Below are positions 1 through 41,622 of a stretch of DNA of 41,622 bases, in pieces. The DNA lies in contig WJIS01000276.1 of the NCBI GenBank assembly GCA_014730165.1, positions 1 to 41,622 on the forward strand, written 5' to 3'. The notes under the pieces were generated by a model that had not been told where the DNA came from, did no database searches, and saw only the letters and a program-made list of their open reading frames with translations. How positions within the stretch are numbered: the first letter of the stretch is position 1; each line of letters starts with the position of its first letter. This DNA comes from Promethearchaeota archaeon (GTDB lineage: Archaea; Asgardarchaeota; Lokiarchaeia; Sigyniarchaeales; SOKP01). The translations under genes and the position numbers were made by a program.

Positions 1-1
1 A

Positions 2-79
2 GCTATCGCATCAACCCTCTTTGAAGGAGGAATCGTTTCTCTGCAAATGGAAAGGATTTTCTACGATACACAGCCCTAA
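2..79 (+). CDS. Possible C-terminal tail of a TnpB-like transposon protein (partial, starts upstream of window)
   Basis: Frame 2 is open from the window edge to TAA at 77-79 (AIASTLFEGGIVSLQMERIFYDTQP*). It lies directly upstream of an IS605-like right-end hairpin. The tail alone is not diagnostic. Confidence 0.35.
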   Translation, partial: AIASTLFEGGIVSLQMERIFYDTQP

Positions 80-150
80 GATATGCCCACCGGCTAATGC
101 TTAGCGGACTCGTAGGAATCCCCGTCCTTTTAGGGCGGGGAAGCTTCAAT
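80..150 (+). ncRNA. 3' part of TnpB omega-RNA / right end of an IS200/IS605-family element
   Basis: GGAATCCCCGTCCTTTTAGGGCGGGGAAGCTTCAAT: 9-bp stem 120-128/132-140 with TTT loop, flanked by GAAT and TTCAA. This layout resembles known IS605/TnpB right ends (e.g. ISDra2 GAATCACGCGACTTTAGTCGTGTGAGGTTCAA). Confidence 0.6.
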
Positions 151-302
151 TTCAGTCCCTATAGAAATTTTGCTTTTATTGCAATATTAATCTTATTAAA
201 TATTTAAATCCTAACTAAATATGTGTAGAATTTTATTTCTATTATTTAGCAAGCATTCAAATCATCTAGAAAAAGGATTATTTAGTATTATTATCTTTAT
301 GA

Positions 303-1466
303 TTGAGATATAACCATCATTCGAATGAAACAATGATTAAAATCAGATTAGGAGATAAGGAATCGGTAAGACTACCTCCCTTAGCATATGTGGGATATTC
401 CGTAACAAAGTTTTTTGATGAATTAAAAAGATTTTCTCTATTTCTTGATAAGGTAGAATCCTCAATACTTCGGATGAAATTACGTAAAATCAATATAAAT
501 AAACCTGTGTTCATAACAGGATTAGCTCGATCAGGAACTACCATAATGCTTGAAATGTTAAATAAACATCCCGATTTAGTCTCACATCAATATAAACATT
601 TGGTATTACCATATCTTCCTTTTGTGACGGGTAAAATTGTAAAAATCATGAACATTTATACAAAACCATTCGAGAGAATTCATATGGATGGAATCTATGT
701 CACACAAGAAAGTCCGGAAGCTGTTGAGGAGATTTTCTGGCAAAAATTTTTTAGACATCTTCATGATGAAAAAGAGAATAACATTCTGAACCAAAAAACC
801 CATAATAAAAAATTTGAATCATTTTACAGATTGCAGATTAAGAAATTATTATTGGAACAAAAAACTAAGAGATATTTAGCTAAAAACAATTATAATTGTA
901 CTAGATTAAAATATATACTAAAATTATTTCCTGACGCAAGAATTCTTATAATGATACGTAATCCAGTAAATCAAATTGCATCTCTAATGAAACAAACAAA
1001 TCTTTTTATAAATTTAGAGAGCCAAGTACCTATATTTATGGATTGGATTAATTTGATGGGGCATCATGAGTTTGGTCAAGCTATGAGTTTAATTAATGTT
1101 GGAAATAATGCTCTAATTAGAGAGATTCGAGATTTTTGGAAAAAGAATCCTAATGATGTGAAAGCTTGGGCATATTATTGGAATGCGATATATCAATATC
1201 TCGCAAATATTCTAGAAGAAGATGAAAGTCTTCGTAAAGCTGTAAAAATAATTCGATATGGCGATCTGTGTGAAAATTCGGGTATAGTTATTGATGAAAT
1301 TTTATCCCATCTTGATTTATCAAAAGAGAATTTCAAGATACAGAAGAAATATTATTGCAAATATCTACATAAACCTTCTTATTATGAACCCAAATTTTCG
1401 AATGATGAAATTAAGGAAATAAATAACATCACTTACACTACAGCTAGAAGATTTGGTTTTAGGTAA
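303..1466 (+). CDS. Sulfotransferase family protein (P-loop/PAPS-type)
   Basis: KPVFITGLARSGTTIMLEMLNKHPDL matches the 5'-PSB (P-loop) motif; RILIMIRNPVNQIAS matches the 3'-PB region. The TTG start at 303 could instead be ATG at 333. Confidence 0.85.
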   Translation: MRYNHHSNETMIKIRLGDKESVRLPPLAYVGYSVTKFFDELKRFSLFLDKVESSILRMKLRKININKPVFITGLARSGTTIMLEMLNKHPDLVSHQYKHLVLPYLPFVTGKIVKIMNIYTKPFERIHMDGIYVTQESPEAVEEIFWQKFFRHLHDEKENNILNQKTHNKKFESFYRLQIKKLLLEQKTKRYLAKNNYNCTRLKYILKLFPDARILIMIRNPVNQIASLMKQTNLFINLESQVPIFMDWINLMGHHEFGQAMSLINVGNNALIREIRDFWKKNPNDVKAWAYYWNAIYQYLANILEEDESLRKAVKIIRYGDLCENSGIVIDEILSHLDLSKENFKIQKKYYCKYLHKPSYYEPKFSNDEIKEINNITYTTARRFGFR

Positions 1467-1491
1467 TGGAAAAATAGAATAAGATTTAACA

Positions 1492-2148
1492 TTAAGATTT
1501 TCGAAAAACACAAAACACTAAACTTAAATCCCTTGTTATGTTCTCTGCTTTAAAAAAGATTGGAAGTAATGAGGAATAAATAGCAAGCTTTCTAAAACCA
1601 ACAGATTCAATTAAATCAACTATCTCATCAATACTTTTAATAAAAATGTGAGTCTCATCACCAGAAAAAAAGAGATCATATATGATTTTACTAAGCTTAT
1701 TATTAACTGTGGGAACTTGACAAAAAAACAATCCTTCCTCATTTAATTGATTATGTATGTTTATTAAAGCAGTTTTTGGATCTTCTAAATGTTCTATGAT
1801 ATCCATTGCTGTAATTACGTCGAATTTCTTATTAAAGGGGATTCCATCTTGAATATTACATACTCTAAGGGGGCAAGTTAATTTTTCTTTCGCCCGCTCT
1901 ACAGCAAACTTCGAAATATCTACACCACAAATATCAAAATTCTTTTCCATCAGTTGTAAAAAATGCCCAAATGCACAACCAATGTCTAAAAGAGTTTTAT
2001 GATGGTTAGCAAAAGATAGAACTTTTTTTCTAAATTTCTTGACTCTCCACTTATTAAGTTGAACCAATAGTTCATATCCCCCTAATTCTCCAAAATGTGT
2101 ATGATCTCCATAAAAATAGTCCTTTGAATAAGTCTCTGAATCGTCCAT
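1492..2148 (-). CDS. Class I SAM-dependent methyltransferase
   Basis: LLDIGCAFGHFLQLMEK (motif I), GVDIS (acidic loop), FDVITAMDIIEHLEDP (post-II motif). Confidence 0.85.
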   Translation of the reverse strand: MDDSETYSKDYFYGDHTHFGELGGYELLVQLNKWRVKKFRKKVLSFANHHKTLLDIGCAFGHFLQLMEKNFDICGVDISKFAVERAKEKLTCPLRVCNIQDGIPFNKKFDVITAMDIIEHLEDPKTALINIHNQLNEEGLFFCQVPTVNNKLSKIIYDLFFSGDETHIFIKSIDEIVDLIESVGFRKLAIYSSLLPIFFKAENITRDLSLVFCVFRKS

Positions 2149-2343
2149 TATTATCTAATTAATTAAAATTATAAATGGCATATTAAATTTGTTTTATATT
2201 AGTTTCGAAATAATTTTAATTTTTTCTCTAAATACTTTTGAATTACATTTCGAATAGATTTCTGAATAATGCATGAAAGTGAAGAAAGAATATTAAATTC
2301 TGTAAACTTGATACTAATTATATACAATAATTAGGTATTAATT

Positions 2344-3468
2344 ATGAATACAGATAGAATTAGAAAAATTCGAAATCATAAGGATTTTGATGATATTGAA
2401 GCGCTACTTATAAGTAAAAAAGAAAATGTTATATATTCACTCGGATTTAAAATCGAAAGTGAGACTAAAATTCTAATACCAAGTAATTCGACAAATAAAT
2501 TTGAAAATGTAATTGTTTTTTTAAATGCGCTTGAATATGACCAAGCTAAGGAAAAGATTGAAAACCAAAAAGAGTTAAGTGAGATGACTGATATTATTAA
2601 ATTACCTCCAAAGGGGAATGAATTTATCAGTAAAAAGGTCAGAGACTTAAATCTGCAAAAAGTGGGATTTGAAGATAATTATATAACTGTCAAAATATTT
2701 CAAGAATGGAAAAAAATTTTTAAAAGTATTGATTTTATTCCCTCCTCATCCATAATTTCAGATGCAAGAGTGATAAAAACTGATGATGAAATTAAGAAGA
2801 TGAAACAAGCTGCAAAATTTGGAGAGCTCGGATTTCAAACAATATATGAAAATATAAAAGAAGGAATGACTGAAAAAGAACTTGCTGCTATGGCAGAATA
2901 TGAAATGCGTAAAGCAGGATCAAATGGTCCTTCGTTTGAAACGATTGTTGCTTCCGGAAAACAATCTTCATTCCCTCATGCTATCACTTCAGAAAAGAAG
3001 GTTGAATATGGAGATATAATTATTGTTGATCTTGGAGCTATTTATAATGGATATTGTTCAGATATGACTAGAACATTTATCTTTAATAGGCAAGATTCTA
3101 AAATTGATAAAAAAAAGGCAGAATTGGTGAATATTGTTAATGAATGCCAAAAATTTGTATTACAAAATATTAAAGCAGGAGAGAAAGGAAGAGATATTGA
3201 CAAGCTTTCTCGAAAGTTTTTCAAAGAACACAAAAAGGAATGGGCTTCACGATATATTCATAGTTTAGGTCATGGAGTCGGTATCGATATCCATGAAGAT
3301 CCTTACTTGAGTCCGATTTCAGATGATGTTCTTAAAGAAGGAATGTGTGTGACTGTGGAACCGGGACTTTATATACCCGAATTAGGAGGGGCAAGAACAG
3401 AGGATTTGATTCTAATAAATGAAGAAGGTTTTGAATATTTGACAAACATGGAGAAATATTATTATTAG
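2344..3468 (+). CDS. M24 family metallopeptidase (Xaa-Pro aminopeptidase/dipeptidase)
   Basis: Creatinase-type N-domain plus pita-bread fold with metal ligands: IIVDLGAIYNGYCSDMTRTF, HSLGHGVGIDIHEDP, VTVEPGLYIPELGGARTEDLILI. Confidence 0.93.
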   Translation: MNTDRIRKIRNHKDFDDIEALLISKKENVIYSLGFKIESETKILIPSNSTNKFENVIVFLNALEYDQAKEKIENQKELSEMTDIIKLPPKGNEFISKKVRDLNLQKVGFEDNYITVKIFQEWKKIFKSIDFIPSSSIISDARVIKTDDEIKKMKQAAKFGELGFQTIYENIKEGMTEKELAAMAEYEMRKAGSNGPSFETIVASGKQSSFPHAITSEKKVEYGDIIIVDLGAIYNGYCSDMTRTFIFNRQDSKIDKKKAELVNIVNECQKFVLQNIKAGEKGRDIDKLSRKFFKEHKKEWASRYIHSLGHGVGIDIHEDPYLSPISDDVLKEGMCVTVEPGLYIPELGGARTEDLILINEEGFEYLTNMEKYYY

Positions 3469-3570
3469 TAGATCGATTTTAAATTCTTTTTCATAGAAAA
3501 ATTTATTATTACTTATTTTATTAATAATTAAGAATAGTTCTAATAGAAATAAAATTCAAGAGAGTTAAAA

Positions 3571-4017
3571 ATGGTAAAGACCATAGAATTAAGCACTGGA
3601 TTAGAATTAGAATTTGATGAGAAAGCCCCGCACACGTTATATGAAATAATTATAAGTAACATTTTAATTCCTAGATACAAAGAAAATGCCGATTGGAATT
3701 TTTCACTGAATATTATCTTAGAAGAGATGAATCGAATAATAAAGGATTATGATCTAGACCCAAAACTGAAATTGGGATTATTAAACCAAGTAGAAGAGCA
3801 TTTGGATAAAGACATAGAGGAATTAACGGGTGTAGCAAAAATTGAAATCTTATTTCTAAACATGGATGATTATGTGTTAGATATTGAAAAACTTATTTCA
3901 GCAGGACTAGATAAGCAAGAATTACGAAATCAGATGGCGAAATTAATTCAACCACTCACATTGTTTGAAATAGGAGAGTTATTTATCTATTTAGGAAAAA
4001 ATGCGTTCTTAAAGTGA
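3571..4017 (+). CDS. Hypothetical protein, 148 aa
   Basis: Complete ORF with coding-like composition and spacing; no recognised domain. Confidence 0.6.
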   Translation: MVKTIELSTGLELEFDEKAPHTLYEIIISNILIPRYKENADWNFSLNIILEEMNRIIKDYDLDPKLKLGLLNQVEEHLDKDIEELTGVAKIEILFLNMDDYVLDIEKLISAGLDKQELRNQMAKLIQPLTLFEIGELFIYLGKNAFLK

Positions 4018-4054
4018 ATAATCAATTTATTTAATAATACTTTCTTTTATATAT

Positions 4055-5026
4055 CTATTTTAATGTTGTAATTGGTCTAGTTTGAAGTATATATAGATTA
4101 TCATTCATAATAGCCCATTCAATATCTTGAGGATAGTTATATTTATCCTCAATTTTTACTCCAATTTTTCGTAGCATATCAATTTGCTGACTCGATAAAC
4201 AGCAAACATCTCTTTTACTTTTCTCGGAGTCAATTATTTGAGTGCAAGATTTTTCAGGATGAGGGATTGAAATTTTCTCCTTTCTACCAATAATTCTTTT
4301 TATAACTTCTCCAGTATCTTTATCGATAATTAGCGTATCAGGAACAACTTTATTGTCGGCAATAGTTTCACCTAAACCCCAGTTAGAATTAATTAATATC
4401 TGACTTTTATTGCCATTAAGCACGTTTGCAGTGAACATTACTCCGGAAATCTCAGAAAATACCATTAACTGAATTATTACCGCCATTGAGATATCTTTTA
4501 ATGATAAATTAGCTCCTTTTTTTTTCATTTGAGAAATATATAATAATGCACTCGGAGAAAATAGAGAGATCCAACACTTTTTAATAGATTCTTTAATATC
4601 GTTATAGGAATTTTGATAGAGATATGAATTAGCTTGTCCTGCGAATGAGGCAAAATCCAAGTCTTCAATAGTTGCTGAGGAACGCACAGCAAATGAGATA
4701 TCTGACTTTCTATCAAGTAAAAGTTTCTGATATGCATTTTCTATCTCAATTGTAATTTTATGTGGAAGTTGTGTTTTTCTTAAATAGGAAGTTATACCTT
4801 TTGAGAGTTCTAAAACTTCTTGCACTTTAAAATCATTTTTCATTAGTTCCATTAATTCTTTAGAATACATTGAATTTTTCAAGAACTCCTTATATGCTTT
4901 TGTTGTGAGAATAAAACCAGGGGGAACATTTAGATTATCCTTGCATAAAACTATTAAATTTGATCCTTTACCGCCTAATTCATTGAGATCTTCACTACAT
5001 TCAGAAAAAAACTTTATATATTGCAT
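4055..5026 (-). CDS. PEP synthase/PPDK-like ATP-grasp (nucleotide-binding) subunit, standalone
   Basis: LNELGGKGSNLIVLCKDNLNVPPGFILTTKAY (PPDK_N start), SFAVRSSATIEDLDFASFAGQANSYL, GLGETIADNKVVPD, DIEWAIMNDNLYILQTRPITTLK. The ORF ends at the natural end of the PPDK_N domain. Confidence 0.9.
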   Translation of the reverse strand: MQYIKFFSECSEDLNELGGKGSNLIVLCKDNLNVPPGFILTTKAYKEFLKNSMYSKELMELMKNDFKVQEVLELSKGITSYLRKTQLPHKITIEIENAYQKLLLDRKSDISFAVRSSATIEDLDFASFAGQANSYLYQNSYNDIKESIKKCWISLFSPSALLYISQMKKKGANLSLKDISMAVIIQLMVFSEISGVMFTANVLNGNKSQILINSNWGLGETIADNKVVPDTLIIDKDTGEVIKRIIGRKEKISIPHPEKSCTQIIDSEKSKRDVCCLSSQQIDMLRKIGVKIEDKYNYPQDIEWAIMNDNLYILQTRPITTLK

Positions 5027-5071
5027 TTCTAATTGGTTTTATTATGGAATTATTGAACTAATTTATCTCAT

Positions 5072-5455
5072 TCAATCATCTACCAAGTATAAGATACCTA
5101 AATTATCATCCTTAGTAACTATTTTAACATTCTTTCCATCCAAGGACTTTAATTTCTTGGGTTTCATATCTAGGGCCATGATACAGGGGAGATCGTATTC
5201 TCTAGAAACTATTGCTAGATGTGATCCCGAACCACCAGTTGTGCAAATAACTCCTGATAAATCCTGAAGGATAGGACCTAAAGTAGTTGTTCCAGCATCT
5301 TCCACAGCACAAATTCTTCCTTTTGCATTATCAAACAGAGCTATAACATCCTGAACTGTCTTGATAAATACTAACTCTCCGATTACTTCCTTATCGGATG
5401 CACAAGAAAGGCCTTTTCCTAACTTTTTCATTTGTATCCCAATTGTAATGAACAA
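5072..5455 (-). CDS. PEP-utilising enzyme mobile (swivelling phosphohistidine) domain protein, standalone
   Basis: ICTTGGSGSHLAIVSREYDLPCIMAL matches the phospho-His motif of PEP synthase (GGxxSHxAIVxRE); also GKNVKIVTKDDNLGILYL. The true start may be the internal Met of MKKLGKG. Confidence 0.85.
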   Translation of the reverse strand: MFITIGIQMKKLGKGLSCASDKEVIGELVFIKTVQDVIALFDNAKGRICAVEDAGTTTLGPILQDLSGVICTTGGSGSHLAIVSREYDLPCIMALDMKPKKLKSLDGKNVKIVTKDDNLGILYLVDD

Positions 5456-5565
5456 GTTATAAATATTAAAAGTATTTTAAGTGTTAAAATGATATTTAGA
5501 TTGATTAAAATAAATTAACCTAAATAAACCTTTATAATAATAAAAATTTAATTACCTAATTAAAG

Positions 5566-6723
5566 ATGAATATAAAACACGCCAATAAAATAATAGCTCA
5601 TGTTTCAGAAACTTTAGACGCACAAATAAATAAAAGAGGACTCTTGGAGTCTCAATTATTTCCCGTTACTGCTTATATATGTGTCTCATTTTACAATGCC
5701 TACGATATGTTGTATGATATTCTGAAAAAAATTTCAGAAAAAACAACGCCCGAAAAAATGGGTAAAGAGAGTCGTAAAATACTTTCTGAATTGCAAGCCC
5801 TTACAATTAATTACATTCCTCTCTATTATTTTGAGGGAAGAATGGGTGAAATTCATAGGAAGGGGGGTGATCCAAGAGCAGAAAGTGAAGAGAAAAGAGA
5901 GGAATCCTTATTTGTTTTGGATTTCTGGGAAAGATTAGCATCTTCATATCATCTTGATGATAAACTCTTTGTAAGTGATTTAAATAATAAAAATATAGCT
6001 CTTGATCAACCTGATATTGATTGGACCATTCAGCAATTACAAAATGTGGAAATTGACGAGGCTAAGAAATTAAAAAGATATATGACTAACCTTGAAGTAT
6101 TTTCTTTTTTAGATGAATGTGAAGCTAGAGCAAAATTATGCGATCATGGTCCTTATCCTATAAATGATGAGGAGATTTTAGTGTTTAGGGAAATTTCTCA
6201 TCTATATGATGGAGGGGAACCTCATTTTCCTTGGTCTAAAACAAAAACTAAGGCGCCATATAAAAATATAGCATTTGCTCTTAGATTAAAAAATGTTACC
6301 GCTTCGTTTGATAATTTCGCAACAATGGAGACAGAACCAAAAACTTTTAACGATAGAATCACAGGAGTGGCTCTTATGACTAGAATAGGAGATAAAATCA
6401 AACCACTTGAGTTAGATATATTAGAGGAATTTAATGATTATGCTGTGAATGCTCAAAAGGAGTTATATGTAAAATTTTCTCAATGGGATAGACGTGAAAA
6501 ACTTATCGCAGGGGCTTACGCCTATTGTTATGGATATGCAAGATATAGCAATTTTGTTGGTATAACCGATGAATTTGATTGGAGTTTAACCGATAGAACG
6601 ATGGAAAAATATATCCCTGAATTTATGGAAACTGATTTTGATAAAGGAATAACAAGACACTTCAGAACTCCAAGGAAAAAGAAAAAGGAAGGTCCTTCAT
6701 TATATTTATTTCCGGAGGAATAG
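5566..6723 (+). CDS. Hypothetical protein, 385 aa
   Basis: Long complete ORF 8 nt upstream of a co-directional lipocalin-like ORF; no recognised domain. Confidence 0.7.
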   Translation: MNIKHANKIIAHVSETLDAQINKRGLLESQLFPVTAYICVSFYNAYDMLYDILKKISEKTTPEKMGKESRKILSELQALTINYIPLYYFEGRMGEIHRKGGDPRAESEEKREESLFVLDFWERLASSYHLDDKLFVSDLNNKNIALDQPDIDWTIQQLQNVEIDEAKKLKRYMTNLEVFSFLDECEARAKLCDHGPYPINDEEILVFREISHLYDGGEPHFPWSKTKTKAPYKNIAFALRLKNVTASFDNFATMETEPKTFNDRITGVALMTRIGDKIKPLELDILEEFNDYAVNAQKELYVKFSQWDRREKLIAGAYAYCYGYARYSNFVGITDEFDWSLTDRTMEKYIPEFMETDFDKGITRHFRTPRKKKKEGPSLYLFPEE

Positions 6724-6731
6724 ACCAAAAA

Positions 6732-7643
6732 ATGAATTCAAATACTGCTGGAGAGAACTCAAACGATGATTACCTTCATGAGCCTGATGAAAGAGATAAA
6801 TGGAGAGAAGCATATTATTTTAATTGGGTTGATCTTGATAATAAAGTTTCTGGGTTTTCGACACTGGCAATTTTACCAAATATAATGAAACGAGAATTTG
6901 TGTTTCTCCTTTATTATAACAATCATACGGAAGCCTATTACAGAGAACCCGATTTAGAAAGCTATGATGCAGATATTAGCAGTATGCTAATAGATAAGCG
7001 ATTGAAATATAGTATGGTAAAGCCTCTTGAAAAATGGAGAATAGAGTATAAATCTCGTAAATTGAGTTTTGATATTACATTTGAAAATAGATATCCATTA
7101 TATTATTTCGGTAAAGACTCCTCCGCATCTTGGCACCGACATTTTGAAGCATCTGGAAAGATCGAGGGAACTTTAAAATTAAAAAATAATACGGAATTTA
7201 AGATTAAAGGATTCGGTCAGAGAGATAAAAGTTGGGGTTATAGGGATTGGCATCAGTTTGATAAATGGTTTGCGGGACATTTTCAATTTGAGAATTGGAC
7301 ATGTGGTTTCCGAAAAGATTATGTTAATGGTAAAGTGGATCTCTCTGGGTATATTGGGAGAGAGCAGCAGAATAATCAATTATCAAGTATGGAAATTGAT
7401 GTCAAATATGATAGTGATGCATTTAATAGTCCTTTAGAAACTATTTATACCTTTTCTGATATAAAGGGTAATAAATTTAGGATAAAGGCAAAAAGGATAG
7501 GAAAAAAATCCTTTATGAGATTTGCGAGAGATTTTGATAAAGGATATACTGAATTATTTGAGCAAATGGTAATTATGAAGGACTTAGATTCTGGTGAAAT
7601 TGGGAGTGGAATGTCTGAGCAATTAAGAACGGTTTTGAGTTAA
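6732..7643 (+). CDS. CrtC/AttH-like (DUF7064/DUF7065-type) lipocalin-fold protein
   Basis: EPDERDKWREAYYFNWVDLDNKVSGFSTLAILPN and GFGQRDKSWGYRDW resemble the G-RDHSWG-R motif of carotenoid 1,2-hydratase/AttH-like families. Confidence 0.55.
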   Translation: MNSNTAGENSNDDYLHEPDERDKWREAYYFNWVDLDNKVSGFSTLAILPNIMKREFVFLLYYNNHTEAYYREPDLESYDADISSMLIDKRLKYSMVKPLEKWRIEYKSRKLSFDITFENRYPLYYFGKDSSASWHRHFEASGKIEGTLKLKNNTEFKIKGFGQRDKSWGYRDWHQFDKWFAGHFQFENWTCGFRKDYVNGKVDLSGYIGREQQNNQLSSMEIDVKYDSDAFNSPLETIYTFSDIKGNKFRIKAKRIGKKSFMRFARDFDKGYTELFEQMVIMKDLDSGEIGSGMSEQLRTVLS

Positions 7644-7740
7644 CTAGTATATAATCTCATAATTATTTTCCAAATTTATCTTTTATTTTTCATTTTTAAT
7701 AAGAATTATAAACTCTAATGAGTATTATTCCTAATCTCAT

Positions 7741-9354
7741 TTGAATCTAAAAATTTTGCAAATGAATTTTATGTTTGAGTGGAAATTTAAGTATAACTCC
7801 CAAAGAATGCCAATTTTAGCGAAAAATCTTGTATCCACATCACATCCTCTCGCAGCAGAAGCAGGATTGAAAATGCTCAGAATTGGTGGTAATGCTGTTG
7901 ATGCGGCTATTGCTTCTGCCATTACTCTTACAGTTGTAGAACCCGTAAATAATGGAATCGGTAGCGATGCATTTGCAATCATTTGGGATGGAAATAAATT
8001 GCATGGTTTAAATGCAAGTGGTAAATCACCAAGTGGATGGACGAGAGAACATTTTAATCAATATCAGTCAATGCCTCTATTAGGTTGGGACGCTGTTACT
8101 ATTCCTGGTGCTGTTTCAGCATGGGTAGAACTCTCAAAGAGGTTTGGTAATGTAAAATTTGAAGAGTTATTTAAACCCGCTATTCATTATGCGAAAAATG
8201 GTTTTTTAATAACACCGATTACCGCAGATTTATGGAAAACAGTATCAAGAGTTTATAAAAAGAAAAAATTTCCTTCTTTTTATAAAGTTTTTATGCCTAA
8301 TGGAAAAGCTCCACAACCAGGTGAAGTATTTAAATTTCCTGCTCAAGCAAAAACTTTGGAATTAATTGCAGAAACATGTGGAAATGCGTTCTATCATGGA
8401 AAGTTAGCTGATAAGATAGAGAATTATTCTGTAAAAACAGGAGGAATAATTAGAAAAGAAGACTTAGAAAATCATACTCCAATCTGGGTTAATCCATTAG
8501 ATATAAAATATAGAAATATTAATATTCATGAACTTCCTCCTAACGGACAAGGATTAACTGCTTTAATTGCCTTAGGAATATTAAGAAATTATGATCTTGG
8601 TAATATCAAAATTGATTCAGTTGATTTTTATCATCTACAAATTGAAGCAATGAAACTAGCATTTGAAGACGCATATCGATATATTTCAGATACAGATTTT
8701 CTCGAGATCAAGCCTTCTTCACTTCTAAATAGAAATTATTTAAAAAAAAGAGCAAATATGATAGATTTAGAAAACGCTCAATCTTTTAAATTTGGAACAC
8801 CAAAAAATAGTGATACCGTTTATCTCACTTCAGCTGATAAAAATGGAATGATGGTTTCATATATTCAAAGTAATTATTTTGCATTTGGGTCTGGGATTGT
8901 TATTCCAAACACCGGTATAAGTCTGCAAAATCGTGGGAATTGTTTTAATTTACAAAAAGGACATCCAAATGAGGTTGGACCATCTAAAAGACCTTACCAC
9001 ACCATTATCCCAGCATTTATAACGAAAAAAGGACATCCTTTAATGAGTTTCGGAGTGATGGGCGGGACATTTCAACCTCAAGGCCACACTCAGATGATAA
9101 CCCGTATCTTTGATTATAATCAGAATCCCCAAGCCGCAATTGACGCCCCCAGATGGAGAGTTATGAAAGGATTACAAGTTGCTGTAGAGCATGGATTTGA
9201 AGAAAAAGTTATCCATGAATTAGTTAAAAGAGGTCATAAAGTTTCTAAAGCTCATTATTCCCAATTTGGAGGTGCTCAAATAATTTATAAATTGGAGCAA
9301 GGTTATTTGGCAGCCTCAGATTCAAGAAAGGATGGTCAAGCAGTTGGATTTTAG
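7741..9354 (+). CDS. ggt: Gamma-glutamyltransferase family Ntn-hydrolase
   Basis: TSHPLAAEAGLKMLRIGGNAVDAAIASAITLTVVEPVNNGIGSDAF; nucleophile region NSDTVYLTSADKNGMMVSYIQS; C-terminal FGGAQIIYKLEQGYLAASDSRKDGQAVGF. Start codon uncertain (TTG 7741, or ATG 7762/7807). Confidence 0.92.
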   Translation: MNLKILQMNFMFEWKFKYNSQRMPILAKNLVSTSHPLAAEAGLKMLRIGGNAVDAAIASAITLTVVEPVNNGIGSDAFAIIWDGNKLHGLNASGKSPSGWTREHFNQYQSMPLLGWDAVTIPGAVSAWVELSKRFGNVKFEELFKPAIHYAKNGFLITPITADLWKTVSRVYKKKKFPSFYKVFMPNGKAPQPGEVFKFPAQAKTLELIAETCGNAFYHGKLADKIENYSVKTGGIIRKEDLENHTPIWVNPLDIKYRNINIHELPPNGQGLTALIALGILRNYDLGNIKIDSVDFYHLQIEAMKLAFEDAYRYISDTDFLEIKPSSLLNRNYLKKRANMIDLENAQSFKFGTPKNSDTVYLTSADKNGMMVSYIQSNYFAFGSGIVIPNTGISLQNRGNCFNLQKGHPNEVGPSKRPYHTIIPAFITKKGHPLMSFGVMGGTFQPQGHTQMITRIFDYNQNPQAAIDAPRWRVMKGLQVAVEHGFEEKVIHELVKRGHKVSKAHYSQFGGAQIIYKLEQGYLAASDSRKDGQAVGF

Positions 9355-9393
9355 TTCTTTTCTCATTTCTTTTATTTCTATAATTAAAATTTT

Positions 9394-9759
9394 CTAACAC
9401 GTTAAATGAAATGCAGCTGCAACTTTTTTACTATTCTCAATTTCTTTATTGTATTCTTTAACCGCATTCTTGGTTAAATAAGATTTGACTTTAAATTCTA
9501 AGTTCTCCGATAACTTTTCGGGAACAATCATATTTCCGTTAGTACCGGTTCCTATAATCAATAAGTCCGGTTGATAATCTATGACTTTTTCTAAGTCTTG
9601 CTTTTGTAGCATATGACCCTCATCTCTCCACCAATCAGATTCGATGTTTTTTCCTAGAAGAATAAGGTCATTATTATAGGTTCTACCACCAATAGTTATT
9701 CTTCCATATGAATAATCCTTGATAAATTCAAACTCCATAAATAGAACTAAAAAAAACAC
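9394..9759 (-). CDS. Mth938-like domain protein (DUF498/AAMDC/NDUFAF3-type fold)
   Basis: YGRITIGGRTYNNDLILLGKNIESDWWRDEGHMLQKQDLEKVIDYQPDLLIIGTGTNGNMIVPEKL..AAAFHLTC. An ATG at 9736-9738 is the likelier start. Confidence 0.88.
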   Translation of the reverse strand: MFFLVLFMEFEFIKDYSYGRITIGGRTYNNDLILLGKNIESDWWRDEGHMLQKQDLEKVIDYQPDLLIIGTGTNGNMIVPEKLSENLEFKVKSYLTKNAVKEYNKEIENSKKVAAAFHLTC

Positions 9760-9953
9760 GATTTAAAATATATATATTATAAATTATTGATATTTTACTG
9801 CTTTTCGGCTATTTTTAAGAGAGTTTAATAAATTTTAACCTAAATTTTTAAATTTTTCACTTCAATCTTCCCAGATAAGAAATATTTATGTCAAAATTAT
9901 CAATTTTTGAATTCGAAATATTCTAGTATTAATTCCAATCTATTTGGACCCAT

Positions 9954-9976
9954 AAATCAAAAAAAAAAATTGATTT
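9954..9976 (-). terminator. Putative terminator of the surface-protein gene
   Basis: Inverted repeat AAATCAA..TTGATTT spanning an A-run (T-run on the minus strand), 13 bp past the stop at 9989. Confidence 0.3.
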
Positions 9977-9988
9977 TTGAAAATTTTT

Positions 9989-12900
9989 TTATTTTATTCG
10001 CTTTCTATACATCAATATTAGGCCTATCACTGCAACAGATATAATTGGTAATAATAATGGTGGCGGAAAACCAGGTACACCATCTGTTATATCTTGAGAA
10101 GGCTTTTTTATAACCGTATATTCAAATGGTTCTGAATATGAGTTATACCGGGAATTATTATTACCCGTAATATCCCATGCTTGTATATACCAGAGGACCG
10201 TCGTATTAAAGTCTTGATTAGGTATACTACCTTCCCATGTACCAGCTTTTCCAGAGAGTTCCGAGAGATAATCTATCTCCCACGAGCTTCCATTATCAGT
10301 CGAATACCATATTACTGCTTCCGAAATACCACCTTCTTCAAAAATGTCAACACTAACCACAGGAGAATCGTTTGGAGTTGGGGCTATATCATCCCCATCA
10401 CTATCTAGCTCACATTCCGGAAAATCGATTTCAGGGGGCATGTAATCATATGTATTATGTTCTAAGGGTTGACAAGTTTCACAGAAGAATGAAGAGGAAT
10501 TAAATATGTATGTACCAAATCTATGATCTATACCTACACCTTGTACTATAAAATCGGTTGGATCATCATCATATAATTGGTATCCTACACTATGGGTACT
10601 TGAAACTCCTGACTCTACATAATTCTTCATGCTCATCTCTAAAGTAATAGCAGATTCTCCGCCAGGAAACTTTGCTCTAAATTCACTTCCCAATTCAATT
10701 CCTATTGCAATTTTACGCGTCGAGGTTGAGGACACTTCATGTTCAAATTCAAATGGAGCACCACCACTTTGTTGGTCTATTCCTAGCCAAGTTACAGGTA
10801 ATGAATCGTTATAAAAAGCATTCTGCTTCTTCCAATTGTCAGGGGCATGCTCATCACTACAGAAAGTTTCCACATCTCTTAATATTCCGTAAGATAGATG
10901 TGGATCCTCATTTCGAGCAGTTCCATTTGAATATACTCTATATGTCGCATTTAATACCCATTTAAGTATCCAAGATTCACCCCAATATCTATCTCCAAGA
11001 CCTGGTCCGATATAATCAGCATCATCAGTTACTTGACTTGATGTTAAGGAGTTTGTATCAGTAATCTCATATCGAAAATCAAATCCACTTTCCACGGTTT
11101 GTTTGTATTCTAAAAGCATAGAAGCACCCAATTCAACTCCAAATAATGAAAATTCATCTCCAATTTCTAAGCTTACACCGACTGAGCTTGCTAGTTCCAT
11201 CCCTACTCCCATGGATAATTGTGTAGATTGCGTATAGGAAGAGTAGCTATTATCTCCATGAGGATCATGTAAAATCAAATATAATTGTTTTCCCAGAATT
11301 TCTGTGCTTGAGTTTATTATACTCCCCACCTCTAGAAGAACCTTAACAAATGTGAAATGTCTGGTATCTGATGCTACTAACACACTTTTATTATAACCAT
11401 TTAAGGTTGCAGTAATGTAACCATCTAAGTATGATTCTTCAAATATATCTATTGATGTTTTGTTCCAAACGCTTCCATGATTGAAACTGAATGCTCCTTT
11501 TTCTATTATCAACTCAACATCATCTAATTCACCCCAATCATATTCAAAGTGAAATGTTATTGGTTCTCCTTTAGGAAATACAATTGAAGCATTCTCCTCA
11601 GGACTGGTCCATGTCACAAAGGGTTGATCAAAAGCTCTGCCAGAGACTTCCGTTGAGTTATTACCTTCTCCTGATGCTGTAACAGCAGAAACCGTATAGA
11701 AATAATAGGTTCCCACTACTGCGCTTGTGTCATTATACTCTGTAGACACTGATGTATCTAACAAGGATTTAACCCCACCTTGTGAAGTACCTCTATATAT
11801 GTTATAATGCGAGATAGGAACTCCGTATGAGTTAGGAGGATCCCAAGTTAGAAACACGTGTAATATGTTTTGTTCTATATTAAGGTTGGGAGGTGGATCG
11901 GGAGGCGGAATATTAATTCTTACATAATCTACTTTAATATGGTATTGATTGTAAAGTCTGCCATCCCAATAATTATATCTCTCAAGTCTAATTCGTATTT
12001 TCTTTGATTGACTGAAATATTGGTCCGCATCTGTGTTAATATTTTTATAATATATCCCTGCGCTGTCTACGGAAAGCACTTCATCCCAAGTTGAGCTATC
12101 ATAATCGTATATGTGGACATCCGTACCACTCAGTGTTTCAGCAAGATCAATCTCTAACTGAAATTGAGTTATAGTGGTAAATCCAAAGCCTTCATAGTCT
12201 AATTCGTAAAAGAAATCGACATCTGGTTTATGAAAGTCGTACCAAATGTCAACATAATCAACATTAATCCAAGTATGTGTCCATATTTCCTCATTAGCAT
12301 ACATATACACCGCTAAGTATTTGATGTAACCACCTGCTCTCACCCGATCCAGGACCGATCCTGATGTGAGATAAAAAGTACTAATATATTTGTGTCGATG
12401 AACGGGATTTGAAGCTATAGTATGGTATTGCACGTGTCCTAGATCATCATAGACATATAGTCTTAAATTTGTTGAATGATCTAAAACTCCAGCAAAAGAG
12501 TCAGCCCATACTTCATAATCGAACCTAATGCGTTTTACATGTGCATGTGATCCAGTCTGAATATTGGAATAAGCACCCCATTTCATATGAATCCAGCCAG
12601 GATAATCATTACCCCAAGTACTATCGACATAAAGATATTTATTATCATTATCTTTATATGCATTAGTAAAGTACCAGAGTCCTGCATCTGTACTTCCAAA
12701 GGCACCAGTATAGGATACAACCCCATAGTTTGCGACATCTTTTAGTTTTGGATTGCCCCAACCAGGACAAAACATTGTGTCATCAATAATTCCATCATTA
12801 AATAGAATATTATTAGACACAAATGGAGGATCTACTTGTGAACCTATCGATATAGTTTTGGTTGCACCTAAAAAGTCGGGTGTCGAGAGTTTTGTTTGTT

Positions 12901-13045
12901 CTTCATTCTCTAAAGTTTCAGGAGTATTTTCTACGTTGAAATTATCTATATATTTTGGGTTGAATAATATATAACTATTCAAGGTCAATACTAGCACTAT
13001 AATTAATAGTGATTGCTTAATTTTTTTTGTAAATTCTTCTTTCAT
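9989..13045 (-). CDS. Large secreted surface protein with fibronectin type III/Ig-like domains and C-terminal membrane anchor
   Basis: N-terminal hydrophobic signal (KQSLLIIVLVLTLNSYILF); FN3-like PPPNLNIEQNILHVFLTWDPPNSYGVPISHYNIYRGTSQGG..YYFYTVSAVTASGEGNNS; C-terminal DGVPGFPPPLLLPIISVAVIGLILMYRKRIK (proline/PGF motif, TM helix, basic tail). Confidence 0.85.
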   Translation of the reverse strand: MKEEFTKKIKQSLLIIVLVLTLNSYILFNPKYIDNFNVENTPETLENEEQTKLSTPDFLGATKTISIGSQVDPPFVSNNILFNDGIIDDTMFCPGWGNPKLKDVANYGVVSYTGAFGSTDAGLWYFTNAYKDNDNKYLYVDSTWGNDYPGWIHMKWGAYSNIQTGSHAHVKRIRFDYEVWADSFAGVLDHSTNLRLYVYDDLGHVQYHTIASNPVHRHKYISTFYLTSGSVLDRVRAGGYIKYLAVYMYANEEIWTHTWINVDYVDIWYDFHKPDVDFFYELDYEGFGFTTITQFQLEIDLAETLSGTDVHIYDYDSSTWDEVLSVDSAGIYYKNINTDADQYFSQSKKIRIRLERYNYWDGRLYNQYHIKVDYVRINIPPPDPPPNLNIEQNILHVFLTWDPPNSYGVPISHYNIYRGTSQGGVKSLLDTSVSTEYNDTSAVVGTYYFYTVSAVTASGEGNNSTEVSGRAFDQPFVTWTSPEENASIVFPKGEPITFHFEYDWGELDDVELIIEKGAFSFNHGSVWNKTSIDIFEESYLDGYITATLNGYNKSVLVASDTRHFTFVKVLLEVGSIINSSTEILGKQLYLILHDPHGDNSYSSYTQSTQLSMGVGMELASSVGVSLEIGDEFSLFGVELGASMLLEYKQTVESGFDFRYEITDTNSLTSSQVTDDADYIGPGLGDRYWGESWILKWVLNATYRVYSNGTARNEDPHLSYGILRDVETFCSDEHAPDNWKKQNAFYNDSLPVTWLGIDQQSGGAPFEFEHEVSSTSTRKIAIGIELGSEFRAKFPGGESAITLEMSMKNYVESGVSSTHSVGYQLYDDDPTDFIVQGVGIDHRFGTYIFNSSSFFCETCQPLEHNTYDYMPPEIDFPECELDSDGDDIAPTPNDSPVVSVDIFEEGGISEAVIWYSTDNGSSWEIDYLSELSGKAGTWEGSIPNQDFNTTVLWYIQAWDITGNNNSRYNSYSEPFEYTVIKKPSQDITDGVPGFPPPLLLPIISVAVIGLILMYRKRIK

Positions 13046-13510
13046 TAGATTTCACCATCTGATTTTCTTTTTGTTTTGAAAATTAGATTTCATTCTTCTT
13101 GATCACATGCACTTATTTAAAACCATATAGACCAAATTTCGACAAGCAAGAAAATTAGTTTTAGTGAATCTAAGAGAAATTTTTGATAAAGAGTAAATAC
13201 TTTTGAATATACAATATTTTTTGGAAAATTTTTGTTTTTTGATAAAACATTAGACTTGAAATAACCGAGAAATAGATTTCAATTAAAATTCACATAAAAA
13301 TTCTTATTTAATATCAAAATAATAATGATTCTTACTATAATTACACCCTCAATGTATGTTTTACTTAAATAAATGATTAAAGAGAAAGTATGATATTCCA
13401 TCCTTATTTAATACTATGAACTATCTCATTAAATTATAAAGCTTAAATAATTTTAAAATTAAAACTTAATATAACAATTTATTTACAGAAAATTAGGAGT
13501 TATTAGAATT

Positions 13511-14383
13511 ATGTGTCAATGGTGTTTAAAACACGGCGCTGGTAAAAAATGGTATATGAATGCTAAAAATTATCAAGCAGATCAAATATCCAGCGAAGAA
13601 GATATGGTAAATTACTTGGAAGAGCAGTGGATGAATTTTGAGACCGTATTTATTCGTAAAATTATGGGGTTTTCTTCAAAAAATTTAGGTTATAAAATGC
13701 AGATGCCCTTAATCGGCAAAGTGTTACGTTGGAAAGCAGAAAATATGATCCATAGTGAAAAGGATGGTAGAAATCCTCAAAGGGCGGACGGGCATTTCGG
13801 ACAAGTAATACCCTTGGAGGATGGGAAAGCTATTCTTTCTGAGCTTGCTGCGGAGCCAATATTATGCAATTATTGTATGTGTCGTTGGATGCAACGAGGA
13901 GAAAAAGAAGCAGTTTGCCTTAATTTTGGAGCACTTTCAGGAGTTCTTGAAAAGATGCCCCGATTTATGCCTAAAGAAAGAACTAATCCAATAGACCGGG
14001 AGGAAGCAATTGAAATTTTGGAACAGAATAATAAAAAGGGATATATTGGATCTGTTTGGTTTCAACCCGTCCCGTATATTAACGCTATTTGTTCTTGTGA
14101 AAGTCCGGAATGTGGAGGATTAACTTTAAGAAACAATTTTGATTTGAAAGCGGTATATAAGGCAGAATATATTATAGATTTAGATCAAGATAAATGTCAA
14201 GGATGTAAACAATGCGTTGCGATGTGTCAGTTTAGTGCGATAAGATATATTCCTTCAATGGATAGAGTTATAATAGATTATGATAAATGTTTTGGTTGTG
14301 GCGTATGTCGACATGCTTGTAATAACGACGCACTGAAATTGATTCCACGGGAAGAATATCCTGGATTTGATGGAGAGTATTAG
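13511..14383 (+). CDS. 4Fe-4S ferredoxin-domain protein with extra N-terminal Cys motifs
   Basis: C-terminal CQGCKQCVAMCQFSA and CFGCGVCRHACNNDA; further motifs MCQWC, LCNYCMCR and ICSCESPEC. Confidence 0.85.
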   Translation: MCQWCLKHGAGKKWYMNAKNYQADQISSEEDMVNYLEEQWMNFETVFIRKIMGFSSKNLGYKMQMPLIGKVLRWKAENMIHSEKDGRNPQRADGHFGQVIPLEDGKAILSELAAEPILCNYCMCRWMQRGEKEAVCLNFGALSGVLEKMPRFMPKERTNPIDREEAIEILEQNNKKGYIGSVWFQPVPYINAICSCESPECGGLTLRNNFDLKAVYKAEYIIDLDQDKCQGCKQCVAMCQFSAIRYIPSMDRVIIDYDKCFGCGVCRHACNNDALKLIPREEYPGFDGEY

Positions 14384-14395
14384 GAGGGAGTAATA

Positions 14396-14656
14396 ATGGG
14401 AAAAACAACAATTAATATTGATTATTCTATATGTGGGGAAAGTGGTAAAATAGATCCACGAGAATGTACAAAGTGTTTAAAAGTATGTGATCCTGCTGTA
14501 TTTATAATGCATGAAACTATTGGAATGGAAGACAAACAAGAAGACCCCTATGATCCGCAAGACTGGCGCATCACCCCAATATGGGGATCTTTATGCAATC
14601 GCTGTTTTAAATGTGTTGATGCGTGTCCGGAACATGCCATTAATGTCAAATGGTAA
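14396..14656 (+). CDS. Small 4Fe-4S ferredoxin-like protein
   Basis: CTKCLKVCDP and CNRCFKCVDACPEHAI; 12 bp after the previous Fe-S gene, with a ggagg RBS-like sequence. Confidence 0.85.
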   Translation: MGKTTINIDYSICGESGKIDPRECTKCLKVCDPAVFIMHETIGMEDKQEDPYDPQDWRITPIWGSLCNRCFKCVDACPEHAINVKW

Positions 14657-14860
14657 TTCCTCATTAATTATAAACCGATTGTAATCTAATTTCTTATTTA
14701 ATTACAAACTAATTAATCATATTAGCCTCATGTTTATCTTAGTATAAAGGTAAAATTATTCACATATTCCGTTTTTTTTATTTTGTAATTCGAACTTCTT
14801 TAAAGAAATGATAGATTCTCCTAAAAAATATTATAATTATGATAAAAGAGGAGATTTAGT

Positions 14861-16243
14861 TTGAGTATCAAATCAGATGAATGCAAAAAGTTTGAACCAT
14901 TCAGGTATAAAACTTTAAACGATCTACGGGAAAAACTGAAAGATTTAAATATTGATATGCAATTTGAAAAAAATGTGGAATATTGCAAGCAACCTCTTAC
15001 TATTGGTCATCTCATAGTTCCAAATAGATTGTCTATTCAACCCATGGAAGGATTTGATGCAACTGAAACGGGTAGTCCCACGAAACTCACCGAAAGAAGA
15101 TATCTCCGTTATGCAACCGGAGGCGCAGGACTAATATGGTTTGAAGCGACTGCTCTGGACCATAATTGTAAATCAAATCCACATCAACTTGTTTTAACCA
15201 ATAATAATTTAGATGAATATCGTGTTTTAATATCAAAAATAAAAAAACAATCTCTAAAAACGATTAATAATTTGGGATTTTCGGAGAGATGTGTTCTTAT
15301 ACTTCAATTAAATCATTCGGGAAGATATGTCAAAAGAAATGGAGTAAAATATCCAATTAGAGCTTTCCATGATAGTAAATTAGATCGTGCTATCGGTATA
15401 TCAAAAGAGGACGGAATTCTTATTTCGGATAAAGAGTTAGAAGAGTTAGAAGATTTGTGGGTTAAAAAAGCTTTATTAGCAAAAGAAGCCGGTTTTGATG
15501 GTGTAGATATTAAAGCATGTCATGGATACCTCATCAGCGAACTTTTCTGTTCAAGAAAGAGAGAAAATTCAGTTAATGGAGGAGAATCTTTAGAAAATAG
15601 GACTAGAATCTATTTCAATATAATTAAGAAGCTTTCAGAAAAGCTCGAGAAATCTAAAAAATTTATTATAACCACTCGCTTGGGAATCTATAATGGAAGA
15701 CCTTACCCTTATGGATTTGGAATCGAAGAATCGGATAAAGCAACCTTTCCAGCGAAAATCAATCTTAGAGAACCGTTGAAAATAATTAAAAAATTAAGTC
15801 AGTTAGGAATAAAACTCATAAACCTTTCTGCGGGAAATCCGCATTATAAACCTCAAATTACTAGACCGTATGATATTCCTGTAAAGGGAAAAAATCAACC
15901 TAATGAACATCCCTTATGTAGCTTAAAACGATTATTTGAAATAACAACTGAAATTAAGGAGTCTTTTGATCCTCACATTAAAATAATTGGTTCTGGTTAT
16001 TCATATCTACGACAACACTCCCCCTATATATGTTCTTATTTGCTAAAAAAAAAACACGTGGATATTTGTGGATTTGGAAGGATGAGTTTTGCTAATCCAA
16101 ATTTTCCACAACAAGTCTTTCAAAATGGAAAGATCGACGAGAAAAAAGTTTGTATAACTTGTTCGAAGTGTTCAGAGTTAATGAGAATGGGCAAAAGTAC
16201 TGGTTGTGTTATAAGAGATTCAATGTATAAGAATAAACTATGA
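14861..16243 (+). CDS. NADH:flavin oxidoreductase / Old Yellow Enzyme family (FMN TIM barrel) with C-terminal Cys cluster
   Basis: NRLSIQPMEG, LILQLNHSGRY, AKEAGFDGVDIKACHGYLISELFCSRKREN, GFGRMSFANPNFPQ; C-terminal CITCSKCSELMRMGKSTGC. TTG start. Confidence 0.88.
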   Translation: MSIKSDECKKFEPFRYKTLNDLREKLKDLNIDMQFEKNVEYCKQPLTIGHLIVPNRLSIQPMEGFDATETGSPTKLTERRYLRYATGGAGLIWFEATALDHNCKSNPHQLVLTNNNLDEYRVLISKIKKQSLKTINNLGFSERCVLILQLNHSGRYVKRNGVKYPIRAFHDSKLDRAIGISKEDGILISDKELEELEDLWVKKALLAKEAGFDGVDIKACHGYLISELFCSRKRENSVNGGESLENRTRIYFNIIKKLSEKLEKSKKFIITTRLGIYNGRPYPYGFGIEESDKATFPAKINLREPLKIIKKLSQLGIKLINLSAGNPHYKPQITRPYDIPVKGKNQPNEHPLCSLKRLFEITTEIKESFDPHIKIIGSGYSYLRQHSPYICSYLLKKKHVDICGFGRMSFANPNFPQQVFQNGKIDEKKVCITCSKCSELMRMGKSTGCVIRDSMYKNKL

Positions 16244-16252
16244 TTTGTTCTA

Positions 16253-18283
16253 TTATTCATATATAGATCCATTTTTAAAACGTTTCCAAGTGGTCTCAAA
16301 CCAACTCTTTGTCTGAGGAATTTCTCTTACATCTTGCCATTCTACATTAAAAATTAGTTTGGATTCTTTTTCTCGAAATTCATCAACATTTAATTTTAAA
16401 ACTAAAATCTGGTTAGATAGATCGTTTTGGTTTGTAATAAATTTAAAATCGAGTAAATTTCCGGGAAGTTTGAGAAATCTCTCAGAAAATGAAGTGCCTA
16501 ACTCATGTCTAGTAATAAGATAAGATCCCCTACTTCTACCATTTCTTTTATGATAATGTAAAAAAGAATTAAAAATAATCAATTGCATTAATAACGAACC
16601 TTTAGTTTGAAAGTAGTTGACTATTTCATTATTCGATTTAATTGATGTTTTTTTTGGAAAATTTATATAAGATGTTTCTATTTCTTCTATAGCTATCTTC
16701 AATCCATTGAAGGGTCTTATTATGGTTCCAAATTTGTTCATTCGTTCTTTCAGTTCCTTGGAATGTTTATCCAAAGGTATTTTAACTATAGAGTCATTCA
16801 TCAAATGATTTATTTCAACTTTCAAGTTTTCTAATTCCTCTTCCAAAACAATTTTAAATATTTTAAAATCTTCTAATTCACTAGGTTGATTTTTGTGAGA
16901 GATTTTCTGAGCCGCTCGAAGACCTCCAACTTGTCCGGAGTTTAAGGCAGCTCCTCCGGGTCTATGAATTCCATGACTACCATTTATTTCACCTATGGCA
17001 AAAAGGTTTTTTATATTCGTTTCCCACCATATATCTCCAACTATTCCTCCATTCACATGCTGATTGCAAACAGCAATATTTAGATAATTAACTGCTAAAT
17101 CTATTCCATTTTTTTTATAAAGAATATACGCATCTTCATTCAGATTCTTTAATCTCTGAACTGGAGTTTCCCTAAGAGCATCCGATTTCTTAAGGTAATT
17201 ATGTACCTCGTCATCGAGTTTATCAATAGAAAATCTCTTTGGATTTTTCTTATAATCAAGATATACTTCTCTTCCAAGAGTATTCATTTCATAATAAACT
17301 GCGAGGTCTATTAACGAAGAACCATAACTTTCAATCCTTTCTGCATTGAATGGCCATTGATATCCTTTTAAAAATATCGCTTTTGAAAGAGTTTGAAAGT
17401 CAGGAAAATAATCATAAAGAAATTCATGTTCTACATTATTCTCATCAATAGAAATATATCTCGGTAAAACTTGCTGATAAGAGCCAGATAGGTTCCATCT
17501 AAGCTCTTGTGAAGCTAATCCGAATTGTGATTCTGTTAAGTTTTGTAATTCACAACCTATTTCAATAGCAAGGAAAGTTGACCCTTTTTGAGACTTCGGA
17601 TATACAGAATATTTGTATAGTTGAGCAGGGCCCCCAGTAGCTAAGATAACATTTTCTGCTCTATATATCTTCACTGAATTCAGGAGATTTTCTGATTCAA
17701 GGTTATTTAATAATGTTTTTTTATCAAATGCTAATATACCCAGAACTCTGGAGCTTTTTTCTGATTTATGAGTTAAAATTTTAAATACAAAATGATCATC
17801 AATTATGGAGATTTTCTTTTTTCTAACTTCCTTAAGTAAGCATTTACCCATTTTCTGTGATGTATATGGACCAATTGAGGTAGCCCTCTGTCTCGGATCG
17901 TTATCTGTTTTGTAACCGACGTATCCTCCAAATTTATCTTGAGGAAAAGGTACATTTAGATCCACTAAATGAAAAAATTCTCTAACTGAGTTTGTTGCCT
18001 CGACTAAAGCAATATCCCCATGCATACATCCGCCTTTATAATAGTCCTCTGCCATTTTTATAGGAGAATCATTTTGATCCCCGATAATAGAGAGTTTATA
18101 ATATGTTTGCTTATCAGAACCTGTGTTAAATGAAGTTCCAGAACCGAGTTTTTTAGTAATTATACAAATTTCATTTGAAGGGATACCTTCCTCAACTAAA
18201 TGCACAGCACAATTAAGCCCTGCAGCTCCTGCTCCTATAATAACGGTATTAAATGTCTTTACTTTTCTTTTCGATAAGTTCAT
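16253..18283 (-). CDS. FAD-dependent oxidoreductase, fumarate reductase/succinate dehydrogenase flavoprotein-like
   Basis: TVIIGAGAAGLNCAVHLVEEG (Rossmann GxGxxG), ENVILATGGPAQLY, NLFAIGEINGSHGIHRPGGAALNSGQVGGLRAAQKI. Confidence 0.88.
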   Translation of the reverse strand: MNLSKRKVKTFNTVIIGAGAAGLNCAVHLVEEGIPSNEICIITKKLGSGTSFNTGSDKQTYYKLSIIGDQNDSPIKMAEDYYKGGCMHGDIALVEATNSVREFFHLVDLNVPFPQDKFGGYVGYKTDNDPRQRATSIGPYTSQKMGKCLLKEVRKKKISIIDDHFVFKILTHKSEKSSRVLGILAFDKKTLLNNLESENLLNSVKIYRAENVILATGGPAQLYKYSVYPKSQKGSTFLAIEIGCELQNLTESQFGLASQELRWNLSGSYQQVLPRYISIDENNVEHEFLYDYFPDFQTLSKAIFLKGYQWPFNAERIESYGSSLIDLAVYYEMNTLGREVYLDYKKNPKRFSIDKLDDEVHNYLKKSDALRETPVQRLKNLNEDAYILYKKNGIDLAVNYLNIAVCNQHVNGGIVGDIWWETNIKNLFAIGEINGSHGIHRPGGAALNSGQVGGLRAAQKISHKNQPSELEDFKIFKIVLEEELENLKVEINHLMNDSIVKIPLDKHSKELKERMNKFGTIIRPFNGLKIAIEEIETSYINFPKKTSIKSNNEIVNYFQTKGSLLMQLIIFNSFLHYHKRNGRSRGSYLITRHELGTSFSERFLKLPGNLLDFKFITNQNDLSNQILVLKLNVDEFREKESKLIFNVEWQDVREIPQTKSWFETTWKRFKNGSIYE

Positions 18284-18309
18284 ATAATATAAACTCTAAA
18301 ATTGTATTT

Positions 18310-19101
18310 TTATAATCTTTTAAGATGGAATCCTCCATCGATATGGATAATATCTCCAGTCGAGTAAGGCAATAATCCGGAAACTATTGCTTTTACAGTT
18401 TTCGCTATATCTTCAGGTAATCCCCATCTTTTAATTGGAGTTAATCCTTCATTAATAAGATGATCATATTTTTCTTTTACTGATGAAGTCATACGGGTTT
18501 TAATTATACCTGGTTGTATTTCATACACTGGAATATTAAACTCAGAAAGCCTATCTGCATATAGTTTTGTCATCATTGTCATTGCTGCCTTGGATATGCA
18601 GTATTCTCCTCGACTTGGGGATGAAGTAAAACTACTAATTGAAGAGATGTTAATTATATAGGGGTTATAATTAATTATTTCTTCTCTCAACTTTAGCATC
18701 CAGTTTGCAACCAATTGAGTTAAAAAATAAGGACCTTGAACATTAACCTTAAGAACCTTCTCAAAAGAACTTTCTGAAGCATTCAGTATATCTTTTCTTT
18801 CTGGAGGGGCAATTCCGGCATTATTTATTAAAACGTCGATTCTTCCAAATCTTGTTTTAACTTTTTCAACTAAAGTGATTCTTTCACTTTTCTTACTTAT
18901 ATCTGCTTGGATATAGATAATTCTATTTTTAAGAGCATCATTATAGATCTCTTTCAGTGAATTATTATATTCTTCAGAAAGTTGAGTTGTCCGAGCTCCA
19001 TTAATGATTAGTGAATAATTAAGTTTCGCGAGTTGAATTGCGATTGCCTTTCCAATTCCGCTAGTACTTCCAGTTATGAGAGCAACCTTATTTTTTTCCA
19101 T
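18310..19101 (-). CDS. Short-chain dehydrogenase/reductase (FabG-like)
   Basis: VALITGSTSGIGKAIA (TGxxxGIG), LINNAGIA (NNAG), YCISKAA (YxxxK), STGDIIHIDGGFHL. Confidence 0.93.
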   Translation of the reverse strand: MEKNKVALITGSTSGIGKAIAIQLAKLNYSLIINGARTTQLSEEYNNSLKEIYNDALKNRIIYIQADISKKSERITLVEKVKTRFGRIDVLINNAGIAPPERKDILNASESSFEKVLKVNVQGPYFLTQLVANWMLKLREEIINYNPYIINISSISSFTSSPSRGEYCISKAAMTMMTKLYADRLSEFNIPVYEIQPGIIKTRMTSSVKEKYDHLINEGLTPIKRWGLPEDIAKTVKAIVSGLLPYSTGDIIHIDGGFHLKRL

Positions 19102-19147
19102 ATAACTTTTATATGAAATTCAAATTGTTAAGTTTTATCAAATAAAA

Positions 19148-19167
19148 AAGCTTTTTTGAAAAAGCTT
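19148..19167 (-). terminator. Putative terminator hairpin / inverted repeat
   Basis: Perfect 9-bp inverted repeat AAGCTTTTT-TG-AAAAAGCTT followed on the minus strand by a T-rich tract, about 80 bp past the methyltransferase pseudogene stop. Confidence 0.4.
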
Positions 19168-19247
19168 CACTCTTCTTATATTTAATATTTATAAAAATCA
19201 AATTGACATTTCTTCCACTTGATTCAGTTTTAAATCTTAATCTTTAT

Positions 19248-20269
19248 CTAATTCAAATTTGTCTTCATAATTATTAACTTTAAGGAATGTTGAAATAAGT
19301 TTTTGGTAATTTTATTAAAAATTGGATAAAGATATGCATATAAAAAGCCATATAGAAATCTAATCGAGAAAGCACCATACATTTGATTCATTAAATCTAA
19401 TATCATTTCAAAATCCTCTTCAGAATTATTAAGATTTGAGGTTGGAAATGAGACAAATTTGGGATGGTGTTTACTATTAGAGTTAATAATTTTAAAAATT
19501 TCTTTTATGGTTGTTCCCCTTATACCATTCTTTAATAACTCTTCCCATGAATAATTTTTACTTAGGTTTTTAGAAAATTTATTTGCGATATAATATGCTA
19601 ATTTGTTGGGTAAATAGTTAATAAAAGGGAGATTTGTTGTGTGTGTTTCAAAAGGAGATAATCTATTAGGAGTTTCATTGATAATTATTAATCCTTTTTC
19701 ATGTAACTTATGCCAAATATTCGTAAGAATTGAAACTCGTTCTTGAGGGGTTAAATGCTCTATTACAGCATTGAATATTACTATATCAAACTTTTCTAAT
19801 TGTGAAGGTGTCCCATCATCTTTATTTGTCGAAAGGAGAAAATCAATATTTTTTAAGTTATAAAAATCTGCCCGATGATTAGCGATTTCTAATAACTTTT
19901 TATTTGTATCTAATGCAATAATTTTACTCTCTGGTAATGCTCTGGCAAGTATTATCGTAGAAGCTCCACTCCCGCAACCAAAATCTAAAATAACTTTATT
20001 TTTAAATATTCTTTTGGGTAAGTAATTTATCAGTTCTAATAGTTCTTTAGCAACGTAATTCTTGTCCTCTTCTCTTTTAATCTCATCACATAAATAACTC
20101 GGGCCCTTTATTTCATATATTTCTCTATCAATGGAAAAGAATAATGGGTAATACAGCTTTTTATGGGAATAAAAATATCACTCTTTATGGGTTTAACGGT
20201 TATTGATTTCATGTCTTCCTTTAAATCTCCAATATAGACTTTAGCTTGAGGATGATTAAGAATTTTCAT
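19248..20269 (-). pseudogene. Frameshifted class I SAM-dependent methyltransferase (not in ORF track)
   Basis: ATG at 20267-20269 reads MKILNHPQAKVYIGDLKEDMKSITVKPIKSDIFIP. After a 1-nt shift at T5 20158-20162 (A5 on the minus strand) the frame continues KKLYYPLFFSIDREIYEIKGPSYLCDEIKREED..VILDFGCGSGASTIILARALPESKIIALDTNKKLLEIA..FDIVIFNAVIEHLTPQERVSILTNIWHKLHEKGLIIINETPNRLSPFETH to TAG at 19248-19250. The second frame has no ATG/GTG/TTG until late in the gene, so the ORF caller missed it. Confidence 0.85.
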
Positions 20270-20454
20270 TAATTCTCTACTCCGATTTCATTCAAAAATT
20301 TCATAACTAATTCTCTAGTATGGAATATGTTGTTTACAATAATAACCATAATTTCTATAATTACTTTAGAGGAAATTAAATAAATATATTCAATAAAGGT
20401 TTTAATCTTATTTAGTTTTAAAACACAAAATTACATAAAGAGAGTAAAAGGTTT

Positions 20455-21252
20455 TTATTTTTTTATTTCAGCCAATTGCGCTGTCTCATAAAGATAATTA
20501 AAATAATAATTCGCAGCTGGCCCGAAAGCAATATGGTCTGTCACAACACCGAAATAGGAAAGCTTTTCGAAGAATTTCTGGGATAAAATGATAAACGCAT
20601 CTTCTCCCTCATCCATTATGACTGAAGTTCCAAATAATTGATCCCTATACTTCATTTCGCAAATTTCATTATATTTTAATAATAATTTCTTAAATTTTTC
20701 AACTTCTAATGCCTCCTCTTCTACTAAGAGTTGAATATCTGTAACCCCCCGTGCTCTAGCTTTTTTTAGATCCTCATAAAACACATCTAAGAACTCAAAA
20801 TCAGTAGAAACTACATATATTGAGGTTTTTGCCATATTAATCAAAGATAAAGCACGATTTAAACATACATCCCGACCTCTATGAATATAGAGAGCTATTT
20901 TAATTGGAGTATCATGAGATTGATAAATTGGATTTAATTGATTTATAATGAGATTAGAATGTTCATCGAATGTATCATTATATTGCTTTTTAGCAATAAT
21001 TAAAGCTTCATCAGGAGATTTCGCAAAATAACGAGAAGGACGTGATTCTTCTTCTTTAATGATCCACTTTTTATCCTTTTCTAAGTTAGTTAAGATATTA
21101 TAGATTCGAGAATATGGTACACCTGAAGCTTCAGATAATTCCCGAGCATCCATTGGTCCTTTTGAAATTAGAGTGAGATAAATAGATATTTCATAATCAG
21201 TAAGACCGATATTACGTAGGCTTTCTTTAACATTTTCTGGTATTTCTGACAT
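20455..21252 (-). CDS. TrmB-family transcriptional regulator
   Basis: N-terminal winged HTH (LRNIGLTDYEISIYLTLISKGPMDARELSEASGVPYSRIYNILTNLEKDKKWI) plus C-terminal PLD-like sensor region, typical of archaeal TrmB. Confidence 0.88.
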   Translation of the reverse strand: MSEIPENVKESLRNIGLTDYEISIYLTLISKGPMDARELSEASGVPYSRIYNILTNLEKDKKWIIKEEESRPSRYFAKSPDEALIIAKKQYNDTFDEHSNLIINQLNPIYQSHDTPIKIALYIHRGRDVCLNRALSLINMAKTSIYVVSTDFEFLDVFYEDLKKARARGVTDIQLLVEEEALEVEKFKKLLLKYNEICEMKYRDQLFGTSVIMDEGEDAFIILSQKFFEKLSYFGVVTDHIAFGPAANYYFNYLYETAQLAEIKK

Positions 21253-21509
21253 GTTTAATCGAATTTAAATTAAATTTTTCAAAATATATATAAAATCCGT
21301 GAATAATAAAAAACGATAATACAAATAATATTATTAAATATATAATTTTTCTCTTTTGTTTTATTAAAAATTTATCCGTATTTTAATAAAGAACTTTAGT
21401 ATTGATTCTTAATAGTTATTTTGAATAAAGATAAGTTCGAATTATATATAAATGTATAACTAATTAGAACATCACTATTATTACGGACATAAATGAATGA
21501 CTAAAAAAA

Positions 21510-23198
21510 TTAAAAATATTTTTTAATAAATTCTAAACGTAGTTTTTCTGGAGCTCTTTCACCTTTTAATACGGCTTCCTCATATCTTTCATAAATTTTT
21601 ACCATATCATCGTAAAGTTCTCCATATTGAGTCCGTGGTTTGATTTCAAGATACTTCTGAGGTTTAAGAAAATCCTTTATTATGATACCCCATTCTTCTT
21701 CTTCTTTGTTAACATTATCAGAATAAGATTTGTATGCTCTTAGAGCAGCGCCTAAAGCAGCTGAATTGGTAACATTAAACTTCATTACAGGAATTTTAAA
21801 AATATCAGCAAGAATTTGTAAAATACTTTTATTAGCAGAGGCTCCACCGGTAGCATAAATAATATCTGGTTTTTCCCCTATCCACTGTGAATGTAATCTC
21901 ATAGAAAGAAATTGTGCTTCTATTATTGCTCTAATATTCTCTTTTAAATCATCCTTAGAAAAACCGAAACGAAACACTTTAGGTTTTAAAACTAAAGGAA
22001 CAATTTCAGGAAAAAAGTATGGTAGCATAAGTTTTCCATTATTTCCGGGAGGTGTTTGGTCAAGGATCTGAGAGAACTCAACCCAATCCAAATCAAATGA
22101 ATTTTTAAGCTTTTCTCTTGATAAGGAAGCGTTTTTAAAGCAGAGCAAACTCATATAATTTCCCGTAGGAGCGCCAAATACATGTCCTTCTCCTCTCAAA
22201 TCAAGAGAAAGTTCCTCCATGAAAGCAAAAAAGGTGTCGCTTGAACCTAAACTTATCGCAACCTGACCTTTCTTAATTAATCCTAGACCAATCAAGCTAT
22301 TGGGATTATCTCCCGACCACGCAATAATCTTTGTATTTGCAGAAAAACCATATCGCTTTGAGAAATATTTTGATATATTACCTATTATCTCAAAAGAATC
22401 AACTAACGGGGGGAGTTTTTTTTTGAGATTTGGAGCAGTTGCTTTTAAAGCGTCTTCATCCCATTCTTTTTTATCAATATTCATTAAATTCATCCCTGCT
22501 CCATCTCCATAATCAATAGGAGCGTTTTTTCCAATCAATAAGGATGCCATGAAGGAACTAACTAAATGTATCATCTCTGTCTTGTCATAAGCTGAAGGCT
22601 GTTCTTGATAAAACTTTCTTATTTGAGGCCCTGAGAATCGTTCGATTATATTAGATCCTAATTTTTTAATTGAATTTGTTTTACCTCCTAATACTTGGCG
22701 AATTTCCTGGCATTGTTTAGTAGTGCTAGAATCCATCCATATAGGACTAGTTTCTCTTGTAAAAATTCTTGTTAATTGGTTTGTTAACGATTGGCTAGGA
22801 TCAAGGGTTTCTAGTTCAGTTTCGAATTTGTTATTTAAGTAAACAGTCCCATGCTGTTGACCAGAACCACAAATAGCTTTTATTTTACTGAGAAGGATTT
22901 GTTTACCCTCTAATCTTTTGAATAAAGTATCAAGGGCTTCTATCCACATGATTGGGTATGAATGGATTTCTTGCTCGCTTTTCCCCATAATAATGCCCGA
23001 AGAAGTAGCGTATTTAGATAAGTCGTTTTCATAATTTATAGATTCCCTATGAATAAGGTTTTTTTTTTCTGAATCAATAATTAAAGCGGTCAGACTTTGA
23101 GTTGAGCAGTCCAAACCTAGAAATAAATCTCCCATAACTATCTGTGAGTAGTAATTTTTTATATAATTTTCCTTTTTAATATAAGGAAAGATATACAA
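21510..23198 (-). CDS. FGGY-family carbohydrate kinase (xylulokinase-like)
   Basis: LFLGLDCSTQSLTALIID, ICGSGQQHGTVYL, WMDSSTTKQC, ISLGSSDTFFAF, IIYATGGASANKSILQILADIFKIPV. The likelier start is the internal Met of MGDLFLGLD. Confidence 0.9.
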   Translation of the reverse strand: MYIFPYIKKENYIKNYYSQIVMGDLFLGLDCSTQSLTALIIDSEKKNLIHRESINYENDLSKYATSSGIIMGKSEQEIHSYPIMWIEALDTLFKRLEGKQILLSKIKAICGSGQQHGTVYLNNKFETELETLDPSQSLTNQLTRIFTRETSPIWMDSSTTKQCQEIRQVLGGKTNSIKKLGSNIIERFSGPQIRKFYQEQPSAYDKTEMIHLVSSFMASLLIGKNAPIDYGDGAGMNLMNIDKKEWDEDALKATAPNLKKKLPPLVDSFEIIGNISKYFSKRYGFSANTKIIAWSGDNPNSLIGLGLIKKGQVAISLGSSDTFFAFMEELSLDLRGEGHVFGAPTGNYMSLLCFKNASLSREKLKNSFDLDWVEFSQILDQTPPGNNGKLMLPYFFPEIVPLVLKPKVFRFGFSKDDLKENIRAIIEAQFLSMRLHSQWIGEKPDIIYATGGASANKSILQILADIFKIPVMKFNVTNSAALGAALRAYKSYSDNVNKEEEEWGIIIKDFLKPQKYLEIKPRTQYGELYDDMVKIYERYEEAVLKGERAPEKLRLEFIKKYF

Positions 23199-23392
23199 TT
23201 TTGAAGAAGAGTAATCTTGATCTTTATAGTGGGAGTATCCAAGAAAATTATGATTATTAGTAAACCATTCTTTTCCTAAGTAGTGGTTTCAAAATAATGA
23301 ATGAAGAAAAATACAAAATCATTTTAGAATTATTAATCTTAGATGATACATTATTAACTCATTAATTATTGTTTTATTCTTTTTCTTACACT

Positions 23393-23435
23393 TTTGGATA
23401 AAAATGAAATCATTTCGTGCATTTTTTTATCCAAA
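23393..23435. promoter_or_regulatory. Nested inverted repeat in divergent intergenic region
   Basis: Outer arms TTTGGATAAAAA (23393-23404) / TTTTTATCCAAA (23424-23435); inner AAATGA-AA-TCATTT (23402-23415). Confidence 0.35.
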
Positions 23436-23556
23436 GAATTGAGAATATCATAACTTTTAATATAAATATTTAATTTTTTAATAAATAAGAATATTGATTT
23501 ACAATATTGTAATTGAAAATATGTATAATCTCTGTCTTTAATAGAATAAAAGAGGT

Positions 23557-23983
23557 ATGAAAGCTGGACGCAATTGATATTAAGATATTGGAAGAGTTAA
23601 AGGAGGATGGAAGGAAATCTTATGCGGATATTTCTGAAAAAGTAGGAAAAACCGAAGCAACAGTCAGACGTCGTGTAAAAAAATTAATAAAGAATAATAT
23701 CATCAAGAAATTCACAATTGAATATGAGCTTAATTCTAAACCGAAAACTAAAGCAACCGTGAAAATAGAACCGGACTTTAAAGAAATTAAAAATACATTA
23801 AAGCAATTAAGTAAGATAGAAGAAATAACAGACATTTGGAGATTAAGCGGAGATTGTGGTTTATTTATCAAAGTTGAGATTCCTACAATCGAAGATTTTA
23901 ATCCTCTTATTGAAAATAAGATTTCCACAATTCCAGGCGTAAAAATTATGGAAACATGTTTTATCACAGATATTATCAAATAA
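23557..23983 (+). CDS. Lrp/AsnC-family transcriptional regulator (start region anomalous)
   Basis: LDAIDIKILEELKEDGRKSYADISEKVGKTEATVRRRVKKLIKNNIIKKFTIEYE (HTH_AsnC) plus RAM/AsnC ligand-binding-like C-terminus. The track ORF starts at TTG 23588; the conserved N-terminus extends to about 23564. Confidence 0.85.
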
Positions 23984-24105
23984 GTACTATAAAATCTTTC
24001 TCTTTTTATTATTTTAATTTAAATGTAAGATTTTTAGATAATCACCGATAGAATTAATAAAAACACCATTTTAAGATAATTAATTTGTAATCTTTTAGTG
24101 ATTAG

Positions 24106-25053
24106 ATGAATAAGAAAAAATTCTTGTTAGATACGGATATAGGATCAGATATCGATGATATAATGGCATTATTACTATGTTTACGACTCCAAAATTTCCC
24201 TCTTGTGGCTATTACAACCGTTTATAATATTTCAGAACTTAGAGCAAAAATTGCTCGAAAAATAATAGATCTAGAAAATATTTTTATTCCCGTGGGAATA
24301 GGAAAAGATATACCATTAGATCGCGGAGGAATTCTTTGGAAAACAGGAATCGAAGGTAAAGGATTATTAACACAAGAAGAATTAAACATGACTCCAGATG
24401 ATATGAAACTAAATGAGGATGGTGTTGATTTATTAATTGAGATGGCTTATGACTACGCCGAGGATTTAGAAATAATATCAATCGGTCAATTTACAAATAT
24501 TGCGACAGCAATTAAGAGAGATCCTAATTTTTCTGATAAAATCTCAAGGATTTGGTCAATGTCAGCGGGCATTACCTTTATTGATCCCCTACCGGAAAAC
24601 TTTCCGCAATCTAATGAGGAGTATATTGCGATCCCGAGCCATAATATACGTTGTGATGTAAAAGCAGCGAACATTGTCTTAAATTCTGGGATTCCCATTA
24701 CATTTATAGGAAATGATGTGACAACTAAAATAATTTTCGAAGAGAGTCAAATCAACGAAATCCGAGAACAAGGATCTTTTCTAAACAATAAAATAATGGA
24801 CTTAATGGAAATTTGGTTGAATTATCGCTCTTATCAGTTTAGTAACAAAATAAGAACAACATGTTTACATGATACTTTGGTGGTTGCTGAAGCCTATGGA
24901 ATGAACTTTACCGATAAAATAAATATTGATATAAGCATCAAGAAGACTGGCGAAACTGCTGTTTTTTACAATCCAGATTCATTATATGAAATCTCTCATA
25001 GTGTAAATTCTGGAGATTTTATGAGATGGTATCTAAATCAAATATGCGCATAG
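24106..25053 (+). CDS. Inosine/uridine-preferring nucleoside hydrolase family
   Basis: KFLLDTDIGSDIDDIMALLLCL (DTDxGxDxDDxxAL), SIGQFTNIATAI, SHNIRCDVKAANIVLNSGIPITFIGNDVT, CLHDTLVVAEAY. Confidence 0.92.
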   Translation: MNKKKFLLDTDIGSDIDDIMALLLCLRLQNFPLVAITTVYNISELRAKIARKIIDLENIFIPVGIGKDIPLDRGGILWKTGIEGKGLLTQEELNMTPDDMKLNEDGVDLLIEMAYDYAEDLEIISIGQFTNIATAIKRDPNFSDKISRIWSMSAGITFIDPLPENFPQSNEEYIAIPSHNIRCDVKAANIVLNSGIPITFIGNDVTTKIIFEESQINEIREQGSFLNNKIMDLMEIWLNYRSYQFSNKIRTTCLHDTLVVAEAYGMNFTDKINIDISIKKTGETAVFYNPDSLYEISHSVNSGDFMRWYLNQICA

Positions 25054-25216
25054 GAATTTTAAAATTAAAATTAACCACGATTGTTCAATTTGTTAAATCC
25101 AAATAACTCTTATTATTCTATGAGACAATTTTTAATATTATGAAAAAATTACCCAAAATGAGTTAATTTATTTATAGTCATTTATTCTAATTAATATCAT
25201 TCTTAACCTTTCGGGT

Positions 25217-26548
25217 TTGATTATGAGTTATAAGTTCAGTAAAGAAGAATTAAAAGAACTTTTAGTGGATTATAATGAAATTGCTCTTAAAGATTTTAAC
25301 CTACCTTCAAAAGTGTGTATTTGGGATGAAACCTTAAGAGATGGAGAGCAAAGTCCAACTGTTTATCTAACTTTAGATGAAAAAATTCATTTAGCAAAAA
25401 TGATGGACGAAATTGGAGTAAAAATCATTGCTGTTGGATTTCCCGCAGTGTCAGAATCTGAGAAAAAAATCGTAAAGACTATTGTAAATGAAGATTGTAA
25501 AAAAGCATCAATCGTGGGAATTGCTCGTCCAAAAAAAGAAGATATTGATGCTTGCATCGATGCTGATTTACAAGAAATAGTCGTATTTATGCCCATTTCT
25601 CCTATCTTTATGAAAACTCTAAAATTAAAGAAAGAGGATGAATTATCACAGATCTCATCCGCAATAAATTATGCCAAGGATAATGGATTTAAAGTTAACT
25701 GGGTTTCTGAAGATGGAACTCGTGCAGAATTTGAACACATAAAAAACGTACTTCAAACTGCTATTAAGGCGGGAGCAGAGAGAGTTGTTATCGGTGATAC
25801 TGTTGGCGTTCTAACACCTCAATCAACTAGCTATTTGATGAAGAGAATAAAAAAAGAAGTTATTCAACCTCTCAATAAAGAAATTCCAATTGGAATTCAT
25901 ACTCACAATGATTTCGGATTAGCGGTTGCTAATACTGTCACAGGCGTTTTCGAAGGGTGTCAATATCCACATACTTGTATTAACGGTTATGGAGAAAGAG
26001 CAGGAAATGCCGCTCTGGAAGAAGTAGCAACAATTTTAGAAAGGATGGGAATTGATACTGGTATTGACTTAACAAAGCTCCCAGAATTAAGTGCTGTTGC
26101 CGAGGAGTATTTCTGCCAACCCATTTCCCAATATAAACCAATTGTGGGAGACTATGCTTTCAGTCATGAAAGTGGACTGCATATTGCTGCGATCTTAGCA
26201 CATCCTCTTACATATGAACCGATAAATCCAAAAATGGTAGGAAGGAGACGTGAATTTTATTTAGGGAAATTTTCTGGTTCTAAATCAATTATGCATGCAT
26301 TAAAAGAGAAGCTAAAAATGCTTGATCTTGAATGTATACCAGATGAGATTATCAAAAAGATCGTGACAGAAGTAAAACAAAAACATGAATCGAAATCAAA
26401 AGAAGAAATTAGGAATTCGTTTCATATTATTAAGAATGAACTTAATAAAATTACGAAAGGTCTAACTGATAAGGAATTCTTTAATATTGTTAACAAATAT
26501 GCTCAACCTTTTGTACCAAAAGAATTTAAACCAAAAGATGAGAAATAG
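25217..26548 (+). CDS. 2-isopropylmalate synthase / homocitrate synthase family (DRE-TIM metallolyase)
   Basis: VCIWDETLRDGEQSPTVYLTLDEKI, GVLTPQS, IHTHNDFGLAVANT, NGYGERAGNAALEEV, GDYAFSHESGLHIAAI. No full LeuA regulatory domain is evident. Confidence 0.92.
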   Translation: MIMSYKFSKEELKELLVDYNEIALKDFNLPSKVCIWDETLRDGEQSPTVYLTLDEKIHLAKMMDEIGVKIIAVGFPAVSESEKKIVKTIVNEDCKKASIVGIARPKKEDIDACIDADLQEIVVFMPISPIFMKTLKLKKEDELSQISSAINYAKDNGFKVNWVSEDGTRAEFEHIKNVLQTAIKAGAERVVIGDTVGVLTPQSTSYLMKRIKKEVIQPLNKEIPIGIHTHNDFGLAVANTVTGVFEGCQYPHTCINGYGERAGNAALEEVATILERMGIDTGIDLTKLPELSAVAEEYFCQPISQYKPIVGDYAFSHESGLHIAAILAHPLTYEPINPKMVGRRREFYLGKFSGSKSIMHALKEKLKMLDLECIPDEIIKKIVTEVKQKHESKSKEEIRNSFHIIKNELNKITKGLTDKEFFNIVNKYAQPFVPKEFKPKDEK

Positions 26549-26555
26549 ATTGTGT

Positions 26556-27959
26556 TTATTTTAAAAGATCCGTGAGCTTCTCAATTCTTCTCTTGATTTG
26601 CTCTACTTCTTTTGCCAATTTTTTACTCTGTTTATTATAAGTTCCCTTGTCCATTTTGCCTGCATCGTAATTCTTTTCTACAAAGTCTACTAAGTTTAAT
26701 ACTGATTTAAGTTTACTTTCTAAGCTCTTCACTTCTGCTTGTAGTTCCTCTCGCCTTTCTTGGATGTCTCCCTCGAATTCTTCCTCAATTTCTTCATCTT
26801 TAGACACCTCTTGCTCTAAATCGTCCTCCTCTTCTTCCTCAGATTCTTTCTCTACTATCTCTTCTTTTTCTTCAGATGTTTCTTCCTCATCTTTAACTTC
26901 TTCGATATCTTTAGTTTCTTGTGCTTTTTCAGAAAATAATGCTTCTAATTCTTCTTGATTCTTCTCTAAGTCTTTCTGTTTTGCTTCTGATTTAACATCT
27001 GCTTCTTTTGAGCTAAGATCGATGATATCATCTTCAGACATCGATGTTACATCTATAAGTTTTTCAATAGTTCCTTTCATTGTATTAATTTGACTTAAAA
27101 ATGTTTTAAGCAGATTCATCAATTCACTTTTATTAGAGATTTTCATTAAAATCTCTGTATCATCATATTTAACTTCTGGAGGAACACATTCTTTTAAAGT
27201 TTGCTCAAAGGAGCTCGATTGACCAAGATTATCAGTTTCCTCTGTAGGAGGTTGGTATTTATTGGAAGATCTTAAATCCATTCTATATTCAGAAACTAAC
27301 CATTGAAACATATTTAAAGCAAGATTTTTATGAGTTTCAAATTTTAGTCCTCCTCCAATCCTATCTCTGAACATTTCATAGCTTCCACTACAGCAGACTC
27401 TTCCTTTTTCAGGCTCAGATACACAGATTAATGGAGTTGAAAAGGGATCAGAACTATCATTAGATATAGCGATTGGTATTGCAGCTCCTATTATTGATAC
27501 CGAACATCCCGCACGATAACATAATTTATCGATACCATTTGTAATCGGATGAGGTGGAGTAAAATTGGAAATAATAGGTAAATTTTCAAGCCCAAGATTT
27601 TTAACCTCATCAAGCACTTGATCATTTTCAAAAGTAATTCCAAAAATCTCACTTAAATCACTTAGATTGCTGTTTCGGCCCTTATCTCCACCTGCGTGAG
27701 ATAAAAGGAGCAAACCCCCTCCATCATCCTTGACCCAATTTTCTAATTCTAATATTTCTTGTCGTGAGATTTTAGCAAAATCAGGACATGCAAAAACAAG
27801 AATGTCATAACTCTTTAAAGATTCTTGAGTGATCGAAGTTTCATAATATTCATGACATTGAAAATCATTATTCTCTAAAAGTTCCTTTAGTTCCTTATAA
27901 TTTTCACCTAATCTTCCTCTAGGTTTATGACCAATGTCGAAACCAATATGATAGGACAT
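26556..27959 (-). CDS. GIFT (IFT52-like) domain protein with acidic linker and C-terminal coiled coil
   Basis: N-terminal ~230 aa: YKELKELLENNDFQCHEYYETSITQESLKSYDILVFACPDFAKISRQEILELENWVKDDGGGLLLLSHAGGD..HPITNGIDKLCYRAGCSVS..ICVSEPEKGRVCCSGSYEMFRDRIGG..NLALNMFQWLVSE. Central Glu-rich tract, then a predicted coiled coil SLESKLKSVLNLVDFVEKNYDAGKMDKGTYNKQSKKLAKEVEQIKRRIEKL. Confidence 0.7.
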   Translation of the reverse strand: MSYHIGFDIGHKPRGRLGENYKELKELLENNDFQCHEYYETSITQESLKSYDILVFACPDFAKISRQEILELENWVKDDGGGLLLLSHAGGDKGRNSNLSDLSEIFGITFENDQVLDEVKNLGLENLPIISNFTPPHPITNGIDKLCYRAGCSVSIIGAAIPIAISNDSSDPFSTPLICVSEPEKGRVCCSGSYEMFRDRIGGGLKFETHKNLALNMFQWLVSEYRMDLRSSNKYQPPTEETDNLGQSSSFEQTLKECVPPEVKYDDTEILMKISNKSELMNLLKTFLSQINTMKGTIEKLIDVTSMSEDDIIDLSSKEADVKSEAKQKDLEKNQEELEALFSEKAQETKDIEEVKDEEETSEEKEEIVEKESEEEEEDDLEQEVSKDEEIEEEFEGDIQERREELQAEVKSLESKLKSVLNLVDFVEKNYDAGKMDKGTYNKQSKKLAKEVEQIKRRIEKLTDLLK

Positions 27960-28076
27960 AAGTTTGTCACACTATTCAAAATTAACTAATAATTATTTCG
28001 TTTTATTAAGTAATAAGTTTAAGTATTTTAAAATTTCTTTAGAATATCTTTTACCTAAAATAATTACCCAAAGTTA

Positions 28077-29189
28077 TTAATAGACACTTTTGTCACCAAT
28101 TATTAATCTATCCTTTGAGATATTTTCGATATTTACATTACTTCCAATTATAGATTTTTCGGTGATTATATTCTTAAGCTTAGCGTTCTTTTCTATTACA
28201 CTATTTTCAATTATGCACTTTTCTATGTGAGAACCCTTACCTATTGAAACATAAGGTCCGATTACTGAATTTAGTATTCGTGAATTTTTTCCGATATAAG
28301 TAGGATTATTTATCCATGATCTATCGACTTCAATATTATTCTTATGGAAATTATCTTGTTTAGAAAAATTATTTTCCAACAAGAATTTACTTCCCTTTAA
28401 GAGACCTGATGGCTTCCCGAAATCGAGGATTCCTTTTTTTAATTCGACAGCTGCGATTTTGAAACCCTCATTAACTAAATCTTGAAGACTTTCAGTTAAA
28501 TAGACCTCAGATCCGTTTTGTTTAGTATTATTCAGTTTTAAGCTTAAAATATCAAATAATTTCATGGTTGTAGAATGACTAAAAGCATAAATACCAGCAA
28601 TTGCTAAATTTGATATAAATTTCTGGGGTTTCTCTACTAGTTTTTTAATAATGTTATTATCATCTGTTTCAACTATTCCGTATGAACTTGCATCTTCCTC
28701 AGGGACTCGCATAACAGTTATTATCCCATCAACATCAGATTCATAATATCGATACATTAAGTATGAATATTCATCCAATGGTATCATATCACCTAAGAAA
28801 ATCAAGCATCCTTCTCTTTTATTATCCTTAGCGTTTTCAATAGTGACTGATTTAAATCTTTCATTCGTAATATAGACCGCTTCCCCCAAGCCTCTAAAGA
28901 AAGGTACATTATCGGTGAAACCTTGCGGTTTTTGTTCAATAAATGTGAGTTTGAATTTATCTTTATAATTTTTTCTTACATATTCAATGATTTGTCTCTT
29001 CTTATATCCGACGATAAGTATTAATTCAGTTTCGGAGTCAAATGTATTAATAAATTTCTCAAGGATGTGATCTAAAACTGTCCTTCCAGAAATATTAATA
29101 AAAGCTTTTGGTTTGCTTAAGGTAAATGGTCGGAGTCTTGAACCAATTCCAGCAATAGGTCCTATAATTTTCATTGTAGATATAATCAC
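28077..29189 (-). CDS. Sugar nucleotidyltransferase (NTP_transferase) with left-handed beta-helix C-terminus
   Basis: MKIIGPIAGIGSRLRPFTLSKPKAFINISGRTVLDHILEKF, GCLIFLGDMIPLDEY, KLVEKPQKF; C-terminal hexapeptide-like repeats YIGKNSRILNSVIGPYVSIGKGSHIEKCIIENSVI. Confidence 0.9.
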   Translation of the reverse strand: MIISTMKIIGPIAGIGSRLRPFTLSKPKAFINISGRTVLDHILEKFINTFDSETELILIVGYKKRQIIEYVRKNYKDKFKLTFIEQKPQGFTDNVPFFRGLGEAVYITNERFKSVTIENAKDNKREGCLIFLGDMIPLDEYSYLMYRYYESDVDGIITVMRVPEEDASSYGIVETDDNNIIKKLVEKPQKFISNLAIAGIYAFSHSTTMKLFDILSLKLNNTKQNGSEVYLTESLQDLVNEGFKIAAVELKKGILDFGKPSGLLKGSKFLLENNFSKQDNFHKNNIEVDRSWINNPTYIGKNSRILNSVIGPYVSIGKGSHIEKCIIENSVIEKNAKLKNIITEKSIIGSNVNIENISKDRLIIGDKSVY

Positions 29190-29226
29190 TAATTTTTAGT
29201 TATTCAAATAGTTTATGAGGGTTCAT

Positions 29227-30006
29227 TTAATAGAATTTTGATTGATCAGAATCGAAGATACGCTGTAAGTATCCGAATAATAAATCCATAGAATGCTCTT
29301 CTTTGGTAGAACATGGTATTAATTCTGCTGTTGAGCCCATTTGAATAAATACATCTGATATTAGCATTGATAATTCTCTAATGAGTCCAGATTCTCTCTC
29401 ATTAGTTGAATCCTCAAGAGCCATAAAATCCTGGCTCCAATTTAAAATCATATCAATTTGATCCTCATCAATTAAATCTGTCTTGGTGAGGATATTAATT
29501 TGAGGGATATTCCTAAATCTAAATTGAACGGAAGCAGCAAGTAGTAATGTAGAGATAAAACCATTCGGTCGAAGCACGAAATTGGAATCAAAAAGAAATG
29601 ATACAGATTTTTGGATATTTCCAAATCCTAATGAACTTGCGATGAGAGGCCCGGTTTCACGGAAAGAAAAAAGTTCAAGCTGTCCCGCTGTGTCAACAAG
29701 AACCCAGTCAGGATTATACTGATCTATTTCATATCGTATTTCATCAATATAATTAACCATTAAATCAGATGATAAAATCATCGCACCGTTTGGACCTATC
29801 TCGTATTTTTGCATAACTTCTTCTAAAACGATAAAATCTCTAATATCAATATCGGGAACATAAGGCATATACTTGACCCCAGGATCAAGATTAATAGTAA
29901 TTACAGAAACTTCTGGATTACGATTTAAAATGTAATCTTTTAAACTTCCCGTAAGTGTTGATTTCCCACTTCCCGCTGTTCCAATAAAATAATTAATTTT
30001 TATCAT
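29227..30006 (-). CDS. GPN-loop GTPase (XAB1/Npa3-like)
   Basis: YFIGTAGSGKSTLTGSL (P-loop), GPNGAMILSSD (GPN loop), DWVLVDTAGQLELFSFRETGPLIA, INILTKTDLID (TKxD). Confidence 0.94.
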   Translation of the reverse strand: MIKINYFIGTAGSGKSTLTGSLKDYILNRNPEVSVITINLDPGVKYMPYVPDIDIRDFIVLEEVMQKYEIGPNGAMILSSDLMVNYIDEIRYEIDQYNPDWVLVDTAGQLELFSFRETGPLIASSLGFGNIQKSVSFLFDSNFVLRPNGFISTLLLAASVQFRFRNIPQINILTKTDLIDEDQIDMILNWSQDFMALEDSTNERESGLIRELSMLISDVFIQMGSTAELIPCSTKEEHSMDLLFGYLQRIFDSDQSKFY

Positions 30007-30067
30007 TTTTTTTTACCAACTAATTTACTTGAATTTTTCTCAAACTTTAAAATTTTAGTTCTAACTT

Positions 30068-30445
30068 TTAAAGATCGGAGAGAAAATACACTGGTTTTTT
30101 TAATTTATCTTTAAAAAGATTAATTTCTTCTCTACTTTGCACTCCAATATACCCATCAATATCCAAGACCAATATAGCATCTTGTTGTTTTAATTTTCTG
30201 AGAGCAATATTTTGTAATTTAACCCACTCATCCTCTGAAAACTTCATTTTATTAAGTAACCCATCAACGGAACAAATACTAACCAATTTCTGGTGAATTA
30301 TTTGTAGAATAGATTCAATTTCATAAAATTCAACCTTTGCTTTTGTTATTGAACCCACCAGAAAGATTTTTTCTTCTTTAATTTTAGCAAAATCATAATT
30401 TGAATATTTCTCTAAAAACTGCTCATTTAATCTTTTATCAACCAT
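30068..30445 (-). CDS. Hypothetical protein, possible nucleoside 2-deoxyribosyltransferase-like fold
   Basis: KIFLVGSITKAKVEF near the N-terminus and QQDAILVLDIDGYIGVQSREEINLFKDKLKKPVYFLSD at the C-terminus resemble the NDT-like Rossmann pattern; weak call. Confidence 0.4.
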   Translation of the reverse strand: MVDKRLNEQFLEKYSNYDFAKIKEEKIFLVGSITKAKVEFYEIESILQIIHQKLVSICSVDGLLNKMKFSEDEWVKLQNIALRKLKQQDAILVLDIDGYIGVQSREEINLFKDKLKKPVYFLSDL

Positions 30446-30607
30446 AGTAATTAGAACATAGAATAATATTTATGATCTAATAAAATGATGTTTTATGAAA
30501 ATCTATTGTTAATTTATATTGCATTTTGTGAAATTATGCTTCATTTTAATATTAAAATAGAATTAGTTTAATGTCACGGATTACTAAGAAATAATTAGTG
30601 ATATAAA

Positions 30608-30958
30608 ATGACGAAAAAATTTGCGCTATTTGCGTTTAATGGAGAAGAATGTTGTTTCTTACATGTTATATTAAATGCCCTTGAAATGAATGAAAAAGGT
30701 TATGATGTTAAAGTAATAATTGAAGGGGAAGCGTGTAAATTAGCCGGTGAATTTGAAAATAAACAAAATCCAAAATATAGCTTATACAAAAAGCTTTGGG
30801 ATTCTGGATTAATAGATTGCTTTTGTAAAGCTTGTAGTAATATGATGGAAACATTGGATATCGTTGAGAAATTGGAATTTCCTACTTGCTCGGAGATGTC
30901 AGGACATCCGAGCATGTTAAAATATATTGAAAAGGGATATGAAATTATAACTTTTTGA
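30608..30958 (+). CDS. DsrE/F-like family protein
   Basis: FALFAFNGEECCFLHVILNALEMNEKGYDVKVIIEGEACKLAGEF..LIDCFCKACSNMM..GHPSMLKYIEKGYEIITF. Confidence 0.65.
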   Translation: MTKKFALFAFNGEECCFLHVILNALEMNEKGYDVKVIIEGEACKLAGEFENKQNPKYSLYKKLWDSGLIDCFCKACSNMMETLDIVEKLEFPTCSEMSGHPSMLKYIEKGYEIITF

Positions 30959-30979
30959 TTTCAAACTTAGATTAGTAGG

Positions 30980-31900
30980 ATGATTGAATACTTTATCGGC
31001 ATTCTAATGGGGGTAGCATGGGGAGCTACAAATAATATCGGAATGGTTTTGGAGAAATATGTTATTAATCAAATTCCTTTAGAGGAAAGAAGCAAAGCAT
31101 TTTTTAAAAATCTAATAAAAAACAAAATCTGGGTAATCGGTTTTATTTTTGATATAGGAGTATCATCGATTTTTTTTATTTTAGGACAATTATTAGTCGG
31201 TCCTACTCTATTACCGGGATTAGGAGCCTCGGGTTTAATAATAATGGCAATTGGATCTACTATAATCGTTAAAGAAAAAATAAAAGGAATGGAAATCATT
31301 GCAGTAATATCTCTTATTGTTGCTATCTTTTTATTAGGTTTTAGCGGATTGTTAATTGAGGTTACGAATTATGATTTCTCTGATGAATCTTTTTTAATTC
31401 GCTCAGCTGTTTTTTTAGGAATTATTTTCAGTTTAATTTTGATATTTGAGCTAACCCAGAAAAAATCACTTCAGTTCCGCGGTCTCTCATTAGCAATAAT
31501 CGCGGGTTTATGGGCTATGATTCAGAATTTTGTAATGGCATTTTTTACTGCAGCTATTTCAAAAGTAACAAGCGGAAGTATAGAATTAATCTGGATCTAT
31601 ATGATGATTATCGGAGGAGTGTTAGCGTTTTTGTCTTTAGCAATTAGTATTGCTAGAATGCAAGTAGGGTTTAGGTATACCGATGCTCATTTAGCCATTC
31701 CAGTAAGAGAAATTCCAACTCAAGTTGGTCCGGCATTTCTGTATGTCATTGTTTTTGCGCTAACCCCACCCACTCCTTATTCCATACCATTTCTATATAT
31801 TTCAATAGTTTTAATAATTATTAGCACATTCGTTTTAGGAAAACGGCAAGCTCAACTTGAAAAAATTGATCTCATTGAGGAAATTGATGAGTTAATCTGA
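30980..31900 (+). CDS. DMT-superfamily (EamA/NIPA-like) multi-pass transporter
   Basis: About 9-10 hydrophobic segments; LLVGPTLLPGLGASGLIIMAIGSTIIVKEKIKGMEIIAVISLIVAIFLLGFSG resembles the DMT repeat. Confidence 0.65.
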   Translation: MIEYFIGILMGVAWGATNNIGMVLEKYVINQIPLEERSKAFFKNLIKNKIWVIGFIFDIGVSSIFFILGQLLVGPTLLPGLGASGLIIMAIGSTIIVKEKIKGMEIIAVISLIVAIFLLGFSGLLIEVTNYDFSDESFLIRSAVFLGIIFSLILIFELTQKKSLQFRGLSLAIIAGLWAMIQNFVMAFFTAAISKVTSGSIELIWIYMMIIGGVLAFLSLAISIARMQVGFRYTDAHLAIPVREIPTQVGPAFLYVIVFALTPPTPYSIPFLYISIVLIIISTFVLGKRQAQLEKIDLIEEIDELI

Positions 31901-31979
31901 CAAAAGAGATTTTTAAATACAATTGAACTCAATACTAATAGAAAATCCTCAATCATATCTTTTAATTAGAGATATTTTT

Positions 31980-32408
31980 TCATAAAAAATTCTCACAAAA
32001 GGCTTTAACTGAATAAACTGGAATATAAATATTAGCTTTAGTGAAATGAGGATCGTTAGTTATCAAGCAATCACATTTTTCCATAACGAAGCTGGCAGTA
32101 ATGAGAGCATCTGGTAATCTTAAATGAGTTTCATTCTTAATTTCAGCCGATTTGTCAGCAATATATAAATCAATGTTTAATATTTTGTATTGCTGATTTG
32201 AATATAAACCATTAATAAATATATTTCTTTCTCGAGATTCATTGGCCTTATAAAAACCCACATATAATTCAGCGATGCTAATAATTGAAACTATTGCTTC
32301 GTGCTCATTGTTATCAACTGCATTTAAGATTTCATTTTAAAATTCATAGTAATCTTTTTCTTTATTTTTAACATTAAGAAATACATTTGTATCTAACCCT
32401 ACCTTCAT
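31980..32408 (-). pseudogene. PIN-domain toxin (VapC-like) interrupted by an in-frame TAA
   Basis: ATG at 32406-32408: MKVGLDTNVFLNVKNKEKDYYEF*NEILNAVDNNEHEAIVSIISIAELYVGFYKANESRE..HLRLPDALITASFVMEKCDCLITNDPHFTKANIYIPVYSVKAF. The stop is at 32337-32339 with the same frame on both sides. The tracked ORF 31980..32261 is the C-terminal fragment. Confidence 0.85.
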
Positions 32409-32638
32409 TCCCATTCCTCACGTAACTCTCTCTGAAAATCTAAACTATTTTCTTTCCACGGTTTTTGATTATTAAGAATAGTTGAGATTTGATTCGTCCC
32501 GGATTTTTTTATTATAATCTTATCTCCTTCTAAATCAAAGATAAGGCGATCTCCATGCATAATTCCCAATTTGTCTCTAATTTCCTTAGGGATAGTTACT
32601 TGACCCTTTTCACTAATTATTGATGTTCCAATTATCAT
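32405..32638 (-). CDS. AbrB/MazE (SpoVT)-type antitoxin (VapB-like)
   Basis: IISEKGQVTIPKEIRDKLGIMHGDRLIFDLEGDKIIIKK; stop codon overlaps the PIN-gene ATG (ATGA overlap at 32405-32408). Confidence 0.92.
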   Translation of the reverse strand: MIIGTSIISEKGQVTIPKEIRDKLGIMHGDRLIFDLEGDKIIIKKSGTNQISTILNNQKPWKENSLDFQRELREEWE

Positions 32639-32782
32639 ATCATTTCCTCTTTCATACTATATTGTAAAGAAATCTTTACTAGATATATTTACTCCTTATT
32701 AAAATATAAGAATAATTAAAATACGAGAAATTATCAAAAAGAACTTCTTTATCTAAAAATTTCCTTTTACTAAGTATTTTTA

Positions 32783-33295
32783 TTAATCGAATAGCTCTTT
32801 ACTTAATTTTAGTACTCGAGAATAGAATTCTATCAATTTTTCCACTTGGGAGATTAAATACTCCAAATGTTTAGAGATCTCTTCATGGTTATCTTGTTGA
32901 TTTTTTGGAATTTCATCTTGTATACTTATTAACTCATTTTTAAGCTCTTTACTTTCTTTTATTAGAAATTTGAATCTCCTAGAAGCAATTTGATTAATTG
33001 ACTTGGACATGTAATATTTTCTTTCTCTTCTATCATTTTCATTAATCTGTTCAATAAAGTTACAATATTGCATATCAACAAGCTTATTCAACAAGCGAGA
33101 AGCAGTACTCACCGATCTATCAATCATCCTTGCTATTTCTTGCTGGTCTAAGCCCTCTTCTGGTGTATTAGCTTTATAAGATAATATTGCAAATATTTGA
33201 CCAAGAGTATTAGTAAATCCTCTTTTTTTATAGAGCTTTCCAAATAATTGAATGTATTCCTTTTCAGGTTTATTAAAAAAATTAGTATTTGACAT
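32783..33295 (-). CDS. MarR-family transcriptional regulator
   Basis: QIFAILSYKANTPEEGLDQQEIARMIDRSVSTASRLLNKLVDMQYCNFIEQINENDRRERKYYMS, a winged HTH. Confidence 0.85.
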   Translation of the reverse strand: MSNTNFFNKPEKEYIQLFGKLYKKRGFTNTLGQIFAILSYKANTPEEGLDQQEIARMIDRSVSTASRLLNKLVDMQYCNFIEQINENDRRERKYYMSKSINQIASRRFKFLIKESKELKNELISIQDEIPKNQQDNHEEISKHLEYLISQVEKLIEFYSRVLKLSKELFD

Positions 33296-33337
33296 TGAAA
33301 TTCAGTTTGTTGTTCTGATAATTTCATAAATGAAAAA

Positions 33338-33373
33338 GTTTATATAAATGTAATGATTGCACAATTGTGCAAT
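33338..33373 (+). promoter_or_regulatory. TATA-like box plus perfect 18-bp palindromic operator (33356-33373)
   Basis: AGTTTATATAAATG at 33338-33351 (TATA-like); ATTGCACAATTGTGCAAT is a perfect palindrome, about 20 nt upstream of the ATG at 33394 and between divergent MarR and acyltransferase genes. Confidence 0.75.
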
Positions 33374-33393
33374 AGTCAAAAAGAGGTTATTAA

Positions 33394-34770
33394 ATGAATG
33401 AGAAAAGAAATGGAAATTTAGATGTGAGGAATTTCAATAGCTATGAACGAAATTTATCTGCTTTTGAACGAATGCATTTAAAGCAACCTAATGCAAATGT
33501 TGTCATGGTAGCTCAGATCAAGGGGATAATTCGAAAAGAAAAATTTCAGAGTACTATAAACGACTTGGTAATGAAACATCCATTAATTAAAGTAAAAGTA
33601 AGATTCGATGAGCAATGCAGGGCGAAATTCGTAGCATCAGGAGTAGAATCTCCATATATTGAAGAGTTTCCAAGAAAAGATGATAATCTCTGGAAAATTC
33701 AAGTCAAGAAGGAAATTAGCAAGAAATTTAATATACTAGATGGACCCTTAATACGATTCACATTACTTATCGGAAAAGATCTTACGGATCTAATAATCAC
33801 ATCGCACCATTCCATTTGCGATGGTTTATCAATTGTTTATTTAATTAGAGATATCTTAGAATTAGTAAGTGCCCCTCATGAATCTGTTAAAAATCGTTTA
33901 AATCCACCCGAATTAAATGAGGACTCAATTCCAATTTCTGTTTCAGGTGGAATTCTAAAGCGTTTTATGATGAACCTTATCAATAAGAAATGGGAAAAGG
34001 AAAAAAATCAGCTTAATAAGGTGGATTTTGATAAACTCCATGAGCAATTTTGGACTAATCATAACAATAATATTCATATGTTCAAGTTAGATTCAGAATC
34101 TTGCTCTAAGCTGATCTTTAAGTCACAAGAAAATCGTGTTTCTGTTTCGAGTGTTCTAATTACATTAATTCTGAAAGCTCATAGTTCTATGGGATTAGAA
34201 CTAAGAGGAAATCACGAGTCTATCGTTTCGGTTGATTTTAGAGATTATGTGAAACCTCCTGCAAAAGAATCATTCGGAAAGTATGCATCTGCGATACGTC
34301 CAGAATTAGAGTATGATAAATCACTTAGTTTTTGGAAAAATGCTAAAAAAATAAACGAAACTATTTACAATTCATTGGATTTAAAGAATATATTTCAATC
34401 TTTTCAATTGAATAATTTCAATCCGACTCTGATCGATGCCTTCTGGTACACTAAATTTGGTCAAATTTCCAGTAAATTCGTAGAAAAATTCTTAAAAAAA
34501 ATGCATTTGAATGAAATTTATCATAGCTTTATTTTAACTAATCTCGGAAAAATACAAATTAGAAAACATTATGGGAATTATACCTTAAATACTGTTCATG
34601 GACCGTATGTTTTCAGCGATACAATTGAGAAATATATTGGTGTAATAACTTTAGATGAGGAGATGTTCATTAGTATTAGTTATGGAGAGAATATCATCTC
34701 AACGTCGAAAATCATTGAATTAAAAAGGCATTTTCTTGAACATCTAAAGGAGATCCTGTACAGTGATTGA
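33394..34770 (+). CDS. Condensation-domain-like acyltransferase (CoA-dependent; PapA/alcohol acetyltransferase-like)
   Basis: LSAFERMHLKQPNANVVMVAQIKG..; catalytic motif TSHHSICDGLSIVYLIRDIL (HHxxxDG); FGKYASAIRPELEYD. Confidence 0.82.
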   Translation: MNEKRNGNLDVRNFNSYERNLSAFERMHLKQPNANVVMVAQIKGIIRKEKFQSTINDLVMKHPLIKVKVRFDEQCRAKFVASGVESPYIEEFPRKDDNLWKIQVKKEISKKFNILDGPLIRFTLLIGKDLTDLIITSHHSICDGLSIVYLIRDILELVSAPHESVKNRLNPPELNEDSIPISVSGGILKRFMMNLINKKWEKEKNQLNKVDFDKLHEQFWTNHNNNIHMFKLDSESCSKLIFKSQENRVSVSSVLITLILKAHSSMGLELRGNHESIVSVDFRDYVKPPAKESFGKYASAIRPELEYDKSLSFWKNAKKINETIYNSLDLKNIFQSFQLNNFNPTLIDAFWYTKFGQISSKFVEKFLKKMHLNEIYHSFILTNLGKIQIRKHYGNYTLNTVHGPYVFSDTIEKYIGVITLDEEMFISISYGENIISTSKIIELKRHFLEHLKEILYSD

Positions 34771-34906
34771 AGCCAAAGTGGAGATTTATACTTTAGAGTT
34801 CTCATTAGTATAATTCAACTTGGTAGAAGTTGTATAAGATCGGTTAGTATTAAAAAGAAAAATTGGTTTTATCAGAAAGAAATAAAAAAGAGATGAGATA
34901 TGAAAA

Positions 34907-35227
34907 ATGGATCTAAAAGAAAAAATATTAGAAAAATCAAAATTAAATGATTCTGAATTGGAGGAATTCTATAGAAGGAGTGAGAAGATTCAAGGTCATT
35001 CTCTTGCCTTTCGGACCATGATGAACTCAACCAGGAGGGAACTATTAGAATTTATTGGAGAGGAGATAAAAACTAATAAGGAAATTTATGAAAATTTTGA
35101 CATGGATGAAACGCAAATCAAATATCATCTCTCAATGCTAGAACAAGCATTATATATCATTGAAACTCCTATAGGTTGGAAAGCGACTCCAAGTGGGATT
35201 GGGTTCATTTTGAATACAAAATTATGA
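34907..35227 (+). CDS. Winged-helix (ArsR-like) small DNA-binding protein
   Basis: STRRELLEFIGEEIKTNKEIYENFDMDETQIKYHLSMLEQALYIIETPIGWKATPSG fits an ArsR-like HTH. Confidence 0.65.
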   Translation: MDLKEKILEKSKLNDSELEEFYRRSEKIQGHSLAFRTMMNSTRRELLEFIGEEIKTNKEIYENFDMDETQIKYHLSMLEQALYIIETPIGWKATPSGIGFILNTKL

Positions 35228-35251
35228 TTATCACGAGGTAGATAAAATTAA

Positions 35252-36997
35252 ATGTCAATTTTGGAGAAAAATGGAGGAGATCTTCTCATTGAAAGTCTGT
35301 ATGCCCTAAATATCGATCTAAAATACATATTTGGAATAACGGGTTCTGAAATACTTAGAATCTATGATGCTTTGTATCGAAATGGAAAAGACTTTGGAAT
35401 ACGATCAATCATGGTTCGACATGAACAAGGAGGTGGACATGCTGCGGATAGCTTTGCTCGAGTATCTGGTGGTTTAGGGGTATGTTTGGGTACCGTTGGA
35501 CCAGGTGTTACTCATATGGTTCCTGCAGTAGCAACAGCTTATGCAGATTCTATCCCTTTGCTTGTGCTAGGTGCTCAAGTTGGAAAAATGTTTGATGGGA
35601 TGGGGATGATCCAATCTTCTATTGATCAGATAGCTTTAATGAAGCCTATTACAAAAATGCAACTTTCAGTAGAATATCCGGAAGAGATTCCAAAAGTTGT
35701 AAAAAAAGCTGCTGAAACAGCTCTGGAGGGAAGGAAAGGGCCTGTGTTCATAGAATTTAGAGAGACTGCTTTGGTCAGAACGATTAAACAAAAAGATTTT
35801 TCCTTTCCTAATAATATAAAAATTGAACTCGATAAATATCGTATCAAAGGTAATAAAGAAGATATCAAAGCTGCCATCAATCTATTGAAATCGTCCCAGA
35901 AACCCATGATAATTGCGGGGGGAGGTGCAACGGCTTCCAAAGCTTCTGAACAAATACAAATCCTTTCGGAAAGTTATAAGATTCCCGTAGCTACGACAAT
36001 AAATGGAATTGGATTAATGTCAAGAAAAAATACAACATTTTTAGGATCCTATCTTACTGCAAGCCCGTATCGTAAAGCTATTGCTGAAGCGGACCTGGTA
36101 TTATCTATCGGTTGTAAATGGGATTATACAGTATTTTATGGGTGTGCTCCTTTATGGAATCAAAAGCAAAACATAATTCAAGTGGATATTGATCCTAAAG
36201 AAATTGGAAAAAATCGTAATGTCCAAGTTGGCATTTTAGGGGACTGCAAGACCGTACTTGGTCAACTAATCTCGAGTATGAATAAGGAAATATTTCCATC
36301 TCACATTGTACGGTGGCATGAATGGAATAATTATCTTCAGAACTACCATGGAGTTGATAAAAAAGCTATTAATGAAATCTTAAACTCAAAAGAGGATTTA
36401 ATGAAACCCCAAGAACTCGTCTTAAGAGTTTATGATTTTTTTCCGGAAAATACTATTTATACTATTGATGGAGGAGATATCATGGTTTATAGTCTAACTT
36501 ACGCAAATTATAGAAATCGTACCCCTCGCAGCATTATATTCCCTACTGCAATGGGACATTTGGGTGTCGGTATTCCCTATGCTATTGGAGCAAGATTGGC
36601 AAAACCGAATAATCCAGTAGTTTGTATTACAGGAGATGGAAGCACGCTATTTAATATTCAAGAACTAGAGACAGCGGTTAGGCTTGAATTACCAATAATC
36701 TGCGTTATAAGCAATAATAATTGTTGGGGAATGATTAAGGGGAACCAAAAGCAATTTTTAGAGAAGAGATATATTGATGTTGATTTACCACCAACCAATT
36801 ATGCTAAAATAGCAGAGAGTTTCGGATGTTATACAGAAAATGTTAATAATAGACAGGAATTACTACAAGCACTTGAAAATTCATTCCAAAGTTCAATTCC
36901 TTCAGTGATTGATGTAAAGACTGCTTTTGAACCTTCGCCTACGATCGCCATGATTAATATGTTCAAGAAAAGTAGAGGTCTTTATGGTTCAATCTAA
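35252..36997 (+). CDS. Thiamine diphosphate-dependent enzyme, acetolactate synthase large subunit-like
   Basis: VRHEQGGGHAADSFARVSGGLGVCLGTVGPGVTHM (catalytic Glu region), ITGDGSTLFNIQELETAVRLELPIICVISNNNCWGM (ThDP/Mg motif GDGS..NN). Confidence 0.92.
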   Translation: MSILEKNGGDLLIESLYALNIDLKYIFGITGSEILRIYDALYRNGKDFGIRSIMVRHEQGGGHAADSFARVSGGLGVCLGTVGPGVTHMVPAVATAYADSIPLLVLGAQVGKMFDGMGMIQSSIDQIALMKPITKMQLSVEYPEEIPKVVKKAAETALEGRKGPVFIEFRETALVRTIKQKDFSFPNNIKIELDKYRIKGNKEDIKAAINLLKSSQKPMIIAGGGATASKASEQIQILSESYKIPVATTINGIGLMSRKNTTFLGSYLTASPYRKAIAEADLVLSIGCKWDYTVFYGCAPLWNQKQNIIQVDIDPKEIGKNRNVQVGILGDCKTVLGQLISSMNKEIFPSHIVRWHEWNNYLQNYHGVDKKAINEILNSKEDLMKPQELVLRVYDFFPENTIYTIDGGDIMVYSLTYANYRNRTPRSIIFPTAMGHLGVGIPYAIGARLAKPNNPVVCITGDGSTLFNIQELETAVRLELPIICVISNNNCWGMIKGNQKQFLEKRYIDVDLPPTNYAKIAESFGCYTENVNNRQELLQALENSFQSSIPSVIDVKTAFEPSPTIAMINMFKKSRGLYGSI

Positions 36998-37228
36998 TTT
37001 ATTATATTTCTAATTCTGAGATTAAGTGATGGCATTAGCAGTATTTTAAATTTCTAATTTTTTTTATATTTAAAAGCTAGATTAACAATCACCCAAGATA
37101 AATTAAGCTAGACTAATTCATATTCTATCTTATTCCGAAAGGAATCTTCTCGACAAGTATGATTAGGAGAAATTTAATAAATTTGTAAAGTTGGAATTAA
37201 TATCAATAAAAAATTGGAAATGGGAGTA

Positions 37229-39136
37229 TCATCTCTGAACAACAAATGTATGATGAGATGTGAGAGAATCGATCTGCTCTATAGGATCTATACTCAACCT
37301 CCATCCATAAAAATTCACTGTAATATTTGATTTGAAGATATCAACTACCACAAATCCAGATTTTTCGTAACTTGGAAGATCCTCCTCTACAATTAAGTCA
37401 ACGGGAGGTGCCGCCTCTATACCTCTAAGTCCCCCGGAGGGATAGCTTCCTCCATTCGCACCCAAGGAGCCAACTAAAACAGAGGGTACTGGATTGTCAG
37501 TAAAATTCAGATCTCCACTTTCTTTTATAAAACCAGCTGTTTGAGTATGCATATCACCACATAAGAAGAGGTCAGTGGCATTTTCCATATTATATGAGTA
37601 ATTAAGTATTCTATTATGCTGTTTAAACCATCCTTCTTGCCACGCATATTTCTCTATATCTGTGGTTAATGCAGGTTGTCCATTTATTTTGGTTTTTACA
37701 TCTGGATACCAAGATAACCATTTACCCGCACTCCATCCATAACTGATTGGAGATATATTTATGATATAGTCTGTATCTTCAGATTCCATTCGGTTCTTTA
37801 ACCATTGCTCTGCTTTATCAGGAATGAAACTAGCATTAACAGCTGAAACATTTAGATAGTCACCGGTCACATATCTTCGCACATCATATAATAAACCTTC
37901 TACAAGGTTTCCATATCTCAATGTTCCGAAACATTCTGAGGTATTTTCAAAATTATTAGGCAAGTTCGTATCAGGGAGATCAATCGGGCGGTTGGAATCC
38001 GGTAAAAATTCAGGTAAGTACATTTTCTGAGCAGTTCTACCGAGTTCCATCAAAAAATCTTCTGGCGGAAAAGAAATTCCTTTTTCAGAAAATGGGCTAT
38101 TCCAAACCAAAAGCATTTCCAAACCTAAAGAATCCTCTGCATTTGCCTCATCATTCGCAAAATAATCATGATCATCTAAAATGAAATAGGTGGGAGTAGA
38201 CCTTAATGCGCTTCCATATAGATATGATATTTGACAATCAACCGCCTTTTTTAACACACCTTCATTTGGAGTTCCCAAAACTCCTATTGAGGGGTCAAAT
38301 CTGCCATTAAATTGAATGGCTCGTCTAGATTGTCCTAAATTTTGTGGTGTTTTTCCATATTTGATATCATAATATATCTGATCTCCGGTCCCGATAACTG
38401 CATCAGGTTGGAATTCCATAGCTTTATTTATGAGTTTTTGCCTTAGAGCCAAGGGCATTTGACCCATACCATACCAATTTCGACATGCATCATGCCCTCC
38501 CGATCCTGTAAATACAACGAGCCTTAAATGTTCTGTATCTGCTTCAGGATTCGGGAAAGTCTTTAGCGGCCAAGGATCACATAAAGAATCATCTATATTA
38601 TCTAATAATTGCATTACATATGAAGTGTTAGAAGATAATCCTTGCACATCAAACCCCCAGAAATAACCGCGAGTATCCATCATAGTACCGTTAATTAAAG
38701 TTCCACTAACATTCAACCGGGGATTTTGGACAGGAGTTTTAAAAGATGTTTTTATCAGAAATCTATCATGTGAAGCAGCGGGTAAAATGTGAACCACGGA
38801 GCCATGGTTCCAATTTGGATCTGGATGATTTGGACTTAAATATATGGGAATATATGGTACATAAAAATAAAAAGCGAACAATGAAAAAAGAATTGAAAAA
38901 CCATACAAACGAGCTAAATTCTTAAACTTTTTTTTTAGAAAGAATGAGAAAATCAAGAATACTGGAACTGATATTTGCAGTGCCATTATAATCATAAGTG
39001 GAGGAGTAAATTGCTCAAGAGTTTTCGAAACATCATAATCAATGACCAAGGGTAATAATAAAGCAAGAGTGGCAACCAGTATTATTAAAAAAGCTAAAGC
39101 AATTATAGTTTTTTTACTCGATCTTTTTTTTAGCAT
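37229..39136 (-). CDS. Membrane-anchored PhoD-like metallophosphatase
   Basis: Three N-terminal hydrophobic segments, then a PhoD-like core: VVFTGSGGHDACRN, DAVIGTGDQIYYDIKYG, YFILDDHDYFANDEANAED, LFLCGDMHTQTAGF. Confidence 0.82.
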   Translation of the reverse strand: MLKKRSSKKTIIALAFLIILVATLALLLPLVIDYDVSKTLEQFTPPLMIIMALQISVPVFLIFSFFLKKKFKNLARLYGFSILFSLFAFYFYVPYIPIYLSPNHPDPNWNHGSVVHILPAASHDRFLIKTSFKTPVQNPRLNVSGTLINGTMMDTRGYFWGFDVQGLSSNTSYVMQLLDNIDDSLCDPWPLKTFPNPEADTEHLRLVVFTGSGGHDACRNWYGMGQMPLALRQKLINKAMEFQPDAVIGTGDQIYYDIKYGKTPQNLGQSRRAIQFNGRFDPSIGVLGTPNEGVLKKAVDCQISYLYGSALRSTPTYFILDDHDYFANDEANAEDSLGLEMLLVWNSPFSEKGISFPPEDFLMELGRTAQKMYLPEFLPDSNRPIDLPDTNLPNNFENTSECFGTLRYGNLVEGLLYDVRRYVTGDYLNVSAVNASFIPDKAEQWLKNRMESEDTDYIINISPISYGWSAGKWLSWYPDVKTKINGQPALTTDIEKYAWQEGWFKQHNRILNYSYNMENATDLFLCGDMHTQTAGFIKESGDLNFTDNPVPSVLVGSLGANGGSYPSGGLRGIEAAPPVDLIVEEDLPSYEKSGFVVVDIFKSNITVNFYGWRLSIDPIEQIDSLTSHHTFVVQR

Positions 39137-39381
39137 ATTAAAATCATTTTTGTTGAAGAAATATATAAAATTTTGTGTATCACTAATAAAGGACCAAGCT
39201 AAATATAATAATTTTATTAGAAAGTGAAATACAATCTCAGATGTTCACAATTCTAAACAATTGATTATTAGATATTTGAGATCGTATAATTAAATTGATA
39301 TAATAGTCTAGAAATAAGAAATTAGGGACTTTCCAAAAGGAGAGTACTCATTTTATCTTTCTAGTAAGATTTCTTCTGATA

Positions 39382-39603
39382 TCAGCGCTGCTCTGTTTGA
39401 TTTCTATATTTATCCCAAAATAGATAAATCGGTGTTATAATAAAAATTAAAATTATTAAGAGTATAACCAAATAAACATAAACGGTTACATCAACAATAG
39501 CAGTTGCCAAAATCATAGGATAAACCAGTATCAAGAATATAACAGCAATTAATCCACTAAATGTGCTTAAGTAAGTATAAACTCTAAGTTTTCCCAATTC
39601 CAT
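39382..39603 (-). CDS. Small two-TM membrane protein
   Basis: 73 aa with two hydrophobic helices; no recognised family. Confidence 0.45.
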   Translation of the reverse strand: MELGKLRVYTYLSTFSGLIAVIFLILVYPMILATAIVDVTVYVYLVILLIILIFIITPIYLFWDKYRNQTEQR

Positions 39604-39827
39604 TTTAATATAACCTTTTTCCTCTCTAAATAGATCTGATATCTAGCCTTAATTATAATTTGGGTAATCTAATATTTAAAATAAAAGAATGTAAGATAAA
39701 ATAAATATTTCAATCATGTATGATTCGTGTTTTGCAGATGCTTATGATAAAGGTTAAATTTGAATATTAAATTATAGTCCTAAACATAATTATAAAAAAT
39801 TAATTATAGAACGTAAGAGATATTGAT

Positions 39828-40658
39828 TTGAGCTCAACAGAAAGTATCGTATTTGGAATAGTGATTGGAGTTTTAGCGTATAGTATTCAAAATATAGGAA
39901 AAGGAATTCAAAAATACGCAATTGAAGGACTAAAAAAAGATAAAAAAATAAAAAGTAAAAGTTCCGGAATATGGATTCTCGGAACTATCCTAACTTCATT
40001 ATACTTATTTATTCAGTGGTTAGCATTATTATTTGCTCCTATAAATGCAATTGCTCCCTTGGAGTCTGTAGGCTTAATCGTCTTCATATTATTTTCATAC
40101 TTTGTACTAAAAGAAGGAATCTCTAAGTTAGAAATAGTAGGTATCATTTTCATACTTATTGGAATAGTTCTAGTTACTTTTTTTAATATCAATCCGAGTA
40201 CATTAAATAGTGTGGATATTAATTTGGTAAATTTAATTATTTTTATCATTCCATTACTGATTGCGGAAATAATAGGAATATTACTGTCGCGATCTAAAGG
40301 TTATAGAGGAGCAGGATTTATTTTGGGAATAACGGGAGGAACTTTAATGGCTTTACAAACGGTTTCTAAAAGAATTACTGCGGTACCCGATGTAAACCTA
40401 ACAATTTTATTTAGCATTCTTACAATGGTGTTTGCGATTGGGTCTCTACTTAGCACACAACTTGCATTTGCTAAATCTAAAGCAAATAGAGTTGTTCCAT
40501 TTTTTATTCCAACGAGTATATTACTAGCAATTGTTACTGGTTATTTTGCTCTGAGTGAAGTAATTAATCTCTTCCAAATAGGAGGGATACTTTTGGTTTT
40601 AATTGGAGTTGGACTATTATCAGGATTTAGGGATGAATCAGAAAGAGAATCTAGCTAA
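39828..40658 (+). CDS. DMT-superfamily (EamA/NIPA-like) multi-pass transporter
   Basis: Multiple TM segments; LALLFAPINAIAPLESVGLIVFILFSYFVLKEGISKLEIVGIIFILIGIVLVTFF resembles the DMT repeat. TTG start. Confidence 0.68.
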   Translation: MSSTESIVFGIVIGVLAYSIQNIGKGIQKYAIEGLKKDKKIKSKSSGIWILGTILTSLYLFIQWLALLFAPINAIAPLESVGLIVFILFSYFVLKEGISKLEIVGIIFILIGIVLVTFFNINPSTLNSVDINLVNLIIFIIPLLIAEIIGILLSRSKGYRGAGFILGITGGTLMALQTVSKRITAVPDVNLTILFSILTMVFAIGSLLSTQLAFAKSKANRVVPFFIPTSILLAIVTGYFALSEVINLFQIGGILLVLIGVGLLSGFRDESERESS

Positions 40659-41048
40659 TCAATCCCTTTTTATTACAATATCTGAAATCCCCAACCATTC
40701 TTTTGCCTCATCTAAATTAGAAACTATTTTTCTTTTATCAGATTTTGCAAGCTTTAATACATATTTAGCTTCCTCAGTTAATGGAGGATTATTTGAAATT
40801 AAAAATGCAGAGCGTTCTACTTTTTTTCCTGTTTCTTTTAATAAATCCAATATTATGTCAATCGAATCGATTTTTATAAGAATTTCATCAAGTAGATCAA
40901 TAATAATGGAAAAAGTATCAAGATCTTCAATCAGTTTTAGAAATTCTTCTGCAAATTTAGTCGCTACGGAAGGAGGAAAACTTCCTATCACTTTAAGATA
41001 AAATTTGTTTTTTCCAATATTTTCAATCTTATACATTTGCATCCTCAA
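40659..41048 (-). CDS. STAS/SpoIIAA-like small protein (tentative)
   Basis: Alternating hydrophobic pattern KFYLKVIGSFPPSVATKFAEEFLKLIEDLDTFSIIIDLLDE fits a STAS-like beta-alpha layout; convergent with the DMT gene. Confidence 0.5.
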   Translation of the reverse strand: MRMQMYKIENIGKNKFYLKVIGSFPPSVATKFAEEFLKLIEDLDTFSIIIDLLDEILIKIDSIDIILDLLKETGKKVERSAFLISNNPPLTEEAKYVLKLAKSDKRKIVSNLDEAKEWLGISDIVIKRD

Positions 41049-41137
41049 ATTAGTTTATTGTATAATTATAGTAGATGAACGATTTAAAAAATATATTCAA
41101 TATTAAATAACCCTAATTAAATCAATGGACTTATCAG

Positions 41138-41622
41138 TTAAAATCCTAATATATGCAAAAGTATTCCAGAAAAAATAAATAGTATATATCCAGTACCATA
41201 TATCAAAATAATCTTGATTCTTATGGATTTATTTTTTACAAACATTCTTAAAGTTAATATGATAAGTGGATAAAGATACATTTGTTGATGAATTGGAGTA
41301 AAAATATTTCTAAAAATTGCATTTAAAATAGAATGGTTAAGAAAGGCTTCCACTTTTATAAATTCAGCACTATTTAACACTTTATAAGCATATTGACTAA
41401 TTTGATTTGGAAAAATAAATAATTGTATATTTAGTATCAATATCCAACTCAATAAACTACTGATGAATATACCCTTATGCTTTGATTTTAGAAGAAGAAG
41501 GAGAGCAAATGGGAAGAATAAAGGTTTATACAAAGCAAATCCAGTTAAGATTCCGCTAATTAATGTGAATATAGATGATTTATTGAAGATTTTCTTTTTC
41601 AATCCTTGATTAGCTAGTTCCA
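41138..41622 (-). CDS. Partial membrane protein, possibly GT87/DUF2029-like glycosyltransferase C-terminus
   Basis: The frame is open through the window edge (..ELANQGLKKKIFNKSSIFTLISGILTGFALYKPLFFPFALLLLLKSKHKG), so the track start at 41602 is probably not the real start. Confidence 0.5.
   Translation of the reverse strand, partial: ELANQGLKKKIFNKSSIFTLISGILTGFALYKPLFFPFALLLLLKSKHKGIFISSLLSWILILNIQLFIFPNQISQYAYKVLNSAEFIKVEAFLNHSILNAIFRNIFTPIHQQMYLYPLIILTLRMFVKNKSIRIKIILIYGTGYILFIFSGILLHILGF

Follow-up and report, generated by a model that had tools for sequence, protein, structure and literature searches.

An IFT52-like GIFT domain joined to a steadiness-box-like helical hairpin in a protein widespread among Asgard archaea

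IFT52 is an IFT-B1 core subunit of the transport trains responsible for building cilia. Its C-terminal domain pairs with IFT46, and its central disordered region threads IFT88/IFT70. The GIFT superfamily also includes the N-terminal domain of OST48/Wbp1; OST48 is a luminal, membrane-anchored subunit that serves glycosylation. ESCRT-I is a membrane-remodeling complex whose subunits are clamped together by the steadiness box. Its headpiece consists of homologous hairpins from three subunits (PMC10936438), and Makarova and colleagues regard a further family, Znr_PH_CC_SB (cog.011556), as a likely ESCRT-I component (PMC10936438). For a free-standing steadiness-box protein of Lokiarchaeal and Thorarchaeal origin, two-hybrid signals suggest an interaction with Vps28 (PMC9192718). 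The archaeal protein described here has the general layout of Vps23/TSG101 and Znr_PH_CC_SB, namely, an N-terminal binding domain, a predicted coiled-coil stalk, and a C-terminal hairpin resembling the steadiness box. It differs from both in having a GIFT domain rather than a UEV or PH domain, in lacking zinc ribbons, and in being encoded outside the ESCRT cluster.

The gene lies in a window (the whole stretch of DNA analyzed) of 41,622 nucleotides from a Lokiarchaeia genome of 4.65 Mb in 392 contigs. As the initial annotation had described, it is an intact minus-strand ORF that starts with ATG at 27959, and all of the motifs quoted there were found in the same order (Table 1). The closest relatives outside the genome itself are from Lokiarchaeota MAGs (43 to 60% identity); the best orthologue, from a named Lokiarchaeota MAG, is 60% identical across its full length. 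Together with the Pfam score given below, this argues against a chance finding. Among close orthologues, identity was highest in the GIFT domain (79%), followed by the hairpin (65%) and the linkers (24 to 41%). A Glu-rich tract remarked upon earlier is real and corresponds to the acidic linker, which is poorly conserved. AlphaFold2 modeled both the GIFT domain and the terminal hairpin with high confidence (pLDDT, ~95), whereas the stalk was predicted as a helix, putatively pairing as a coiled coil, with a pLDDT of ~44 to 82.

Table 1. Positions in the window of the gene, its modules, and two neighboring genes
Feature	Position	Strand	Basis
Whole gene, 467 aa, Asgard GIFT-coiled-coil-steadiness-box protein	26556..27959	-	
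IFT52-type GIFT domain, residues 1-230	27270..27959	-	Pfam, profile searches, AlphaFold2, Foldseek
Variable low-confidence linker, residues 231-276	27132..27269	-	AlphaFold2 and orthologue conservation
Predicted long helix/coiled-coil stalk, residues 277-355	26895..27131	-	AlphaFold2
Disordered acidic linker, residues 356-398, 63% Asp+Glu	26766..26894	-	AlphaFold2 and composition
Helical hairpin, ESCRT-I steadiness-box-like, residues 399-467	26559..26765	-	AlphaFold2, profiles, HHalign
Sugar-1-phosphate nucleotidyltransferase, left-handed beta-helix; directly upstream of GIFT gene	28077..29189	-	
GPN-loop GTPase; first gene of Lokiarchaeia three-gene row	29227..30006	-	

The front half of the protein is a GIFT domain homologous to that of IFT52, to which it is also closest in sequence. 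In Pfam searches, residues 17 to 116 and a second stretch matched IFT52_GIFT best (5.4e-12; 45.8 bits, against a cutoff of 27.2), whereas ABC_transp_aux (24.2 bits; cutoff, 34.7) and ThuA (19.6 bits; cutoff, 33.4) fell short, leaving GIFT as the only domain identified by Pfam. All 32 aligned Asgard orthologues matched IFT52_GIFT (best, 1.2e-28), with ABC_transp_aux next at 8.9e-12 and OST48_N, far weaker than IFT52, matched in 10 of the 32. Among solved structures, which set the bounds of this comparison, a GIFT-only profile of 25 Asgard orthologues searched against 177,635 PDB sequences retrieved Chlamydomonas and mouse IFT52 at 5e-27 to 1.3e-23, the next match being at 0.16. Foldseek likewise placed IFT52 structures in the first six positions (3.1e-19 at best; TM score up to 0.92 on the target), confirming the same N-terminal fold as in IFT52 (PDB 5fmr, 5fms, and 8bd7), while the best non-IFT52 match, a GATase1-like cytoplasmic protein (1.9e-8), was ~10 orders of magnitude behind and was followed by glycoside hydrolases. 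A fairer control, though with a small outgroup sample, was an Asgard GIFT HMM built here, on which IFT52 scored 97 and 85 bits. Actinobacterial DUF4350 reached 73 and 49 bits and haloarchaeal DUF4350 reached 43 and 37, with lower scores for GldG (20), ThuA (13), and GATase1_like (12 to 17). These comparators belong to the same Rossmann-like GIFT/GATase superfamily, and no stalk and hairpin were noted in them. Two haloarchaeal PKD proteins reached 89 to 110 bits, but only by summing of several copies, each of which scored ≤37. Loci L155 and L156, on Natronosalvus plasmids, encode haloarchaeal PKD-domain proteins with several GIFT-like repeats.

Since Pfam, the PDB profile, Foldseek, and the HMM scores all favor IFT52, the N terminus is specifically IFT52-like; placement in a generic ThuA/GATase family, named beforehand in the initial annotation as the outcome that would speak against its reading, was not observed. 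In both IFT52 and the target, a GG-rich turn precedes N-(L/I)-N and FG(I/M)...ND.V segments. Eleven residues were invariant across the 25 to 32 Asgard orthologues compared: E68, G80, G91, D92, N98, H137, P172, G186, G192, Y194, and N216. Cys58 was near-invariant, but its catalytic role is unlikely because the Odin-like orthologues and IFT52 have Gly at that position. A ThuA/GATase enzyme reading was accordingly dropped, with both Pfam matches below cutoff and Cys58 not kept. Also dropped was an IFT52 homology extending past the GIFT domain, suggested by a single-sequence alignment, as the orthologues do not conserve the stretch concerned.

Members of the GIFT family were matched in 220 of 228 Asgard genomes, over cutoff in 209 of them, and in none of the 14 named control genomes over cutoff. 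Orthologue-level matches (E ≤ 1e-10), a few of which may be paralogues, were present in 177 of 228 Asgard genomes, including 40 of 45 good ones. Plasmid-borne relatives completed the specificity control; no plasmid homologue of the target itself was found, nor any viral homologue by structure. In the tree, the 30 sampled orthologues formed one clade (92/92) separate from other Asgard GIFT paralogues, four other contigs of the target's own genome carrying paralogues. IFT52 is a cornerstone of IFT-B, and its GIFT domain has a near-universal Asgard relative; by profile score, none of the available bacterial, haloarchaeal, GldG, and ThuA comparators comes as close. A literature search found nothing joining Asgard archaea with IFT52, and an unpublicized asCOG entry may exist; among papers on IFT52 and archaea, judged by title, none dealt with an Asgard IFT52 homologue. 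Pfam-based databases may already label such proteins IFT52_GIFT.

Several other Asgard GIFT proteins were seen along the way. Three from one genus (L104, L107, and L162, from genomes G041, G040, and G039, respectively) represent a second GIFT type, which has a conserved helical C terminus (RILRAFLxNALxEAxxLE) and whose grouping with IFT52 in the tree is weak. A GIFT domain also forms part of large Asgard ORFs at L005 (G000:C130), L106 (G001:C78), L021, L125, and L127. In two of these, L005 and L106, it follows a subtilisin (S8) protease domain; the S8 part of L106 matches human-type site-1 protease, although common subtilisins match better. In L019 (G081:C173), GIFT is fused to a protein-L-isoaspartate methyltransferase-like domain.

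The C-terminal hairpin, confidently predicted at residues 399 to 466, resembles the ESCRT-I steadiness box, as had been guessed from the terminal helices. A profile of 19 hairpins, built with no ESCRT input, was searched against the target's own genome, where the best nonself match (4.7e-4) was to a 730-amino-acid ORF, C7:25663. Pfam names no domain in this ORF, which has helical, PH-like, and Pro/Asn-rich parts followed by the same C-terminal hairpin; by eye, it fits the Znr_PH_CC_SB family. It was also the only match to Vps23_core in the genome at E ≤ 0.01. Among 3,551 ORFs of the collected loci, which were gathered mostly through Pfam ESCRT searches rather than via the hairpin, the top non-GIFT matches were mostly steadiness boxes of PH-CC-SB and UEV-Vps23 proteins, with Vps28 lower. 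HHalign comparisons with Asgard steadiness boxes gave probabilities of 95% for PH-CC-SB (score, 41), 91% for UEV-Vps23 (33), and 88% for Vps28 (31), while control comparisons with nonoverlapping windows of those proteins and with the target's own stalk scored ≤~22, with probabilities of ≤~40%. Among natural PDB families, VPS28 matched best (E = 0.06), which alone is not significant, and helical hairpins invite false similarity. On these sequence comparisons, the hairpin is probably homologous to the steadiness box. It was found in 47 sampled orthologues but had no match in 18 sampled orthologue-level GIFT proteins, including those of f12, f17, the Odin-like f25, and f5 to f7; one of the 18, L013, is cut off by the end of its contig.

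The specific GIFT affinity raises the prospect that the protein is a genuine orthologue of IFT52 and serves an archaeal assembly like IFT-B, and its layout, in which GIFT at the N terminus is followed by a disordered acidic middle and then by C-terminal helices, does recall that of IFT52. The tests, however, do not identify the target as an IFT52: the two have one domain in common, and nothing pointed to an IFT train in archaea. Instead of the IFT46-binding C-terminal domain, the target has the steadiness-box-like hairpin; residues 231 to 276, considered as a possible counterpart of the central disordered region of IFT52, are low in confidence and variable. Itf52_C had no match in the target and exceeded its cutoff in 0 of 147 Asgard genomes, and IFT46 did so in 0 of 119, with two subthreshold matches confined to f18. 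The tree kept IFT52, represented by partial sequences from two species, outside the orthologue clade, where it grouped weakly (82/81) with two f14 sequences, although a tree grouping those partial IFT52 sequences with the orthologues was not rejected (AU P = 0.36). Overall, we consider orthology very improbable. The tree cannot tell which Asgard GIFT paralogue, if any, is sister to IFT52; an f14 paralogue was set aside as a candidate, given weak tree support and an AlphaFold model too poor for use (pLDDT, 52). Of the earlier reading, the IFT52 affinity, the Asgard source, and the steadiness-box likeness stood. Its suggested bearing on the origin of IFT was not supported, given the absence of Itf52_C and IFT46 at curated cutoffs, several GIFT paralogues, and a tree undecided on the sister.

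We favor, at about even confidence, a soluble, cytosolic adaptor composed of the IFT52-like GIFT domain, a helical stalk, and the steadiness box, which would dock on ESCRT-I. In such a protein, GIFT would bind a ligand, cargo, or partner in the place held in Vps23 by the ubiquitin-binding UEV domain, and the steadiness box would dock the protein onto the Vps23/Vps28 headpiece. The predicted helix of the stalk precedes the steadiness box in the AlphaFold2 model, as the stalk of Vps23 does. The protein might thus be an accessory ESCRT-I-type adaptor in Lokiarchaeia, the presumed Thorarchaeia, and several other lineages; in orthologues that lack the hairpin, which weigh against this reading, the coiled coil would serve another scaffold. 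Also against it are the insignificant VPS28 match in the PDB and the absence from the target of any UEV or other ubiquitin-binding domain identifiable by Pfam. If correct, proteins in which GIFT is fused to a steadiness box would make up a new class of ESCRT-I adaptor, and a part of the ciliary machinery with an identifiable archaeal relative may act in ESCRT-type sorting. It is also conceivable, though rather doubtful, that the ancestor of IFT52 was an Asgard GIFT adaptor serving as an ESCRT-I-type subunit, such that the IFT-B core and ESCRT-I would go back to a common archaeal adaptor ancestor.

Gene neighborhood does not help the ESCRT adaptor reading. A GIFT gene was found near vps23, vps28, and vps22 only in genome G076, where the ESCRT-I/II cluster (UEV-Vps23, Vps28, and EAP30/Vps22; L079 12360-15287) and the GIFT orthologue are ~5 kb apart, with the DNA polymerase B gene and two more genes in between. 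Elsewhere, the two were distant or on other contigs, with ~57 to 362 kb between them in the other same-contig cases compared; the proximity in G076 is probably due to chance. Co-occurrence with Vps28 has no power here because both Vps28 and the GIFT orthologue are near universal.

In Lokiarchaeia, the GIFT gene ends a same-strand row behind a GPN GTPase and a nucleotidyltransferase, an order kept in all five of the other Lokiarchaeia loci first examined, and a homologue of the nucleotidyltransferase is encoded close to the GIFT gene in two Odin-like loci and in that of one further order-level relative. Such neighbors might point to a protein that binds sugars or nucleotide sugars and senses or regulates the supply of glycan precursors, the hairpin being a generic oligomerization coiled coil with no ESCRT link. 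Sugar binding has been proposed for GIFT domains (PMC7226087), and both the glycoside hydrolases among the fold neighbors after IFT52 and the weak matches to OST48_N, a glycosylation subunit, are in line with this role. On the other hand, nucleotidyltransferases are common, other lineages have DNA ligase or DNA polymerase B as a neighbor, no conserved catalytic set was identified, and other coiled coils match steadiness boxes far less well than the hairpin does. We regard this explanation as unlikely.

The DNA ligase and polymerase neighbors might instead indicate a generic scaffold with a part in replication or in the cell cycle. The GIFT gene, an ATP-dependent DNA ligase gene, and an unknown 189-amino-acid gene form a one-strand row in two family-level groups (f12 and f17; L091 1341-5067, L093, and L081), and DNA polymerase B is found near the GIFT gene in f28, f20, f19, and f4. 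The polymerase gene, however, is divergent in orientation or parted from GIFT by other genes, the Lokiarchaeia neighbors are quite different, and no DNA-binding domain was seen, making such a scaffold improbable. Elsewhere in the window, the minus strand at 9989-13045 encodes a likely surface protein of 1018 amino acids in which a signal-like N terminus, fibronectin-like stretches, and a C-terminal membrane anchor were recognized by eye.
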